A DNA stretch of 64,000 bases, taken from positions 2,852,001 to 2,916,000 of the forward strand of contig NZ_CP016286.1 of the NCBI RefSeq assembly GCF_001679785.1, in the 5' to 3' direction. The notes beneath the pieces are model-generated. The model was given only the letters and a program-made list of their open reading frames with translations, had not been told where the DNA came from and searched no databases. Numbering within the stretch: position 1 is the stretch's first letter; every line of letters begins with the position of its first letter. Shown piece after piece: positions 1-64,000 of the stretch. Made by a program: the position numbers and the translations under genes. This DNA comes from Rhizobium leguminosarum (GTDB lineage Bacteria > Pseudomonadota > Alphaproteobacteria > Rhizobiales > Rhizobiaceae).

Positions 1-2
1 CC

Positions 3-554
3 GAGAAGGTCCGAGCATGGCTGGCCGATCCGCGCCTCGCTTCCCGGCGCTCTGCCTACACCTTGCTGCTCGGCATCACGGGCGGCCCCGGCGACGCCCT
101 CGACATCGAGCGGCAGATCGATGCGGCCATGAAGAAGCGGGAGACCACCAACCTGTCGGCCATGCTCGCCGCCGATCTGGAGCTGCGCGGACAAAGCCGT
201 GTCGGATGGCTGGAAACGACGTTCCTGACCGACCGCCAGCGCTCGCTGCAAGAGGTCCAGGCAGCGTTGCTGGCGCTTAGCGTCCATGGTGGCGCAGCCG
301 ACACGCTGCCCCGCATCCGCATCGTCGAAGCGTACCGCGCCTTCATCACGGCGCGGCCGCAGATGGCCGGGTTCGTCGCGATGGAGCTGGCCGACTGGGA
401 AGCGTGGGAGGCGACGCCCGACTACCTCGCCATCATCAGGGCGAACGCCGTCAAGGACCCCGGTGAACGGTTTGCAATCCTCAGCTATCTGCAGCGCAGT
501 CCGCGCACCACCGCCGACGCGGCCGTCCGCGCGGCCGTAACTCGTCAACAGTAG
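3..554 (+). CDS. C-terminal part of an unknown protein
   Basis: The frame is open from the left edge of the window to a TAG stop, so this is the last 183 codons of a gene that begins outside it. The visible part is soluble and rich in Ala, Arg and Glu, with no signal peptide, membrane segment or motif that I recognise. An internal TTG near base 63 could be read as a start, but the frame stays open and coding-like upstream of it. The stop lies 11 bases before the next start, so it is probably in an operon with the isomerase and HupE-like genes. I cannot assign a function. Confidence 0.6.
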   Translation, partial: EKVRAWLADPRLASRRSAYTLLLGITGGPGDALDIERQIDAAMKKRETTNLSAMLAADLELRGQSRVGWLETTFLTDRQRSLQEVQAALLALSVHGGAADTLPRIRIVEAYRAFITARPQMAGFVAMELADWEAWEATPDYLAIIRANAVKDPGERFAILSYLQRSPRTTADAAVRAAVTRQQ

Positions 555-565
555 GTGTACCCCCA

Positions 566-1540
566 ATGAAACTCCTGCCAATTGCGCCGGAACCCTCGAT
601 GCCGGCTGAGACTGCACCTATAACGACCTGGCGGCGGTTCGCCGGCGAGCCGCTGCTGCAGTTCGTCGTGGTGGGCGCCGTCCTGTTCGGCACCTATTCC
701 TTCGTCACGCCGAAGACCGAGGAAAGCGTCGACACGCACAGGATCGATCTAACGAGGGACGACGTCCGACAGCTCGCGGTCACCTGGCTTGCGCAGGGGC
801 GGCCACTTCCCACTCCGAAACAGTTGGGCAGCCTGATGGAGCAGAAGGTCACAGAGGAGATTCTGTTTCGGGAGGCGGTCTCGCTCGGTCTCGACCGCGA
901 CGATGAGATCATCAAGCGGCGGCTCGCCCAGAAGATGGATTTTCTGGCCGCAGACGTCGCGGCGCTGGACGAGCCAAGCAAGGCCACCCTCGCCGAATGG
1001 TATGCGAAACATTCCGAGCGCTTTGCGCTGGCACCCCATCTCAGTTTCCGGCACCTGTATTTCTCCCTCGACAAGCGCGGCGACGCGTCACGCGAGGCAG
1101 CCGCATCGGCGATCCCCCTCGTCTCCGGCAAGCCAGTCGATTCCCCTGAAGTCGCTTCGATCGCCGACCCGTTCATGTTCCGAAACTACTATGGCGATGC
1201 GACGCCGGAGCAGATGGCCAAGGAGTTCGGTCCGGAATTCGCGAAAGCCATATTCGATCTGACGCCGGGATCGTGGCAGGGACCCGTACCGTCGGGATAC
1301 GGATGGCACCTAGTCTGGATCGATTCCGTCGAACCCGGACGCGTTCCAGCCTTCGAGGAAGTCGCGCCGGCCGTCAAGGCGGCCTGGGTGGATGAGCGAT
1401 ATGCCGAGGTGAAGCAGAACGCACTCAGGGAGATGCGGTCGCGCTACATCGTGACCCTGCCGACCGTCGGACCGGAAGACTTGCAGAACCTGCAGGTTCT
1501 AGCCGGAACGGGCGCCTCGATCGAGGTTTCGGCGCAATGA
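566..1540 (+). CDS. Membrane-anchored parvulin-type peptidyl-prolyl isomerase
   Basis: This 324-residue protein has one N-terminal membrane anchor (about residues 30-47, LLQFVVVGAVLFGTYSF) followed by a periplasmic region. Residues about 70-130 look like a SurA/PrsA-type helical chaperone segment. Residues about 150-270 resemble a PpiC rotamase domain, with HLSFRHLYFS, then FGPEFAKAIFDLTPGSW and GYGWHLVWID, the usual order of parvulin strands and the GWH motif. The expected role is folding of exported proteins at the inner membrane. The stop overlaps the next start by four bases (ATGA), which suggests translational coupling. The fold call is fairly firm; the client proteins are unknown. Confidence 0.75.
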   Translation: MKLLPIAPEPSMPAETAPITTWRRFAGEPLLQFVVVGAVLFGTYSFVTPKTEESVDTHRIDLTRDDVRQLAVTWLAQGRPLPTPKQLGSLMEQKVTEEILFREAVSLGLDRDDEIIKRRLAQKMDFLAADVAALDEPSKATLAEWYAKHSERFALAPHLSFRHLYFSLDKRGDASREAAASAIPLVSGKPVDSPEVASIADPFMFRNYYGDATPEQMAKEFGPEFAKAIFDLTPGSWQGPVPSGYGWHLVWIDSVEPGRVPAFEEVAPAVKAAWVDERYAEVKQNALREMRSRYIVTLPTVGPEDLQNLQVLAGTGASIEVSAQ

Positions 1541-2547
1541 ACGGCCGGTTGCGCGGATTCTGGACTCTGGTTGGTGTGATCATCGCCGCCCTGGCATTCG
1601 CGTCGGCCGCCGTCGCTCATGAGATAAGACCAGCCTACCTGCAGATCGATCAGAAAGCCGCCAACCGATACACTGTCACCTGGCGGACGCCGATGCTGTC
1701 GGGAATGAGGCTCCCCGTCGCCCTGCGGTTTCCGGAAGGCGTCCGCAACGTGACCACTTCGGAGCGCAATCTTCCGGACTCGGTGGTCGAAACCCGCGTG
1801 ATCGAGACGACGAACGGAGCCCTTGCGGGCCAGCGTGTCGAGTTCATCGGGCTTCAGGCGACGATCACCGACGTGCTCGTGCGCGTGCGCTTGCTGGACG
1901 GCCCCGCCTCGATAACCATGGTTCGTCCATCACAGCCGTGGATCGACGTAGCCGCCCGGCCGGGCAGTCTGGAAGTCGCAAGAACATTCATGCACCAGGG
2001 CGTCGAGCACATCCTGTTCGGCTACGACCATCTGCTCTTCGTCCTGGCGCTCATCTTCATCGCGCGCGACTGGAAGGCGCTGTTATGGACGGTCACGGCC
2101 TTCACGGCGGCGCATTCGATCACCCTGACGCTGGCGACCCTCGGGATCGTGCATGTCCCCGGACCGCCGGTGGAGGCGGCGATCGCGTTCAGCATCCTGC
2201 TGCTTGCCTGTGAAATCATCCGGGTGCAGAACGGAAAGGCCAGCATGACCGCGCGACGGCCGTGGCTGGTCGCGTTCGCCTTCGGCTTGCTGCACGGGCT
2301 CGGCTTCGCTGGCGCACTGGCGGACCTTGCGCTGCCGCAGAGCGACATTCCGCTGGCGCTGCTGTTCTTCAACGTCGGCGTCGAGACTGGACAGTTGGCG
2401 TTCATCGTGGCGGTGATTGCGATCGTCTGGCTTGCCAGGCTCGTGCGCTATCCGCCGTCGGTCGGCAGAAGGGCGTTCGTGACGGCGACATACCTCATCG
2501 GAGCGACCGCGGCGTTCTGGTTTGTCGAGCGGCTGTCGGCGTTCTAG
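1537..2547 (+). CDS. HupE/UreJ-family membrane protein
   Basis: The 336-residue product has a signal peptide or first helix ending near AFASAAVAHE, a beta-rich extracytoplasmic region (about residues 28-145), then about six membrane helices. The segment HQGVEHILFGYDHLLF, followed by AHSITLTLA and LLHGLGFAGAL, is typical of the HupE/UreJ_2 group, which carries conserved His and Asp residues in the helices. Characterised HupE proteins handle nickel or cobalt, but long forms with an N-terminal domain next to isomerase genes have no assigned substrate. The start overlaps the isomerase stop. I infer a membrane transport or metal role without choosing a metal. Confidence 0.75.
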   Translation: MNGRLRGFWTLVGVIIAALAFASAAVAHEIRPAYLQIDQKAANRYTVTWRTPMLSGMRLPVALRFPEGVRNVTTSERNLPDSVVETRVIETTNGALAGQRVEFIGLQATITDVLVRVRLLDGPASITMVRPSQPWIDVAARPGSLEVARTFMHQGVEHILFGYDHLLFVLALIFIARDWKALLWTVTAFTAAHSITLTLATLGIVHVPGPPVEAAIAFSILLLACEIIRVQNGKASMTARRPWLVAFAFGLLHGLGFAGALADLALPQSDIPLALLFFNVGVETGQLAFIVAVIAIVWLARLVRYPPSVGRRAFVTATYLIGATAAFWFVERLSAF

Positions 2548-2702
2548 GGCGCCGCGCCGTGAGGTCGCCTGTGACCGGAAGAGCGAAAATCGGCGACCCC
2601 GCCAGGGCGCTCCGCCTCGTCGAGCGCCGCAACCGGCTGGTCGAGTGAAGTCGGACTGGATACAACTCTCCACATTCGAAAAACAGCCGGAAGGACAAGA
2701 GT

Positions 2703-4619
2703 ATGAAATGGATCGCCGGGCTTTTTCTGGCCCTGACGATGTCCGCCTTTGCTCACGCTCAGGAGGCTTCACGACCGCAGAAGGTCGACGATCTGGTGCG
2801 GCTGTTGCAGGATCCGGAAGTTCGGTCATGGCTGGAGAAAGCGCCCGGCCCGTCGTCGATAGCCGTCGAGGAGGTGGACGCCGGGCTGGCGACATGGGAG
2901 GCGGCTACGCGCAGCCGGATTGATGGCGTCGTTCAGGTAATCCCAAGGATTCCCGGCGAGTTCATGGCGGCAGCTTCTCGCACGAGGGCGAACGCCCTGT
3001 CCCACGGAAAGCTGCCGGTGTTCGTCGTCTTCCTTGGGCTGACGGCGGTCGGATTTTTCGCCGAGCGGATGTTCGCGCGGTCGAGACGACGCGCTGAAGG
3101 GCTGCAGGAACGCCTGCTGGCGATCGGCGTCTTCGCGGTGGCCATGGGCGCGGTCTTCTTCGCATTCGACTGGCCCGCCCTTCCACGCATCGTCCTCCTC
3201 GTGTCGCTGCTGGCGCTCGTCGCCTACCGAACGATCTCCGCGCTTCTCGATGCGGCGGTGCTGGCGTCTTCCGTCCGCAGGCGGGCGAAGGTCTTTGCGG
3301 GAGTTGCCGTAGTCGCGGTTGCCGCCGCAAGTCTTGGCCTGCCCTTGTCGATCGACCCGGCGGCTACGGAGGCGATCTCGTTCTGCTTTTCGATCGCCCT
3401 CCTCGCTTTGGCCGTCGAGGGCGCCGTCTCCTCGTCCGGGAGGACCCTTCCCACGCGCATATCGCTATGCCTTGCCTTCGTCGTCATCTGGGCGCTCTGG
3501 TGCGTCGGTCTGCACGGCCTGTTCTGGCTGGGAGTCTACGCGATGGCCCTGCCCACGGTGCTGCGCTTCACCGGTCAGGCGGCGGCCGAAGCGTTTCCTT
3601 CCGAACCTGACAGCATGAAGCGCGTCCTGCTTGTCCGTGGCAGCCGTGCCGTCGTAGTGGTGGCGGCTGCTGCATGGCTAGCCCTCGTCTGGCGGTTTGA
3701 TCCGAACTCCCTGGTCCATAACAATCCTGTCGTGGCCGCGGTGTCCTACGGACTTCTGAAGAGCGTGGTCGTTCTGCTGCTCGCCGACCTCGCGTGGCAT
3801 CTCGCTAGGTCGTGGATAGACAGACGGCTCACCGTTTCGTCCGGTGTCGCAGGCGATGCATCTCAGGCAGCCCGGCAGGGCCGGCTTCGGACGCTCCTGC
3901 CGATCTTCCGGAACATGCTCGCGGTCATAGTGGCGGTTGTCGCCGGCCTGATCGTGCTCGCGGAACTCGGCGTCAAGATCGGGCCGCTGATTGCGGGCGC
4001 CGGTATTTTCGGCGTGGCGCTCGGCTTCGGATCGCAGACGCTGGTGAAGGACGTCGTCAGCGGAATCTTCTACCTTCTCGACGACGCGTTTCGCGTGGGT
4101 GAGTACATCCAGGCGAAGAGCTACAAGGGGACCGTCGAGGGATTCAGCCTCCGGTCGGTGCGGCTGCGTCATCACCGCGGCCCGGTGTTCACCGTTCCGT
4201 TCGGCGAGCTCGGCGCCGTCGAGAACATGAGCCGCGACTGGGTGATCGACAAGTTTCGGGTGAACGTGAGCTACGACGCGGACATCGAGAAGGCGCGCAA
4301 GCTCGCGAAGAAGATCGGGGAGGAGCTGAAGTCCGATCCGGAACTCGGGCCGCTGTTCATCGAGCCGTTGAAGATGAAGGGCGTCGAGGAGTTCGGCGAC
4401 TACGGCATCGTCCTCAGCTTCGCGATGACCACTGTGCCGGGCATGCAGACCTACATCCGGCGCAAGGCATACGCGAAGATCCGCGAGGCGTTCAAGGCGA
4501 ACGGCATCGATTTCGCGACGCCGTCGGTCCAAGTCGGCGGCGATGCCAGGGACAGCGCAGCGGCGGCCGCGACGGCGCTCCGGGCGGAGCAGGCCAAGGG
4601 GCTGGCGGAGGAGGGTTAG
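2703..4619 (+). CDS. MscS-family mechanosensitive channel
   Basis: A 638-residue protein with a cleavable signal peptide (MKWIAGLFLALTMSAFAHAQ), a short periplasmic stretch, about ten membrane segments and a C-terminal MscS core. The pore helix and following sheet are visible as GPLIAGAGIFGVALGFGSQTLVKD with VSGIFYLLDD directly after, then the beta domain FRVGEYI and the KGTVEGFSLRSVRLRHHRG segment, all characteristic of the family. Long members act as tension-gated solute release valves. The gene starts 155 bases after the HupE-like gene with AGGACAAG before the ATG, so it may have its own promoter. It ends in a charged cytoplasmic tail (ATALRAEQAKGLAEEG). Confidence 0.88.
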   Translation: MKWIAGLFLALTMSAFAHAQEASRPQKVDDLVRLLQDPEVRSWLEKAPGPSSIAVEEVDAGLATWEAATRSRIDGVVQVIPRIPGEFMAAASRTRANALSHGKLPVFVVFLGLTAVGFFAERMFARSRRRAEGLQERLLAIGVFAVAMGAVFFAFDWPALPRIVLLVSLLALVAYRTISALLDAAVLASSVRRRAKVFAGVAVVAVAAASLGLPLSIDPAATEAISFCFSIALLALAVEGAVSSSGRTLPTRISLCLAFVVIWALWCVGLHGLFWLGVYAMALPTVLRFTGQAAAEAFPSEPDSMKRVLLVRGSRAVVVVAAAAWLALVWRFDPNSLVHNNPVVAAVSYGLLKSVVVLLLADLAWHLARSWIDRRLTVSSGVAGDASQAARQGRLRTLLPIFRNMLAVIVAVVAGLIVLAELGVKIGPLIAGAGIFGVALGFGSQTLVKDVVSGIFYLLDDAFRVGEYIQAKSYKGTVEGFSLRSVRLRHHRGPVFTVPFGELGAVENMSRDWVIDKFRVNVSYDADIEKARKLAKKIGEELKSDPELGPLFIEPLKMKGVEEFGDYGIVLSFAMTTVPGMQTYIRRKAYAKIREAFKANGIDFATPSVQVGGDARDSAAAAATALRAEQAKGLAEEG

Positions 4620-4854
4620 TTGGCATAGTTGTGGTAGGGAACGACCTCCGCCCTCGCGGATCACGCCTGGCCGACCATGCTTGGTAACAGGCTGTGCCGC
4701 CTGGGCTGATGGGGCGTCTGTCGGGCCTGGCGTCTGCTTCGAGAGACCATCGCCCTGAAGGTCTCATGCCCGGCACTGAGGACTTCGCCCAGCGAGTCAT
4801 CAAATAGTAATACAATATTGCGGAACTTAAAACCGACGCCGTCGTTGTGCCATC

Positions 4855-5037
4855 ATGTCTGAAACGTATAAAACAACCACAGCAGGAATCATCGAGCGCG
4901 ATACCTTGAAACGCTTGGGACCACATTTGCGTGGCCTACCAGACTTCGCATTGCCCGCCGACTCCGAAGACGTTTTCGGTGACTTCCTGAAAAAACTAGA
5001 CGCTGTTGCGAGAGAGAACCAGGAACCAAGGCCTTGA
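4855..5037 (+). CDS. Possible 60-residue hypothetical protein
   Basis: A short ATG-initiated frame encodes 60 residues, mostly charged, with no membrane segment. No good ribosome binding site precedes it. It lies in a stretch of broken genes, so it may be a remnant or chance frame. The sequence (SETYKTTTAGIIERDTLKRL at the start) does not resemble any family I know. Confidence 0.25.
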   Translation: MSETYKTTTAGIIERDTLKRLGPHLRGLPDFALPADSEDVFGDFLKKLDAVARENQEPRP

Positions 5038-5090
5038 GGTTGTACCTCGCCGAGTTATCAGCGTTAAATCGTGTTGAATGAGGACAAAAC

Positions 5091-5189
5091 TTGGTGGCTA
5101 AAGTCGAGCTGGTGAGCGACAACTCTGATGTCGCTCGGATGGCACGAACCGATGCCAAGATCCTTGCGGCGATCTCGGGAAACAAGTGA
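5091..5189 (+). CDS. Possible 32-residue peptide
   Basis: GAGGA at about 5080-5084 sits six bases before a TTG codon that opens a 32-codon frame (MVAKVELVSDNSDVARMART at the start) and ends in TGA. The amphipathic composition is protein-like. It could equally be the tail of a decayed gene, because the neighbours at 5.8-7.4 kb are fragments. Nothing identifies it. Confidence 0.18.
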   Translation: MVAKVELVSDNSDVARMARTDAKILAAISGNK

Positions 5190-5279
5190 ATACGCTTTGT
5201 ATCGCTGCGACGGCTGGGCGGCATGAGCGCGGCGGATGATCGCGAGCTTTTTCCACCTGCCTGGAGCGCCGGCATGCAG

Positions 5280-5858
5280 TCAGTCTGTTGGCGGCAGGGC
5301 GTCCAACCAGGCGGAAACAGTTTCCAGAGTTCGTTTCTCCTGGTCTGCTTCGAGCGAGAACCCACGACGGACGGTATCTTTCGAAGCGTGGGCTTCGACC
5401 ACGCCGATGCTATTGCCGAGGCCGTAACCGCCGTGGGTGACGAAGGGGACGACGGGCTTGCCCGTCAGGTCGTGCGCCACAAGGAACGAGCGGATCACCG
5501 GCGGAGCGGTCATCCCCCAAATAGGAAACCCTAGGAAGACCTCTTCATAGGACTGAATGTCGGCGACGATTTGCTTGAGCGGTGGCCGATAACCGGATTC
5601 CGTCTCTGCGGCAGCCTGCGCGACGGTCGCTTGGTAGTCTTCCGGATAGGGCGTGGCTGGGTTGATTTCGAAGAGCGTCGCATTGCGGGCTCGCCGGATC
5701 TGGTTGGCGATCACACGCGTGTTCCCGGTTCGGGAAAAGTAGGCGACTAACGCTCGAGGCTGGCGTGCCGCGAGCGCCTGCGCCTTGGGAAGGATCACTC
5801 CGGCGGCGGTCAGAAACATTGCTTGCAGAAGGGCGCGTTTGGGGATTGTGGGGCTCAC
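5280..5858 (-). CDS. Flavodoxin-family protein with export-type N-terminus
   Basis: This 192-residue protein has a hydrophobic N-terminal segment (LLQAMFLTAAGVILPKAQALA) that looks like a signal or anchor. A flavodoxin fold follows: the FMN phosphate-binding loop AYFSRTGNTR, then the FLGFPIWGMTAPPVIRSFL segment and FVTHGGYGLGNS. Such proteins are FMN-dependent electron carriers or quinone reductase-like enzymes; an exported form is less common. It lies 15 bases downstream of the broken carboxylesterase on the same strand, so the two probably formed one operon controlled by the LysR gene whose remnant lies beyond. The frame is intact, but its ancestral promoter may have been lost with the deletion near 6840. 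Confidence 0.75.
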   Translation of the reverse strand: MSPTIPKRALLQAMFLTAAGVILPKAQALAARQPRALVAYFSRTGNTRVIANQIRRARNATLFEINPATPYPEDYQATVAQAAAETESGYRPPLKQIVADIQSYEEVFLGFPIWGMTAPPVIRSFLVAHDLTGKPVVPFVTHGGYGLGNSIGVVEAHASKDTVRRGFSLEADQEKRTLETVSAWLDALPPTD

Positions 5859-5873
5859 TCTCCGCCTCCTTGC

Positions 5874-6838
5874 TCAGGTCTCATATCTATAAAGTGCAGC
5901 ACGATTGAACGGATCAATCTTCAAGGTCGTAACCTCTCTGAGGGCATCGCCTCTCCAATCCGGGGCCGTCTCGCACGTTGCATCGACCAGCATCGTCGTT
6001 CTGGTCGTTGTGTCGTACGGCTTCCATTCCGGCATGCGAGCGTTGTTTGGGTTTCCTGTCCTTGCAAAGCTTACGAAGGCCGACATGAGGTTCATCGACG
6101 TCTCCATGGCGTCGTCACCCGGACCGGTCATCTCCCCGGCCTCGTTGACGGTGCCGAAGGCGAACGGGATGTCGACTGCATGCGGCGATCCGAGCACGCC
6201 GTTCTGCCACGGGATCGTCCAGTTGAAATTATACATGTAGACTGGGGCCTGCTCTGTTGCGCCTGACTTGGTTTCCGCCGCACCGGTCAGCGGAAAACGG
6301 AATTGAACGTCGGAGGCGATGGCCACCAGGATGTCCGACGGCGTCATATCGGGAGACGCCTTCCGGTAGGCCGCCATAATGGCGTCGACCTTAGCGTAAT
6401 CGATCTTGAACGCGGTCCGCAACCGCACGCGCATCTGCTCCTCCGTTAGCGTGAAGTTGCGCATGTCGCCCTGGAAGAACAGGCTGGCTTCGGTTTTGGT
6501 GCTGCCCAACAGCATTGGCACCTGGGCATGCATCGCCAGGCCTTCCGGGGTCATTGGACGGGCCACAATGTGCTTGCCGTCGATGACTGGCCGGGCGCCT
6601 TCGAACGAGGCAGCCACGGCGCGGATACGGGCGTCGAGCATGGTTTGCATCGGGCGGTTCGTCCTGGTTATACCAGCTGAACACAGGGCCGCTCATACCC
6701 GTATTGATCTGGGGGCTGAGAGAGCCATACTTCGTGGCGTCGCGCTCACCATGCCAGTCCGCTACCGGCTGCGGAGCTTTGAACCGGTTGGCTCCGGCCG
6801 TGCTTGCCGCGTACGGAATTCCCTTGAAGCTCAAGGCG
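5874..6838 (-). pseudogene. Carboxylesterase type B, internally deleted and frameshifted
   Basis: Two parts of one family appear in different frames. From about 6838 down to 6660 the frame reads [21 protein letters not shown] and VFSWYNQDE, which is the N-terminal region of type-B carboxylesterases. From about 6655 to 5874 another frame gives the C-terminal part (MQTMLDARIRAVAAS, VPMLLGSTKTEASLF, VYMYNFNW, GSPHAVDIPFAFGT, FARTGNPN). The whole centre, including the GESAG-type serine nucleophile, is missing; intact members have about 500 residues. The extreme N-terminus is also gone, because coding-like sequence stops at about 6838 where the LysR remnant begins. The product cannot be an active esterase. 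The surviving part includes the catalytic-His region (HAVDIPFAF). Confidence 0.8.
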
Positions 6839-6839
6839 C

Positions 6840-7415
6840 CCTTCGCCCGAGCCGGTTCTCGAAAACTTTCTCGACGAATACCCGGATGTCAAGATCGAGG
6901 TGAACGTTGATGCTACGCTGGTCGACCTCGTGGCGGAACGGTTCGACGCCGGCGTTCGCCTCGGCGAGCAGGTCGAGAAGGACATGATCGCGATGAGGAT
7001 CGGCCCGGACCTGCGAATGGCGGTAGTCGGATCGCCTTCTTATTTCGACAAGCACGGGCGACCTGAAATCCCGGAAGACCTCACACGGCACAACTGCACC
7101 AACATCCGGATGCCTACATCCAAGAGGATCAACGCCTGGGAGTTCGAAAAGGGCGGCAAGACCGTCAACGTCCGGGTCGGCGGGCAGGCCGTGTTCAATA
7201 GCGGCTCGCTACGGATGAACGCGGCGCTCGCCGGCGTCGGACTTTCCTACATGCTCGAAGACTATGCCAAGCCCTACATCGACGACGGACGCCTGGTGCG
7301 AGTGTTGGAGGACTGGTGCGAGCCTTTCGCGGGATACCACCTGTACTACCCCAGCCGGCGGCAACACTCTCCGGCGTTCGTGCTTCTCCTGAACGCTTTG
7401 CGGTATCGAGAGTAG
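6840..7415 (+). pseudogene. LysR-type regulator, effector domain only
   Basis: The frame reads [20 protein letters not shown] and continues through [47 protein letters not shown] and GRLVRVLEDW. This is the substrate-binding domain of a LysR regulator from about residue 105 of a normal 300-residue protein. The DNA-binding helix-turn-helix is absent, and upstream sequence runs straight into the carboxylesterase remnant on the other strand. A GTG at 6900 could start a 171-residue product that could not bind DNA by itself. The natural reading is a divergent regulator whose first third and promoter were lost. Confidence 0.8.
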
Positions 7416-7671
7416 GAGGGCGGCCTGCCTTTTTATTGCCGTGTCTTTGGAGGAAGAGCGCCACGCGACTTCATCCGCAGACGCAAGCGGCCGGCATCGC
7501 CGTCGGCCGAAACGTGACGAAAACAGCGCCGGCCCCCGAGTGCCACTGCGCCTGGATGGTTCGCATCCGCTTTGTTAGCAATTTATTGACCATAAGCTGG
7601 CTTTATTGAGCCTGATGGATGCGGAGATTCCCGCCCCGTCGTCGAGTGTTTGGTGTTGGACGGGATTGTTC

Positions 7672-9036
7672 GTGTTGAAGTACCCAGTGCAAGGATTATC
7701 GGGCGGAGCCTTGGGCGGAATTGCCACGCTCCTGTCGCGTGCAAAACGCTTCGCAGCGCAGACCATTCTCCCGGCTCTGTTTGCGCTGCCGGCACTTGTC
7801 GGTTCTGCATCATTTGCCTCGGCGGAAGATCGGGCCCTGAAGCTGTTCTTTACCCATACGGGCGAGAGGGCCACGATTACCTACAAGCGGGACGGAAAGT
7901 TCGATCCAAAGGGCCTCGCCCAGATCAATCGGTTTCTGCGCGACTGGCGAAGGAACGAGCCCACCCGGATGGATCCCCGGCTGCTCGACCTGGTCTGGGA
8001 AGTGTACAAACGCAGCGGCGGCAAGGACTACATCCATATCGTCTCCGCCTATCGTTCCCCGAGCACCAACAACATGCTCCGCAACCGTTCGCGCAGCACG
8101 GGCGTCGCCAAGAAGAGCCAGCACATGCTGGGCAAGGCGATGGATTTCTACGTTCCCGGCGTGAAGCTTTCGGCGCTGCGTGCGCTGGCGATGCAGATGC
8201 AGGTCGGCGGTGTCGGATATTATCCGACCTCGGGATCGCCCTTCGTGCATCTCGATGTCGGCAATGTCAGGGCCTGGCCCCGCATGTCCCGGCAGGAACT
8301 CGCTCGAATATTCCCCAATGGGCAGACCATGCATCTGCCGGCCGATGGCCGGCCGCTGCCGGGATACAATCAGGCGGTTGCCAACCACAAGAAGCGCGGC
8401 GGCCCCACCTCGATCCAGATCGCCAGCACCGCTGGAGAAGACGAAGACGTGAGCGCGTCGACCAGGTCGAGCGGCGATACCACAGACAATAAACTCGTGA
8501 CGGCGCTTCTGCCCACGCCGAAAAGCCGAGCATTGAATGCACTCGCGCTGCAGACCGGCGCCGCCCAGCGGGATGACAAACGGTCCGCTCCGGATCTTTC
8601 GTCTTTCCCGATTCCGATACCAGCGATGCGGCCGCCCGCCCTCGAGCACGACGCGGACGTGGATGACAAACTGGAGACTGCGTCGATCGGCCCAATTGAT
8701 GTCCTTCCGGACAGGCCGACGTCTGCATTGCCGGCCTACGCCCGCTTCGAACCCCGCCTTGTTGCACACCCGGCCTCCAAGCAGGGCACGAACATGATCG
8801 CCTCCCTGCCCATGACCGCCTCCTGGGAAGAAGCAAATTTCTTTGGATCGACGTCCGACGCGGCGCTGATGAAATGGGCGCTGCATTCCCCCGGTGAAGT
8901 GATGGGATTGAGCGCGCCTCGCATTTCCCCACGCACGGTTCATCGTGAGGCGAATGTCGCGACATCCGGTGAGGTTATCATTCCGGTCGCCGCCCAGTTC
9001 GATGCCAACCGGCTTGCGTCGTCCCCGGAGGGCTGA
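7672..9036 (+). CDS. DUF882 (YcbK/M15-like) cell-wall protein
   Basis: The frame is open from about 7606; I favour the GTG at 7672 (GGACGGG seven bases upstream), giving 454 residues. An N-terminal hydrophobic signal (ILPALFALPALVGSASFASA) precedes a DUF882 domain with SAYRSPSTNNML, SQHMLGKAMDFY and FVHLDVGNVR. These supply the His, Asp and His ligands of the zinc site seen in the D-Ala-D-Ala carboxypeptidase-like M15 fold. The C-terminal 200 residues are low-complexity and rich in Pro, Ser and Asp. Likely role: peptidoglycan-related hydrolase or LysM-less cell-wall protein in the periplasm. The start codon is the main doubt. Confidence 0.75.
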   Translation: MLKYPVQGLSGGALGGIATLLSRAKRFAAQTILPALFALPALVGSASFASAEDRALKLFFTHTGERATITYKRDGKFDPKGLAQINRFLRDWRRNEPTRMDPRLLDLVWEVYKRSGGKDYIHIVSAYRSPSTNNMLRNRSRSTGVAKKSQHMLGKAMDFYVPGVKLSALRALAMQMQVGGVGYYPTSGSPFVHLDVGNVRAWPRMSRQELARIFPNGQTMHLPADGRPLPGYNQAVANHKKRGGPTSIQIASTAGEDEDVSASTRSSGDTTDNKLVTALLPTPKSRALNALALQTGAAQRDDKRSAPDLSSFPIPIPAMRPPALEHDADVDDKLETASIGPIDVLPDRPTSALPAYARFEPRLVAHPASKQGTNMIASLPMTASWEEANFFGSTSDAALMKWALHSPGEVMGLSAPRISPRTVHREANVATSGEVIIPVAAQFDANRLASSPEG

Positions 9037-9045
9037 CCTCAATCG

Positions 9046-9180
9046 TCAAGGCTTGATGCGCAGCGCGAAGCCGGTCAGAAGCGCCAGAACGACCACGGTG
9101 AGAACCGGGCTGGCGGTCTCGATAAACGGGCGCCGCCGCCCAGTGCCAGAAGCCTGTGCGGCCGACTGGAATTTTTTATC
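9046..9180 (-). other. Possible small membrane-peptide remnant
   Basis: On the minus strand a frame ends RRRPFIETASPVLTVVVLAL followed by LTGFALRIKP and a stop, which is a convincing single membrane helix with a basic end. A perfect AGGAGGTGAT lies at the upstream end (about 9178-9187), but no ATG, GTG or TTG follows it at a suitable distance in this frame. It may be a short membrane protein whose start has decayed, or start at an unusual codon such as ATT. Low confidence. Confidence 0.2.
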
Positions 9181-9187
9181 ACCTCCT

Positions 9188-9640
9188 AAACAATTGCCAC
9201 GCCTTACGGGCGGTGCTCGCGCATCGGCCCGAAAATCGGAATCTATGCTCGGGAAAAATGAGGTAGATCCAATGTGTTAAAGCGTTGTCCAGGCGCTTGA
9301 AAAAAACGCGCAGGCGCCATAGTTTGGATTTTCGAACGACGACGACGATCGTTTCCGCGCGCGGGAAATTCAGACCAAAGTCCGATCCAATCCCGGACTT
9401 CGTGCCCATACTAAACGTTCAGTCGCTGTAATAACAATAATATATCTTAAGTAACGAGGCGCACTGATGTGAGAAGCGTATCAATTTCTGGCAGAGCCGG
9501 CTTCATTGGATCGCCTGTGACCGACTTCTACTTAGGAAGCGATGCCCGGAAACCGGTTGTTGTTGACATTCTTTGCACCGGATCTTTCGAAAATATAGCA
9601 CCACATCAAGGCTCCCCGTTTCCACCGAGCGACGTGCTTT
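9188..9640 (+). pseudogene. Decayed duplicate of the epimerase promoter and 5' end
   Basis: Two blocks match the region in front of and inside the epimerase gene at 9983. Block one (about 9188-9217) copies about 9912-9941, roughly four bases in five identical. Block two (about 9440-9620) copies about 9955-10140, including the AACGAGGCGCA leader and the first 55 codons. The duplicate would read RSVSISGRAGFIGSP against KSVLISGGAGFIGSH in the intact gene, so the nucleotide-binding Gly and His are damaged. The ATG has become GTG, and the frame loses similarity after about 57 codons. About 200 bases of unrelated sequence separate the two blocks. Confidence 0.75.
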
Positions 9641-9900
9641 TCGATGAGCGACCTCAGCTCTGGATCCGGAACGCGTCGGAGAGGTTCTCGATACCATGCC
9701 AATTCCTTCAATCGAACCCGCATATGGTGGCGGCCGCCTCATGGAATGGATAGTCGATATTGGGCAGGTCGTGATGATCGCGCGCCGAGCATCTGTCGCA
9801 TCCGGTCCCGGCGCGGCCACGCGTTATCGAGCGCGGCATCGGCGGCAACACCTTAAAGTAGGCAAATTTAAGAATTAACATTAATAAGCGAGTATTTCTT
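9641..9900. other. Unassigned debris before the epimerase gene
   Basis: This stretch follows the duplicated epimerase stub. On the minus strand, about 9622-9725 encodes RLKELAWYREPLRRVPDPEL and LRSLIEKHVARW, which resembles the short helical proteins common in Rhizobiales, but it runs directly into antisense of the stub and has no clear gene boundaries. I see no intact gene. It may be a fragment of another gene joined to the duplicate. Confidence 0.3.
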
Positions 9901-9917
9901 AGAAACCTTCTAAGTAA

Positions 9918-9946
9918 TTGTCACGCATTACAGGTGGTGCTAATAA
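9918..9946 (+). promoter_or_regulatory. Candidate sigma-70 promoter for the epimerase cluster
   Basis: TTGTCA at 9918-9923 and TAATAA at 9941-9946 are separated by 17 bases, 36 bases before the epimerase ATG. The same segment occurs in the decayed copy at 9194-9222, where the -35 is TTGCCA and the -10 position has become TCGCGC. That pattern fits loss of promoter function in the duplicate. Rhizobial -10 elements are loose, so this is a prediction. Confidence 0.35.
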
Positions 9947-9982
9947 ACAGGCACCTTATCTCAAGTCACGAGGCGCAATGCA

Positions 9983-10936
9983 ATGAAAAGCGTATTGATT
10001 TCTGGCGGGGCTGGCTTCATCGGATCCCACTTGTGTGATCGACTTTTGCTGAGGAAAGACATTCAGAAGCTGGTCGTTGTTGACAACCTGTGGACCGGGC
10101 TTTTCGAAAATATCGCGCACATCAGGGACCCCCGTTTCCACTTCGTGAAATCCGACGTCGAGACACTGCAGACTTCTGAGAAATTCGATGAAGTCTACCA
10201 TCTCGCATCCCCCGCATCGCCGCCGTGGTACATGAAGGAGCCGAAGAGGACGATTTCCGCGAACCTTCTCGGTGCGTTCCGGCTGCTCGATGTGCTGAAA
10301 AAGGGCGGGCGTTTCTGTTTTACCTCTTCCTCCGAAGTCTATGGCGATCCTTTGGTCTCGCCGCAGCCGGAATCCTACAAGGGCCAGGTGGACTGTACCG
10401 GACCGCGTGCGTCCTACGACGAAAGCAAACGATGCACGGAGTCGCTGCTGTTCGAGATGCAGCGCACCCAAGGGCTCGACGTCAAGATCGTTCGTCCCTT
10501 CAACATCTATGGCCCGCGGACACGGTCCGACGATGGTCGCGCGGTCTCCAACTTCATCACCCAGGCGCTTTCGGGTCGCCCGATTACCGTGTTCGGCGAC
10601 GGCCTTCAGTCACGCAGCTGGGGCTATGTCGATGACATCGTCGATGGTTTCGCGCGATATTTCTGGATGAACGAAACCGACTATAAGGGACCTCTGAACG
10701 TCGGCAATGATCGCGAGATTTCGGTTCTCGAGGTCGCGCAATATGTCTCCAGACTTGTCGGCGGCGTGCCGATCGTCTTCGAGCCGTCACCGCCGCAGGA
10801 CCCCACGAACAGACGGCCGGACTTGACCAATGCGCACTATGTCATGCCCGAATGGTCATGCAAAATCACCTACGAACAGGGCGTGGCGATGACTCTCGAC
10901 TGGTTCAGGGACCAAATGAGGCACGCCGCGGAATAA
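9983..10936 (+). CDS. NAD-dependent epimerase/dehydratase, UDP-glucuronate decarboxylase-like
   Basis: This 317-residue short-chain dehydrogenase has the NAD-binding loop SGGAGFIGSHLCD near the start, VVVDNLWTG, the YHLASPASPPWYMKEP segment typical of UDP-xylose synthases, the catalytic serine region FTSSSEVYGDP, and the YDESKR active-site Tyr-Lys motif. The tail contains INYEQG-like ITYEQGVAMTLDWF. UXS enzymes convert UDP-glucuronate to UDP-xylose. UDP-glucuronate would come from the RkpK gene in this window. It heads the glycan cluster that runs to 19.1 kb. A related dehydratase or epimerase specificity cannot be excluded without alignment. Confidence 0.8.
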   Translation: MKSVLISGGAGFIGSHLCDRLLLRKDIQKLVVVDNLWTGLFENIAHIRDPRFHFVKSDVETLQTSEKFDEVYHLASPASPPWYMKEPKRTISANLLGAFRLLDVLKKGGRFCFTSSSEVYGDPLVSPQPESYKGQVDCTGPRASYDESKRCTESLLFEMQRTQGLDVKIVRPFNIYGPRTRSDDGRAVSNFITQALSGRPITVFGDGLQSRSWGYVDDIVDGFARYFWMNETDYKGPLNVGNDREISVLEVAQYVSRLVGGVPIVFEPSPPQDPTNRRPDLTNAHYVMPEWSCKITYEQGVAMTLDWFRDQMRHAAE

Positions 10937-10967
10937 ACCATGTCGGCTTTCGAGACTCGCGTCTTGG

Positions 10968-12188
10968 ATGCGCGCGGCGTATGTTCACGGTGCGATTGAG
11001 AGAGTGATGATGCGAGAAGCAATTCCGTCCGATCTGAAGGATATGAGTTTTCCCGTACCGATTCACTATCTCGATCTCGCCTCCTCTCGTCTCGATGCCG
11101 TTTCGCCCCCGATCGCCGATGGGCTCGTGGTCTTTCTGTCGGATGGCCTTCCCGTCGGACAGACCTATATCGAAAGGCCAGAAACGGCTGCCGCACTCGC
11201 CGAGCGTGTCGTGAGGCCCGAGACCCTCGAGCATGCGCGTCATGTCGCGCAAACCCCTGTGCGCAACCGCGACGTCAGCATTCTGATTTGCACCAAGGAC
11301 CGGCCGGAGGAGCTACGTCGGTGCCTGGCTTCGATCCCCAAACAGTCGCTCAGCCCCATCGAGATCATCGTGGTGGATAATGCCTCCTCCGGTGATGCGA
11401 CACGTCGTGTGGTGGAGGAATCGGGCGCAATCTATGTCCGTGAAGATCGGGTCGGGCTGGACTATGCACGCAACGCTGCGGTTCGTGCGGCGAGAACCGA
11501 ATTCGTCGCGTTTACGGATGATGACGTCGTTCTCCACGAGCGGTGGCTGGAAAACCTGATGAAGGGGTTCGATCTGCCGGAGATCGCCTGCGTAACCGGG
11601 TTGGTCCTTCCCGGAGAACTCGCAACGCCTGCACAGTTTATCTTCGAAAAGCATTGGAGTTTTGGCAGGGGTTATCTGCGGCAGGATTTCGATCAGGATT
11701 TCTATCGACTGCATAGACGTTACGGCGCTCCGGTCTGGACGATCGGAGCCGGCGCAAGTCAGGCCTTCCGCCGCAAGGTCTTCGAGGAGATCGGCCTCTT
11801 CGATGTCCGCCTGGATATGGGCGCTGCCGGATGCTCGGGCGATTCCGAATACTGGAACCGGCTGCTCCATCATGGCCATGTCTGCCGCTACGAGCCGACA
11901 GCCGTATCCTGGCACTTTCACCGCAAGGATATGAAAGGGCTCGCCAAACAGATCTACCAATATATGAGCGGCCATATTGCGGCGCTGCTCGTCCAGTATC
12001 AGAATACCGGAAACGGCGGCAACCTCAGGCGCATCTTCATCTCCTTTCCGAAATATTATGCCGGACGGCTCCGCAAACGCCTGCGCAAAGGCGCGACGTC
12101 GCATGACTTCTTCTTGAAGCAGGAAATGCTCGGAAGCGTAAACGGCGCTCTATACGTTCTGCGGCGATGGAAGAGGCCCGCATGGTAA
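10968..12188 (+). CDS. GT2 glycosyltransferase with N-terminal extension
   Basis: A 406-residue protein: about 95 residues of unknown N-terminal sequence, then a GT-A domain starting VSILICTKDRPEELRRCLAS. VVDNASSGD binds the nucleotide, FTDDDVV is the DXD-type metal site, and WTIGAGASQAFRR lies in the acceptor region. The form resembles actinobacterial and rhizobial GT2 proteins that carry a leading accessory domain. ATG codons at 11007 and 11010 are possible later starts. It lies 31 bases after the epimerase and its end overlaps the start of the large fusion gene, so it is in the same operon. Sugar donor and acceptor are unknown. Confidence 0.8.
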   Translation: MRAAYVHGAIERVMMREAIPSDLKDMSFPVPIHYLDLASSRLDAVSPPIADGLVVFLSDGLPVGQTYIERPETAAALAERVVRPETLEHARHVAQTPVRNRDVSILICTKDRPEELRRCLASIPKQSLSPIEIIVVDNASSGDATRRVVEESGAIYVREDRVGLDYARNAAVRAARTEFVAFTDDDVVLHERWLENLMKGFDLPEIACVTGLVLPGELATPAQFIFEKHWSFGRGYLRQDFDQDFYRLHRRYGAPVWTIGAGASQAFRRKVFEEIGLFDVRLDMGAAGCSGDSEYWNRLLHHGHVCRYEPTAVSWHFHRKDMKGLAKQIYQYMSGHIAALLVQYQNTGNGGNLRRIFISFPKYYAGRLRKRLRKGATSHDFFLKQEMLGSVNGALYVLRRWKRPAW

Positions 12189-15184
12189 TCGCCGCGATGC
12201 CTGACATTTCATTCCTCATCCCCGCCTACAATGCAGCCGATACGCTTGCCGAATGTCTTGCCAGCCTGCAGCAGCAGTCGCGATCGAACTGGCAGGCGGT
12301 CGTGGTCGATGACGGTTCGACCGACCGCACCTGGGAGCTTCTCGAGGCCATCGCAAGAACGGACAGCCGCATTCTCCCCGCCCGTCAGCCGAATGCGGGT
12401 GCGGCCGCAGCGCGAAACCACGCCGCAAGACTGGCATCCGCACCCCTGCTCTGCATGCTGGATGCCGACGACTGGCTGGACCCGACTTTCATCGAAAATA
12501 TGCTGCCGGTGGCGGCCGATGCATCTCCACCTGATATCGCCTATTGCGCTTACCGCCGCGTTGCCCCGGATGGCCGGCTGATGCGGGTAGAGCAGCCTCC
12601 CATCCTGGCGGGCAATGTCGCCAAGCGTGAGTTCTCCTCCTTTTGTGCGCTTGCCATCCATACTGTCGTCTTTCCCAAAAGCCTTTTCGAACATCTGGGA
12701 GGCATGGATGAGACCTTGCAGACCGGTGAGGATTGGGATCTCTGGCAGCGCATGGCCTTTGCAGGCGCCGAATTTCGCCGTGTCGACGAGTGCCTGGCTT
12801 TCTATCGGATGAAAGCGGGCTCGCTCTCCGGCGATCCTGTCAAAATGGTGCGTGACGCCGTTCGCGTAACGACGAAGGCGCAGGCGCTCAGGATGCAGCA
12901 ATGCCTGTCGGCGGAAGGGCCGGAGACAGGCTGGTTTACGCCCGCCCTCAGCCAGTTGCGCATGCTCGCCTGGGTCGTCTCGGCCAAGCTCGATCCGGCG
13001 ACGGATGTTGCGGCCCTTGCAGCACTCCTGCCGGAAATGCCTGACGCCACAGGCTACGAGGGCTTTCTTGTCGACGTGATCATGCATGGATTGCAGACGG
13101 GACTGTTCAGCGATCGGCCGGACGATCTCATCGATGCGCTCGACAAGTGGCGGCCGACTTTTCTTGCGCTCATCCAGTTGATCGACCGGCATTCCTTCCC
13201 CGGCACCGGGCGGAAGATCATGGAGAACGTCAGTTGGCGGCTGACTGCCGCGAACCCTTTGCGTTCCTTCACGCTCGGCAATATCCAGGTGGTCAGCGTC
13301 GAACTCGGTGCGCTTTCCAGGATCCCCAAGGCCGGGAAAGCCGATACGCTCGTCATGCACGCTTTATCAGGCGGCCAGCATGTCGGCACCTTTGTCGGAC
13401 CGCTCTGGGGCGATCTGTCGATCCGGGCGCAGATCAGGCTGATCATGCATGAGATCGAGGCGGGAGAGCACCTGCAAATGCCGCAAACGCTCGCCTATAT
13501 CAGCTCCTGGACCAGAGAGGCGCTGCGCGGATACAGAGCCTTCGGCGGTCTCATCATCCGCAACGGCCGGCGGCGAGGACGTCTCGAACGGCTTTTGGTG
13601 CGTGTCGGACGCAAGGCCCTCCTTACCTGCGCGCCGAGTGATAAACAAGACAACGACGCCCGGCTGTCCGACATAATGCGGGATCTCCAGCGCGATCCGG
13701 CTCCGCGCTTTTCAGTTTCCTCCGGGCCGCAGCCGGAGGAAGGAAAGGCGGCTCCCCCCATTCGGTCGGAAGAAGAATATTGGGAACATATCTTCGAACG
13801 CCCCGATCCATGGAATTACGTCTCGGTCTACGAGCAGGTTAAATATGCGCAGACATTGAGCCTGATCCCGGAAGGGATCGAGAAGGCCCTCGAGCTCGCC
13901 TGCGCCGAAGGGATTTTTACCGAGAAGCTGACGCGAAAGGTCGGGCGGCTGACGGCGACGGATATTTCCCAACGGGCCATCGACAGGGCCGTCGAGCGGT
14001 GCCACGACCACCGCAACGTCGAGCTTCGCGTGCTCGACTTCGTCAGACAGGATCTTCCGCCTGAACAGGACCTCATCATCTGCTCCGAAGTCCTTTACTA
14101 CATGAAGGATGAGGAGATGCTTGCGGCCGTCTGCCGCAAGATGGCCGCAGCGTTGAAGCCGAACGGCTACCTGATCACTGCCCACGCGCATATCCGTCAG
14201 GACGAACCCGCCCGGACCGGCTTCGACTGGGGCAATCCCTTCGGTGTCGGGACCATCAAACAGGTTTTGGCCGCACAGCCTGGGCTGGCCCTGGAAGGCA
14301 CGATCGAAACCGAACTTTACGCTATCCACCGGTTCCGGAAAGGCCCCGTGGCCAATCCCGTCCTGCGGATCGAGGATCATGGGACCCCATTGGATGCGGA
14401 TGTGGCAAAGCACATCATCTGGGGACCGGCCGGCGTTGAGCGCGAGGCGGCATGGACGACGGAAGTCACGACCTCGGTTCCCATCCTCATGTATCACAGG
14501 ATCGCAGACGAAGGACCCGAGGCACTCCGGCGCTTTCGCACGCCGCCTGAAATCTTCCGCAAACAGATGCAATTCCTTCGGCGCCAGGGTTATTACGCGG
14601 TGACGGCGCAGACCCTGGCGGAGCTTCTGCGCAGCGGCAAGCCGATCCAGGGCCGGCCTGTCATGCTGACCTTCGATGACGCCTATATGGATTTCCTGAC
14701 GGATGCCTTCCCGATCCTTGCCGAAAATGATTTCAGCGCCGAGGTGTTCGTGGTGACCGATAAAGTCGGCGGCCGGTCGGACTGGGATTCGGCCCATGGA
14801 GAGCCTGCGGCCCTGATGTCGTGGCCGGATATTCAGGAGCTGCACCAAAAGGGCATCAGCTTCGGCTCCCATCTTGCATCCCATACACCGGCCAGTGCGA
14901 TTGATAACGAAGCCCTGCTGGCCGAAGCCATGCGATCGCGCAATGCGCTACAAAGCCAGCTAGGCACCTCCGTGGAATCGATCGCACTTCCCTATGGCGG
15001 GACAGACTTCAGGGTCCCGGGCATTCTGGCGCTTGCCGGTTACGGTGTCGGCTTCACGACACGGCCGGAGAAAGCCACATTTTCCGATAATCTCTTCGGC
15101 CTGCCACGCCTCGAAGTCCGCGGCGATCGTCCTCTCGAAGCCTTCCCTGAATTGATGGGCCTGCCGGGAGCTTATATCGGATGA
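12167..15184 (+). CDS. Three-part fusion: GT2, methyltransferase, polysaccharide deacetylase
   Basis: One uninterrupted frame encodes 1005 residues. Residues about 10-250 are a GT2 domain (ISFLIPAYNAADTL, VVDDGSTDRTWE, CMLDADDW, TGEDWDLWQRM). Residues about 250-530 have no motif I know. Residues about 534-740 look like a NodS-type SAM methyltransferase (EEYWEHIFERPDPWNYVS, LELACAEGIFTEKL, LRVLDF, IICSEVLYYM). Residues about 770-990 are a NodB-type deacetylase (VPILMYHRIADEG, MLTFDDAYMDFL, SFGSHLASHTP, ALPYGG), keeping the metal-binding Asp and two His. It could transfer, N-methylate and deacetylate an amino sugar. The start overlaps the preceding gene; ATG codons at 12182 and 12197 are alternatives. 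No internal stop or frameshift is visible. Confidence 0.82.
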   Translation: MEEARMVIAAMPDISFLIPAYNAADTLAECLASLQQQSRSNWQAVVVDDGSTDRTWELLEAIARTDSRILPARQPNAGAAAARNHAARLASAPLLCMLDADDWLDPTFIENMLPVAADASPPDIAYCAYRRVAPDGRLMRVEQPPILAGNVAKREFSSFCALAIHTVVFPKSLFEHLGGMDETLQTGEDWDLWQRMAFAGAEFRRVDECLAFYRMKAGSLSGDPVKMVRDAVRVTTKAQALRMQQCLSAEGPETGWFTPALSQLRMLAWVVSAKLDPATDVAALAALLPEMPDATGYEGFLVDVIMHGLQTGLFSDRPDDLIDALDKWRPTFLALIQLIDRHSFPGTGRKIMENVSWRLTAANPLRSFTLGNIQVVSVELGALSRIPKAGKADTLVMHALSGGQHVGTFVGPLWGDLSIRAQIRLIMHEIEAGEHLQMPQTLAYISSWTREALRGYRAFGGLIIRNGRRRGRLERLLVRVGRKALLTCAPSDKQDNDARLSDIMRDLQRDPAPRFSVSSGPQPEEGKAAPPIRSEEEYWEHIFERPDPWNYVSVYEQVKYAQTLSLIPEGIEKALELACAEGIFTEKLTRKVGRLTATDISQRAIDRAVERCHDHRNVELRVLDFVRQDLPPEQDLIICSEVLYYMKDEEMLAAVCRKMAAALKPNGYLITAHAHIRQDEPARTGFDWGNPFGVGTIKQVLAAQPGLALEGTIETELYAIHRFRKGPVANPVLRIEDHGTPLDADVAKHIIWGPAGVEREAAWTTEVTTSVPILMYHRIADEGPEALRRFRTPPEIFRKQMQFLRRQGYYAVTAQTLAELLRSGKPIQGRPVMLTFDDAYMDFLTDAFPILAENDFSAEVFVVTDKVGGRSDWDSAHGEPAALMSWPDIQELHQKGISFGSHLASHTPASAIDNEALLAEAMRSRNALQSQLGTSVESIALPYGGTDFRVPGILALAGYGVGFTTRPEKATFSDNLFGLPRLEVRGDRPLEAFPELMGLPGAYIG

Positions 15185-15191
15185 CAATATC

Positions 15192-16268
15192 ATGACCGGC
15201 GCAACGGCCCCTCTCATCACCGTCGTCATACCGGCCTACAACGCCGAGAAGACGCTTGCCGAAACATTGCAAAGCGTCTCCAGCCAGTCCTATGACAAGC
15301 TCGAAATTCTTGTGGTCGACGACGGGTCGCGGGATAATACCTTCGATCTTGCGAGCGACTACAGCCTGACCGATCGCCGTGTCCGTGTTCTCCGCCAGGA
15401 GAATGGTGGGGTTGCGCGCGCGCGCAACCACGGCATCGAGGACGCACGCGGCCTTTATATAGCCCCCGTCGATGCCGATGATTTATGGCACCCTCGGAAA
15501 ATCGAGCTCCAGCTCGAGGCACTAGGGAAATTTCCGAACGGACGTGGGGTCGCCTACAATTGGTATGCGGCGATCGACGAAAACGGCATCATTTTCGGTC
15601 ATTCGCGGCCGGTCCTGCATCAGGGGACTATCTTCGAACCTCTGTTGCGGGAAAATTTCATCGGCAATGGCAGCACACCCTTGATGCCGCGGGCGGACAT
15701 TCTTCGCTGCGGCGGCTATGACGCTGGCCTGCGTGACAGCGGGGCCGAGGGATGTGAGGATCTGAAACTTTATCTGGCCTTGGCCGAGACGCTGCCCTTC
15801 GCACTGGTCCCCGATTTTCTGACTGGTTATCGCTTCACCAAGGGAAACATGTCCAGCAACGCCTATCGGATGCTGAAGTCCCACGCCTTGGTGATGGCGC
15901 CGTTCATCGCCCGCTATCCACATTTTGAGCGTGATATCCGGACGGCTGAATTCAACACCGCTTCCTGGTATTTCAAAAAGGCGTTTCTCGACGACGATTA
16001 TGCGCAGCTCAAAAAGCTGGCGCCGATGATGGTGAGCAAATACCCCTCACGCCTCGTCGTCCATGGCATGCAGCAGGGATGGCGGCTGGTAAAACGCCAC
16101 GGCATGCGGATAGCGAGGCGCGCCCTGGGCAAGCCTCCGGCCCGACCCAAAATCCGCTTCGCCGCGGTCATCCCGCAAGCCGGAACAGCTTTCCGCGATC
16201 GATACGCCGGTATGCCGGCCAGGGAAGCGCCCAGCCCCATCGCTCAGCGGATGGTCGACAATGAATAG
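15192..16268 (+). CDS. GT2 glycosyltransferase
   Basis: The 358-residue product opens with the GT-A fold: ITVVIPAYNAEKTLAETLQS, LEILVVDDGSRDNT, NGGVARARNHGIEDARG and APVDADDLWHP (metal site). The segment GAEGCEDLKLYLALAE is the ED motif that supplies the catalytic base. The C-terminal 100 residues are basic and probably face the membrane. It starts seven bases after the fusion gene and overlaps the ABC transporter by eight. It is clearly related to the GT2 at 18012, which shares GNGS and GGCEDFDFEL-like segments, so the two may be paralogues that act in succession. Confidence 0.85.
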   Translation: MTGATAPLITVVIPAYNAEKTLAETLQSVSSQSYDKLEILVVDDGSRDNTFDLASDYSLTDRRVRVLRQENGGVARARNHGIEDARGLYIAPVDADDLWHPRKIELQLEALGKFPNGRGVAYNWYAAIDENGIIFGHSRPVLHQGTIFEPLLRENFIGNGSTPLMPRADILRCGGYDAGLRDSGAEGCEDLKLYLALAETLPFALVPDFLTGYRFTKGNMSSNAYRMLKSHALVMAPFIARYPHFERDIRTAEFNTASWYFKKAFLDDDYAQLKKLAPMMVSKYPSRLVVHGMQQGWRLVKRHGMRIARRALGKPPARPKIRFAAVIPQAGTAFRDRYAGMPAREAPSPIAQRMVDNE

Positions 16269-18015
16269 GTTTCGAAAGCCGCCTTCCGCTATGCCCGCAA
16301 GAGCCTACAACCTGGTCGTTGCGTCTCGGTTTCGCGAGCTTCTGCAACTCGTACCGGCGCTGCGGCTCAAGATGACCGTGATGATCATCCTGGGAATTCT
16401 TACCGGCTTCTCGGAAATGGTCGGCATCACCTTTCTGGTCAGCCTCGTCTTCCTTCTCGGGCAGCAAGGTCCCGTTTCCGGCTCCGCCGTCGCCTGGCTT
16501 CCGGCGTTTTTCGGCGGCATCGACCTCAGTCTTTCGAAGCCTGTCCTGATCGGCATTCTCATCGGCTCCATCCTGTTCCGGATTTTTTTGGGATGCGCCA
16601 ATTCGCTCATTGCAAGTGCAGTGAACCACCGGATTAGCGACCGCATGCGAGACCGCCTCTACGCCAAGGTCTTGACCATGCCCTTCCAGCGCTTTCAGGA
16701 CTATGAGCGCAGCGACCTGATCAACGTCATCGCGACCGAATCCTATGCGGTGTCGTCGGCGCATGCCAGCCTGGTACGCCTGGGCGTGAATTTCGGTACG
16801 ATTGTGATTTTCGGCGTCGGCATGCTGGTCATGGCCTGGCCGATCGCCTTGCTCGCGCTCGCCTTCGGCTTCATCCATAATTTTACATTGGGTTTCTTTG
16901 CCGGTGCCTACCGTCGCCTCGGCTCCTCTGCCCTGGCTGCGGTGGAAGCCTTGACACAGTTGAGCTGGACAACGCTGCAGACATTGAAGGCCGTCAAAAG
17001 CTTCGGCCTCGAGAAGCGCCATCAGCAGCTCTTCGAAACGCTTTCCAACGACGTCGGCCAGACCTGGCGCCGGTCGGACTGGATGGGGGCGACGACCTCG
17101 CTTCTCAGCGAAATCCTGACCTTCGGGGTCATCCTGACGATCATTCTGTCCTCGGAATTCCTGCCGGTGGATTTCAAGGCGGCGCTCTCGGCCACCATCC
17201 TTCTTTACAGGCTTCAGCCGCATATCAAGGGATTTGATTCCCAGATTCTCAGCCTTTACGAGATGGAAGCGTCCCTGCAAAACGTACTGGCGCTGCTTTC
17301 AGAGAAGGATGACATCAAGCAGGCCGCGCAAGGGGAGAAGGTAAGCCGCCTGGCGGAAGCAATTGTCTTCCACAACGTCTCGTTCGCCTATGAGCGGGCG
17401 AACGCACCGGCGGTTCACGATCTCAGCTTCTCGATCAGGGCAGGCGAGACGACGGCTGTGACGGGGCCAAGCGGCTCCGGCAAAACCACAATCCTCAACA
17501 TGATTCTCGATCTCAACCCGCCGACCCAAGGCCGGATCACGGTCGACGGCAGGGATCTGACAACCATCGACCGTTCCAGCTGGCTGCAACTGCTCTCCGT
17601 GTCGGGCCAGGACGTTGAACTGATGGAGGGCACGGTCCTCGACAACATCCGGTTTCGCCGCGATATCTCGGAGCAGGATATCCGCTGGGCGGCCGATGTG
17701 GCCTGCGCAACGGAGTTCATCAACGATCTGCCGTACGGCTTCGATGAATGGCTGGGCGACGAGGCGATCCGGCTTTCGGGCGGACAAAGGCAACGCATAG
17801 GCCTGGCGCGCGCGCTCGCCGGCCGGCCTCAGATCCTGCTGTTGGACGAAGCGACGAGCGCGCTCGACGAAGATACCGAGATGCGGGTGTTTTCGGCGAT
17901 GAAAGAAGACGCCGGCAGAACGCTCATCGTCGTTAGCCATCGGCCCGCTGTCGCCAGGCTGATGAAGAATCGGATCGATCTCCGCCCCCCCGCTCCCACG
18001 TCGAAGCTCGGGTGA
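16261..18015 (+). CDS. ABC exporter, membrane and ATPase domains fused (PglK/MsbA-like)
   Basis: This 584-residue half-transporter has about six membrane helices in residues 30-300, then an ATPase domain: Walker A GPSGSGKTT near residue 401, signature LSGGQRQRIGLARAL near 503, Walker B ILLLDEATSALDE near 525, and the switch His in VVSHRP. The architecture matches lipid-linked oligosaccharide flippases (PglK) and MsbA. It would form a homodimer. It lies among glycosyltransferases with overlaps at both ends, so the likely cargo is the glycan this cluster makes rather than a peptide. The Q-loop is replaced by SVSGQDVELMEGT, still with Gln. Confidence 0.88.
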   Translation: MNRFRKPPSAMPARAYNLVVASRFRELLQLVPALRLKMTVMIILGILTGFSEMVGITFLVSLVFLLGQQGPVSGSAVAWLPAFFGGIDLSLSKPVLIGILIGSILFRIFLGCANSLIASAVNHRISDRMRDRLYAKVLTMPFQRFQDYERSDLINVIATESYAVSSAHASLVRLGVNFGTIVIFGVGMLVMAWPIALLALAFGFIHNFTLGFFAGAYRRLGSSALAAVEALTQLSWTTLQTLKAVKSFGLEKRHQQLFETLSNDVGQTWRRSDWMGATTSLLSEILTFGVILTIILSSEFLPVDFKAALSATILLYRLQPHIKGFDSQILSLYEMEASLQNVLALLSEKDDIKQAAQGEKVSRLAEAIVFHNVSFAYERANAPAVHDLSFSIRAGETTAVTGPSGSGKTTILNMILDLNPPTQGRITVDGRDLTTIDRSSWLQLLSVSGQDVELMEGTVLDNIRFRRDISEQDIRWAADVACATEFINDLPYGFDEWLGDEAIRLSGGQRQRIGLARALAGRPQILLLDEATSALDEDTEMRVFSAMKEDAGRTLIVVSHRPAVARLMKNRIDLRPPAPTSKLG

Positions 18016-19136
18016 CGGAGATGGATATGTCAACGATGTCCGGGATCCGGGTGGCCGTCGTGATCCCCGCCTATAACGCCAGAGACTACCTTGCCCAGAC
18101 GCTCCAGTCCGTCAGCGGCCAGACCCACAAGGCGCTGGAGATCGTCATCGTCGACGACGGCTCGACGGACGAGACAGCCGCGATCTGTCGCCATTTTGCC
18201 TCAAGTGATCCAAGGATCCGGATTGTCTCGACTGAAAACCGTGGCGTCGCCGCGGCCCGCAACACCGGGATTGAAGCATCGAAATCCGACTATATCGCCT
18301 TCCTCGATGCCGACGACCTATGGCATCCGACCTATATCGAAAGAATGCTTTCGGCTCTCCATCCCCTGCCGGACACTTGGGGGGCGGTCTATGCTCTTCA
18401 CCGTCTCATCGATCCCGAGGGATATTGCACCAGATCCGGTTCGTCACTGAACGCCAGGGACACCATTTTCACCCGTCATCTCGTATTCCGCTTCGTCGGC
18501 AATGGCAGCGGCTTCATGATTCGCCGCGCTGTCATTGAGAAGATCGGTGGCTACGATTCAAGTTATGCCAGGCAGGGTATCGGAGGATGCGAGGATTTCG
18601 ACTTCGAACTTCGTACAGCCGAGCATTTCAAGATTGAGACGGTGCCGTTGGGTCTAGTGGGATATCGTATTCATACAGCAGCCATGTCTTCCGACAGGTC
18701 GCAAATGGCGCTATCGCTTCTGGCTGTGACCGAGCAATGTATCGCCCGCAATCCACAGCTTCCGACTTTTGTCGCCAATTACGCCCGCACGTCGGCGCAT
18801 CTTTATGCATTTTCAAAATTTGCCGCTTTGAAAGATTGGCGCCGCGCCGCGACCTCGCTCAAGCACATTTATCATCATAGCCCAATGCTTGCTTCCGGCA
18901 TCCTATTCAAATTGATCCTTTCAAAAGCCGACAGAGCCGCACGCAGAACATTGTCCAAAGCCTGGCCGGTCAGGGAACAAAAGAGAAAGAATTTCAGGAA
19001 ATTCGAGGAGATAGACCCGCTTGTCCCATTGGTTGGGGGTTGGTCACACTTTAGGACGAAGGCATTGTTCAGGCGCTTGTCGGAGATCGATCGGTCCGGC
19101 GAATGCTCTGCTGCGACCTCGTCGCAGGAGGCTTGA
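18012..19136 (+). CDS. GT2 glycosyltransferase
   Basis: A 374-residue GT2 enzyme: VAVVIPAYNARDYLAQTLQS, EIVIVDDGSTDETA, NRGVAAARNTGIEASKSDY, AFLDADDLWHP and GIGGCEDFDFELRTAEH. It resembles the enzyme at 15192 along most of its length. Its first codons overlap the ABC transporter stop by four bases, which implies coupling. It is the last gene of this cluster; the next strong signal is the terminator at 19407. Codon use becomes slightly more AT-rich in the last 400 bases, toward the AT-rich gap that follows. Confidence 0.85.
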   Translation: MTEMDMSTMSGIRVAVVIPAYNARDYLAQTLQSVSGQTHKALEIVIVDDGSTDETAAICRHFASSDPRIRIVSTENRGVAAARNTGIEASKSDYIAFLDADDLWHPTYIERMLSALHPLPDTWGAVYALHRLIDPEGYCTRSGSSLNARDTIFTRHLVFRFVGNGSGFMIRRAVIEKIGGYDSSYARQGIGGCEDFDFELRTAEHFKIETVPLGLVGYRIHTAAMSSDRSQMALSLLAVTEQCIARNPQLPTFVANYARTSAHLYAFSKFAALKDWRRAATSLKHIYHHSPMLASGILFKLILSKADRAARRTLSKAWPVREQKRKNFRKFEEIDPLVPLVGGWSHFRTKALFRRLSEIDRSGECSAATSSQEA

Positions 19137-19406
19137 CGCCTGCCGGCTACACATCTGTTGGTGGCGCCAGCGCCGGCTACAGTTTTTCGCCCGGCTGCTC
19201 AAAAATCTAAAGGTTTAACAACCCTTCACTTCAATCGGCGTGGCGACTACCTCGCTACCTTCTATTACGAATTTTGATAATTAATCAGAATAGTAATTAG
19301 TAAAAAAGAGAACAAGTTATAAAAAAAGCAATCACCCCAATAATGATCTGTGACAATAGCGAGTTTTACTGTAATCATCCTTATGCACGTGCAAGCATTC
19401 TTAGCA

Positions 19407-19449
19407 GAGGACCCGTCACCCACCCCGGCGGGTCCTCGACTTTGCTTTT
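19407..19449 (+). terminator. Rho-independent terminator
   Basis: GAGGACCCG at 19407-19415 pairs perfectly with CGGGTCCTC at 19429-19437 around a 13-base loop, followed by a T-rich tail (ACTTTGCTTTTAG). It lies 270 bases beyond the last gene of the 10-19 kb cluster and probably ends that transcript or a small RNA. Confidence 0.7.
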
Positions 19450-20434
19450 AGTTGGTTGCCAATGCGACAGCCGTTATCGCTGCTTCAGCATAGATAGATC
19501 GGCGATATTATGCTGTTGAGTTCGGTTTGATCAAAAATCTCCCATCATCGGTAAGTGAAGATCAAACTTCGGGTTCTCTTTTGTCAATATTCGAATATCG
19601 CCTCAATTCACCTCGGCGATCTTTTTCGATCTGCAATGAAGTTGCGGAGATAGAAATGTCGTCATCAAGTCAAGATTACTATCCGAAAGAATTTCATAAG
19701 TATCACTGCCGCAATTAAGAATAACAAATCAAATGATTACCATCATGTATAAATTTAATCGTCTTATAATTGATTTTTAAATACAACCATTATCTGAAAT
19801 TAATAATTTTATCTTTTGATAAATTTTATCTTGATGCACCCAATTATCGATTTAAATTTATTGAGCATACATTTTCAAGAGCATCAGCATTACCTTCGAC
19901 TTGGGAACAGAAGATCTACCGAAAGCTACTTCTCCCGCCAGGCTCTCAATGACCCGGCAAATGCCTGCATCATTGGTGAGATTGGTCACCGCCGATGGCC
20001 CAACAATTCTGGGACCGCCGCGAGGAGAAAAGTTGCCGACGCAAAACACAACTGCTGGACTGAAGTGTAATACATTGATAAATAAAGGGTATTTCTTATC
20101 TACCTACGACATGCACCGAACAGGTCGGCCAACAACATTCGGTCTGTCTTTTCAAAAGTCGGCATACGAGCCTGGGCTCGCCAATTGAAATACCGACACA
20201 AAACTCAACGATGTAAGACATGCCTGTCCTCTTTGACGAGCCTCCCGATACGATACAAGCGATTGCTCCGGGCGCAGTTGACCTGTCCTGATTCAACACG
20301 CGGAGGCCCGTGAGATGGCTGACCTGTGTCGAAATGGTCGCACCTCGTAAACGAATTAACCCTTCATAAAGCATTTGCTTGCTCAACTTATAATTTGTGT
20401 CATGGTCACTGTAAGTAGTGAGGGAGCCGACCTG
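19450..20434. other. AT-rich intergenic stretch without a supported gene
   Basis: From about 19200 to 20400 the base composition falls far below that of the flanking coding DNA, with runs such as AATTAATAATTTTATC. Several short frames exist on both strands, but none has a ribosome site, protein-like composition or neighbours to support it. There is no tRNA or insertion-sequence end that I can recognise. It separates the ABC-exported glycan cluster from the YcaO/TfuA operon and could hold a small RNA, a regulatory region or transferred DNA. Confidence 0.4.
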
Positions 20435-20641
20435 ATGAGTGATATAGCATCGCAGATTCCGGAATTTGGTTACGATGAGCGCGTGATGATCTGCCGGAAG
20501 CAGATCGAGAAGGCGGTCTATCAGTTCATTGCAAATACGAAGGTCGAGGGATGCGATCCGGCGGAAGTCGCAATGGCCATCGCAGACATCGCCGACGATT
20601 ACATTCTGTTGCTGGCCCAGAAGCGCAACCTGACCCATTGA
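20435..20641 (+). CDS. Small conserved-looking hypothetical protein
   Basis: The favoured ATG at 20435 follows GTGAGGGAG by eight bases and gives 68 residues (MSDIASQIPEFGYDERVMIC at the start). An upstream ATG at 20402 would add 11 residues but lacks a ribosome site. The product is acidic and predicted all-helical (QIEKAVYQFIANTKVEG, AEVAMAIADIADDYI). It resembles small soluble proteins of Rhizobiales with no known role. It stands alone between the AT-rich gap and the opposite-strand TfuA operon. Confidence 0.55.
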   Translation: MSDIASQIPEFGYDERVMICRKQIEKAVYQFIANTKVEGCDPAEVAMAIADIADDYILLLAQKRNLTH

Positions 20642-21038
20642 GATGAAGGGTCGGTCGTTGATCGGCTGGTCGTGCAGAAGACATTGAGTGCGAAATCGCG
20701 CCGCCTCCCTGCCCGGAGGCAACGTCAGCGAAGCTGCTTACCCCTCGCTTGAAACCATCCGTGAGACGGATTTCGAACAACTTCTGAATAAGGCGCCAGC
20801 GGCCGGAAACGAGCCGGGCTTCCCTAACAATTGACCCGAAGCGCCGAAGCATGGGCACCTACCAAGCGTGCGTTTCAGCGCGTTATCTCACCGCGATTGA
20901 AACAAACGGCCCCGTTCGATTGACGACTGCTCGGCTGCGCGCGACCACACGAATAACCCCGAAAATCGAAGCTGATTTTCAGGGTGATCGCGGGGTTGAA
21001 GTGATGGAGCGTTCTCGGCGCCTGTCGGACGCGCCGTA
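20642..21038. other. Convergent intergenic gap
   Basis: This gap lies between the end of the small plus-strand gene and the end of the minus-strand YcaO/TfuA operon. Frames across it are short and lack ribosome sites. A weak inverted repeat near 21018-21036 (GGCGC and GCGCC) may help end the operon. I see no other feature. Confidence 0.35.
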
Positions 21039-21287
21039 CTAATGACTTCTCACACTCACTTGCGGAACCGGGGAGCTCAATTCGGCCAGTTCCCTGGTCA
21101 AGCCCTCCCCAACCTCCTGCTTCACGGCCTCGAGCGCAAGGTCGAGGCAATTCGTCGCGAACGGCAGTTTGACGTCCTGAGCGACCTGCCGCGCATAGGC
21201 GATCATCCGCGCCAACGCGACGAGCTCTTCCAGACCGTCTTCCGCCCCTTGGTCTGCATCTATCTTGACAACCGATGTCACGCCCAT
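21039..21287 (-). CDS. Small protein at the end of the YcaO/TfuA operon
   Basis: The favoured ATG at 21287 has GGAG nine bases upstream and gives 82 residues; an ATG at 21302 would add five. The protein is acidic and helical (GAEDGLEELVALARMIAYAR, LDLALEAVKQEVGEGLTREL) with one Cys. The size and the repeated A/E/L pattern resemble the hypothetical protein at 20435. It is on the same strand as TfuA, 103 bases downstream, and could be a second substrate, a binding partner or unrelated. Its leader contains a 15-base match to the 3' end of 16S rRNA, listed separately. Confidence 0.55.
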   Translation of the reverse strand: MGVTSVVKIDADQGAEDGLEELVALARMIAYARQVAQDVKLPFATNCLDLALEAVKQEVGEGLTRELAELSSPVPQVSVRSH

Positions 21288-21327
21288 GCCCCATTTCTCC
21301 AATGAATTGAAGAAATGATACGCGTGT

Positions 21328-21342
21328 GGAGGTGATCCAGCC
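21328..21342 (-). promoter_or_regulatory. 16S 3'-end-like (anti-Shine-Dalgarno) sequence in a leader
   Basis: Read on the minus strand this is GGCTGGATCACCTCC, identical over 15 bases to the 3' end of alphaproteobacterial 16S rRNA as I know it. It sits about 40-55 bases before the start of the small gene at 21287, whose ribosome site is GGAG. An anti-Shine-Dalgarno copy in a leader could pair with the ribosome site and hide it, or be a chance match. Confidence 0.35.
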
Positions 21343-21390
21343 CGTGAAAAAAGCGTGACACAACCCTCGGTGACTATTGCCGGTTTCAGT

Positions 21391-22098
21391 TCACAATGCA
21401 GGGCGCGTGGGGAATGAGGTGTCGTTCAGTTTCCAGGGCAGATCGGCAGTCGAGCGAATGTCGTGGACGTCCTGCACCACTTTCAATAATTCCAGGGCAT
21501 CGATGCGTTTTTGATCGACGGCGTTCGACAGAAGTGCCGCCAGCAGGCCCGCACGATCCGGCTCGGCCAGCCCAGCACATTGCTCGACGACCGCCCGCCA
21601 GGTTCGCTTCTTGAAGAATATCGCGCTTGCGGCTTCTTCGAGCCGTTGGCGCAACCGACTTTCCAGCAGCCCGCGATCCTCCATCGCATCGAGCGTTGCG
21701 CTGACATTGACGAGCGGTACCGTCAGCGGCTTGCTGCCGAGAGCGCTCGGCGCGTGCGTGAGCGCGACGGCGGCATCGTCGACCAGCCGGCCGGTGCGAT
21801 AGTCTTCGAAAATGCGCCCGATCCCGATCATGCCGAATGAATGGCATTCGGCAGCGCGCAACGCGCCCATGCTTGCCGCCCCGAGAACCGCGACGCCGAG
21901 CGACAGAGCATGGAGAATTTCCTTGTGCCAGACCGGTGCGGCATATTCGAAGCCGCCGTCGATCAGGCCGATGACATTGGCACCCTGCTCCACCGCCGCC
22001 AGGACATCGCCTTGCGTGGCAGGCGGCAAGACGCGTATCCCCTCACCGGCAAGCGATGCCGCATCGGGAAGACTGGGACCTGCGAAAATGAGCTTCAA
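21391..22098 (-). CDS. tfuA: TfuA-like protein (YcaO partner)
   Basis: The 235-residue product begins KLIFAGPSLPDA and carries the family core DGGFEYAAPVWHKEILHALS, then LGAASMGALRAAEC, GIGRIFEDYRTGRLVDDAAVA and LTHAP. TfuA proteins are named from the trifolitoxin locus of R. leguminosarum. Where characterised, TfuA assists YcaO enzymes in peptide backbone thioamide formation, by supplying sulfide. Its ATG overlaps the YcaO stop by four bases, indicating coupled translation and a stoichiometric partnership. The conserved Cys in RAAEC may be relevant to sulfur handling; this is my inference. Confidence 0.85.
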   Translation of the reverse strand: MKLIFAGPSLPDAASLAGEGIRVLPPATQGDVLAAVEQGANVIGLIDGGFEYAAPVWHKEILHALSLGVAVLGAASMGALRAAECHSFGMIGIGRIFEDYRTGRLVDDAAVALTHAPSALGSKPLTVPLVNVSATLDAMEDRGLLESRLRQRLEEAASAIFFKKRTWRAVVEQCAGLAEPDRAGLLAALLSNAVDQKRIDALELLKVVQDVHDIRSTADLPWKLNDTSFPTRPAL

Positions 22099-23288
22099 AA
22101 CCCTATTGCCCTGGCAAGCGCCCTCGTTCCAAACCGCCGGGCGCGCTCCCCCTCCGGATTTTCGAGCTCGGGAATGACAATCTTGACGACACTGAACGGA
22201 AGCGTGTCGTCGCTGAGACGCACGGCGATCACCGAAGCAATCCGCCTGTTTCTCAGCGCGTCGAGCACATGCTGCAGCAACTGCGGCAGATCCTGCTGGT
22301 GATACCCTGCCGCCTCGTCACGGCCGATGGCAGCGGCGGGCGGTGCGGCAACCGCATCGAAGGCCTGCCGCATCAGCGGCGGCAGCCATCTTGAGAACGT
22401 TGCGGGAGAAATATCGTCCCTGGCTCCGCTGATATAGGTCAGCCGGGATTGTACAGCTTCCGTCACCGCCCGAATGGCGGCGCGCACGGGAGACGGATGA
22501 GCGCCGGTGCCGCCGGTCACCTCGACGAGGCGAATGTCCCTATTGCCGTGAAAATCCCGGGGGCCCAGGAGGGAATCCCCAGGACCCAGCATGGCGGTGA
22601 AACAGGGAATCCCGATGTCGCTGGTGATATCGAAGAGCCTGAGCGCCAATCCCGAGGTTTCGATCTTGTCGATCAACCCGTCCAGGGCGCCGTCCTCAAA
22701 GCCGCAGGGATCGGTGCAGCCGGCATAACGATCCGCTTCCGCGCCCACCTGCCACAACACATGGGCGTCACGCTCGATACGCTCCAGGACGCCGTGAAAG
22801 ATCGCCTCCTCGACATTGTTTCCCGAGGCCAGGCCATCCGACGACATCCAGTATCGCGCGTCACGCGTGCGGTCGAGCACCACCGCTTCAAAGGGGATAT
22901 AGACCTCCTCGCCGTTGAGGATATTGACGCCGGCAACCCATTCCGTCTCCTCGTCCGGTCCGAGATCGGGTTTATGGACAGCGGTCAGGCAATTCAGCGC
23001 GTCGGTCTTGTGCCCCATTGCCTGCAGACGGGAAGAGGTGCCGTGGACGAGATCGACGGAGGGTTCGCCGGCGACAGCCCGTTCGAGGGCTTCCATGACA
23101 GTGGATACTTTGGCATCGAGATCGGTCAGGCCCTTTCCCTGGGCAATCACGATCGAGCGGGAATTCGGGGCGTATGCGCACCAGACGGGGATTCCGACAT
23201 CGTCCAGTCCGGTATGTCGCGCAACCCTGGTGATGCCGAACCTGGCCAAAAAAGGTTCGACGCGGGAAAGGGTTTCCCGCGGCGACAT
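22095..23288 (-). CDS. YcaO-family cyclodehydratase/thioamidase
   Basis: This 397-residue protein matches YcaO: GLDDVGIPVWCAYAPNS, the first ATP/Mg motif in GKGLTDLDAKVSTVMEALER, the second in EEAIFHGVLERIERDA, VEVTGGTGAHPSPVRAAIRA, and TEAVQSRLTYISGARDD. YcaO enzymes phosphorylate a backbone amide carbonyl, leading to azolines, amidines or thioamides. No Ocin-ThiF/E1 partner or flavin dehydrogenase is nearby, while TfuA is. That combination points to thioamidation rather than azole formation. It does not end in the PxPxP tail seen in azoline-forming members. A 70-residue peptide gene lies 42 bases upstream. Confidence 0.88.
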   Translation of the reverse strand: MSPRETLSRVEPFLARFGITRVARHTGLDDVGIPVWCAYAPNSRSIVIAQGKGLTDLDAKVSTVMEALERAVAGEPSVDLVHGTSSRLQAMGHKTDALNCLTAVHKPDLGPDEETEWVAGVNILNGEEVYIPFEAVVLDRTRDARYWMSSDGLASGNNVEEAIFHGVLERIERDAHVLWQVGAEADRYAGCTDPCGFEDGALDGLIDKIETSGLALRLFDITSDIGIPCFTAMLGPGDSLLGPRDFHGNRDIRLVEVTGGTGAHPSPVRAAIRAVTEAVQSRLTYISGARDDISPATFSRWLPPLMRQAFDAVAAPPAAAIGRDEAAGYHQQDLPQLLQHVLDALRNRRIASVIAVRLSDDTLPFSVVKIVIPELENPEGERARRFGTRALARAIGF

Positions 23289-23330
23289 GATCCTGTCGGA
23301 ATATATGGACTGGTGCGTCAGAATGCCGGC

Positions 23331-23543
23331 TCAGCCGTCGAAGTGACCGGAAAGGGCAACCTGCGCCGTCGAAACGGCGACGGCGAAATCGACGTCCTTC
23401 ACCAACGTGCCGCCGAGTTTGCGCAAGTCGTTCGCGTTCGCCAAGTCTCCCGTCGGATTGAGAGGCTTGACCGTGCCCGCGTTGAGATCGGCAAGCCAGA
23501 GACCTGCTTCGCCGGGTATTCCTATAATGACTGCTGTTGCCAT
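23331..23543 (-). CDS. 70-residue candidate substrate peptide of YcaO/TfuA
   Basis: An ATG at 23543 preceded by TGAGGGGC opens 70 codons between the SARP regulator (20 bases upstream) and YcaO (42 bases downstream), all on one strand. It begins MATAVIIGIPGEAGLWLADL, has a central charged part (DLANANDLRKLGG) and ends in a hydrophobic, small-residue stretch followed by LSGHFDG. There is no Cys and no signal peptide. Its size and position are those of a RiPP precursor; the C-terminal AVAVSTAQVALSG would be the obvious core. It could instead be a small globular protein that YcaO/TfuA modify at one bond. No homologue is known to me. Confidence 0.6.
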   Translation of the reverse strand: MATAVIIGIPGEAGLWLADLNAGTVKPLNPTGDLANANDLRKLGGTLVKDVDFAVAVSTAQVALSGHFDG

Positions 23544-23563
23544 GTAATGCCCCTCAGCTCTTG

Positions 23564-25411
23564 TTAAAAACCAGCCCTCAACAGGCCCTCCCGATAAAGC
23601 TCTTTTTGCCACTGTTCCTTGATGGGAACAATGGCGAGCCACTTCTCGACGTCGAACACCGGGTTGATGCTTTCGGCGCGCTGCCGATGGAATAGCGCCC
23701 GTTTTCGATCGCCGATCATTGCGCAACTGGCCGCCGCGAGGCGGTGAGCCGGCGCTTTGTCTTTCATCGCCTCGACATAGGCGATGGCCTCCTCGTACTG
23801 TTCCAGGAAGAAGCTCGCTCCCGCAGCACACCAGAGATAGGCATCAGGCGCGATCGGATTGAGCGAAATCGCTCTTCTGATCTTGGCGAGCGCGTCGCCG
23901 GGGCGGGATGCATGCACGAGCGTGTCGGCATGGCTGTAGATGACATCGGCAAAATGCGGGCTGAGTTGTTCGGCCAGATCAAGTGCGGCGACACTGGCAT
24001 CGACATCGCCGAGATAGAGTTTGGTGACACCAAGCTCGCGATGGCCCGCCGCCGATGCCGGATCCCGCTCGATGGCCCGAAGCGCGTTCTGCTCCGCCAG
24101 ATGCAGCAGCTCATTGTTTCCCTGCGCCGTCACGAGCCACTCGCTGGTGAAGGTCCTCGCCAGCCCGGTAAATGACGGAGAGAAATCCGCCTTATGCGAC
24201 AGCGACTGCTTGAAAGCTTTTCGGGCCCGGCGGATATGCGGCAATGTCAATTTGCTCATCAGGCTCGAGCCGACCAGATAGGCGTGATAGGCCTCAGGAT
24301 TGGCTTCGAAGCGTAAGCGCTCTTCCTCGTTTTCAGCCAGCTCGCGGGCGACAGACATGGTCAACTGCTGCGCAATCAGCCGTCTCTGACGCGGCAATAT
24401 ATCGGGCGTCATCGTAAAGCGATTGGCCCAGATGATCTCGTCCGTGGGAAAATAAACCAGCTGGGCAAACAATCCCTCTTCGGAAAGCCGTGTATCCAGA
24501 AGATAGGCGATCGAGTGACGGGCGACCACGGCAGCCTTCTCGGAGTCGCGACGGATCTGGCCGGCCGTATGGGGCGCTACGATGGAAATGTTTCTGAGCG
24601 CGCAGAGTTCGATCGTGACGTCCTCGATCAGGGCGTTGGCAAGCGCAAGCCCGGCATCGGCATGTTTCGATGTCGGGGGAAGCAGCACCAGCCGAGGTAG
24701 GATCAGCGGCGCCTGCGATACGCGTTCGATGTCGGCAGTTGTCTCACCGCCGACCTCGAAACGCTTCACCTGCACCCTGGCATGGCCGTCGCCGTTCGGC
24801 AATCTCTCGCTGAGGGACGAACCGCCGGATAGCCGGTGCAGCAAGGCTCTCACCTGCTCGTCATTCGGATCCCGTTCGAGGATCTGCAGGGCGGCGCCGG
24901 AAATGGAGCGCGCAGCGCCGGGCTTTTGCGCATCCGGCAACGCATCCAGCAATGCCTGCCGCAAATGCAGCGCCTGAGCGTCCCGTTGCGCCCTGATCCA
25001 GGCGTCTATCAGCTTTGTCGCTGGTTTGATATTTCCGATGAACCCACGCTGGGTCAGTTCGGCGATCGCGTTCAGCCGCTCCAGCGGCGAACCGCCGGCG
25101 CGAAAAATATCGAGATCGCTGGAAACCGCCTGCGTGTTGAGGCGAACCGTGGTGGCGGTGAAATCGAAGGGCATTTCGGCGCGTCCGCCGTCTGTCTCGC
25201 GGATGCGGGAAAGCAGTTTGCGCAGATTGAGCCGCGCCAGCTCGGGTTCGACGTCATTCCATAGAAACTGCGCCAATTCATAACGGCTGAGTTCATGGCT
25301 CGCGCCGGCATAGAGATGGGCCATCATCAACAGGCCCTTGATCGGATAGCGAACCGGGTCGCCGTTCGTCTCGATCAACCGCAGATCGCCGAATGTCTGC
25401 AGGTGGAGCAC
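23564..25411 (-). CDS. SARP/BTAD-type regulator with TPR repeats
   Basis: The 615-residue product starts MLHLQTFGDLRL, the opening of an OmpR-like winged helix of the SARP/BTAD kind, followed by ELSRYELAQFLWNDVEPELA, LRKLLSRIRE and the BTAD helices to about residue 200. Residues about 235-360 resemble the TolB-like segment found in adenylate-cyclase-associated regulators (PRLVLLPPTSKHADAGLALA, ALIEDVTIELCALRNISIVA). TPR repeats fill about 400-570 (AIERDPASAAGHRELGVTKL, SLNPIAPDAYLW). It probably activates transcription at the operon promoter. It starts nine bases after the XRE gene, so the pair is co-transcribed. Confidence 0.75.
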   Translation of the reverse strand: MLHLQTFGDLRLIETNGDPVRYPIKGLLMMAHLYAGASHELSRYELAQFLWNDVEPELARLNLRKLLSRIRETDGGRAEMPFDFTATTVRLNTQAVSSDLDIFRAGGSPLERLNAIAELTQRGFIGNIKPATKLIDAWIRAQRDAQALHLRQALLDALPDAQKPGAARSISGAALQILERDPNDEQVRALLHRLSGGSSLSERLPNGDGHARVQVKRFEVGGETTADIERVSQAPLILPRLVLLPPTSKHADAGLALANALIEDVTIELCALRNISIVAPHTAGQIRRDSEKAAVVARHSIAYLLDTRLSEEGLFAQLVYFPTDEIIWANRFTMTPDILPRQRRLIAQQLTMSVARELAENEEERLRFEANPEAYHAYLVGSSLMSKLTLPHIRRARKAFKQSLSHKADFSPSFTGLARTFTSEWLVTAQGNNELLHLAEQNALRAIERDPASAAGHRELGVTKLYLGDVDASVAALDLAEQLSPHFADVIYSHADTLVHASRPGDALAKIRRAISLNPIAPDAYLWCAAGASFFLEQYEEAIAYVEAMKDKAPAHRLAAASCAMIGDRKRALFHRQRAESINPVFDVEKWLAIVPIKEQWQKELYREGLLRAGF

Positions 25412-25420
25412 GATCCGTCC

Positions 25421-25846
25421 TCAGCTGTTCACAACCGAATCCTGCAGCTCACTGTCGCTGTCAGGCAATCCCGCGACTGCCAGGCTTTTGGCCAACGCCA
25501 CCAGCTTTTGCCTGATATTCGGATCCTCGATGGCGATGAATGCCTTGTTGAGCGCCAGCCCCTCCTTCGAGGACAAAAAGCTGTTCAATTCATTCGTCGC
25601 GCCGTCGATCGGCCCGGCGCCGCCGTTCTCGAAGAAAAAGCCGACGGGCACGCGAAGAATCTCGGATATGCGCTGAAGACGGCTGGCGCCTATTCTATTC
25701 GTTCCCTTTTCGTATTTCTGGATCTGCTGGAAGGTAATGCCCAGAAGTTCGGCCAAGCCGTTCTGGGTCATCCCGAGCGTCTTTCGCCGAACGCGCACGC
25801 GGTTGCCAACATAGACGTCAATCGAATTCGGCGATTTAGCCTTCAT
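25421..25846 (-). CDS. XRE-family regulator, PraR-like
   Basis: A 141-residue protein with an HTH_3 domain in residues about 12-68: RVRVRRKTLGMTQNGLAELL, then GITFQQIQKYEKGTNRIGAS and RLQRISEILRVPVGFFFE. This is the pattern of the alphaproteobacterial PhrR/PraR group, some of which control surface polysaccharide and quorum-sensing genes. The C-terminal half (ALNKAFIAIEDPNIRQKLVA) is an effector or dimer region. It is the first gene of the minus-strand operon and probably regulates its own promoter in the divergent gap at 25847-26328. Confidence 0.8.
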   Translation of the reverse strand: MKAKSPNSIDVYVGNRVRVRRKTLGMTQNGLAELLGITFQQIQKYEKGTNRIGASRLQRISEILRVPVGFFFENGGAGPIDGATNELNSFLSSKEGLALNKAFIAIEDPNIRQKLVALAKSLAVAGLPDSDSELQDSVVNS

Positions 25847-26328
25847 GTGAATAAGTCTCCCGCTTTATCAGCACGCCCGGCTGTATAATGGAGAGTTTAA
25901 GCAAGAATGCAACTAAAAGTAAATATTTCGTAAGGATTTTTTTCAGCAGCGCACACAGTAAAAACAACCTGTGGATTATCGCAGCAGCACCATTTGGCGC
26001 GGGTGCACCTGCGCGCTCTATCGCGCACTTCGCAGCGGACGAATGCTATCCAAAATCACTGCCGCGAGAGGTTTTTGCGCAACGGCGATCATCGACTTGG
26101 CGAAAGCGGGAATTCTTCCGACATACTCAAAAACGAACATTGTCGAAGCCGGCATCCAGCAGCAGCGTGCTCAGCGTGTTTTTCGACCAGAACTTGGTAT
26201 GCCCAATGACGAGGCACAAAGGTGCCCAATTGCCGACAAGAAGCCAAAGATATTTAACGGATAAATGTATACTGCTGGATTTAGACAGCCCGATCGAAAC
26301 ACCTTCTCGCGCGCCGGAGAAGACAAGC
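25847..26328. promoter_or_regulatory. Divergent intergenic region
   Basis: This 480-base gap separates the XRE-led operon from the plus-strand membrane protein and should hold both promoters. The frame of the plus-strand gene happens to stay open back to 25888, but that part has non-coding-like composition (basic, low complexity). I found no clear operator palindrome by eye. Confidence 0.4.
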
Positions 26329-27219
26329 TTGCCCGATAATTCGTCGTCCGCATATGCAAAACAGCCGGTGGGGAAACCGCGGGTTCCCGTGGTCTTCTGG
26401 TTGCTGCTGACGATTTCCCTCTCGCTGGTCATGGGAACGGTCCTGCTTTCCAACAACATGAAACACTTAAAGACGGTTAGCCACTATTTTGGCTTCGATC
26501 TCTTTCCCCCGGAGGTCAGACCGCCTCCCCCCAAAGCCCTTCCCCGCCCCACACCACCGGCCACCTTCATGCTTCCATTGCATGTCATCGAACCGCCGAT
26601 GGCACAGACCGCGTCGACTTTCCTGCGAACATGGCGGATATCCGGCACCGCAATGTGTGCGGCGCTGCGCAATGCCGGCATCGAAACCAGCGACTGGGCG
26701 GCGGCGAGTTTCAACGCCGATACATTTGAATGCTTTTTCGAGCAGAGCGGCAAGCGGGAGAAGGATCAGCTCCCGAGCTCCATCTTCGTCATCGTTCGCG
26801 GCGACGCCGCCGGCACGATCAACAATATGCGCGTGAAAATCATCAATCCCGAGACCGATGAAAATGGCCAGCTCGATCCCGCCATTCTGCGAATTTTCGA
26901 AATCATGCTGCGGCAACCGCAATGGCTCGATTTTCACGAGACCCTGAACGCGATCAAGAATCTGAAGGACATCAAGGAAGACGGCTTCGGAGCCAGTATC
27001 GGCTTCACCCGCGAGGTGCTCAATCCCGGGAATTACAACTTCACGCTCTCGCTGGATGCAACTTCAGGACCTCAGAAAAGTACAAGAAATTATTTTTCCG
27101 GCAGAAGATGGCTGCCGTTGCCGGACCCCGCAGTCGAGATCGACAGCGCGCAACCGGAATCAGTCTCCAAGCCCCCCAATACCGAAGCGCCGGCTGAAGG
27201 TCAGGAACATCGGCATTAG
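26329..27219 (+). CDS. Single-span membrane protein of unknown function (DUF6030-like)
   Basis: I choose the TTG at 26329, with GGAGA eight bases upstream, giving 296 residues; an ATG at 26437 and one at 26206 are alternatives. The order is a short cytoplasmic tail, one membrane helix (VFWLLLTISLSLVMGTVLL), a Pro-rich linker (PPPPKALPRPTPP) and a soluble domain of about 190 residues with MCAALRNAGIETSDW and FECFFEQSG. It resembles the DUF6030 proteins of Rhizobium, whose role is unknown. Its location next to the Pss cluster suggests a cell-envelope task, which is inference. Confidence 0.55.
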   Translation: MPDNSSSAYAKQPVGKPRVPVVFWLLLTISLSLVMGTVLLSNNMKHLKTVSHYFGFDLFPPEVRPPPPKALPRPTPPATFMLPLHVIEPPMAQTASTFLRTWRISGTAMCAALRNAGIETSDWAAASFNADTFECFFEQSGKREKDQLPSSIFVIVRGDAAGTINNMRVKIINPETDENGQLDPAILRIFEIMLRQPQWLDFHETLNAIKNLKDIKEDGFGASIGFTREVLNPGNYNFTLSLDATSGPQKSTRNYFSGRRWLPLPDPAVEIDSAQPESVSKPPNTEAPAEGQEHRH

Positions 27220-27249
27220 GTCTTCGGCTTCATCCCATGCACGGACTGA

Positions 27250-27627
27250 TCACGCCATGTGACTCGCATCGTCGTGATGTCTGGCCATTATCTTGTAGAG
27301 CTCTTTCAGACTGTCCGCACTCGGCCGTTCGGTGCTGTCTCCACTCGCCAGACGCCAGACACGCTCGACATTGAGGTCCTGCGTGACTTGCGCAAGCTCT
27401 TCGTTCAGCGAGCGAATGACGATTTCCGATCGGCGCAACCGCCACGACATTCTGACCAGCGCTGCGAACGGGAGGGAAATGATGCCGATGATGCCGAGAA
27501 CAAGGACCGCGAACTGCCAGTCATCGAGAGCAGAGAGACCGTTTCGAACGGTCGCCATAAAAAAAACGGCATTTTGAAATGCCATATGAAAATAGCTCAT
27601 CAGATAGCTGGACCAATCTTCCATCAC
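27250..27627 (-). CDS. Small membrane protein with coiled-coil tail
   Basis: The 125-residue product has a hydrophobic region at about residues 36-60 (WQFAVLVLGIIGIISLPFAA) and perhaps an amphipathic helix before it. A short coiled coil follows (EIVIRSLNEELAQVTQDLNV) and then a polar tail ending HHDDASHMA. An ATG three bases downstream (27624) is equally possible. It converges with the gene at 26329 and is divergent from the GH10 gene. I do not recognise the family. Confidence 0.5.
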   Translation of the reverse strand: MMEDWSSYLMSYFHMAFQNAVFFMATVRNGLSALDDWQFAVLVLGIIGIISLPFAALVRMSWRLRRSEIVIRSLNEELAQVTQDLNVERVWRLASGDSTERPSADSLKELYKIMARHHDDASHMA

Positions 27628-27831
27628 GAGCGCCCTCCCCCGAGCGGTTTATATCTTGGGTTTATGCTGAAAAGTCTAGCAGACACCAATAATATCCCCT
27701 GCCGGGAAAGTATATTAGAGGTTGTATTACTCTGCTGAATTGAACGCGAATCTCGTGATGGATCGGTGCCGACAGGCCCGGCCTTTCAAATTCCACCGCG
27801 GACATGAAAAAAGCTAACAGTGAGAGATAGA

Positions 27832-28905
27832 ATGAATAGAAGACGTTTCCTCGCCTCGGTTCCGCTCGCTCTGTTGTATGTCCGTACGGGCCAGGCCCTG
27901 GCACAGGTGCCTGCCGCTGCAGGCCTGCGCGTCCTTGCCGACGGGAGGTCGTTCCGATTCGGATCGGCAATCGATTTGCAAAACATCAACGATCCAATCG
28001 CTGCCGGGATCTACATCGACAACGTCAATTCAATAACGCCGCGAAACGAACTGAAGTGGAGTGCGACGGAAAAGAGACCGGGTGTTTTCAGCTTCGGCAG
28101 CGCCGACCGTATGGTTGCATTTGCGCGCAAAAACAACATGAGGGTTTATGGCCACACGCTGATCTGGTATCGCGTCCCGGGCTGGGTGTCTGATATCACC
28201 GACGCAAAGACCATTCAGGCGACGATGAACCGTCATATAAAACAGGTTGTCACTCGCTATAAGAACTCGATCGATGCTTGGGATGTGGTAAACGAACCGT
28301 TGGAGTATGATGCACCGGATCTGCGGGATTGTGTTTTCCGACGCCTTCTTGGCGACGATTATATTCGTATGAGTTTCGACATGGCGCACCAGGCCAATCC
28401 CGGCGCAACGCTGGTCCTCAATGAAACGCATCTGGAGAAAAAATCCGACGTGTTCGAACAGAAGCGCGCGCGCATCCTGAAAATCGTCGAGGATCTCGTC
28501 GCCAAAAAAACGCCGATCAATGCAGTAGGTCTGCAGGCGCATTTCCGCCCCGGCCTCGACCGGATCGATCCGGAAGGAATGGGACGCTTCTGCGCGGCGC
28601 TGAAGGACATGGGTGTCGGCGTTTTCATCACCGAACTGGATGCGTCCTGTCACTTCCTGAACCGCGACAAAGCCTTCACGCCGGCATCCTACGCCGATAT
28701 TTTCAGTGACGTGATTACCGTTGCCGCCGAACATGGTGACTTGAAAGGCGTGACGGTATGGGGCATGTCGGAAAAATACGGCGAGCCCGATGAGAAAGCG
28801 ACCGATCCCGCTGCGGCTTGCACGAAGCGCGTTAATCTTTACGACGAAAACAATGCGCCACGAAGTGCGGTTGATGGGATCCGGCGGGCAATAGAGGCGA
28901 TGTGA
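27832..28905 (+). CDS. pssW: GH10 endoglycanase, PssW-like
   Basis: This 357-residue protein has a twin-arginine-type signal (MNRRRFLASVPLALLYVRTG) and a GH10 barrel. RNELKWSATEKRPGVFSF and VYGHTLIWYRVPGW are followed by the acid/base Glu in DAWDVVNEPLEY and the nucleophile in GVFITELDAS, then VTVWGMSE. GH10 enzymes are usually xylanases. Within the Pss-I cluster of R. leguminosarum a GH10 protein named PssW takes part in exopolysaccharide synthesis, so I use that name with moderate confidence. The start at 27832 is preferred over the GTG at 27820. It probably acts in the periplasm on the growing or exported polymer. Confidence 0.82.
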   Translation: MNRRRFLASVPLALLYVRTGQALAQVPAAAGLRVLADGRSFRFGSAIDLQNINDPIAAGIYIDNVNSITPRNELKWSATEKRPGVFSFGSADRMVAFARKNNMRVYGHTLIWYRVPGWVSDITDAKTIQATMNRHIKQVVTRYKNSIDAWDVVNEPLEYDAPDLRDCVFRRLLGDDYIRMSFDMAHQANPGATLVLNETHLEKKSDVFEQKRARILKIVEDLVAKKTPINAVGLQAHFRPGLDRIDPEGMGRFCAALKDMGVGVFITELDASCHFLNRDKAFTPASYADIFSDVITVAAEHGDLKGVTVWGMSEKYGEPDEKATDPAAACTKRVNLYDENNAPRSAVDGIRRAIEAM

Positions 28906-28936
28906 TGCGCAAGACAACGGAGACGCAAACAGATTC

Positions 28937-30088
28937 ATGAAAAAAGCCGTTATTTATGTGGAAAAATTTTTGCCTGCCAGCCAGGCATTTGTTCTCAACC
29001 AAGCGGTAGCGTTTCGTTCTTTCGAAGCTGAAATTCTTGCTGGCTCGCGAATTTCTTCGGCCCATACAAAAAAATCCACTGTTCCGGTTCATGACATCCG
29101 TCGGTCGCCCGTTGCACGGGCCGGTGAACTGCTTCTGAAAATCCCGCAGATCGGTCTCCCCTTCCTCTTTCCCGCGATCGGAAAAGCCGATCTCGTTCAT
29201 GCCCATTTTGGCAAGAACGGGTATGTCATCGGCCCATTGGCGCGCGCCGCCGGCAAGCCGCTGGTCACGACGTTCCACGGCTTCGATGCCACCTATCGCG
29301 GTGATCCGAAAAAGCCGGGCGGCTTCAATCAGGTGCGTTTCTTCGCCAAGGGCCGGAGCGAGATGGCCGGCTGGAACAGCTGGAACATCGCCGTGTCCGA
29401 TTTCATCCGCGACCGGCTGCTGGCGCTCGGCTTTCGTGCCGAACGCGTCTATCGCCATCACATCGGCATCGATCTCGATCTCTTCAAAATGGAGCCTCGT
29501 CCGCGAAAAAAAGGGCTCGTGGTTTCAATTGCCCGCTTCGTCGACTACAAGGGCCATCGTTTCATGATCGATGCGCTTTCACGGGTGGCCGCCGCCGGCA
29601 CCCCGGTCGAATTCGTCATGGTCGGCCAGGGCCCGTTGAAGGAGGAAATCGAAGCACTGGCGCGTCGTTCCTTGCCAAGCGTCACGATCCATGAAAATCT
29701 GTCGCAGACTGAGATAAGAGATCTGCTCGCCAGTGCGGAGCTTTATCTTCATGGAAGCGTGACCCTCGACAATGGTCACGCCGAAGCTTTCGGCCTCGCC
29801 AATCTAGAGGCGGAAGCCGTCGGTACTCCGGTCGTCGCATTTCGCTCGGGAGGCGTGGGCGAAGCGATCGAAGAGGGGAAAACTGGTTATCTCGTGGAGG
29901 AGCGGGATGTCGCGGGAATGGCGGAGGCGGTCGGAAGGCTGCTCAACGACCAGGCTCTGTGGACAGCCTTTAGCGCGCGGGCACCGCTTCTGGTGGCCGA
30001 GCGTTTCGACTTACGTCGCCAAACGGGGATGCTCGAGGACTATTACAGTTCCGTGCTAGACGAATTTTCCAGCCGGGGTCGGACTTGA
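28937..30088 (+). CDS. GT4 glycosyltransferase
   Basis: A 383-residue GT-B enzyme. The N-terminal half has VYVEKFLPASQAFVLNQAVA and HAHFGKNG; the C-terminal donor domain has LVVSIARFVDYKGHRFMIDA and VMVGQGPLKEEIEAL. SVTLDNGHAEAFGLANLEAE contains the EX7E motif (Glu-Ala-Phe-Gly-Leu, then Glu) that holds the sugar nucleotide in GT4. It resembles WcaL/AmsK-type colanic acid and amylovoran transferases. It starts 31 bases after the GH10 gene and its stop shares one base with the acyltransferase start (TGATG). It is probably one of the repeat-unit transferases; the linkage is unknown. Confidence 0.85.
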   Translation: MKKAVIYVEKFLPASQAFVLNQAVAFRSFEAEILAGSRISSAHTKKSTVPVHDIRRSPVARAGELLLKIPQIGLPFLFPAIGKADLVHAHFGKNGYVIGPLARAAGKPLVTTFHGFDATYRGDPKKPGGFNQVRFFAKGRSEMAGWNSWNIAVSDFIRDRLLALGFRAERVYRHHIGIDLDLFKMEPRPRKKGLVVSIARFVDYKGHRFMIDALSRVAAAGTPVEFVMVGQGPLKEEIEALARRSLPSVTIHENLSQTEIRDLLASAELYLHGSVTLDNGHAEAFGLANLEAEAVGTPVVAFRSGGVGEAIEEGKTGYLVEERDVAGMAEAVGRLLNDQALWTAFSARAPLLVAERFDLRRQTGMLEDYYSSVLDEFSSRGRT

Positions 30089-30594
30089 TGGTGCAGACAG
30101 GAAAAAAGCCGAAGTGGGGACTGAATGTATTTCGGCCGCTGCGGAACAGCATTGTGACGGCCAAATGGCTTTACTATACGAAGTTCTGGGGAATGGACAT
30201 CGATCCGACGGCAAGCTTTTCCTTGAGCGTTCGTTTCGACAAGACCAACCCGAAGGGATTGCATATCGGCGCGGAAACTTACGTCGCCTTTGAGGCTGCG
30301 ATTCTCACCCACGATCTCACACGCGGGCTCTACCTCCACACGAGGATCGGCAAGCGCTGCTTCATCGGCGCCCGCAGCATCATTCTGCCCGGCGTCGAGA
30401 TCGGCGACGAATGTGTCATCGGCTCGGGCTCGGTGGTAACCAAGAACGTGCCGCCGCGCTCGCTCGTGGCGGGAAATCCGGCAAAGATAATCCGCAGCGA
30501 CATCAAGATCATTTCGCGTTACGGACGCATGGCACGCGAAGACGAGACGGTCTCGCAGATCGTGACGCACTTGCCGACTGGAGAAGCACGATGA
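30088..30594 (+). CDS. Hexapeptide-repeat acyltransferase (PssR-like)
   Basis: The 168-residue protein contains left-handed beta-helix repeats: [52 protein letters not shown], ending [10 protein letters not shown], the usual end of LbH O-acetyltransferases. The expected reaction is O-acetylation of a sugar in the lipid-linked repeat with acetyl-CoA. The position before a pyruvyl transferase and flippase matches PssR in the known Pss-I order (R-M-L-K-J), so the assignment is likely. It is coupled to both neighbours (TGATG before, ATGA after). Confidence 0.82.
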
Positions 30595-31493
30595 AGATGT
30601 TTGCCTACCGGGGGAAACACGAGAATTTTGGCGACGAACTGAACCATTGGCTCTGGGAGCGTCTGCTGCCCGGCTTCTTCGATGAGGACGAAAGCCAGCT
30701 CTTTCTCGGCATCGGCTCGATCCTCTACGACAATTTCGACCCGAACATGCAGAAGATCGTCTTCGGCTCGGGTTACGGTGGCTACACCAACCCGCCGAAA
30801 GTCGACGGCAACTGGACGTTCTATTTCGTGCGCGGAAAGAAGACCGCCGAGGTCCTCGGCATCGATCCGAGCTACGCCATCGGCGATTCGGGCATCCTCA
30901 CGCGCAGCTGCTGGGATGCGAAAAGCATCGAAAAGCGTTACCCGGTCTCCTTCATGCCGCACTACGAAAGCGCCATGTACGGCAGTTGGGATAAGGTTTG
31001 CGAACTCGCAGGCATTCACTATATCGATCCGCGCTGGCCGGTGGAAAAGGTTCTGACCGAAATCAGCGCATCGCATAAAGTGGTCTCCGAGGCGATGCAT
31101 GGCTGCATTATCTCAGACGCGTTGCGCGTTCCCTGGCGGGCGATTCGACCGATCGCGCCGGGGAACCGAGCCAAGTGGTACGATTGGGCAAGTGCGCTTG
31201 ATCTGGAGATCGACTTCGACCCGATCGGCCCGTCAAACGTCGTCGAAGCAGGCGCATCACTGGTACGGAACAACACCTATCTTTTGAAGAACATAACGTT
31301 CCGCCACCGCCGCATCCGGCAGCTCACCGGCAATTATGTCTTCGGGTCGACGGTCAAGACGCTGCAACGGGTAGCAGAGAAGCCGGGACAACTGAGTTCC
31401 GACGAGTCCATGGTAAATGCGCACAACAGAATGCTGCTGGAACTGGATCGGCTGAAGCAGGATTTTTCCAAGAAAGCGGCAAGCGTCCTGTGA
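30591..31493 (+). CDS. pssM: Polysaccharide pyruvyl transferase (PssM-like)
   Basis: From the ATG at 30591 (GGAGA upstream, four-base overlap with the acyltransferase) there are 300 residues. Family signs are [55 protein letters not shown] and [19 protein letters not shown], typical of ExoV/PssM ketal pyruvyl transferases. It would move pyruvate from phosphoenolpyruvate to a terminal sugar of the repeat. The name pssM rests on order before the flippase and a second pyruvyl transferase; swapping with pssK is possible. The tail ends in a coiled-coil-like segment. Confidence 0.78.
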
Positions 31494-31644
31494 CCCTGCA
31501 AACCCGATTCGTGACGAGGCGATAAGGCATGATCCTTTCTAACTTCATCAACCCCCTCTCTTCCCGCAAGGGGGAGAAATACTTTGGATGGGCGCTCGGC
31601 CCGCTTCAACGGTCAGTGTCCTTGACGTGCGGAGCCGTTCGACC

Positions 31645-33147
31645 ATGAGCAGTGTTACCGACCGGCTGATCCAGGGCAGCATGTGGCTGAGCCTGTCCCG
31701 CGCCATCGTCAACGGGCTTTCGGCGCTCAGCACCTTCGTTCTCGCCTGGTACCTCGCCCCGTCCGATTTCGGTCTCGTTGCCATTGCAACGACGATCCAG
31801 ATCATTCTGAGTTCCGTCACCGAACTCTCGCTCAATCAGGCGCTCATCCGCCACGAGGACCCGAGCGAGGTTCATTTCAGCGCGGTTTGGACGCTGAGCG
31901 TGACAAGAAGCGCGATCCTGGCTTTGCTGTTTGCCGCCAGTGCCTTTCCAATTGCCGAGTTTTATAACGAGCCCCGGCTGACAAGCGTCATGCTGGCTTT
32001 GAGTTTCAGCTTGCTCCTGAGCGGCCTGGCCAATCCACGTCGCGTCATGCTCCAGCGTGATCTGATCTTCTGGCAGGAATTCGTTCTCAACGTATCGCAA
32101 AAGCTGGTCGGCTTCGTCGTGACGGTGGCAATCGCTGCGATCTACCAGAGCTATTGGGCGCTTGTTCTTGGCACCCTCGCCTATCAGATTACCAATATCA
32201 TCGTTTCCTATACCGTCTTGCCGTTCTGGCCGCGCGTAACCTTCCGGCATGCGCGGGAATTGTTTTCGTTCTCGCTCTGGCTGACGGCAGGACAGATCGT
32301 CAACACGCTGAACTGGCGGATCGAATATCTGCTGATCGGCAAGATGTTGGGAGCCACGCAGCTAGGCCACTATACCGTCGGCAACACCCTTTCGACGCTG
32401 CCGACCCGTGAGGCCACGGCACCATTGAACCAGACGATTTATCCGGGCTTTTCCAGAGTGCGCAACGACCCGGTCCGGCTGATCGCAGCCTATCAGCGCG
32501 CGCAGGCTCTTTTGGCTGCAGTGGCGCTTCCGGCTGGAATCGGCATGGCGGTCGTGGCTGATCCATTGATGCGGCTCGCCTTGGGAGAGAAATGGATTCC
32601 CGCCATCTTTATCGTCCAGGCGCTTGCATCGGTCTTTGCTCTGCAGACGCTCGGTTCACTCGTCCAGCCGTTGGGCATGGCAAAGGGTCATACCAAGTTG
32701 CTGTTCATCCGCGACGCCCAGATGCTGGTGGTCCGCGTTCCCATCATCATCGTCGGCCTGATGATTGCCGGACTTCCAGGCGTCGTTTATGCGCGTGTGT
32801 TGACGGGTCTGATTTCCACCGCGGTCAATATGCTTCTCGTCAAGCGGCTGATCGGCCTGCCGTTCTTCCAGCAACTCGGGGCCAACTTCCGCGCGCTTGC
32901 CAGCGTCGCATTGATGGCCGCCGGCGTCTGGGGACTGTCACATCTCCTGAACATGCCGACCGATAAGCTGGGCCTGGCTCTCCATCTGGCCATACTGGTG
33001 ATCACCGGCGGTATTCTCTATGTCGGTTCCAGCTTTGTCCTTTGGCTCGCGATGAAAAAGCCAAATGGCCCGGAAACCGAAGTTCAGCGTATCTTTGTCA
33101 AGTTCCTGTCAAAAGCCAAACGTATGGCCTTACCCAAATCGGCCTAA
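31645..33147 (+). CDS. pssL: Wzx-type polysaccharide flippase (PssL-like)
   Basis: The frame is open from 31588; I prefer the ATG at 31645 (GGAGCC upstream), giving 500 residues with about 12-14 membrane helices. The start VTDRLIQGSMWLSLSRAIVN and WYLAPSDFGLVAIATTIQII are typical of the WzxC/PST branch. Later ATAPLNQTIYPGFSRVRNDP resembles the loop motif of this branch. Such proteins flip undecaprenyl-linked repeat units across the inner membrane. Pyruvyl transferases on both sides match the known pssM-pssL-pssK order. About 150 bases separate it from the preceding gene. Confidence 0.83.
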   Translation: MSSVTDRLIQGSMWLSLSRAIVNGLSALSTFVLAWYLAPSDFGLVAIATTIQIILSSVTELSLNQALIRHEDPSEVHFSAVWTLSVTRSAILALLFAASAFPIAEFYNEPRLTSVMLALSFSLLLSGLANPRRVMLQRDLIFWQEFVLNVSQKLVGFVVTVAIAAIYQSYWALVLGTLAYQITNIIVSYTVLPFWPRVTFRHARELFSFSLWLTAGQIVNTLNWRIEYLLIGKMLGATQLGHYTVGNTLSTLPTREATAPLNQTIYPGFSRVRNDPVRLIAAYQRAQALLAAVALPAGIGMAVVADPLMRLALGEKWIPAIFIVQALASVFALQTLGSLVQPLGMAKGHTKLLFIRDAQMLVVRVPIIIVGLMIAGLPGVVYARVLTGLISTAVNMLLVKRLIGLPFFQQLGANFRALASVALMAAGVWGLSHLLNMPTDKLGLALHLAILVITGGILYVGSSFVLWLAMKKPNGPETEVQRIFVKFLSKAKRMALPKSA

Positions 33148-33179
33148 AAGCTAAAACGAACATCAACAAGAGAGGCAGA

Positions 33180-34184
33180 ATGACCAGCCAATCCAGAACG
33201 GAGCTGATCGCAAAACTTAATGGTATGATCCATGATTGCCTGAAAGACTATGTCTCACGCGATGAACCGCTTGCAATCCTTGATTTCCCCGACATCCGCA
33301 ATTGCGGCGACTCCGCAATCTGGCTGGGCGAAATGGCCTATCTGAAGGATCGCTTCGGCAAACGCCCGGACTATGTTTCGAGAACGGCGGACTTCTCCGC
33401 AGATGAGCTGAAAAAGCGCGTGCCGACCGGTCCGATTTTCATTCATGGCGGCGGCAATTTCGGCGACATCTGGGTTTCCCATCAGGATTTCCGCGAAGCC
33501 ATCATGGAGCGTTTCCCGGATCGGCAGATCGTCCAGTTCCCGCAGTCTATCCACTACAGTTCACCTGAGCGCATCGAGCAATCCGCACGCGCAATCGCGC
33601 GTCATAAGAATTTTGTCCTGCTCGTGCGCGATGAAGAATCGAAGGAATTTTCCGAGAAGCACTTCGATTGCACCGTCCGGCTTTGCCCCGACATGGCCTT
33701 CGCCATCGGGCCGCTGCCGGACAGGGCAACGCAAATCTCCGTCCTCGCCATGCTGCGAGAGGATGCGGAACGGGTTGGCGGCACCGATCGCAAGATCCCT
33801 TCCGATATTCCCGTGGAAGATTGGATCACCGAGTCGAAACGCAAGGTTGATATCGCCAAGAAGTTGGGGGCAGCTTCGGCTTTCCTGGCACTGAAGCCGA
33901 GCGAAGTGGCATTGCGCAAGCTGGACGCCGCAGCGCACAACCGCTTCGAGCGCGGCATCAGCCAGATTTCACGCGCTCGCGCCATCGTTACCGATCGCCT
34001 GCATGTCCATATCTGCTCGCTGCTGCTTGGCCGGCCGCATGCCGTATTGGACAACAGCTACGGAAAGATCCGCCGCTTCATGAATGCCTTCTCCGGCGGG
34101 ACCGACCTTTCATACAAGGCAACATCGCTTGAAGATGGAATCGAGTGGGCGCGTCACCAGGCCGGGCAAGGAGCGCGCGGATGA
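33180..34184 (+). CDS. pssK: Polysaccharide pyruvyl transferase (PssK-like)
   Basis: The ATG at 33180 follows AGAGGCAG by a few bases and gives 334 residues. FPDIRNCGDSAIWLGEMAYL, FIHGGGNFGDIW, IVQFPQSIHYSS and VRLCPDMAFAIG are hallmarks of this family, and ISRARAIVTDRLHVHICSLL carries the conserved His. It would add a pyruvyl ketal to the exopolysaccharide repeat, most likely on a different sugar from the PssM-like enzyme. The GGG(N)FGD loop and DRLH motif support activity. It lies 32 bases after the flippase gene. Confidence 0.8.
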   Translation: MTSQSRTELIAKLNGMIHDCLKDYVSRDEPLAILDFPDIRNCGDSAIWLGEMAYLKDRFGKRPDYVSRTADFSADELKKRVPTGPIFIHGGGNFGDIWVSHQDFREAIMERFPDRQIVQFPQSIHYSSPERIEQSARAIARHKNFVLLVRDEESKEFSEKHFDCTVRLCPDMAFAIGPLPDRATQISVLAMLREDAERVGGTDRKIPSDIPVEDWITESKRKVDIAKKLGAASAFLALKPSEVALRKLDAAAHNRFERGISQISRARAIVTDRLHVHICSLLLGRPHAVLDNSYGKIRRFMNAFSGGTDLSYKATSLEDGIEWARHQAGQGARG

Positions 34185-34223
34185 CAGAGACGCTGCCCGC
34201 TTGCAGGATCAGGAGGTAATCCG

Positions 34224-35045
34224 ATGACACTTGTCACCTTCATTATCCCGGTCCGACATCAGGACAATGCCCGCGACTGGAGCAGGTTGAAGGCAAATCT
34301 GACCCAGACCGTGGCTTCCATTTCCAACCAGACCAATGGGGACTGGCGCGGCATTATCGTGGCAAACGAAGGCGCCGATCTGCCTGACCTGCCGGAAAAA
34401 TTCTCCGCCGTGCGTGTCACCTTTCCGCCGAACGACCTGCATGAGCTTGGAAAGGGCAGCAAGGAAGACTTCCTTGATGCCTTCCGGGCAGACAAAGGCC
34501 GTCGCGTTCTGAGCGGCATGTTGAACGCCACCGACAGTCGCTTCTTCATGATTGTCGATGACGACGATTTCGTCAGTTCACGAATCGTTCAACACGTCTC
34601 CGAAAATCGGGACGCCAACGGATGGACGATCGACCATGGTTATATCTGGGACGATGGCGGCAACTTCCTGTTTGGCCATGACGACTTCAGCCATCTCTGC
34701 GGTACCTCATTGATCATTCGTGCCGATCTCTACGAACTGCCGGAACGCTTTGAGGATGCTTCGCTCGATTGGATCAAGTCGATGCTGGGCAGCCATGTCC
34801 GCATAGCGGATATTCTTGCGCAACGCGGAGCGCCGCTCACGAAGCTTCCCTTTCGCGGGGCGGTCTATCGGGTCGCCCACGGGGGATCGCATAGTCAGGC
34901 ACCGAGCCTGCTGCGACAGTATTTCCTGAACCGCGGCGTACTCACCAAACCGCAACGGTGGTTGCGCAATCTTCGCAAGCTGAGGATAGTCGGCGAGGGT
35001 CACAGGCGCGAGTTTTTCGGTAAGACGCGGTCGAACCCCGCGTAA
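34224..35045 (+). CDS. GT2-like galactosyltransferase (PssJ-like)
   Basis: A 273-residue protein beginning VTFIIPVRHQDNARDW. The metal site is FMIVDDDDFVS, and GYIWDDGGNFLFGHDDF and FRGAVYRVAHGGSHS follow. The short, divergent GT-A fold and the place right after the PssK-like gene match PssJ, described as a terminal galactosyltransferase of R. leguminosarum exopolysaccharide. The assignment rests mostly on order. It starts 39 bases after the pyruvyl transferase gene, with AGGAGG just before. Confidence 0.68.
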   Translation: MTLVTFIIPVRHQDNARDWSRLKANLTQTVASISNQTNGDWRGIIVANEGADLPDLPEKFSAVRVTFPPNDLHELGKGSKEDFLDAFRADKGRRVLSGMLNATDSRFFMIVDDDDFVSSRIVQHVSENRDANGWTIDHGYIWDDGGNFLFGHDDFSHLCGTSLIIRADLYELPERFEDASLDWIKSMLGSHVRIADILAQRGAPLTKLPFRGAVYRVAHGGSHSQAPSLLRQYFLNRGVLTKPQRWLRNLRKLRIVGEGHRREFFGKTRSNPA

Positions 35046-35128
35046 GCGTCGATCCCATTCGAACATCGCACAGGCGGTCAAAATATGAAGCTCTTCTCTT
35101 TCGACTTCACCAAGAGGGTTGTTAACTG

Positions 35129-36073
35129 ATGTCGGATCTATTGGTCAGCGTGCTCTTTTCATCCTACAATGGCGCCAGCCGCCGGCTGCGCCATACTTTG
35201 GATTCCTTGGTGCGCCAGGAGCTTCCCCATGATCGGTGGGAACTGATAGCCGTCGACAACAATAGCAATGACGGCACGTTTGATCTTTTGCAAACCTATA
35301 GCGACGAGCTTCCCATCACCATCCTGCAGCAGCGCAAGCCGGGAAAGTCCGGCGCGCTGAATATGGCCTTGGATCGGGTGAAGGGGGATCTCGTCGTCTT
35401 TACGGACGACGATGTTCGTGCCGAACCGAACTGGCTGAAAGCGATCGTCGACTGCGCCGCAGCCCATCCGAGTTATGGCGTCTTCGGCGGCAGAATCGTC
35501 CCTGAATGGGAGCAAGAACCAAAAGACAGGTTTATCGAATGGATTCCGATGGGATCCACCTTTGCGATAGTCGATGACACCCAAAGCGGACCGTGTGACC
35601 CGACGAAAGTCTGGGGCCCGAATACGATCGTCCGGCGAGAGCTGCTCGGAACAAGCGTGCGCTACCGCGAAGATATCGGTCCTCTTCCCGGAAAGATTTT
35701 TGCCATGGGTGAAGATGCGGAAATCATCATTCGCCTGGCGGCCAATGGCGCCAAGTCCTATCGATGCGCCGAGGCCGTGGTCCATCATTGGATTCCGGCA
35801 TCAAGCGTGACGGAGGATTGGGTACAGAAAAGAGGCGAGCGGCTTGGCTACGGCATGCCGGCGCTCTTTCCAGACGAGGTGCCTGGAGGGGTGAGGTTAA
35901 GCGGAGTTCCGCTTCCGACTTGGATCGAAAGCGCACAATGGGCTTTCCGGGCAGCAATGCTTTATCTCATGCCGCGATCGAAGAAACGTTTTTGGGCGAT
36001 CTGGAAATATTACTACATGCGCGGCTATCGCGCCGGAATTCGCCGATACGTTACTCAGACGATGACACAGTAA
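35129..36073 (+). CDS. GT2 glycosyltransferase, first copy of a tandem pair (PssI-like)
   Basis: The 314-residue enzyme starts LLVSVLFSSYNGASRRLRHT. VAVDNNSNDGTFDLL binds the nucleotide, VVFTDDDVRAEPNW holds the metal site, and MGEDAEIIIRLA provides the catalytic ED. It matches the gene at 37301 over the full length, including RREDIGPLPG-like and KKRFWAIWKYYYMRGYRAG blocks, so they are recent paralogues. The order next to the PssJ-like gene suggests PssI. Donor and acceptor are unknown. A decayed copy of another GT2 gene start follows directly downstream. Confidence 0.85.
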   Translation: MSDLLVSVLFSSYNGASRRLRHTLDSLVRQELPHDRWELIAVDNNSNDGTFDLLQTYSDELPITILQQRKPGKSGALNMALDRVKGDLVVFTDDDVRAEPNWLKAIVDCAAAHPSYGVFGGRIVPEWEQEPKDRFIEWIPMGSTFAIVDDTQSGPCDPTKVWGPNTIVRRELLGTSVRYREDIGPLPGKIFAMGEDAEIIIRLAANGAKSYRCAEAVVHHWIPASSVTEDWVQKRGERLGYGMPALFPDEVPGGVRLSGVPLPTWIESAQWAFRAAMLYLMPRSKKRFWAIWKYYYMRGYRAGIRRYVTQTMTQ

Positions 36074-36190
36074 TTCATTGCCGAGGAGGCAGTAATTTAA
36101 AATCTACGGTGCCCATCAGCAATTTATGGCAGTATGCGGCCACGCAGCGACAGCGTTCTATGGCAGGCCAAGTCATCGGTAAGGCGTGAC
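36074..36190 (+). pseudogene. Stub of the GT2 gene at 38272, left by tandem duplication
   Basis: After the stop of the GT2 gene at 35129, the sequence GAGGAGGCAGTAATTTAAAA and about 90 following bases align with GCAGGAGGTGGTGCATTGAA and onward at 38256. Translated, LKSTVPISNLWQYAATQRQR parallels LKLSVLINNFNYGQYLRPCI, the start of the GT2 at 38272. Homology fades by about 36180. The ribosome site survives, but the start codon has become a TAA-containing stretch, so nothing is expressed. Confidence 0.7.
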
Positions 36191-36240
36191 CCAATCCGCA
36201 CTGGGGAGCGATCAGACCAAAATGAGGTCCGGAGCATCAA

Positions 36241-37209
36241 ATGAGCAAAGTCAAGGTCACAATACTGTTCTCAACTTATAACGGCGAGAAAACCCTGCCA
36301 ACGATGCTTGACGCACTATGCGCTTCGACCCTACCGAAGGAAGAATGGAAAATCGTAGCAGTCGACAACAACAGCAGCGACAACACTGCATCAGTCTTGA
36401 ATTCCTTTAAGGCGCGGCTTCCACTGGAAGTTTATTTTGAGCTAAAACAAGGCAAACAACACGCATTGACTTTGGGCTTCCGCCATCTGGAGGGCGAACT
36501 CGTCATTTTAACCGATGACGACGTCATTCCCGCGCCGGATTGGATCGAGCAGTTTCTCACCTTAGCGGATCAGCAGCCACAGTTTGCCATATTCGGCGGC
36601 CTAATAACGCCCGAATGGGAGGAAAGGCCGGCATCGTGGCTCATCAAATACGGGCATCTGGGGATTCTTTATGCGCTAAATGACGGTTTACCCGAGGGGC
36701 CGATTTCAGCGGCATTGATATCTGGGCCGAATTCGGCCTTCCGTCGTTCCATTTTAGGATCCGGTTATATCGTTCACGACGGCCTCGGCCCGGATGCCAC
36801 TGTCGCTCAGTTCCCCATGGGCGAGGATACTGCTTTCGCTCTCAGGTTGGAGAAGAATGGAGCCAAGGCTTTTCACTCGCGACGTCCCGGGGTTCGGCAC
36901 ATTGTCAGGAAGGGCTATGTGAACGAAGGCTGGGTTTTGCGGCGCGGCGAGCGTTATGGCATGGGCTTGGTTATCGTTCGGCCGGACCTCTTCGACAGCA
37001 AAACGAAAATTGGCGGACTGCCCATCGCTAGCGCCTTGAGATGGCTTCTGATGGTGCCGGCCAGCGTTGTCGTCAAGAGATTTCCGCCAAGCGGCGTTCG
37101 CTTCAAATTGCTCTGGGCGCAGTCGGTGAGACAGGGGATCCTGCGGCAATTTCTCAAGCAGCGATCTACGATGAATAAAACGATCTACTCTCAGGTGGGT
37201 GCCAAATGA
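36241..37209 (+). CDS. GT2 glycosyltransferase (PssH-like)
   Basis: This 322-residue GT2 enzyme lies between the two tandem copies: VTILFSTYNGEKTLPTMLDA, VAVDNNSSDNTASVL, LVILTDDDVIPAPDW and FPMGEDTAFALRLEKNG. It shares the general plan of its neighbours but is clearly less similar to them than they are to each other. Codon use is somewhat more relaxed (more A/T in third positions) than in the flanking copies. The order suggests PssH. A 51-base gap and a four-codon AT-richer leader precede it. Confidence 0.82.
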   Translation: MSKVKVTILFSTYNGEKTLPTMLDALCASTLPKEEWKIVAVDNNSSDNTASVLNSFKARLPLEVYFELKQGKQHALTLGFRHLEGELVILTDDDVIPAPDWIEQFLTLADQQPQFAIFGGLITPEWEERPASWLIKYGHLGILYALNDGLPEGPISAALISGPNSAFRRSILGSGYIVHDGLGPDATVAQFPMGEDTAFALRLEKNGAKAFHSRRPGVRHIVRKGYVNEGWVLRRGERYGMGLVIVRPDLFDSKTKIGGLPIASALRWLLMVPASVVVKRFPPSGVRFKLLWAQSVRQGILRQFLKQRSTMNKTIYSQVGAK

Positions 37210-37300
37210 CGAAAGTACTAAACCGCGGCATCGACAGGAAGTGCTCCAACTGCGGAGGCAGCGGGCAGGATTTTCGCACGTCAGGAGGCGAGTGGGTTTG

Positions 37301-38275
37301 ATGACGGATCCGAGAATTAGTGTCATCTTTTCGTCCTTCAACGGCGCCAGCAGACGGCTTCAACAGATGCTGGATTCGATGTTGGGGCAAAACCTTCCAG
37401 TCGAACAATGGGAACTGATTACCGTCAACAACAACAGTAAAGACGAAACACAGGAGCTTCTCGATCAATATGCAAAGAAGCTTCCAATTGTCGTTGTTAA
37501 TCATACCCGCCCAGGCAAATCAGGAGCTATGAACGCAGCTCTGGCGATCGCTCGAGGAGCGCTGATCGTTTTTACGGACGACGACGTCGAGGCAGATGCG
37601 AACTGGTTGAGTTCGATCGCTGCATGCGCGGAGGCGAACCCGGATTTCGGCGTTATCGGCGGCCGAATTCTTCCAAATTGGGAGCATTATCCCCATGGGG
37701 ATCCGCTGTTGGACTGGATTCCCATGGGATCAACCTTCGCCATAGCCGACCAGGAATCCAGTGGCCCATGCGACCCGACGAAAATTTGGGGTCCGAACAC
37801 GACTGTGCGTCGCGAATTGCTTGGCAGCAATATTCGATTCCGCGAAGATATCGGGCCGCTTCCAGGAGGTCTTTTCGCAATGGGAGAGGATACGGAAATT
37901 GTCAGCCGCCTATCCCGAAGCGGCGTGAAAACCTATCAGTGCGCCGAGGCCATTGTTCATCATTGGATTCCAGCCTCCAGCGTGACAGAGGCTTGGGTAC
38001 AGAAGCGTGGGGAACGTCTCGGCTATGGAATGCCAGCGCTCTTCGCCGAGGACATTCCAAAAGGTATAAGGATCGGGGGAATCCCCTTAAGAACCTGGAT
38101 CGAAAGCGCCAACTGGGCGGTTCGGGCAGCTCTCCTTTATCCTTTGCCGCGATCAAAGAAGCGGTTCTGGGCCATCTGGAAGTACTATTACATGCGTGGT
38201 TACCGCGCCGGACTTCGCCGATACGCACCGGCAGTAAATCATTCTGGTCGACTAGCGCAGGAGGTGGTGCATTGA
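37301..38275 (+). CDS. GT2 glycosyltransferase, second copy of a tandem pair (PssG-like)
   Basis: The ATG at 37301 gives 324 residues; AGGAGG at 37283-37288 suits a TTG at 37298 slightly better. Motifs: ISVIFSSFNGASRRLQQMLD, VNNNSKDETQELL, IVFTDDDVEADANW and FAMGEDTEIVSRLS. It is homologous end to end with the gene at 35129. Its stop overlaps the next gene's TTG start (TTGA), so translation is coupled. Compared with the first copy the C-terminus differs (YAPAVNHSGRLAQEVVH), because the duplicated unit ended nearby. Confidence 0.83.
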   Translation: MTDPRISVIFSSFNGASRRLQQMLDSMLGQNLPVEQWELITVNNNSKDETQELLDQYAKKLPIVVVNHTRPGKSGAMNAALAIARGALIVFTDDDVEADANWLSSIAACAEANPDFGVIGGRILPNWEHYPHGDPLLDWIPMGSTFAIADQESSGPCDPTKIWGPNTTVRRELLGSNIRFREDIGPLPGGLFAMGEDTEIVSRLSRSGVKTYQCAEAIVHHWIPASSVTEAWVQKRGERLGYGMPALFAEDIPKGIRIGGIPLRTWIESANWAVRAALLYPLPRSKKRFWAIWKYYYMRGYRAGLRRYAPAVNHSGRLAQEVVH

Positions 38276-39156
38276 AATTATCGGTGCTTATCAACAATTT
38301 CAATTACGGCCAGTATTTGCGCCCATGCATCGACAGTGTTCTGTCGCAGGTCTATCCCGACTTCGAAGTGATCGTGGTTGACGATGGCTCCACCGATGAT
38401 TCTCAAGAGATTCTTGCTTCCTATGGCGAGCGGATCCTGACCGTCTTGAAGGAAAATGGCGGCCAGGCCTCGAGCTTCAATGCCGGTTTTGCGGCCGCAA
38501 GCGGCGATATCCTTTTTCTCCTCGATGCCGATGATGCGTTTTTGCCTGGCAAACTCGCGCGCATCGCCGAGATCTACGATCGCAACGAGATCGACTGGTG
38601 CTTCGACCGCGTGACGACCGAGGAAAGCGACCAGCCTCCTGCAGAGTTGCAAGTGACCTTGTTCGACAAGCGGGATACGCTGCGCAAAGGCGGCTTTCCC
38701 TCGCTTCCGGTGCCGACCTCCGGCTTGAGCTTCCGCCGCGAGCTGCTGTCCCAGATCCTGCCAATGTCTGTCGCGAAAGACGTCGTCCTCAGCGACAATT
38801 ACATCAAGTTTGCAGCCGCCTATCTGGGTCGCGGCGCCATCGTCGAAACACCGCTTACCTTTCAACGCATTCATGCCTCGAACCGCTATACGGGCACAAG
38901 CAGGGCAAAAACACTGCGCCCGCGGATCATGATCGCGACAGGATTGGAACTGGCACGCCGCTATGACGGCCTCCAGGCACTCGGCAAGAGCCTCGTGGCC
39001 GGCGGAATTGCCGAAACGACATCGCTTCTGAAGCTCCCGAGCGAAGCTCGCAACACAGTGGCCGGCGGTCCGTTCGGCGATGCTGCCGCGACCGAAGTGG
39101 CCTTGATGGCGGCGCGCAAGCGTTTGGGAAATATGCTGCGGAGAGGACAGTCATGA
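38272..39156 (+). CDS. GT2 glycosyltransferase (PssF-like)
   Basis: A TTG start at 38272, seven bases after AGGAGG, gives 294 residues beginning LKLSVLINNFNYGQYLRPCI. It has VIVVDDGSTDDSQEIL, ENGGQASSFNAGFAAASGDI and LLDADDAFLPGK, as in GT2 proteins that use UDP-hexoses. It overlaps both neighbours by four bases. The order suggests PssF. A decayed copy of its first 30 codons lies at about 36090. Confidence 0.82.
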   Translation: MKLSVLINNFNYGQYLRPCIDSVLSQVYPDFEVIVVDDGSTDDSQEILASYGERILTVLKENGGQASSFNAGFAAASGDILFLLDADDAFLPGKLARIAEIYDRNEIDWCFDRVTTEESDQPPAELQVTLFDKRDTLRKGGFPSLPVPTSGLSFRRELLSQILPMSVAKDVVLSDNYIKFAAAYLGRGAIVETPLTFQRIHASNRYTGTSRAKTLRPRIMIATGLELARRYDGLQALGKSLVAGGIAETTSLLKLPSEARNTVAGGPFGDAAATEVALMAARKRLGNMLRRGQS

Positions 39157-40133
39157 ATCAGCAAGAGACTTTTCCGCATTCATCCGTCGGCACAGAAGGA
39201 GGCGCCGCACCGCCGAAGATTGCCGTCGGTGTGCTGACCTATCGGCGCCTCGACGGGATCGCCAAGCTGCTTGACGTCATGACGCGCCAGGTCAGGCACC
39301 CGGCTCGCCCCTATCATCTCACCATGGTGATCGTGGATAATGACGCGGCCGGCAGCGCGAGGACCACGGTAGAGAGCTTTGGCCAAACAGGTGCCTACGA
39401 CCTGATCTACGTCATTGAACAAAACCAAGGCATACCCTTTGCACGCAATCGCGCACTGGACTCGGCACCTCCAGGCACTGACCTCTTCTGCTTTCTCGAC
39501 GATGACGAATGGCCCGTCGACGGCTGGCTGGATGCGATGCTGGAGACACGGGAGAAAAACCGCGCCGATTGCGTCTATGGCCCCGTCCAACCGGTCTATC
39601 CGGAAAACCCGCCGGAATATTTCATCAAGGCAAGAGTGTTCGAGCGCAAAAAGAACAAAGACGGTCAACGCATTTCTTATGCGGCATCGAACAACGTCAT
39701 GTTCGACTATCCCCTGATCCGTTCATGGAATCTGCGTTTTGAAGAGAAGATGCGCTTCACCGGGGGCACGGATTACCTTTTCTTCAACCAAGCCATCCGC
39801 CGTGGCATGCAGGTCTTCTGGGCTGACAAGGCGCTTGTCCATGATATTGTTCCGGCCAGCCGGATGACCTGGAAATGGGTGTTGCAGAGACAATACCGGC
39901 TCGGCAATACCTTCGCAGTCAGCGAGGTCCTGCACGGCAACCTGAAGCGCCGGATCTACCGAGCGGCCTATGGCGCCACGAGAGTTATGCTTGGGCTGGC
40001 CATGCTGCCGGCGATCCTGATTTCACCCTATTGGGGCATGCGTGCCCTCACCCATGTTCTGCGCGGCGCGGGCATGGTTAACGGGATTCTCGGACATGCA
40101 TATCAGGAGTACAAACCCAATGCCGCTCACTGA
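39153..40133 (+). CDS. GT2 glycosyltransferase
   Basis: The 326-residue enzyme starts with a Gly/Ala-rich leader, then IAVGVLTYRRLDGIAKLLDV. VIVDNDAAGSA, IPFARNRALDSAPPGTDLFC and FLDDDEWPVDGW form the metal site. The C-terminal part has GGTDYLFFNQAIRRG and a hydrophobic end, perhaps a membrane-associated helix pair (ATRVMLGLAMLPAILISPYW). It may be PssC or PssS of the Pss-I cluster; I cannot decide from order alone. It is coupled to the preceding gene (ATGA), and 209 bases separate it from pssD. Confidence 0.8.
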   Translation: MNQQETFPHSSVGTEGGAAPPKIAVGVLTYRRLDGIAKLLDVMTRQVRHPARPYHLTMVIVDNDAAGSARTTVESFGQTGAYDLIYVIEQNQGIPFARNRALDSAPPGTDLFCFLDDDEWPVDGWLDAMLETREKNRADCVYGPVQPVYPENPPEYFIKARVFERKKNKDGQRISYAASNNVMFDYPLIRSWNLRFEEKMRFTGGTDYLFFNQAIRRGMQVFWADKALVHDIVPASRMTWKWVLQRQYRLGNTFAVSEVLHGNLKRRIYRAAYGATRVMLGLAMLPAILISPYWGMRALTHVLRGAGMVNGILGHAYQEYKPNAAH

Positions 40134-40342
40134 TTATTTGCGCGGGCGCGCTCGGATGAGATTTGGTCGTTATGCTGTTTCAGACGAAAACATCATGCGT
40201 AATTGCCGGTTTATCAACTTCATGGCTTCAACCAACCGGGCCAGAAATGGTACACTTCTACTGAACTATCGTGACGCAATCGCTGTTCGAACAGAACGGT
40301 TTTCGCCCTTATCCATCGGTCAAATATAGGAGATGCCTGTCT

Positions 40343-40801
40343 ATGACTGAGAAAAAATTGAAGGTTCTCGCTGCCTCGTCAGGAGGCGGCCACTGGGAAC
40401 AGCTGATGGCCATGCGCGGCGCATTCGAGGGCTGCGATATCGTCTTTGCAACGACCATCCCGGGACTGCTTGCAAAATACGATATTCGCGGCGGACTAGT
40501 CCTTCCCGATTGCAGCCGCGACTCGATTACCATGTCGATCCGGTGCTTTTTCACCGCCTTCTCCATCGTCATCAAGCACAGGCCCGACGTCATCATCTCG
40601 ACCGGTGCCGCACCCGGGCTTTTTTGCCTGCTGGCCGGCAAATTGACGGGCAAGCGGACGATCTGGATCGATAGCGTCGCCAATGTCGAGAAGCTGTCTC
40701 TATCGGGTAAACTGGCCGGCCATATTGCGACGCTCTGGCTCACGCAATGGCAACATCTGTCGAGGCCGGATGGCCCCCATTACGCAGGAGCTGTCCTTTG
40801 A
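40343..40801 (+). CDS. pssD: PssD, Alg14-like membrane subunit of a two-part glycosyltransferase
   Basis: The ATG at 40343 gives 152 residues. LKVLAASSGGGHWEQLMAMR, IIKHRPDVIISTGAAPGLFC and GKRTIWIDSVANVEKLSLSG are typical of the Alg14/PssD half of two-subunit glycosyltransferases. The partner, PssE, is encoded immediately downstream with a four-base overlap (TTGA). In R. leguminosarum, PssD and PssE together transfer glucuronic acid to the lipid-linked glucose. The short N-terminal hydrophobic region anchors the complex at the inner membrane. Confidence 0.87.
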   Translation: MTEKKLKVLAASSGGGHWEQLMAMRGAFEGCDIVFATTIPGLLAKYDIRGGLVLPDCSRDSITMSIRCFFTAFSIVIKHRPDVIISTGAAPGLFCLLAGKLTGKRTIWIDSVANVEKLSLSGKLAGHIATLWLTQWQHLSRPDGPHYAGAVL

Positions 40802-41274
40802 TCCTTGTCACCGTCGGAACGCAACTGCCGTTTGATCGCCTCGTCAAGGCTGTAGACACCTTCGCAAACGAACTGTCGAAACCGGTTCTGGCGCAGATCG
40901 GCAAAGGCACCTACACGCCACAGAATATGAAATGGATCAAGAATATCGAGCCCAAAGACTTTGATAACGTCTTTCGCGATGCAAGTGTCATCGTCTCTCA
41001 TGCGGGAATTGGCACAGTGCTTACGGCCAAGCGTTTTGGAAAGCCGATCATTCTCGTTCCCCGACAGGCGGCTCTCGGCGAGCACCGAAACGATCATCAG
41101 CTCGCCACGGTGAGCCAGCTCGTGGGCCGGCCGGGCATCTATGTCGCACACACCGATGACGATCTCCGGAACTATCTGCTCGAAGAGCTGGATAGCCCAT
41201 CTCACGAAGATTCGTCGGAAGCCGGTCGGGCTTCACTGGTCACCTACCTGAAAAACTATATTACGGCAGTCTGA
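40798..41274 (+). CDS. pssE: PssE, Alg13-like catalytic subunit
   Basis: A TTG start at 40798 with AGGAG seven bases upstream gives 158 residues: ILVTVGTQLPFDRLVKAVDT, then IVSHAGIGTVLTAKRFGKPI and ILVPRQAALGEHRNDHQLAT. The GTQ and HAG(I)G motifs and the Glu-His donor site place it in the C-terminal GT28-like (Alg13) family. It pairs with PssD to form a beta-1,4-glucuronosyltransferase at the membrane. It is the last plus-strand gene of the cluster and converges with the SGNH hydrolase gene. Confidence 0.87.
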   Translation: MILVTVGTQLPFDRLVKAVDTFANELSKPVLAQIGKGTYTPQNMKWIKNIEPKDFDNVFRDASVIVSHAGIGTVLTAKRFGKPIILVPRQAALGEHRNDHQLATVSQLVGRPGIYVAHTDDDLRNYLLEELDSPSHEDSSEAGRASLVTYLKNYITAV

Positions 41275-41316
41275 CCCCGAGAGCCGTCATAGCCTCTGAC
41301 CCTTACGAACGAATTT

Positions 41317-42087
41317 TCATTCTCCGCAATTGTTGCCGGCGATATGTTTGACAAGCTCAGGCGCAATGATTTTGGAGGCTATGTCGGGCAGAGGATGTAC
41401 GCCATCAGGAATTGCCGTGGCCAGATCATCCGGCGTCAGACGCTCCCAATTGGGCCGGTGGTCGACAAACTCCAGAGCACGTTTTTGCGCCTCCGCCTCA
41501 TGTGCGGAGACATAACTGTCGACAAAGGGACGGATCAGCCCACGCAATCCCGAAAACGGATTCATGGCCATGACGATGATCCGCGCTTGCGGAAGGCGCT
41601 GCTGGAGTTGGTCGAGGATGTCGCCAATATTCTTTCGGCTTTGCGCAAGCGACACGAACCGATGCAATGTCGCATCATTGGCGTAGAGCTCAATCAGGAT
41701 GATATCCGGCTGCTCGGCAACGACGCGATCAATCTGGGTCAGAGCCCACAGTGACGTTTCACCGCTTTTTGCAACGCTCTCGACCTTCACCGGCTTCTGC
41801 AAGCAGGCTGCAAGCTCCGTCTCAAGGGCAGGCTGCCATCCCCCTCGCGCCGTCAAGGATGTTCCGAAGGCCACTATTTTCAGCGGCACAGGACTATCGG
41901 CATAGCCGTTCCTGACCGCCGAAAGCATCAACAGACACGCCAGAAACAGAACCAGTCCATAGACCGGTCGCCTCTCAATCGGCTCCGCTCGCCAAAACTG
42001 CAAACATATCATGAGGAGACCTTGCAGCAGGCTTGAGACAATTTCGTGAAATGGCCGCGCATGCCTGTTCGAGCAATGCGCAACCAT
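41317..42087 (-). CDS. SGNH/GDSL-type hydrolase, secreted or anchored
   Basis: The 256-residue protein has a hydrophobic segment (GLVLFLACLLMLSAVRNGYA) and then an SGNH fold: VAFGTSLTARGGWQPALETE (block I), AKSGET (block II Gly), IELYANDATLHRF (Asn) and IPDGVHPLPDIASKI (Asp-His). Block I reads GTSL instead of GDSL, so the Ser is kept but the usual Asp is Thr. It may remove acetyl or acyl groups from a polysaccharide in the periplasm. Later ATG starts, near 42012, are possible. It follows PrsE on the same strand after 75 bases. Confidence 0.72.
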   Translation of the reverse strand: MVAHCSNRHARPFHEIVSSLLQGLLMICLQFWRAEPIERRPVYGLVLFLACLLMLSAVRNGYADSPVPLKIVAFGTSLTARGGWQPALETELAACLQKPVKVESVAKSGETSLWALTQIDRVVAEQPDIILIELYANDATLHRFVSLAQSRKNIGDILDQLQQRLPQARIIVMAMNPFSGLRGLIRPFVDSYVSAHEAEAQKRALEFVDHRPNWERLTPDDLATAIPDGVHPLPDIASKIIAPELVKHIAGNNCGE

Positions 42088-42162
42088 CCAATCCCCATCC
42101 TGGAAGATGATAACGGCAGCTTTGAAACGTCGGAGCTCTTAACGGCGTGAAACAGCCGCCAA

Positions 42163-43470
42163 TCACTCCTGGCGAAATACGTGCTGCATCTGATCGGTCA
42201 GCGGCTTCGTCAGATAGGATATCACGGTCCGATCGCCGATCTTGATGAAGACCTCCGCCGGCATGCCGGGATAGAGCTTTATCGTCTTCAATTTGGCAAT
42301 GCTTTCAGCTTTCGGCTTGACGCGCAGGGGATAGTAGCTGATGCCCGTGCGCTCATCCTTGACGATATCGGGCGCGATCGAGGTAATCTCACCGGCCACA
42401 TCAGGCGTCGTGCGTTGATCGAAAGCGCTGAAACGCACATCGACCGACTGGCCGACATGAACCTGATCAATATCGCGGGTGGCGACTTTCGCCTCGACCG
42501 TAAGCTCGTTATTTTCGGGAACGACGAGCATCAACGTCTGACCGGGATCGATGACACCATTGACGGTGTGAACCGAAAGTTCGTGAACTCGCCCAGTCAA
42601 CGGTGCGGTAATGTCGAGACGGTGCAGCTGATCGACTGCGGTTCCGCGGCGCTCTTCATATTCGGCGATCTGCGCCTCGACGTCGGTCAGGTCCTTTGCA
42701 ATCTCCGAACGACGATCCTCATCCAGCTGGATCGACTGGCGATCGATCTCGATTGCCTTACCTTCGGCCTCCGCCTTAGCTGCGATTTCCTGGCCGCTGT
42801 TGCCCTGGAGATCGGCGCGGGCGCGCTTGAGCGTATTCAAACGCTGAAGCGTGACGAGGCCCTTCTTGTAGAGCGTATCAATGCCCTCGAGCTCCTGTTC
42901 GATCAAGCCCAAGGCATCGTTGGTGGCATTGATCTGAACGACCAACCCCTTTACCTGCTCGCCCAGTTGGTCCTTGCGCGATGCCAACTGGCTCTTCATT
43001 CCGATAAGCGCCGTCCTGCGACTGTCGAACAACTTCTGCTCGCCATCGAGAAGCTTCTCTGCGGAGGTGCTGGATGTCAGATCCCTGATGTTTTCCTCGA
43101 CCTCGAACGAATCGGCCCCGATTCGTTCCGCCTTCAGACGGGCACGGCGCGCATAAAGCTGAGCAAGCGTGCTTTCGACAATCGAGAGATTCGCTCTCGT
43201 CGTTGTCCCATCGAGCCGTATCAGCACCTGCCCTGCCGTCACATGGTCGTTTTCGGAAACCAGCAATTCCGACACGATACCACCTGTCAGGTGCTGGACC
43301 TTCTTGACATCGCCGTCGACGACGATCACGCCCTCGCCGATGACGGCGCTCGAAAGCTCTGTCGTCGCCGCCCAACCGCCAATGCCGCAAACGAGGGCTA
43401 TCGACAGCACACCGACAACGGCAACATGCCGATTGAGGGAACGTTTCGATTCACTGATATCTTTACTCAC
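42163..43470 (-). CDS. prsE: PrsE, type I secretion membrane fusion protein
   Basis: A 435-residue HlyD-family protein: an N-terminal helix (VAVVGVLSIALVCGIGGWAA), VIGEGVIVVDGDVKKVQHLT and GGIVSELLVSENDHVTAGQV, which form the lipoyl half, a long coiled coil, then LDITAPLTGRVHELSVHTVN and YPGMPAEVFIKIGDRTVISY at the end. It bridges the inner-membrane ABC protein and an outer-membrane channel to secrete C-terminal-signal proteins. The start is GTG. It follows prsD after 15 bases, as in R. leguminosarum, where PrsDE exports Ply and Rap proteins. No tolC-like gene is alongside. Confidence 0.88.
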   Translation of the reverse strand: MSKDISESKRSLNRHVAVVGVLSIALVCGIGGWAATTELSSAVIGEGVIVVDGDVKKVQHLTGGIVSELLVSENDHVTAGQVLIRLDGTTTRANLSIVESTLAQLYARRARLKAERIGADSFEVEENIRDLTSSTSAEKLLDGEQKLFDSRRTALIGMKSQLASRKDQLGEQVKGLVVQINATNDALGLIEQELEGIDTLYKKGLVTLQRLNTLKRARADLQGNSGQEIAAKAEAEGKAIEIDRQSIQLDEDRRSEIAKDLTDVEAQIAEYEERRGTAVDQLHRLDITAPLTGRVHELSVHTVNGVIDPGQTLMLVVPENNELTVEAKVATRDIDQVHVGQSVDVRFSAFDQRTTPDVAGEITSIAPDIVKDERTGISYYPLRVKPKAESIAKLKTIKLYPGMPAEVFIKIGDRTVISYLTKPLTDQMQHVFRQE

Positions 43471-43485
43471 AATCTTCCCTCTGGC

Positions 43486-45252
43486 CTATTCGGCCGCATT
43501 CATGCCGTCGACCACGACTTTAAGCTGAGCCACGCGCTCGGCAATCGGCGTGCGCGCCGCTTCCGGCCGGCTGACTCTCGCCAGAACTTCCTCTTTGGGA
43601 CCGAACGCGATCATGCGGCCGTCCTGCATCATCAGCACGAAGTCGCAGACCGCCAGAACGCCGGATCGATGTGCGATGACGACCACAATGCCGCCCCGCG
43701 CCCGCACGCTCATGATCGCGGCACTCAGCGCCCGCTCGCCTTCTTCATCGAGATTGGAGTTTGGCTCGTCGAGCACGACGAGGAATGGCTCGCCGTAAAG
43801 CGCTCTTGCCAGCGCGATACGCTGTCTCTGGCCAGCCGAAAGCGCAGCACCGCCTTCGCCGATTTCGGTTTCGTAACCATTCGGCAGACGCAGGATGAGA
43901 TCGTGAACACGCGCTGCCCTCGCCGCGGCAACCACCTTCTCAGGCGACATTTCCTTCGCAAAACGGCAGATATTCTGCGCAACGGTTCCCGAGAAAAGCT
44001 CTACATCCTGCGGGAGATAACCGATATGCCGGCCAAGTGCGTCGCCGTCCCACTGGTCGAGTGCTGCGCCATCCAGACGAATAGATCCTCTGACGGTCGG
44101 CCAGATACCCATCATCGCCCGTGCCAACGACGACTTACCCGAAGCACTGTAACCAATGACCCCAAGCGCGCTCCCTGCCCGTAAGCCAAAGCTGACATCG
44201 GAAATGACCAGGCGCTGACCTGCCGGCGGCCCGCTCGCCAGTCCTTCGACAGTGACTTGCTTGGTAGGAGCCGCGAGCGCAAGAGGGGCTGGAATCTCAG
44301 GAATGGTTTTCAGCAGGCTCGAAAGCCGCGCCCAGCTCTGCTGAGCAGAAACGAAACCACGCCAATTCCCGATCGCCGCTTCGACAGGCGCCAGGGCGCG
44401 AGAGGTCAATATCGAGCCGGCGATGATAATTCCCGAAGAGGCCTGCCCCTGAATGACCAGGATTGCGCCGGTCGCGAGCGTTCCCGATTGCAAAGCAATA
44501 CGGAAAATCTTCGACAAGGTCGCATATCCATTGCCGATATCCGATGCCTGCCTGGTGATCGTCCGGTATTCACTGTTCTTGCGATCCCAGATTTCGGCCA
44601 TCGTGCCTGCCATACCCATGGCGTGGATGACCTCGGAGTTGCGGATCGAGGTCTGCGCGAAGGCATTTCGCATATTGGCGGAGTCAGATTGCTTTTTTGA
44701 GAGCGTACGCGTTCCCTGATTGGTCATGAACGTCAGGATGGCGAGAACCAGCGCTCCACCAATCGCGATATATCCGATCGCCGGATGAAAGAGGAAGCAG
44801 ATCACGATATAGAACGGCAACCAGGGCAGATCGAACATCGCTGTCGGGCCCTGGCCGGACAGGAAGGTTCTGATCTGGTCGAAGTCGCGCAACGGCTGAA
44901 GCCCGTCGCCGCCGATTTTGACCTTCAACGGAGCCTTGATCAGCGCCCGGAACACGCGCCCGTTCACCATCTCGTCAAGCGCTCCGGCAACACGCACCAG
45001 CATCCTGCTTCGCAGAACCTCGAACGCTCCTTGAAACGTGTAAAGCATCAACGCAAGTATTGCCAGAACAGCCAGCGAAGGTATGCTTTTGCTGGGAATG
45101 ACTCGATCATACACCTCAAGCATAAAAAATGAACTTGTAAGGTATAGGATATTGATAAGCGCGCTTGCTATTCCAATGAAAACAAGCCCCCCCTTGCATT
45201 TCTTTAATGCTTTGGATGGCTCGCTGACATCAGCTGCTGAACTCTGAAACAC
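43486..45252 (-). CDS. prsD: PrsD, type I secretion ABC protein
   Basis: This 588-residue ABC transporter of the PrtD/AprD type has several helices in residues 20-300. SALGVIGYSASGKSSLARAM is the Walker A, LSAGQRQRIALARALYG the signature and LVVLDEPNSNLDEEG the Walker B. It energises export of proteins by PrsE and an unlinked outer-membrane channel. No peptidase or C39-like domain precedes it, as expected for C-terminal-signal substrates. Likely substrates encoded nearby are the PlyA-like and RapA2-like proteins. Confidence 0.9.
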   Translation of the reverse strand: MFQSSAADVSEPSKALKKCKGGLVFIGIASALINILYLTSSFFMLEVYDRVIPSKSIPSLAVLAILALMLYTFQGAFEVLRSRMLVRVAGALDEMVNGRVFRALIKAPLKVKIGGDGLQPLRDFDQIRTFLSGQGPTAMFDLPWLPFYIVICFLFHPAIGYIAIGGALVLAILTFMTNQGTRTLSKKQSDSANMRNAFAQTSIRNSEVIHAMGMAGTMAEIWDRKNSEYRTITRQASDIGNGYATLSKIFRIALQSGTLATGAILVIQGQASSGIIIAGSILTSRALAPVEAAIGNWRGFVSAQQSWARLSSLLKTIPEIPAPLALAAPTKQVTVEGLASGPPAGQRLVISDVSFGLRAGSALGVIGYSASGKSSLARAMMGIWPTVRGSIRLDGAALDQWDGDALGRHIGYLPQDVELFSGTVAQNICRFAKEMSPEKVVAAARAARVHDLILRLPNGYETEIGEGGAALSAGQRQRIALARALYGEPFLVVLDEPNSNLDEEGERALSAAIMSVRARGGIVVVIAHRSGVLAVCDFVLMMQDGRMIAFGPKEEVLARVSRPEAARTPIAERVAQLKVVVDGMNAAE

Positions 45253-45291
45253 GAAGTAATCCCTCTCTTACCGCATCGCACGAAAGCAAAT

Positions 45292-45420
45292 ATGCCGGCG
45301 CGCACTCCAGCTCCGGGTCCATCACGCCCGATCAATGACACGACTGCCTTGGACCCCGACACCGGCGGCGGACCCGCTTGCAAGCCCACGACCTATTACA
45401 TGAATCCAACCAAAAAGTGA
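45292..45420 (+). CDS. Possible 42-residue protein opposite the prsD leader
   Basis: An ATG at 45292 opens 42 codons with a Pro/Thr-rich, collagen-like start (PARTPAPGPSRPINDTTALD) and a Cys-containing end (ACKPTTYYMNPTKK). The compositional bias and ordered ending look more like a real small protein than chance. No clear ribosome site precedes it, and its frame remains open upstream into prsD. The reverse strand carries a less protein-like frame. Confidence 0.3.
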   Translation: MPARTPAPGPSRPINDTTALDPDTGGGPACKPTTYYMNPTKK

Positions 45421-45716
45421 CCAAAAATTCCAATTTATAACGAGTGGCTTCAGGGATTCTGACTTGACGCTACGCTAAATATACCAACCTAAGCAAGTGA
45501 AAATCGCAAATTGCCCAACAACGGCGCAGATGGATGAACGTATCGCGCGCATATTAGCGACGTTTACTGGGAAGTTAACTATACATTCAATCTATAGTTC
45601 ATTTTTCCTGTGAACGGCGGAACTATTTTTTTATCCGCGCCTTCGACCGCCGACACCCCTTCATCATCAAGCTTTCAAGTGTTGAACGCCGGCCGGCGCT
45701 CTCTAATTTGGCGTGT
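45421..45716. promoter_or_regulatory. AT-rich gap between prsD and the PlyA-like gene
   Basis: This holds the end of the PlyA-like gene's transcript and may include the prsD promoter. The sequence is rich in A and T (TTAACTATACATTCAATCTA). I see no terminator hairpin with a clear T-run and no frame worth calling besides the small one at 45292. Confidence 0.3.
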
Positions 45717-47327
45717 TTAAACCAGCAGGTGCGACGCTTGGCTGCTATGGAACGCGTCCACATTGATATACACGCCGAGCGAGTCGGTATCGATGTGAGA
45801 AGCGCCATCAGAAATCTTGTATTGGAAGGATTCGCTAACCTTTCCGCTGAGACCGGCGATTTTCACCGCATCGACCGTATAGGTGTAATCACCATCGCTC
45901 TCCACATGGATGACGCCGTATTTCCCGGTCAGCGTCAGGCCATGCTTATCCACTGCACTGTCACCGAAGCGACGAAGCAGCACGGTTCCATTGATTGCGC
46001 TATCGTTTTCGAGGAGGTTGCCATGATAGGCACCGCCCGTATCCGTGGAGATTTTCAGGCTGTCATGGGCTGCGACAATCCTGGGAACTGCGACGGTGGG
46101 TGCGGTCGGAACCTGCACTTCGTCCGCGGGCGCCGGAGTGCTTGTCTGCGTCGGTGTTGACGGTTCCACAGGCGGCTCCACAACCGGCGTGGTAGGCGTC
46201 TCACTGTTGGACGGGGTGTCGCCACTCGTAGCGTCGAGTTCGGCCTGCGCTTGCTCCAGGGTCTTATTGTCGTTGATCAAGAAGCTGCCCTGGAGGGCAA
46301 TTGCGACGGGCATCGTCAACGTCGACACCGCGCTGTCGATGATATTTTCATGGAAAGAGCCTGATGCAGGCCTGTCCACCTTCAGCGCCGAGGACGACAG
46401 GTCGTCAAAGACATTACCATATATATCGATATCGGTGCGTGCATAACTTGGGTAACCTGCAGCGCTGATCGACACGCCCCAGACGCCGTCATGAATATAG
46501 TTTCCACTGATATCGTAATTTGTCGCATTGCCCTGATCGCCAAGGCCGATACCGTAGGACCAACTATAGCCGCCGTATCCCGAGATGTCGTTGTCGTGGA
46601 TGGCGATATTCGTGCCCGCGTTGGCACCTATCCCGAAACCGCCGCCGATCACGGTGTTGTCCTCGACTGCTGCATTTACAGCCCGAACAAGCACCAGGAC
46701 GCCCTTTGCGCTATTGGTCTCCGTCTGCTCTAGGTGGTTACCCTTGATCAGGATATTGCTGCTGTCGTTCAACTGAACGGCGTCTGCCGCAGCGCCCTGG
46801 CTGTTGATGACCAGATTATTAACGATGGTAACGCCAATCACTTTATCCATCCAGATGCCGTCTCCATTTACCCCGGAAATCTTGCTGTTCTCGATGGTAA
46901 TGTTCTGGCTGCTCTGGAAATTGACGGAACCGGGCTTGCCGGCAAGGCCGGTATTTTCGACCTCGACGTTGCGGACGGTCCAGTTGGAGACATTTCCCGC
47001 ATATATCGCCGCACCGCCGGTATCAGCAATCTTGATGTTCTCCACGATGATGTTTGAAGCCTTCGAGCCGTGGATGCCGTCATTGCTACTGTGAATGACC
47101 GGCGCATCGCCAACGCCGTAACTGCCAATTGTAATCGGAGAGCTGACGGTGCCGGAGTATTTCAGGTCGAATTGCTCGTTAAACACGCTTCCGGCGGCAA
47201 GCAGCACGCTGTCTCCCGGCTTTAGCCTCAAGGATTCGACAGCGGAAAGTGTCGCGAAAGCCGACTGCTCGCTCACTCCACTGTTCTGATTGGATCCTGT
47301 TGCGGAATTTACATAGTAGACGGTCAC
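45717..47327 (-). CDS. plyA: Parallel beta-helix glycanase-like protein with C-terminal Rap domain (PlyA/PlyB-like)
   Basis: The 536-residue product uses a GTG start with GGAGA eight bases upstream. Residues about 1-360 form a right-handed beta-helix (repeats such as ASNIIVENIKI, SSQNITIENSKISG, SSNILIKGNHLEQ), the fold of polysaccharide lyases. Residues about 370-430 are a Pro/Thr/Ser linker. Residues about 435-530 form one Ra/cadherin-like domain (NLLENDSAINGTVLLRRFGD, YGVIHVESDGDYTYTVDAVK, QYKISDGASHIDTD), the same module as in RapA2. It is next to prsD, the place of plyA in R. leguminosarum. There is no signal peptide, consistent with type I export. Its exact catalytic residues cannot be assigned here. 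Confidence 0.7.
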   Translation of the reverse strand: MTVYYVNSATGSNQNSGVSEQSAFATLSAVESLRLKPGDSVLLAAGSVFNEQFDLKYSGTVSSPITIGSYGVGDAPVIHSSNDGIHGSKASNIIVENIKIADTGGAAIYAGNVSNWTVRNVEVENTGLAGKPGSVNFQSSQNITIENSKISGVNGDGIWMDKVIGVTIVNNLVINSQGAAADAVQLNDSSNILIKGNHLEQTETNSAKGVLVLVRAVNAAVEDNTVIGGGFGIGANAGTNIAIHDNDISGYGGYSWSYGIGLGDQGNATNYDISGNYIHDGVWGVSISAAGYPSYARTDIDIYGNVFDDLSSSALKVDRPASGSFHENIIDSAVSTLTMPVAIALQGSFLINDNKTLEQAQAELDATSGDTPSNSETPTTPVVEPPVEPSTPTQTSTPAPADEVQVPTAPTVAVPRIVAAHDSLKISTDTGGAYHGNLLENDSAINGTVLLRRFGDSAVDKHGLTLTGKYGVIHVESDGDYTYTVDAVKIAGLSGKVSESFQYKISDGASHIDTDSLGVYINVDAFHSSQASHLLV

Positions 47328-48019
47328 GCCCGTGATCTCCCAAAGATACTGGAAAATCTTTTACCCGCGGACCTCTCTCTGCCTGCTAAAATGGAACACT
47401 AAAATGCGTTCTATCTCGCGATAATTCTTACGCTCCCCCACAAAACATCTTCGTTTCTCGAATATTTTGCATTGCAACAAAAATTGCGTCGCACAGTTAT
47501 GACGATGTTACCCAATATCTCTAGTGTAAATAAGATTATTCTCCACGCATCGCATACTATTTTACGCCAATTGCGTTTCGAGAGAAACATTACTTGACAA
47601 ACAAATGTTACAAAATCATGACATCGGTTACTTCGTCGAAAAGCAGACGCCGGTGCGGGAACCGAAGCAAGATTGAGATCTCAAGCTGTAGCCCGTAGTG
47701 ATTATATCAACATCTCATCTGCGCATAAGCACCTCCGCGTATTCTTATAAATTGCCCCTGAATAAACATTCTTCTCCTCTGAAGAAACAGAGGTCCGAAT
47801 CTACCATTTCGTATTTTCACTTATTATTAACGTAATAATTACCATGCGTTTCATCGCCTTATGCGTGCTACAGATGTGTCATTATTGTACAACACACTCG
47901 AAAATGTTCACTTGCTGTTAATTGCACCCTTGACTCTCTGTATTAAGATATCCTTAATCGGCCAGCTCGCTAAAGGTCAGAATTGACCTAGCAAAGAAAC
48001 AATTCGAGGAGAGACAGTA
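47328..48019. promoter_or_regulatory. Divergent AT-rich regulatory region
   Basis: About 690 bases lie between the divergent plyA-like and rapA2-like genes. Base composition is low in GC, with TATTGTACAACACACTCG-type runs. A candidate promoter for rapA2 is listed separately. I found no frame with coding character. The length suggests several binding sites or a small RNA. Confidence 0.4.
47930..47958 (+). promoter_or_regulatory. Candidate promoter of the RapA2-like gene
   Basis: TTGACT at 47930-47935 and CTTAAT at 47953-47958 are spaced by 17 bases, about 60 bases before the ATG at 48020. This fits a housekeeping promoter, but AT-rich DNA often contains such matches. A GAGGAGAG ribosome site follows just before the gene. 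Confidence 0.3.
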
Positions 48020-48715
48020 ATGGCTATCCATGCAACAGATGATAGTGCAACATTCCTGGAAACCGACGCTATTTCCGGAAATCTGCTGGCGAACGATACA
48101 TCCGATGGGAACTTGTTCCTTCGTTTCTTCGATCAGCAGGGCGTTGGCTCCAAGCAAGGCAACAGCCAGGTCACCGAGATCCAGGGCGATTACGGCACCT
48201 TCTTCGTCAAGCCGGACGGCAGCTATACCTATGTTCTGAGCGACGCTGCCAAAGTCGGCTTCACCAATGGTGAATTGCTCCAGGAGAAGGTCTCGTACAA
48301 GATCTCTGATGGTGCCGGTCACACGGATGTCGGTCTATTCACCCTGAATATTCAGGGCGTAAGCCAGGTAAAGCCGATCGCTGTCGACGACAACTACAGC
48401 TTCACCGAAGGCGACGCCATCAGCGGCAACGCCCTGGACAACGACATTGCCGGCGACAATGGCCACCTCTTCCTCCGCCTATTCGGCACCACGACCGTAA
48501 ACGGCGACCCGAGCGCAACAACCGACGTCGCAGGCACGTATGGTACGTTCCATGTAAAAGCGGATGGATCATTCACCTATGATCTGACAGCAGATATCGC
48601 TCCGGGGGACCAGGTCACAGAGACCATCCAGTTCTACAAGATCTCCGACGGCGAAGGCCACACCGACGCCGGCGTTCTGACACTCAACATCACTGGCGCG
48701 GACGCAGAAGTCTGA
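48020..48715 (+). CDS. rapA2: RapA2-like two-domain calcium-binding adhesin
   Basis: A 231-residue protein consisting of two Ra/cadherin-like domains, residues about 5-118 and 122-228. Each has SGNLLANDTSDGNLFLRFFD or SGNALDNDIAGDNGHLFLRL, then YGTFFVKPDGSYTYVL or YGTFHVKADGSFTYDL, and a KISDG(A/E)GHTD motif. RapA2 of R. leguminosarum has this size and layout, binds calcium, and attaches to exopolysaccharide. It carries no signal peptide and would be secreted by PrsDE. A good GAGGAGAG ribosome site precedes the ATG and a strong terminator follows. Confidence 0.8.
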   Translation: MAIHATDDSATFLETDAISGNLLANDTSDGNLFLRFFDQQGVGSKQGNSQVTEIQGDYGTFFVKPDGSYTYVLSDAAKVGFTNGELLQEKVSYKISDGAGHTDVGLFTLNIQGVSQVKPIAVDDNYSFTEGDAISGNALDNDIAGDNGHLFLRLFGTTTVNGDPSATTDVAGTYGTFHVKADGSFTYDLTADIAPGDQVTETIQFYKISDGEGHTDAGVLTLNITGADAEV

Positions 48716-48737
48716 TCATCAATAGCCAATCAAAAAG

Positions 48738-48771
48738 CAACGCCCGCCGCGCAGCCTGCGGGCGTTGTTTT
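48738..48771 (+). terminator. Rho-independent terminator after the RapA2-like gene
   Basis: CAACGCCCGC (48738-48747) pairs with GCGGGCGTTG (48758-48767) over ten bases, loop of ten bases, followed by TTTT. It lies 22 bases past the stop codon and also separates this gene from the converging unknown gene. Confidence 0.8.
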
Positions 48772-48863
48772 ATGCAAGTTGAATTCGGCCAAGAGAAAGA
48801 GCCGTAGCCGCTCAGCCTGTCGGCCAAAAGCTTGGAACTTTCTATAAGAACCAGCCTCGATGA

Positions 48864-49568
48864 TTACTTGCTGCAACGCTGTCGGAACCGCGCCGTCGCG
48901 GCCTCTCCGACGCTCGTCCAGCTGCGATCGAAGATCGGGCGGAGCTGTGGGCTGATCTCTCTTATCGTGGCATTGACCCTGCAACGATCGCCCCGTTTCA
49001 GCATGGTCATGAGATCGCTATCGAGCGCGCGCTCTGCCGCGGCGAGTGTTGCATCGGTGAAATCGTTCCAGAAATAAAATCGCGTCAGGATCATCACCTG
49101 GTCGTACGGCGCAAGCGCAACCGAACGCTTCATCATTCCCGCGATCGAGGCCGGCTCTTCCGCAATTGTCGACTGTACGGCCGCAAGACGAAGCCAAAAA
49201 TTGCTGTTCGTCGGCATACACGAAAGCGCATGCCGCAGATACTGGCGCGCACTCGAGGCCGCAGCGGCCCAGCCGTCGTAATTGACATTGACATTCTGCC
49301 GATCGAGTTGCGCCAGAACGAGGGTTACGCCAGCAGCCACGATGTCGGATCGACAATAGTGTCCGTCAACGACCTCGACACTGCGCGACGCATATTTGGT
49401 CACGACATCATCCGCAACGGTCTCGCCACGCTCGATCCTTTCGGCGACGATCGAGATGCTGGCCGTTCTTATCGAAGCGTAGAGTTCTCGACCGGCCAGC
49501 ACCACCAAGACGACGGTGACGATAACGAAGGCGATCCTGGTAATCGAAACGGACTGACTGCGGAACAT
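48864..49568 (-). CDS. Membrane-anchored protein downstream of PssP
   Basis: The 234-residue product has one N-terminal helix (IAFVIVTVVLVVLAGRELYA) and a periplasmic part with four Cys. Helical repeats reminiscent of TPR (SARQYLRHALSCMPTNSNFW, AGMMKRSVALAPYDQ) follow. Its ATG overlaps the PssP stop by one base (TGATG), so it belongs to the pssT-pssN-pssO-pssP group and probably assists the export machine, but I do not know the family. The last codons end in QRCSK. Confidence 0.6.
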   Translation of the reverse strand: MFRSQSVSITRIAFVIVTVVLVVLAGRELYASIRTASISIVAERIERGETVADDVVTKYASRSVEVVDGHYCRSDIVAAGVTLVLAQLDRQNVNVNYDGWAAAASSARQYLRHALSCMPTNSNFWLRLAAVQSTIAEEPASIAGMMKRSVALAPYDQVMILTRFYFWNDFTDATLAAAERALDSDLMTMLKRGDRCRVNATIREISPQLRPIFDRSWTSVGEAATARFRQRCSK

Positions 49569-51844
49569 CAGCTTTCGGTATAGTATCGCGAATAACGCTT
49601 ATAATAATATTCGCTCGAACCGAATGTCCGGTAGAGTTTCATCTGCGACGGGTCGACCTTGGTCAAGATAGTACCGACGCATTTCGCATAGAGTTCCGGC
49701 TCGGACAGCAGGGTCGACTGCACAACCTTGCGCGATGTCTTTCCCCACTCGATAACGAAAACCACCGCATCAAGCTTCGAATTGATAGCGCGCGCATCCA
49801 CAACCGGCGCCAAGGGTGGCAGGTCGATAATAATATAATCGAAGCTTTGACGCGCCGTTTCAAGAAGCTGATCCATGCCGCGTGACGCAAGCAGCTCCGA
49901 CGAATGCGGAACACGATACCGTGCCACCGTCGGCAAAAATGCGAGCTTTGTTTTTGGATCGAGAAGGGTCAGATCCTTGAGCGGACGGCTGTCGACGATC
50001 GCCTCGAGCAAGCCGGCCTCGGCATGGCGGCCGATCGCCCGGGTGGCACCGGGATTGCGCATATCGCCATCGATAAGCAGGCAACGCGCACCCTGCATTG
50101 CCAGGAGCTTGGCAAAATTGATGGATGTCGTCGACTTGCCCTCGCCGGGCAAGCTCGACACGACGCCGATGACCTTACAGCGCTGATCGGCAGCACTGAG
50201 GTCGATGGCAATCTTGGCGCTTCGAAGCGTCTCGGCAAATGCCGAGAGCGGATGCTCCTCGACATAGGTCGTCGTCTTCCCGCCCCTGGCGATGCTTCGC
50301 GGATTGCTGGGATCAACAAGCGTCGGATCGTCGACGTTGTTTTCAATCAGCGGCATGACACCGAGAGACTCGACATCGAGCACGTCCCGGACATCATCGC
50401 CGGTGCGGAAGAACCGATCCCGGAATTCGCGGAATGCAGCTATACCACATCCAAATGCACATCCCACGAACATCGCGAAAGCAACGACGAGAGCTCTCTT
50501 CGGAGCGCTCGGCTTCGTCGGCGTCTCCGCCGTCGTGATGATGCGCGCAGCGGTAATCGGAAAGCTCTGCTGTTGAATTGCTTCCTGGTAGCGTGTCAGG
50601 AAGCTCTGATAGAGATTCTTATAGGTATCGCGCGTGCGCTCGAGTTCACGAAGCTGCACCTGCGTTTCGCCAGCCGTTGCGGCAACGCCCGTCGCCTGCG
50701 TCACACTGTCGCGCAAAGAGTTTTCCCGCGATTTCGCGACCTGCAGCTCGCTTTGGTAGCTCTCGGCGATGCGGTTCAACTCATCGAACATGAGCCTTTT
50801 ATATTCTTCCATTTCCGCACGAAGCCGAACCGCCTGGACGTGATCGGGACCGAGCCGCGCCTCGATTTCGGTCTCGAGCTTGGAAGCCTCCAGATACTTC
50901 TTGCGCAGGTCGTTGGAAATGGAGCTATCGAGCACGTCCGTGACGATCGCATCGGTCTGCTTGGCGTCGATGATCGACTTGACGCGCGCATATCTTGCCT
51001 CGGCCTTCGCCGTCTCGGCCTGCGCATTGATCAATTGGGTATTGATCTCGGAAAGCTGCTGCTCGCTGATCAGCGTACCGGACCCGGCCTCGACAAGCCC
51101 ATGCTCGCCGCGGAACTTCTGAACAGCAAGGTCGGTGTCCAACGCCTGCTGCCGGAGCTCTTCGATACGCTCCTGCAGCCACTGGCCGGCCCGGCGTGTC
51201 GCCTCGTATTTCGAATTGAGCTTGTCGACGAGATAGACGTCGGCGATCGCAGCCGCGATATCACGCGCCAGATCGGGCGACTGCGCGGTATAGCTGACAT
51301 CGAGGACATAGGAGCGACCGACGCGTTCGACGTCGATATTGCCCGCGACGGTCTCCGCAGCGCTTCGCCGTTTCCTTTCCGGATCGGGTGCGACGGCTGC
51401 GTCATCGGCAAACCACGACCGAAAATTCACGAAGGATTTCAGCGTTGAGATAGAAAAAAGCGAGCTTTTCGGTGCCGTGAACACCGGATTGTCGACGAGT
51501 TTCAGTTTGTCGACAACAGCATAGGCGATGGTGTCGGACTTCAACAGCTCGACCTGACTGAGGACAGTACCTTCGTCATCGTCCATCTGGCCGAAAGCCG
51601 CCAGCTGGTTGATCACCTGGCTATCGCTGCGGTCGATCAGCACGCTGGTGTCGGCGGTGTAGACAGGCACCGAAGTCAGGACATACACAATGCCCAGAAT
51701 GGCAAAGGCGAAACCGCACGCCGCAACCATCCGCCACTGTCGGCGGGCGATTGCGATGAGCTTGTCGAAATCGATGAAATCAGCATCATTTCCGGTATCG
51801 CGGGAGGGGTCGATACGCGGTGTAAGTTTATCTGGCGATAGCAA
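49568..51844 (-). CDS. pssP: PssP, polysaccharide co-polymerase with BY-kinase domain
   Basis: A 758-residue Wzc-type protein. Residues about 25-480 contain two membrane helices around a Wzz domain with a long coiled coil (EARLGPDHVQAVRLRAEMEE). The cytoplasmic kinase domain follows: VVSSLPGEGKSTTSINFAKL (Walker A), LLIDGDMRNPG (A'), YIIIDLPPLAPV (B). The C-terminal tail is very Tyr-rich (SSEYYYKRYSRYYTES), as in autophosphorylating BY-kinases. It sets chain length and couples Wzy polymerisation to export. It follows pssO by 51 bases and is coupled to the next gene. Confidence 0.9.
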   Translation of the reverse strand: MLSPDKLTPRIDPSRDTGNDADFIDFDKLIAIARRQWRMVAACGFAFAILGIVYVLTSVPVYTADTSVLIDRSDSQVINQLAAFGQMDDDEGTVLSQVELLKSDTIAYAVVDKLKLVDNPVFTAPKSSLFSISTLKSFVNFRSWFADDAAVAPDPERKRRSAAETVAGNIDVERVGRSYVLDVSYTAQSPDLARDIAAAIADVYLVDKLNSKYEATRRAGQWLQERIEELRQQALDTDLAVQKFRGEHGLVEAGSGTLISEQQLSEINTQLINAQAETAKAEARYARVKSIIDAKQTDAIVTDVLDSSISNDLRKKYLEASKLETEIEARLGPDHVQAVRLRAEMEEYKRLMFDELNRIAESYQSELQVAKSRENSLRDSVTQATGVAATAGETQVQLRELERTRDTYKNLYQSFLTRYQEAIQQQSFPITAARIITTAETPTKPSAPKRALVVAFAMFVGCAFGCGIAAFREFRDRFFRTGDDVRDVLDVESLGVMPLIENNVDDPTLVDPSNPRSIARGGKTTTYVEEHPLSAFAETLRSAKIAIDLSAADQRCKVIGVVSSLPGEGKSTTSINFAKLLAMQGARCLLIDGDMRNPGATRAIGRHAEAGLLEAIVDSRPLKDLTLLDPKTKLAFLPTVARYRVPHSSELLASRGMDQLLETARQSFDYIIIDLPPLAPVVDARAINSKLDAVVFVIEWGKTSRKVVQSTLLSEPELYAKCVGTILTKVDPSQMKLYRTFGSSEYYYKRYSRYYTES

Positions 51845-51895
51845 TTTCGATCTCCAACAAAGGCGTCAAGCGCTAAGATCTAAGGGCAATTCCAG

Positions 51896-52609
51896 CTATT
51901 GTATGACCGGGACACTCTGACTCGTCGACTCCGTCGTATCGGTAGACGACTGCCCTCCCGCTCCGGTGCTGAGGATCGTCGTCGTTGAAGTTGACGATGA
52001 ATCATCTGCGCCGGCATTCGAAACCTTCAGCGTACCCGCTGTTGTCGCAGCGCCGTCGAACGGCGTACCATCGTCCGCTCCAGGCCCGGTTTGTCCAACT
52101 TGCCCGTCATTGCCGATGCCGGATGCGGCGGCGGCAGCACTTGCACCCGGGCCGAGGGCCGCGGTTCCACCTTCGGCAAGGACCTTTGCAAAGGCTGCAA
52201 GCAGCGGCGCCAGATTCGGATCGGCGCTCGCCGCCTCGGCAACAGCCTTTTCGATCGCCAGCTTGAATTGCGGATCCGTCACCTGGCAGCTGTTTGCGGC
52301 CCGTCCGAGACCGGAGCCGATAGCCGCCATCTGTGCGGCACTGGCCTTCTTGGCCTGCTCGATCACTGGCGACAGCGCATCATTGCTGCTTCCAACCAGC
52401 GCGCGAACACGCGATGACAAAACCAACGGATCGGACATGTCGAGCAGAACGGCCGGGCTAGTCGTAAATCCGCTGACATCGACGGAAGTCAGATTTGCCG
52501 GACCCAAGCAAGCTGCCGCAAAAGCGCTTGAATTCATGCCGGCAAACATCGCGACGACAATTCCGCTATATGCAAGCTTACGATAAACACCTGACCTTGC
52601 CATAACCAT
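51896..52609 (-). CDS. pssO: PssO, exported exopolysaccharide export protein
   Basis: This 237-residue protein has an N-terminal signal sequence (LAYSGIVVAMFAGMNSSAFA), a helical part (SPVIEQAKKASAAQMAAIGS, FKLAIEKAVAEAASADPNLA) and a C-terminal Gly/Ser/Thr-rich tail. This matches PssO, an outer-membrane-associated extracytoplasmic protein required for exopolysaccharide production in R. leguminosarum. It lies between pssN and pssP as there. An ATG two codons downstream is also possible. The tail (SSTDTTESTSQSVPVIQ) looks flexible. Confidence 0.8.
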   Translation of the reverse strand: MVMARSGVYRKLAYSGIVVAMFAGMNSSAFAAACLGPANLTSVDVSGFTTSPAVLLDMSDPLVLSSRVRALVGSSNDALSPVIEQAKKASAAQMAAIGSGLGRAANSCQVTDPQFKLAIEKAVAEAASADPNLAPLLAAFAKVLAEGGTAALGPGASAAAAASGIGNDGQVGQTGPGADDGTPFDGAATTAGTLKVSNAGADDSSSTSTTTILSTGAGGQSSTDTTESTSQSVPVIQ

Positions 52610-52683
52610 AGTCCTTCATCAAATCCGTTATATAGGCCGCCGGCATTGATCATCCGCGATCGATGCCGGCCCGCCTATTGCAA

Positions 52684-53895
52684 TCAATTTCCAAGATCCT
52701 GTACCGCGTTACGGGTATCATTCGCATCGTCGGCCACTCCGGAAACAGTGGATGATACCGAGTTCACGATGTCAAGGAACTTGACCAGTTCAACAGAGTC
52801 CGAATTGGAAATATAGATAATATCCTTGTCTTCCATCTTGAATTGCTGAACAGCAAACAGGGTTGCCGGGTCGCGCATATTCGCACGAATGATCACCGGA
52901 ACCATCTCACCCGCAAATCTCGTCGTGTCCACATGCATCGCTTGAACCGTTTTCTTCGGGACAAGACGATAGAGCAGGACCTGAGCCGGGTCGGCGCGGT
53001 CGTCGCGTAAGCCGCCAGCCTTGGCGATTGCCTCTCCAAGGGTCAGATCGGACTCTTCGAAATCGAAGCGACCGCTGACGCCTGCGGCACCGAGCGCAAG
53101 ATAGGTGCGGCGCTCATGATCGATCGAGATCGTATCATCCGGCGCAACATAGATATTTTCGGCCGGGTTCTTCAACAGCGTAGTGTAGGCGACGGTTGCC
53201 GTCTTGCCGCGGCGCTGCAGCGTCACATTCGTTTCGATATTGTTGGTCGTCAAACCGCCCGCAGCGGAAATGATATCGAGAACACGCTCACCGGCCGGGC
53301 TGATCTCAACGCGCTGGGGATTGTTGACATCACCGAGCACAGCAACCTGACTGGAGCGGCTTGTCGTTGTCGTGATAACCACCTGCGGTTCGATCGCGCG
53401 GCTCGCCAGGCGATCCTCGACGTCCTGCTCCACGGTCTCCTTCAGGCGACCGGCAGCCGGAACCCGGCCCGCGTAGGGAATTGTGATCGTCCCGTTTCTA
53501 TCGATGGTCTGCTCTGGCAGCGAGATGTAATTGCCGGGTCGGCTACCGGCATCGGACGGAATGAAGAGGCCGCCCGACTGGGCTTCGAAGATGGCGACCT
53601 GGACGACGTCGCCGTAACCGAGCGGAATTTCAGGCGCCCCGCCTCGACCACCACCAAACCCTTTGAACGAGGTCGGCTGGGGAGCGGTAAAATACGACAG
53701 GACGTTCTTGCTGAGATCAACCAGGGCGTAGTCGATACCGACGCGACGTTCCTTCGTTGTCACTTTCACTGCCGCATCACGATCAACGTCTTTGTGATCG
53801 GGACCGGATCTTGGCAACGAGGTGCAGCTTGCCAATATAGTCGTTAGCGCTACAACAATGGCGACGCGTGTACTACCGATACGAGAACAACCCAT
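52684..53895 (-). CDS. pssN: PssN, outer-membrane polysaccharide export lipoprotein (OPX)
   Basis: The ATG at 53895, with AGGG seven bases upstream, gives 403 residues and puts the lipobox (TTILASC) near residue 20, which a TTG at 53952 would displace. The Poly_export and SLBB repeats are visible: GYGDVVQVAIFEAQ, ISLPEQTIDRNGTITIPYAG, VAVLGDVNNPQRVEISPAGE, VLDIISAAGGLTTNN, and ALGAAGVSGRFDFEESDLTL. PssN is a lipoprotein that forms the outer-membrane exit with PssP. It precedes pssO by 74 bases. Confidence 0.88.
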   Translation of the reverse strand: MGCSRIGSTRVAIVVALTTILASCTSLPRSGPDHKDVDRDAAVKVTTKERRVGIDYALVDLSKNVLSYFTAPQPTSFKGFGGGRGGAPEIPLGYGDVVQVAIFEAQSGGLFIPSDAGSRPGNYISLPEQTIDRNGTITIPYAGRVPAAGRLKETVEQDVEDRLASRAIEPQVVITTTTSRSSQVAVLGDVNNPQRVEISPAGERVLDIISAAGGLTTNNIETNVTLQRRGKTATVAYTTLLKNPAENIYVAPDDTISIDHERRTYLALGAAGVSGRFDFEESDLTLGEAIAKAGGLRDDRADPAQVLLYRLVPKKTVQAMHVDTTRFAGEMVPVIIRANMRDPATLFAVQQFKMEDKDIIYISNSDSVELVKFLDIVNSVSSTVSGVADDANDTRNAVQDLGN

Positions 53896-54184
53896 AGAAT
53901 ACCCTGCGTTTACGCCCCTGAAGCTACTGCCCCGCGATCTGACAAAATACAAGACAATCCCCGATCAATAACACTGAAAGCCGATTAACATTCCCCTAAC
54001 TGTGGCAGGCTGGCAACGCCCAGCCTTTTGGGAAGCGAAAAACGACTTCGGTCCGACTTTTCTTGCGTCGCAACAATCCGAAGGCTGGACCCGCTATAAA
54101 ATTTCTAGGGTTTCAGAGTCAACCGTTCGCACCTGCACAATCGATCTTTTCCGAAAATCTTATTAAAATCCATCCTTTTAAACT

Positions 54185-55648
54185 TTACGTGGTTAACGGC
54201 CGCTCATATGCCATGTCCGCCTCTCCGTTGCTGCGTCCCAGGCATATCGCGACAACCGCACTCAGGAAGGCGGAGTAAAACACCGCAAAACCCGGTATCT
54301 GCAGCGAAAAATCGACCGCCGCATGAAGGGCGACCAAAATGGTCGCCGCCAGGCCCAGAAGAACATAGTGCCTGAGACGCCGTCTTTGGGCGAACCCGCG
54401 CCGGAACACTCTGGCAAGCACCGAGAAGGCAAGGACAGCCGCAATCGGGAACAATATTCCGAGGCCCAGAAATCCTTCAAGATAGAAATTATGCGCGCGG
54501 TCGAAGACCCCGAAAATTCCGCAAGCCGGATCGCGATAGGCGGAAAATACGGTCCGGAAGGTTCCGAGCCCCGTTCCCGTCAACCAATGATCCGAAATGG
54601 CACGCCATATGCCAGGCAGAATGCAAAACCGATCATCATCCTCGAGTCGCCGCTCTTGCGCGCGCAAAATCGCCTGGCCCGCAAACACCGTCAGCAGCAG
54701 CACGACGAAAGCAATCGCCGAGAGGAGCTTCAGCATCGAACGCCATCTTGGCGCCGGTCTCAGATGACGCCTCGAGCCGTTCCAATTGAGGACAAGCCAT
54801 GGAAAATAGATGAGAGCGGCAACAAAGGTCGCAAATATCCCGGCGCGCGAGCGGCTCAGCATCAGCGAGGTGAAGCATGCGCATAAGAGCAGGATATAGA
54901 TCCACGATCTCAAGAGAAGCGCGTTTCGGCCGGGCTCGCCGGGCGGATAGTTCGAATAGGCTCGGGTAACGTCCCTGACCAGGGTCAGCATCAGCAGCGT
55001 TCCAAGCCCGAGGAAGGTCGCGGCGGTATTGCGGTTGACAAAGACCGCAGTCAGGCTGTCGAGGTAGGCGCGTTTCTCCACGACGATCAGGACGTTGGGA
55101 AACAGCAAAAACTGCATCAGGCCGAAAACAGCGATGATGCCCGCCGTAAGCCCGAGCCCGGTGAGCACTTTCCGCGCGCGCTGGTCAGTATCGCATAAGA
55201 GCAGCCCGGTCAGAAATGTGACGAAAGGCAGGGCAACCCAGAGAATCGACGCGAGCGTGTCGGCCGGTTCGACCGAGATCGCCGCGGATTGCGCACCCGC
55301 CAGGTCACGCGCGGCATTCCAGGCAGGATTCGCCAACCAATTGGAGGGCAGTTCGATGGTTTGGATGAACGTCCAGCCCGCCAGTACGACGAGTAGAAAC
55401 AAAGCGATACTGAAAACCCATCTGCTTTGTCTCGGCTCTCCGAACAGCAGTCCCGAGATGATGGCAAGGGCAAACATCCCGATCGCGGAGAAGGCGAAGG
55501 CCAAGGGTGTAACGCTCCCGAACGGTATGAGAGTCAATATAACGAGGCCGATGAAGGCAAAAAGCAAAACCTCTCGCAAGACCCGCTTATTGATGAGATT
55601 GGAGAACATGTGAATTCGTTTACCAGAGTAGGCGGCGACCAAAGCCAT
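54185..55648 (-). CDS. pssT: PssT, Wzy-type polysaccharide polymerase
   Basis: The 487-residue protein has about 12 membrane helices (LREVLLFAFIGLVILTLIPF, SIALFLLVVLAGWTFI) and a large periplasmic loop with TAVFVNRNTAATFLGLG and LSRSRAGIFATFVAA, plus GTGLGTFRTVFSAYRDP and DRAHNFYLEGFLGLG, the O-antigen ligase/Wzy signature with His near a conserved loop. PssT is the exopolysaccharide polymerase of R. leguminosarum. It heads the minus-strand pssT-pssN-pssO-pssP series, 290 bases before pssN. A later ATG at 55609 is possible. Confidence 0.85.
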   Translation of the reverse strand: MALVAAYSGKRIHMFSNLINKRVLREVLLFAFIGLVILTLIPFGSVTPLAFAFSAIGMFALAIISGLLFGEPRQSRWVFSIALFLLVVLAGWTFIQTIELPSNWLANPAWNAARDLAGAQSAAISVEPADTLASILWVALPFVTFLTGLLLCDTDQRARKVLTGLGLTAGIIAVFGLMQFLLFPNVLIVVEKRAYLDSLTAVFVNRNTAATFLGLGTLLMLTLVRDVTRAYSNYPPGEPGRNALLLRSWIYILLLCACFTSLMLSRSRAGIFATFVAALIYFPWLVLNWNGSRRHLRPAPRWRSMLKLLSAIAFVVLLLTVFAGQAILRAQERRLEDDDRFCILPGIWRAISDHWLTGTGLGTFRTVFSAYRDPACGIFGVFDRAHNFYLEGFLGLGILFPIAAVLAFSVLARVFRRGFAQRRRLRHYVLLGLAATILVALHAAVDFSLQIPGFAVFYSAFLSAVVAICLGRSNGEADMAYERPLTT

Positions 55649-55918
55649 TGCAACCGAAGAGATTAATTTACTCGTACTAACATAAGTTGAACATCAAGCG
55701 CTTGCGTGCTAAAGTGTAACAGAATTCCACATCGTTTAAAATTGTCGCGAAAGGTTTAAGCCAATCGAGACAAGGCCTGGCTATGCTCCTTCCAAGCAGC
55801 AGAAACGGGACAGATATTCTGCGCCCAATACTTGGCAGATCATCAGATCGCCATGCCATTGACCGAGAAAAAAGGCAAGCCTGATCTCAATCGGTTGCCC
55901 TGAACGGGGATTTAAGAG

Positions 55919-56518
55919 ATGAAGAAAACAGTCGTTACACTTCTGGCACTGGCCTTTACAGCAGGCAATGCATGCTCGGCATTTGCCGCCGGTCCCGCAG
56001 GTTTTGCCCGCGGCCTGACCGATAGTTCGGCGGTCAGTTATATCTCTGAAAAAGACAAGATCATTCCGCCTTTCGCCCAGGTGCTGTTCTGCGCCCAGAA
56101 CCCGACCGAATGCCGCGACAACAATGGTTTGGCGGTCGTTGCGATGACGGACAAGCAAATGCTGCAACTGAAGGACGTCAACACCGCCGTCAATCGTACG
56201 ATGATCGGCCGAAACGACTCCCGCAACGAACTGAATGGAGACGTTTGGAAGGTGAACGTGCGCAGCGGCGACTGCGAAGATTTCGCGTTGACCAAACGCA
56301 GCCGGCTGATCGCGATGGGCTGGTCGTCGCGCGCTTTGCGGATCGCGACGGCATATACGCCCTCCGGTGAAGGACATGCGGTCCTGGTCGTCAGAACCGA
56401 CAAGGGCGATCTCGTGCTCGACAACAGGAAAAGCAGCATCAAGAACTGGCGCGATACCGATCTGCGCTGGGACAAGATTCAATCGGGAACAGACCCCTAT
56501 GTCTGGTACCGGCTATAA
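55919..56518 (+). CDS. LapG-like transglutaminase-type cysteine protease
   Basis: A 199-residue exported protein: signal peptide (KTVVTLLALAFTAGNACSAF), then the catalytic Cys in RSGDCEDFALTKR, His in SGEGHAVLVVRTDKG and Asp in LVLDNRKSSIKNW. This is the bacterial transglutaminase-like cysteine protease family, which includes LapG. LapG cleaves large type I adhesins to release cells from surfaces. Here the Ra-type adhesins and PrsDE are only 8-14 kb away, which makes an adhesin-processing role reasonable but unproved. No LapD-like partner is in the window. Confidence 0.8.
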   Translation: MKKTVVTLLALAFTAGNACSAFAAGPAGFARGLTDSSAVSYISEKDKIIPPFAQVLFCAQNPTECRDNNGLAVVAMTDKQMLQLKDVNTAVNRTMIGRNDSRNELNGDVWKVNVRSGDCEDFALTKRSRLIAMGWSSRALRIATAYTPSGEGHAVLVVRTDKGDLVLDNRKSSIKNWRDTDLRWDKIQSGTDPYVWYRL

Positions 56519-56563
56519 CCGCCGAGGCAGCGACATAGACTGATTGATCCTGTTTTCGGATTG

Positions 56564-56596
56564 AAGTCGAGCCTGCTCTGCCGAGCCGCTCGACTT
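56564..56596 (+). terminator. Hairpin after the LapG-like gene
   Basis: AAGTCGAGC (56564-56572) pairs with GCTCGACTT (56588-56596) over nine bases, with a 15-base loop and no T-run. It begins 46 bases after the stop codon. It may be a rho-dependent end or a regulatory hairpin. Confidence 0.4.
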
Positions 56597-56786
56597 GTCA
56601 TATCGCCCACACAAACCTATGTTTTGGCTATCGACGGGGCAGCGCGCGGCAAACTGTGGTGCCCGGAGTTCGATTTTCGATGTGGGTACCAGGCGATCTT
56701 CGGTATTGTCTTTTCGTCCAGATTAACTATGACGAACTCATGCTGCGACGCAGCATGACGTTCTACTCTAATGATTTGAGGGAAAT

Positions 56787-58115
56787 ATGCGCATCACGAT
56801 GATTGGATCAGGCTATGTCGGCCTCGTTTCAGGCGTTTGCTTTGCGGATTTCGGCCACGACGTCATCTGCGTCGACAAGGATCTGAGTAAGATCGAAGCC
56901 CTTCGCGAAGGCCGCATTCCGATCTACGAGCCGGGCCTGGAGCAATTGGTCGCCGAAAATACCAGCACCGGCCGGCTGTCGTTTTCGACGGATGTCGGCG
57001 AAAGCGTCCGCAGCGCCGATGTCGTGTTCATCGCAGTCGGCACGCCGTCCAGGCGCGGCGACGGCCACGCAGACCTTTCCTATGTCTACGCCGCTGCACG
57101 CGAGATTGCCACCTATGTTGAAGGCTTCACCGTTATCGTCACCAAGTCGACGGTGCCGGTCGGCACCGGAGACGAGGTCGAGCGCATCATGCGCGAAACC
57201 AACCCTGCGGCGGATGTCGCCGTCGTTTCCAATCCGGAATTCCTGCGTGAAGGTGCGGCGATCGAAGACTTCAAGCGTCCCGACCGTATCGTCGTCGGCC
57301 TGAACGACGACCGGGCGCGCGAAACCATGACCGAGGTCTACCGCCCGCTCTATCTCAACCAGGCCCCCTTGGTCTTCACCACCCGCCGCACCTCGGAACT
57401 GATCAAATATGCGGCCAATGCCTTCCTCGCGATGAAGATCACCTTCATCAACGAGATCGCCGACCTCTGCGAACGGGTCGACGCAAACGTCCAGGACGTT
57501 TCGCGCGGAATCGGTCTCGACGGGCGTATCGGCTCCAAGTTCCTGCATGCCGGCCCGGGTTACGGCGGTTCGTGCTTCCCCAAGGATACGCTTGCCCTTG
57601 CCAAGACGGCGCAGGATTACGACGCGCCGATGCGTCTCATCGAAACGACGATCTCGATCAACGACAACCGCAAGCGAGCGATGGGACGCAAGGTCATTTC
57701 GGCCGTCGGCGGCGACATTCGCGGCAAGAAGATCGCGATCCTCGGCCTGACCTTCAAGCCGAACACCGACGATATGCGCGATAGCCCGGCGATCGCAGTC
57801 ATCCAGACCCTGCAGGACAACGGCGCGCAAGTGGTCGGCTACGATCCCGAGGGCATGGAGAACGCCCGCAAGGTGATCGAGAACATCGAATATGCGAGCG
57901 GTCCCTATGAAGCGGCTGCTGGCGCGGATGCGCTTGTCATCGTCACCGAATGGAACCAGTTCCGCGCGCTCGATTTCAGTCGCCTCAAGCAGTCGATGCG
58001 CGCTCCGATCCTGGTCGATCTGCGCAATATCTACCGCAGCGACGAAGTCCGCAAACACGGCTTTACCTATACCGGCATCGGCACCAACCTCTATCAGGAA
58101 ACGACTGGCGCCTGA
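56787..58115 (+). CDS. rkpK: UDP-glucose 6-dehydrogenase
   Basis: This 442-residue enzyme starts MRITMIGSGYVGLVSGVCFA (NAD-binding). It has VTKSTVPVGTGDEVERI, SNPEFLREGAAIEDF, LIKYAANAFLAMKITFINE, the catalytic Cys in GYGGSCFPKDTLAL, and AILGLTFKPNTDDMRDSPA near the end. It oxidises UDP-glucose to UDP-glucuronate, which PssD/PssE and other transferases need and which the UXS-like enzyme at 9983 would decarboxylate. In rhizobia the gene is called rkpK or exo5. It is followed by a clear terminator and stands alone. Confidence 0.93.
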   Translation: MRITMIGSGYVGLVSGVCFADFGHDVICVDKDLSKIEALREGRIPIYEPGLEQLVAENTSTGRLSFSTDVGESVRSADVVFIAVGTPSRRGDGHADLSYVYAAAREIATYVEGFTVIVTKSTVPVGTGDEVERIMRETNPAADVAVVSNPEFLREGAAIEDFKRPDRIVVGLNDDRARETMTEVYRPLYLNQAPLVFTTRRTSELIKYAANAFLAMKITFINEIADLCERVDANVQDVSRGIGLDGRIGSKFLHAGPGYGGSCFPKDTLALAKTAQDYDAPMRLIETTISINDNRKRAMGRKVISAVGGDIRGKKIAILGLTFKPNTDDMRDSPAIAVIQTLQDNGAQVVGYDPEGMENARKVIENIEYASGPYEAAAGADALVIVTEWNQFRALDFSRLKQSMRAPILVDLRNIYRSDEVRKHGFTYTGIGTNLYQETTGA

Positions 58116-58144
58116 GATAGCCCCGTGAACATCTGATCGTCCTG

Positions 58145-58178
58145 ACGCCGCGGAGCATAATCCGCGGCGTTTGGTTTT
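58145..58178 (+). terminator. Rho-independent terminator after rkpK
   Basis: ACGCCGCGGA (58145-58154) pairs perfectly with TCCGCGGCGT (58161-58170) around a six-base loop, followed by TTGGTTTT. It starts 30 bases after the rkpK stop. Confidence 0.85.
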
Positions 58179-58179
58179 G

Positions 58180-58223
58180 AGCATGGCCCCGAAAGCGTAA
58201 GCGTTTCGGACGACATCATGCTT
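58180..58223. repeat. Rhizobium-type intergenic hairpin repeat
   Basis: The element has AGCATG at one end and CATGCT at the other, with CCGAAA paired to TTTCGG inside. I know the same type of sequence (CCGAAAAG...TTTTCGGACGACATCATGCT) as a common repeat in rhizobial intergenic regions. It is immediately after the rkpK terminator. Confidence 0.55.
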
Positions 58224-58230
58224 GCCAATT

Positions 58231-59022
58231 TTACAGGATTCCGACCCGCGTTCCCTTTATCGTCAGCACGGTCAGTCGGCCCGTCGCCGAAACCGCAGTG
58301 TCGATACCGATACGTTGCGGACCGAATGTCGGGATTCGCGCCGGGGTGTGGCCGTGGATCACGAGCACAGGAAGCTGCGGCCCTTCATCCAGAAAGGGCT
58401 GACGGATCCACATAAGGTCGCTGTCTTTCTGCCTCTTGAGGTCGATGCCCGGCCTGATACCCGCATGAACAAAGAGGACCCTTCCCATCCGCAGCATGAC
58501 CGGCAGCGATTCCAGAAATTGGATATGCCGCTCGGGTATCATGTTGCGAATGACGCGGGCGATTGTTTCGCTTCCGGCCGCCGACTGCAGCAGATGCTCG
58601 ATATCGATACCATATGAGTGCAGTGTCTCCGTCCCGGCAAAGCCGAGCCATTCAAGAATGCCCGCCGGTTTGCGATAGAGCTTCACCAGCTCCGCGTCAT
58701 GATTGCCGCACAGGACGAAACGTTGAAACCCCGGCGGCGGGGTCCTGCTCAGGAATTCCAGCACCGCGCTCGAATCAGGCCCGCGATCGACATAATCGCC
58801 GAGCATGACGATGAGCTTCGGCCCTGGAATGCGCGCGGCATCCTCCTCGATGCGGCGATGTGCCTCGACGAGCTCTTTATAACATCCGTGAACATCGCTC
58901 ATTGCGTAGACCGCAGCGAATTCGCCTTCGGCAAATGTCAGCCGAGGGCGTCTTTTACGGTTGCCAGCCAGTATGGGTATCTGTTGTCGCCACGGCGCTA
59001 GATAGTTAAACATGGAACCCAT
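58231..59022 (-). CDS. Metallophosphoesterase (Ser/Thr-phosphatase-like)
   Basis: The 263-residue enzyme has all metal motifs: YAMSDVHGCYKEL (Asp-His), MLGDYVDRGPDSS (Asp), LCGNHDAEL (Asn-His) and LFVHAGIRPG with VIHGHTPARI (the last two His). This is the PPP-like family, close to bacterial diadenosine tetraphosphatase/phosphoprotein phosphatase groups. The target is unknown. Its start is directly after the remnant of an efflux protein, with no room for an own promoter there, so it may be transcribed from a remaining promoter further up. Confidence 0.85.
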   Translation of the reverse strand: MGSMFNYLAPWRQQIPILAGNRKRRPRLTFAEGEFAAVYAMSDVHGCYKELVEAHRRIEEDAARIPGPKLIVMLGDYVDRGPDSSAVLEFLSRTPPPGFQRFVLCGNHDAELVKLYRKPAGILEWLGFAGTETLHSYGIDIEHLLQSAAGSETIARVIRNMIPERHIQFLESLPVMLRMGRVLFVHAGIRPGIDLKRQKDSDLMWIRQPFLDEGPQLPVLVIHGHTPARIPTFGPQRIGIDTAVSATGRLTVLTIKGTRVGIL

Positions 59023-59445
59023 TTATGAGGTCCGACCGAATGGCGGGTTGTCGGAAATAATCCATCTCTTATCCATCGCTGCAACGGCATGAGGCTCAGT
59101 GTTCATAAGAATTTGGCCTGATCGCGGCCCCACCGAAGTTGTACCCGAACCAATTGCCACATTCAGAGCGAGATAGTGCTTCGCGATTTGCTGCACCGCC
59201 TGCGCCAGGTTTGCCTGACTGGTTGCGGCCGAACGCTGCGCATCCAGCACATCAAGCAAGGATGATTGTCCATCCTTGTAGCTCCCGATTGAAAGCGCAA
59301 GAGTCTCCTGCGTGGTCTTCACCTGAGCGCGCAGCGCCTGCGACTCGGCAACGCCGATCTTGGCCGTTGCAGCGGCGAGGTGACGCTCCGCCTTGCGGAT
59401 GTAATTATTCATATTTGGGAGGGTGCTGCGGTTAATATTACGCAA
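59023..59445 (-). pseudogene. Remnant of an outer-membrane efflux (TolC-like) protein
   Basis: The C-terminal region reads AQVKTTQETLALSIGSYKDG, SSLLDVLDAQRSAATSQANL and QAVQQIAKHYLALNVAIGSG, typical of the last coiled-coil part of NodT/OprM-type efflux factors. Before it, AERHLAAATAKIGVAES resembles an earlier segment of the same family, so a central piece appears to be missing. There is no lipoprotein signal and only 140 residues instead of about 470. It cannot form a channel. The reading frame is open to its stop, one base before the metallophosphoesterase start. Confidence 0.65.
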
Positions 59446-59734
59446 TAGTTTGCAATATGTTGGTTAATCCGGCGTTAAACCGGCGATTATTGCGTTTCTC
59501 GCGACGTTATCGGCTAATACACCCCAAATGGAGGAGCCGAAGATGTCGGATTTCCACAGACTACACCTTCGAAAAAGCTGTAAAAATCAACCATAACGAT
59601 AGCCATTAGGAAAAAATGAACGTTAAAGAAGATGATGCTTGACGCCCCCGCGGCGCAGCATAATGATGGCGCGTTGCGAGTGTGAAAGACATTTCTTGAT
59701 CAGGAATCTCAGATCCAAAACTGCGGGGTGCAAA

Positions 59735-59938
59735 GTGGAAACTGCGGTTGATTCGAAACTTATCGAGGCGATCACCTACGACGAAGACAGCCGGCATCTA
59801 CGGGTCTATCTGACCAACGGTCAGAGGCGAGAATATGAAGGCGTTCCCAAGGGCGTCGTCGTCGGGTTGACGATGGCGGAATCACCGGGAAATTTCTACA
59901 TGAAGGCAATCAGGGGCAAATATCCTCCTCGCCCCTAA
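59735..59938 (+). CDS. KTSC-domain protein
   Basis: From the GTG at 59735 there are 67 residues: VDSKLIEAITYDEDSRHLRV, YLTNGQRREYEGVPKGVVVG and ESPGNFYMKAIRGKYPPR. This is the KTSC fold found alone or with RNA-related domains; its function is unclear. GGGGTG precedes the start. It is a solitary gene followed by a hairpin. Confidence 0.7.
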   Translation: METAVDSKLIEAITYDEDSRHLRVYLTNGQRREYEGVPKGVVVGLTMAESPGNFYMKAIRGKYPPRP

Positions 59939-59940
59939 TG

Positions 59941-59963
59941 TCCTATCGATCACGACGATAGGA
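59941..59963 (+). terminator. Hairpin after the KTSC gene
   Basis: TCCTATCG (59941-59948) pairs with CGATAGGA (59956-59963), loop of seven bases, followed by TCATTGTTCC. It starts directly at the stop codon. Confidence 0.5.
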
Positions 59964-59981
59964 TCATTGTTCCAGCAAAGA

Positions 59982-60008
59982 TGCGGGACCGGCATTCCCG
60001 GTCCCGCA
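59982..60008 (-). terminator. Strong hairpin between convergent genes
   Basis: TGCGGGACCGG (59982-59992) pairs over 11 bases with CCGGTCCCGCA (59998-60008) around a five-base loop. On the minus strand it is followed by TCTTTG, so it probably ends the MhqD-like gene's transcript. Confidence 0.55.
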
Positions 60009-60041
60009 AACCAGTTTCCCGCCGACCGGCGGTGCACGCCG

Positions 60042-60647
60042 TCAATAACCGCCGAGAAAATCGCGGACCGCATTGATCTCGAGCGGCGCAATCTCGTGAC
60101 CGCCGGGATGCCAGATCGTCCTGACCTCCGCCCCTCGGTTTTTCAGATGTTCGGACAGCGCCTCGGTCGTGGAGACAGGCGCAATCGGGTCTCGCTGTCC
60201 GGCCGTCATCAGCACCTTTCTTCCCGCGAGCGTCGACTGGGCTTCGGGTTGAAACGGAATGAACGGGTGCATCAGAACCGCGGCATCGAAGATACCCTTC
60301 TCGATCAGGACATTGGCAAGAATATTTGCGCCGTTCGAAAAACCCAGGCCGAGAATATGGGAAGCCTGGCACTCGTCAGCGAATGCCTTGACGTAGGCGG
60401 CCATCTTCTCCGTCGCGCGTGAGAGATCGGGCATGTCGTAGACCCCCTCCCCGGTGCGGCGAAAGAAGCGCGCCGCGCCATGTTCGGAAACATCGCCGCG
60501 CGGCGAGAGAATCGTCGCTTCAGGCAGCAGGCGCCGGCCGAAGTCGAAGAACTGGTTCTCGTCGCCGCCGGTGCCGTGCAGCACCAGCAGGATGGGTTTA
60601 TCAGGTGCACCGGCATGCAGCCGGTGCACATATCCGGTTTCGGTCAT
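60042..60647 (-). CDS. Phospholipase/carboxylesterase-family hydrolase (MhqD-like)
   Basis: The ATG at 60647, after AGAGGCG, gives 201 residues. LLVLHGTGGDENQFFDFGRR forms the oxyanion hole, GLGFSNGANILANVLIEKGI the nucleophile elbow (Gly-Phe-Ser-Asn-Gly), GQRDPIAPVS the Asp and HPGGHEIAP the His. The family includes MhqD of quinone resistance operons. It lies 12 bases after the glyoxalase-like gene, the MhqO-MhqD arrangement. Probably hydrolyses ring-cleavage products of quinones or phenols. Confidence 0.82.
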   Translation of the reverse strand: MTETGYVHRLHAGAPDKPILLVLHGTGGDENQFFDFGRRLLPEATILSPRGDVSEHGAARFFRRTGEGVYDMPDLSRATEKMAAYVKAFADECQASHILGLGFSNGANILANVLIEKGIFDAAVLMHPFIPFQPEAQSTLAGRKVLMTAGQRDPIAPVSTTEALSEHLKNRGAEVRTIWHPGGHEIAPLEINAVRDFLGGY

Positions 60648-60658
60648 ATCGCCTCTCC

Positions 60659-61591
60659 TCACACTTCGAGCGGCTGCAGATGCTGCTCGAGCAGCGCGCG
60701 AAGATGGGCGTGCTGTTGCGGCAGTTTCAGGGCTTCGCCAAGATGGGCCGTATCCTCGTCGCGGTCGAAGCCGGGCTCACTGGTCGCGACCTCGAACAGC
60801 ACGCCGCCCGGCGTGCGGAAATAGATCGCCCAGAAATAATCGCGGTCGATCACCGGCGTGACCTGATAGCCGGTGTCCATCAGCGCCTTGCGCACTTCGA
60901 GTTGCTTCTCGCGGTTTTCGACGGCGAAGGCGACATGGTGGACGGAGCCGGCACCCGGAAGGGCACGGGCAATGTTCGGCATGGTCTCGAGATCGATGAG
61001 ATGCGCGCCATTGCCGGAGGGCTTGATCAGCCGCTTGACGCCGTCCCTTTCCTCGGCGACCTCGTAACCCATGAACTTCAAGAGCTCGGCCGTGGCGCCT
61101 TCGTCCCTCAGCCGCATGGTGACGGAGTGGAAGCCGTAAATGGCATGGTCTTCGCTGATGCCGCCATGTGTCCAGGCCTGGCGGGCGTCATCCTCGACCT
61201 CGACGAGCGCGAAGCCATCGCCATCCGGGCCGGAGAAGTTCAGCCGTTTTTCGCCGAAACTTTCCTCGGCTTTCAGGCCGCCGACACCAAGCGCGGCAAA
61301 GCGATCGCTCCAGAAGCCGAGCGAGCCCTGCGGAACGGAAAACACCGTCGTGCCGACTTCGCCGGTACCGGGACGGCCCTGCGCCATCTTCGGGAACGGG
61401 AAATAAGTCATGACCGTGCCGGGCGCACCAGTCTCGTCACCATAATAGAGGTGATAGACATCGGGCGCGTCGAAATTCACCGTCTTCTTGACGCGTCGCA
61501 GGCCGAGCGCATTGGTGAAAAACTGGTTGTTGGTGCGGGCATCCTGCGCCATCGACGTGACGTGGTGCAGACCCTTGATCTGATCGAGCAT
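60659..61591 (-). CDS. Ring-cleaving dioxygenase, glyoxalase fold (MhqO-like)
   Basis: The 310-residue protein has two vicinal-oxygen-chelate modules. IKGLHHVTSMAQDARTNNQF and YHLYYGDETGAPGTVMTYFP form the first; the second is GSVHHVAFAVENREKQLEVR, with VIDRDYFWAIYFRTPGGVLF and EVATSEPGF. The two metal His and Glu ligands of MhqO-like enzymes are present. Homologues degrade 2-methylhydroquinone and chlorinated catechols. It is upstream of the MhqD-like hydrolase. No MhqR repressor is visible in the window. Confidence 0.83.
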   Translation of the reverse strand: MLDQIKGLHHVTSMAQDARTNNQFFTNALGLRRVKKTVNFDAPDVYHLYYGDETGAPGTVMTYFPFPKMAQGRPGTGEVGTTVFSVPQGSLGFWSDRFAALGVGGLKAEESFGEKRLNFSGPDGDGFALVEVEDDARQAWTHGGISEDHAIYGFHSVTMRLRDEGATAELLKFMGYEVAEERDGVKRLIKPSGNGAHLIDLETMPNIARALPGAGSVHHVAFAVENREKQLEVRKALMDTGYQVTPVIDRDYFWAIYFRTPGGVLFEVATSEPGFDRDEDTAHLGEALKLPQQHAHLRALLEQHLQPLEV

Positions 61592-61725
61592 GTCAAACCC
61601 CTTTCATGCCCGCCGTTGCGGGCTTTCGATGAGGCTAAGATGCGCGCTGAAACTCCCGTCGAACAGACCCGTAGACCAAAACGCATTGTCTTCTTTTAGT
61701 GAACGAACGACAAAGTCTGTTCACA

Positions 61726-61835
61726 CTAAAGCATGTCGCGCAAAAGTGTGCAGCGGTTTTGCGATAACGACATGCGTAAAACAAGGATCTAAAGCGCGAG
61801 GAGCGAATCTGAAAGATTGCGTCGCGATTTAGGCC
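61726..61835. repeat. Rhizobium-type intergenic repeat with imperfect hairpin
   Basis: CTAAAGCGCGAGGAGCGAAT (about 61791-61810) and the reverse complement of AGATTGCGTCGCGATTTAG (to about 61831) form an imperfect stem. It is preceded by AAAGCATGTCGCGCAAAAGT and ACAAGGATCTAAAGC, which I know as very frequent phrases in Rhizobium intergenic DNA. It lies at the end of ung. Confidence 0.5.
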
Positions 61836-62530
61836 CCATGGGGATCGGCCGGCAATTGCCAGTCGATCGGCGCACGTCCGCGCGACTGCAGGAAGGCATT
61901 CGCCTTCGAAAAATGCCCGCAGCCAAAAAAACCGTTATGGGCCGAAAGCGGCGAGGGATGCGGCGCCCGGAGCACGAGATGCCGCGTCGTATCGACAAAG
62001 GCGGCCTTGCGTTGGGCATAGGAACCCCACAGCATGAAGACCACGGATTCGCATTCATCGTTGACCTTGCGGATGACGGCGTCGGTGAAGCGTTCCCACC
62101 CCTTGCCCTGATGAGCAGCCGCCTGCCCTTCCTCGACGGTCAGCACGCTGTTCAGCAGGAGTACGCCCTGCTTTGCCCAATGTTCGAGAAAACCGTGACG
62201 TGCCGGCGCAATGCCAAGATCCGTCTCCATCTCCTTGTAGATATTGACCAGGGAGGGCGGTATGCGCACGCCCGGACGGACACTGAAACACAGCCCATGG
62301 GCTTGCCCGATTCCATGATACGGGTCCTGGCCGAGGATGACGGCCTTGACGTTGGAGATCGGCGTCAGATCGAGGGCGCGGAAATATTCGCTGCCCTTGG
62401 GGAAAATCCGCTTGCCGACCTGCTTCTGCGCGACGAGGAAGGATTTGAGCTGTTGCATGTAGGGGCTTGAAAACTCCCCCTCCAGCGCGGCTTTCCAGCT
62501 CTCCTCGAGACTGACGGATGTATCGCTCAT
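61829..62530 (-). CDS. ung: Uracil-DNA glycosylase, family 1
   Basis: This 233-residue enzyme has the family signature [20 protein letters not shown] with the catalytic Asp, [32 protein letters not shown], and the His loop [20 protein letters not shown]. It excises uracil from DNA during base-excision repair. Length is normal. It stands alone, with the divergent sugar-phosphate mutase gene 240 bases away. Confidence 0.93.
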
Positions 62531-62769
62531 CTAGGAAAATCCTTCGCATATGACGAAACAACGGACACACGGTTCTAACAAAATCGATCTACGCTGCAAT
62601 GCCTGCCGGCGCGGCAATGGGTCTACAACTCAAGAATTCGGTGAGAGAAGATTGCAAGAGACTATCCGAGGCACCGTCGTCCGTATTTAACTATATGATG
62701 GCTTTGGTATTTACGCCGGCAGGCGGCCTGAGTAGAACTTTGATCGTGAAATCGGAGCCATGTCTTCCC

Positions 62770-64000
62770 ATGAAATTCGGCACGAGCGGCCTTCGCGGAC
62801 TTTCAGTCGACCTCAAGGGACGCACCTCCGCCCTCTACGCCACCGCGTTCGGCAAATATCTGCTGCAGACCGGCAAGGCGCGGGCCGGCGACGTCATCCT
62901 GATCGGCCGCGATTTTCGCGATTCAAGCCCTGAAATCTCGGGGAATTGCGCCGGTGCGCTTGCCGCGCTCGGCTTCCGGATATTCGACTGCGGCACAGTC
63001 CCCACACCCGCCCTTGCCCTCTATGGCCTCGAGAGCAACGCCGCCTGCCTGATGGTTACGGGCTCGCATATTCCGGCGGACCGCAACGGCATCAAATTCT
63101 ATCGCCCGGATGGTGAGATCGACAAATCGGACGAGGCTGCTATCACCGCATTGGCGGCCGAGATCGAGCGAACCGGTGAAACCGTGACGCAGACGCCAGC
63201 CGAGACGGAGGAGCATGAAGCGATCTGCCGTCAGCTCTTTTTCGAACGCAATACAGCCCTGCTTCCGCAAGGCGCGCTGTCCGGCATGAAGATCGGTGTC
63301 TACCAGCACAGCAGCGTCGCCCGCGACCTGTTGGTTGATGTTCTCGCCCATTACGGCGCCGAGATCACCGCTCTTGGGCGTTCGGAGAGTTTCATTCCCG
63401 TCGACACCGAAGCCGTTTCCGACGAGACGATCACGCTGATGAAGCGCTGGGTGTCCGAGCACAAGTTCGATGCGATCGTCTCTACCGATGGCGACGGCGA
63501 CCGCCCGCTGGTCGCAGACGAAACCGGCACGCCGTTGCGCGGTGACCTTCTCGGCCTTGTGGCAGCCAATTTCCTCGGTGCCGGCACGGTGGTGACACCG
63601 GTTACCTCCAATTCCGGCATCGAGGCCGCGGGCTCTTTCGCCGTCCGGCGCACCCGCGTCGGCTCACCCTTCGTCATTTCAGGCATGGAAGAGGCCGTGG
63701 CGGCTGGCAAGGATCATGTCATGGGCTTTGAAGCCAATGGCGGGCTGCTGACTGCAACCCCTTTCGATATCAACGACAGAGCCGTGCGTGCCTTGCCGAC
63801 ACGCGATTGTTTTATCCCGATGCTCGCGATCCTGTCGCTCGCCGCCACCCGCAAGCAGCCGCTTTCGGGTGTTGCCGCCTCCTATCACCTGCCCTTTGCC
63901 GCCGCCGACCGCCTGGAGAATTTTCCGCTGGAGACGAGTGCCGCGCTGATGGAGCATCTGCCCGCTTCGGACGGAAATCTTTCGGCTTTCCTGCAGCCGA
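62770..64000 (+). CDS. Phosphohexomutase (phosphomannomutase-like), partial
   Basis: The ATG at 62770 opens a frame that continues past the right edge (410 codons visible). It starts MKFGTSGLRGLSVDLKG and has the phosphoserine loop ACLMVTGSHIPADRNGIKFY and the metal loop AIVSTDGDGDRPLVADETGT. VMGFEANGGLL is the substrate-binding motif (Glu-Ala-Asn-Gly-Gly). Such enzymes interconvert hexose 6- and 1-phosphates, for example mannose or glucosamine. The exact substrate is uncertain. The C-terminus lies outside the window. Confidence 0.85.
   Translation, partial: MKFGTSGLRGLSVDLKGRTSALYATAFGKYLLQTGKARAGDVILIGRDFRDSSPEISGNCAGALAALGFRIFDCGTVPTPALALYGLESNAACLMVTGSHIPADRNGIKFYRPDGEIDKSDEAAITALAAEIERTGETVTQTPAETEEHEAICRQLFFERNTALLPQGALSGMKIGVYQHSSVARDLLVDVLAHYGAEITALGRSESFIPVDTEAVSDETITLMKRWVSEHKFDAIVSTDGDGDRPLVADETGTPLRGDLLGLVAANFLGAGTVVTPVTSNSGIEAAGSFAVRRTRVGSPFVISGMEEAVAAGKDHVMGFEANGGLLTATPFDINDRAVRALPTRDCFIPMLAILSLAATRKQPLSGVAASYHLPFAAADRLENFPLETSAALMEHLPASDGNLSAFLQP

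Follow-up and report, generated by a model that had tools for sequence, protein, structure and literature searches.

Layout of the operon

An operon lies on the minus strand at positions 21039..25846 of the window, by which we mean the whole 64,000-nucleotide stretch of Rhizobium leguminosarum DNA that was analysed (assembly GCF_001679785.1, contig NZ_CP016286.1, positions 2,852,001-2,916,000). Recomputed open reading frames place an XRE gene first, followed by genes for a SARP-like regulator, a 70-aa peptide, YcaO, TfuA and a small protein, with gaps of 9, 20, 42, -4 and 103 bases in that order. A first-pass annotation of this DNA had described the same operon, and its existence, gene order, coordinates and gaps were each reproduced exactly. 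All features given below are on the minus strand.

The first gene of the unit (25421..25846) encodes a 141-aa XRE-type DNA-binding protein (HTH_3, 49.6 bits). The second (23564..25411) starts with GTG and encodes the SARP-like regulator of 615 aa, whose AlphaFold2 model has a pLDDT of 85.9. Its predicted regions are a winged helix (residues 1-100), a helical region (109-194), a disordered stretch (197-234), a mixed domain (240-332) and TPRs (about 339-612), and the length of the protein ranges from 596 to 652 aa among 79 relatives. The first-pass annotation had labelled this gene SARP/BTAD-TPR. The TPR part of that label is supported by Pfam matches, all of them below the cut-off, and by fold matches from a search that covered mainly residues 290-615. 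For the Trans_reg_C/BTAD part, the window protein gave no Pfam match, as it matches TPR models only. Among 43 members of the regulator family, no single TPR model matches more than 35; three members match Trans_reg_C, and two match BTAD.

The candidate precursor peptide, MATAVIIGIPGEAGLWLADLNAGTVKPLNPTGDLANANDLRKLGGTLVKDVDFAVAVSTAQVALSGHFDG, is encoded at 23331..23543, with an ATG start and a GAGG-type ribosome site. Next come the genes for YcaO (22095..23288, 397 aa), a predicted thioamide-forming enzyme, and TfuA (21391..22098, 235 aa), which overlap by 4 bases; both proteins score above their Pfam cut-offs (PF02624, 215.5 bits, and PF07812, 143.6 bits).

The last gene (21039..21287) encodes a small conserved protein, 82 aa from its ATG, and is present in 33 of 80 named loci. 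Because units consisting of the XRE, SARP and small genes also occur without the peptide, YcaO or TfuA, the small gene belongs with the XRE-SARP pair, and its product is probably an output or partner of that pair. Beside it, at 21343..21359, is a direct repeat, GTCACGC-N5-TCACG, with an 11-nt period. This repeat is exact in 32 of the 33 loci that have the small gene, and the pattern has 21 exact sites in 25 genomes and none when reversed; in the window alone, finding a single site is unremarkable (0.44 expected if one mismatch is allowed). Judged by its conservation, the repeat is a probable operator of the XRE-SARP pair.

The peptide and its C-terminal tail

Neither the 70-aa peptide nor the 82-aa protein matched any Pfam or NCBIfam family at E-values up to 1. 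Conservation of the 70-aa frame, on which the first-pass proposal depended, is clear: of 25 genomes in the genus, 24 encode the peptide, as do 21 of 297 across the order, and its dN/dS values (0.07-0.34) indicate purifying selection. Conservation is high over the first 44 residues, which are modelled as a small strand-helix unit (strands at 4-8, 15-19 and 24-28, helix at 33-42), followed by a disordered tail. We considered whether this leader is an RRE (PqqD-like) domain. Foldseek ranks the RRE chains 5v1u and 6jx3 high, but with E-values of at least 1.2, and none of the sequence profiles supports them, so this assignment is treated as a lead only.

The C terminus is tandemly repeated in 6 of 31 Rhizobium-type peptides and in 2 of the 80 named ones (8 Rhizobium-type relatives together), as well as in 12 of 15 peptides from other families of the order. 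For example, relative L086 carries six repeats and one degenerate copy. Because of these tandem repeats, the extreme tail, here SGHFDG (residues 65-70, 23334..23351), is the likely core. Together with the conserved end of the peptide, they place the core at about residues 63-70 (A-x-SGHFDG), again as a likely assignment. The first-pass annotation had put the core near AVAVSTAQVALSG, which ends too early: repeat units of relatives L047, L055, L059, L060, L084-L086, L088, L159 and L172 start past that stretch or at its very end, and its DVAV part is repeated as well only in L045 and L046.

Within this tail, Gly66 is present without exception in the 50 aligned sequences. The target of the nearest named YcaO/TfuA families is a glycine in McrA, which makes Gly66 the leading candidate for the thioamide site. 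A metal-binding product, with the thioamide beside His67, was also considered. It could not be general: His67 is present in 36 of 50 Rhizobium-type sequences and is missing from the tails of L047, L055, L059, L084-L086 and L088.

Partners of the peptide

The nearest named families and solved structures for both enzymes are those of the YcaO/TfuA proteins that thioamidate the McrA glycine in methanogens (TIGR03266, NF033432; 6pe3 and 6xp8). The window YcaO is closest to 6pe3 (MJ1094; E-value 3e-27) and TfuA to 6xp8 (1e-31). Unlike the McrA proteins, these score under the curated cut-offs, and their partner is a small linked peptide. The ATP-site motifs of YcaO are present in the window protein (MEALER at 65, SDGLASGN...LERIERD at 150), and both are intact in 46 of 47 relatives. 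With these motifs, an adjoining TfuA, and a small linked precursor that has a conserved leader and a distinct core, the locus has three genomic features by which YcaO-TfuA thioamidated RiPP pathways are recognized. Another rhizobial RiPP, trifolitoxin of Rhizobium leguminosarum bv. trifolii, reportedly needs tfuA for its production; its precursor and cluster are presumably different from those of this operon.

The peptide, TfuA and YcaO are jointly present or absent in all 25 genomes of the genus, the sole genome without the peptide also being without the two enzymes. Across the order, TfuA occurs in all 21 peptide-positive genomes versus 23 of 276 peptide-negative ones. At 18 of 23 places found with a peptide profile, the SARP, peptide and YcaO genes lie on one strand, and TfuA follows YcaO in 43 of 54 named loci with both peptide and YcaO. 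The enzymes are often unlinked from the peptide, and in 24 of 24 tested genomes with no YcaO gene behind the peptide, YcaO is encoded elsewhere. The peptide is thus kept beside YcaO and TfuA, or in one genome with them, across the order, and the earlier proposal that the 70-aa gene is the likely substrate of the two enzymes holds up.

The steadiest partner of the peptide is not YcaO, however, but the SARP-like TPR regulator, and this pairing is kept where YcaO is unlinked. The regulator gene is directly upstream of the peptide gene in 80 of 80 named loci, and an XRE gene precedes the unit in 49 of them. A bond without exception would be too strong a claim, and it fails both ways: there are SARPs without a peptide, and L045 and L046 carry a peptide without a SARP.

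Covariation bears on the same pairing. When the regulator was divided into segments of about 100 residues, following a first comparison with unequal lengths, the core covaried with the central TPR segment (430-529) above five other segments (partial r 0.29, reached in 0 of 300 permutations, which ignore shared ancestry). Random samples of 100 TPR columns gave partial r values from 0.06 to 0.57 against the core. We take the TPR-core covariation as weak support for a link between regulator and core.

The first-pass annotation had also reported that no exporter, protease or immunity gene is nearby. Around 24 loci, no gene family outside the unit occurs in more than 7, and no exporter or immunity gene recurs, in agreement with that report; families found in 2-5 loci were identified in part, and the agreement reaches only that far for them. 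The family that reaches 7 loci consists of mixed ABC transporter genes at differing places. We rejected a connection with the ABC transporter encoded at 16261-18015, since what flanks the unit varies from lineage to lineage.

Possible modification and roles of the peptide

Our preferred explanation, held tentatively and at somewhat less than even chances, is that the 70-aa gene encodes the precursor of a thioamidated RiPP, in which YcaO-TfuA would modify the backbone of SGHFDG and the released tail would be a ligand of the TPR regulator. Behind it stand the observed gene order, conservation of the peptide, its co-occurrence with the enzymes, the C-terminal repeats and the fixed pairing of regulator and peptide. 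Taken by itself, the likeliest reading of the family is that of thioamidated RiPP precursors with a TPR regulator of their own, which is possibly the receptor. By analogy with their families, YcaO would activate a backbone amide with ATP, and TfuA would help to deliver sulfide, with Gly66 of the tail as the putative site. The tail might then be freed by general peptidases, as proposed for thiovarsolin, and the freed tail might bind the TPR domain of the regulator encoded 20 bases upstream, altering its activity.

Several observations count against this explanation. The McrA-glycine thioamidation models score below their curated cut-offs (195.1 of 365 bits for TIGR03266 and 180.2 of 235.2 bits for NF033432), and the divergent relatives L093, L095, L096 and L099 do not retain the Gly throughout their repeated tail motif. 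No basic-hydrophobic signal was seen when the leader was read by eye. L045 and L046 have the order peptide-YcaO-TfuA without a SARP, and SARPs are often found with no peptide, also in genome G004, where the other genes are all missing. Also, where YcaO lies in cis (28 loci), covariation of the core is stronger with YcaO (partial r 0.32) than with the TPR region (0.19).

SARPs are well known for activating metabolite gene clusters. A considerable possibility, which we nonetheless think will more probably prove wrong, is that the product is a thioamidated RiPP but an ordinary secreted metabolite, such as a competition factor, and that the SARP is an activator transcribed with its precursor. Repeated, variable cores would suit chemical diversification, and thiovarsolin is likewise described without a dedicated protease (PMC6511847). 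However, the lack of a recurring exporter or immunity gene does not fit a secreted metabolite well, nor does a tail that is nearly constant within Rhizobium, where most of the 80 loci have VALSGHVDG or AxxSGHxDG, nor a regulator that keeps its place beside the peptide even when the enzymes are elsewhere.

It is improbable that the peptide is instead a small working protein, such as an adaptor or regulator of the SARP, with a tail that is modified in place and unreleased, like uL16 or McrA. The conserved strand-helix unit would suit such a protein, and YcaO enzymes of other systems are described as modifying whole proteins, but as many as eight tandem tails in one protein (L099, L116) are expected of excised cores. 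We consider it very improbable that YcaO works on some other substrate, or makes an azoline or other product, with the peptide a mere co-transcribed partner of the SARP. YcaO chemistry is diverse and TfuA is not behind YcaO in 11 of the 54 loci, but the SagD-type azoline model TIGR03604 is far below its cut-off (91.9 of 219.25 bits), and the tail contains a single Ser and no Cys. Moreover, all 10 tested genomes without a neighbouring TfuA encode one at another place, and genomes retain both peptide and YcaO even when the two are unlinked.

The reading in which the tail is a ligand of the TPR regulator resembles RRNPP cassettes (Rap-Phr, NprR-NprX, PlcR-PapR), in which a TPR regulator gene is followed by a small gene with a presumed C-terminal signal, and in which propeptide repeats also occur (PMC10075063). 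RRNPP propeptides are sought at 10-100 aa and -60 to 400 bp from the TPR receptor gene, and here the values are 70 aa and 20 bases; receptors are sought at 250-500 aa, and the regulator here has 615 (PMC10075063). The cassette here also differs from the RRNPP systems described there (PMC10075063) in that the presumed receptor is SARP-type rather than HTH, a pair of modifying enzymes is involved, the host is Gram-negative and a secretion signal is not visible. An extended reading, which we regard as rather unlikely, is a Gram-negative, RiPP-based counterpart of RRNPP: SARP-TPR receptors would be paired with propeptides, a shared YcaO-TfuA would thioamidate the C-terminal hexapeptide of each such propeptide in a cell, each mature hexapeptide would switch its own receptor, and the thioamide would be part of the signal code.

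Among thioamidated RiPPs, a close comparison is the thiovarsolin pathway of Streptomyces varsoviensis (varA, varY, varT, varO), which likewise combines YcaO and TfuA with a small precursor whose leader is conserved, and whose cluster contains no protease (PMC6511847). Its precursors carry none to five tandem cores (PMC6511847), and tandem cores are also found in relatives of the peptide studied here. The precursor family is a different one, however, with the core APR in place of SGHxDG and its variants, and, unlike thiovarsolin, the window unit has no heme oxygenase-like gene, includes SARP-TPR and XRE genes, and has enzymes that are often unlinked in its relatives (PMC6511847). Malit et al. 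(2021) counted more than 500 TfuA-related clusters from Rhizobium and catalogued Agrobacterium clusters too, and this catalogue very probably covers the same enzymes (PMC8120280). The text of that report consulted here names no such precursor, SARP or repeats, its precursor networks being supplementary (PMC8120280). The literature that we searched (titles and the starts of abstracts) gave no description of the precursor family or of the regulator-peptide cassette. The YcaO-TfuA clusters of Rhizobium as such were already catalogued (PMC8120280).

The TfuA-YcaO thioamidated RiPPs known at the time of that catalogue were all from Actinobacteria, according to the same paper (PMC8120280). The rhizobial enzymes now gain a concrete candidate substrate family, a likely core and natural multi-core homologues, and a single enzyme pair is predicted to act on several precursors encoded at unlinked places. 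Should the product be read by the TPR regulator, a backbone-modified peptide signal would exist in Gram-negative, plant-associated bacteria.

Conservation of the peptide and its linkage with YcaO and TfuA

The six genes of the minus-strand unit (21039..25846) match the gene calls in the window, including the coordinates and gaps proposed by the first-pass annotation. The YcaO and TfuA proteins score far over their Pfam thresholds, an HTH_3 match is found in the XRE protein, and the 615-aa SARP-like regulator gives weak matches to TPR models; searches of Pfam and NCBIfam returned no family match for the 70-aa peptide or the 82-aa last protein. A divergent neighbor at 25888-27219 (plus strand) encodes a 443-aa DUF6030 protein (194 bits), and adjoins the unit only in close relatives among 24 compared loci.

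The 70-aa peptide is a real, conserved gene. It is present in 24 of 41 genomes (24 of 25 from the window's genus, 0 of 16 others), exhibits dN/dS values of 0.07-0.34 in ten pairs among five orthologues, and aligns to the conserved frame MA.VVIGI.GE.GLW.ADL.AGTV.PL ... LR..G ... KGV(D/N).AVAV.SA..A.SGH.DG. A profile built from 19 members detects it in 21 of 297 genomes and 11 of 122 genera of the order. In a class-wide draw of 289 genomes, a second profile matches the window's own genome alone, and the peptide therefore seems confined to the order. Named relatives among 45 proteins belong to Rhizobium and one Sinorhizobium, and are annotated "hypothetical" or "uncharacterized"; the closest named locus is from R. 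sophorae (91%). A pattern scan of named genomes yielded 117 relatives, of which the best 80 were retained for counts. The window's own genome also carries a second intact SARP-peptide pair with tail SGHYDG (L031, G000:C1:1291000-1304000), with two frame-shifted YcaO fragments upstream on the opposite strand, and a third peptide copy with an incomplete N-terminus (C1:4540794).

The peptide belongs with YcaO and TfuA. At 18 of 23 places found by the peptide profile, the order is SARP-peptide-YcaO on one strand; the remainder comprises three Rhizobium copies that are either unlinked or decayed, a contig end and a weak hit. The sole genus genome without the peptide (G004; n = 25) is also the sole one without TfuA and without YcaO. 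TfuA occurs in 44 of the 297 order genomes, namely 21 of 21 peptide-positive versus 23 of 276 peptide-negative genomes (Fisher p 2.5e-20, uncorrected for kinship and in part a linkage effect).

Unlinked enzymes and the SARP-like regulator

In 9 of 24 peptide-positive genus genomes (G005, G006, G007, G008, G015, G016, G017, G022 and G023), YcaO is found only away from the peptide. Four of these have a YcaO locus (L061-L064) consisting of XRE, a SARP remnant (at most 62 residues), YcaO, TfuA and the small gene; the local SARP and peptide have been lost, and an unlinked SARP-peptide pair is kept. G015 and G022 carry YcaO without TfuA (L065, L066), and a TfuA instead adjoins their unlinked pair of SARP and peptide (L034, L033). 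Each also holds a further YcaO-TfuA pair that is more distant; the YcaO hit of G022 contains a stop codon. Of 26 named genomes without YcaO behind the peptide, 24 were searched (six of them, by coordinates, already among the genus genomes surveyed for YcaO), and all 24 have YcaO elsewhere, 46-96% identical; the other two carry it in divergent orientation within the same stretch. TfuA was located elsewhere in all 10 genomes searched out of 11 whose peptide-YcaO locus is without TfuA, the eleventh being a 3.6-kb contig. Eight of these ten were inspected at their distant TfuA loci: six are XRE-TfuA, one lies beside a second SARP-peptide pair, and one is TfuA alone. Encoded elsewhere in the genome in this way, YcaO and TfuA look like a common workshop serving distant peptides.

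The SARP-like regulator is the steadiest partner of the peptide. Among the best 80 of 117 relatives, it lies directly upstream on the same strand in all 80, at a spacing of 13-43 nt (last aligned regulator codon to peptide start, stop codon counted); YcaO follows the peptide in 54, TfuA in 43 and the small gene in 33, and XRE precedes in 49. The 26 without YcaO behind the peptide comprise 15 with neither enzyme in the stretch, nine with only TfuA, upstream on the opposite strand, and two with both there. No SARP was found at L045 and L046, peptide-YcaO-TfuA loci outside the named set.

Peptide-free SARPs are common, including two in G004, and some lie within XRE-SARP-small units. Such units without peptide, YcaO or TfuA (L210, L211, L216, L217, L220, L221) form a stand-alone regulatory module. 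A second YcaO-TfuA type (~37% identical) is located behind its own SARP (~30%), with an XRE gene nearby, at L071 (G000:C4:441000-454000) and L073 (G009). The conserved 47-aa frame between SARP and YcaO-TfuA, MKT...RFSAAAKAAMKQDEL...ANALENLTHALKFR, is a candidate for another precursor.

A direct repeat upstream of the small gene

SARPs bind direct repeats with an 11-nt period. A repeat of this period, GTCACGC-N5-TCACG, is located at 21343-21359, upstream of the small gene, and is exact in 32 of 33 named small-gene loci (among the best 80 of 117), L139 being without it. Given this placement, the small gene probably acts as an output of the XRE-SARP pair, not as a biosynthetic gene. Extended by one leading T, the pattern has 21 sites over 25 genomes, in nine of them, and the reversed pattern has none in the 25. 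Twelve sites precede the small gene, eight precede a 62-124 aa frame that ends like ERSPFLLQTVI, and one is located otherwise. Since the repeat also precedes ERSPFLLQTVI-type frames, further genes may be targeted by the XRE-SARP pair. Three proteins of this type match KTSC under the cut-off. These frames, a second conserved small-protein kind with the repeat ahead of it, are located at L222 (G000:C1:273257), L223 (G000:C2:646878) and L224-L229.

Tail repeats, predicted chemistry and possible role

Rhizobium-type tails usually hold a single A-x-SGH(F/Y/V/L)(D/E)G. Gly66 of the window peptide (tail SGHFDG, residues 65-70) is invariant in 50 of 50 aligned sequences and His67 is present in 36 of 50; Gly is absent from some distant tails. 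Tandem tails were found in 6 of 31 peptides of a first repeat survey: L047 (six units, SAGRMDD..SNRMDE..AGRMDE..GGRMDE..SGRMDE..SGRMDN), L055 (three: SAGKFDD, ASGKFEG, ASGKFDN), L059 (four), L060 (three), and L045 and L046, whose repeats are of more complex form. They also occur in 2 of the best 80 of 117 named peptides (L159, three units, AAGLHEV..NGLHEV..SGLHEG; L172, four copies of FSGKLE) and in 12 of 15 members that belong to other families within the order, for example as GGFLE (L084) and GGFFE (L085) in four copies each, GLFERSE in six copies plus a degenerate seventh (L086), FSGQFD in two (L088), AASHYYYPS(R/K) in five (L099) and AASHHYFPNR-like units in eight (L116). Three distant members (L092, L093, L095) have no tail repeat. 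Such repeated tails resemble those of multi-core precursors like the thiovarsolin VarA family, for which none to five repeats are described (PMC6511847). The predicted structure, of moderate confidence (pLDDT averaging 68 for the whole peptide and 48 over the last ten residues), has strands at residues 4-8, 15-19 and 24-28, a helix at 33-42 and a disordered tail, which fits a leader plus a free core.

The nearest structures are methanogen MJ1094 (6pe3) for YcaO and 6xp8 for TfuA, and the window YcaO and 46 of 47 relatives retain intact ATP-site motifs. According to PMC13063428, TfuA hands on sulfide together with a ThiS-type carrier. That the peptide is the substrate of YcaO-TfuA we consider very likely, and that the product carries a thioamide, likely. 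We infer tail thioamidation to be the best-supported chemistry, in which YcaO-TfuA would modify the peptide most likely at Gly66.

The role of the product is less certain than its chemistry. Our favored reading, a whole chain that we advance tentatively, is a thioamidated peptide that would be read by its own SARP. In RRNPP cassettes, as described in PMC10075063, a TPR regulator is followed directly by a small gene with the signal at its C-terminus, and here too a small gene lies directly behind a TPR regulator. The unit is not filed as an RRNPP system, because the receptor falls outside the length criterion and any secretion of the peptide is hypothetical. The core covaries more with the central TPR segment (430-529) than with five other regulator segments (partial r 0.29, 0 of 300 permutations); in 28 loci with YcaO in cis, it follows YcaO (0.32) more than TPR (0.19). 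Outside the unit, no gene family recurs in more than 7 of 24 compared loci, the most recurrent (7 of 24) being a heterogeneous group of ABC transporter genes.

More than 500 YcaO-TfuA clusters have been catalogued in Rhizobium (PMC8120280). The text of that report compared here names no such precursor, SARP or repeats, and our literature search found no description of the peptide family. We file the system as a variant of the YcaO-TfuA RiPP kind. Foldseek puts RRE domains alongside the modelled leader (residues 4-42; three strands, one helix) at a non-significant E of 1.2; a remnant RRE serving as the precursor's leader would, if true, be unusual.
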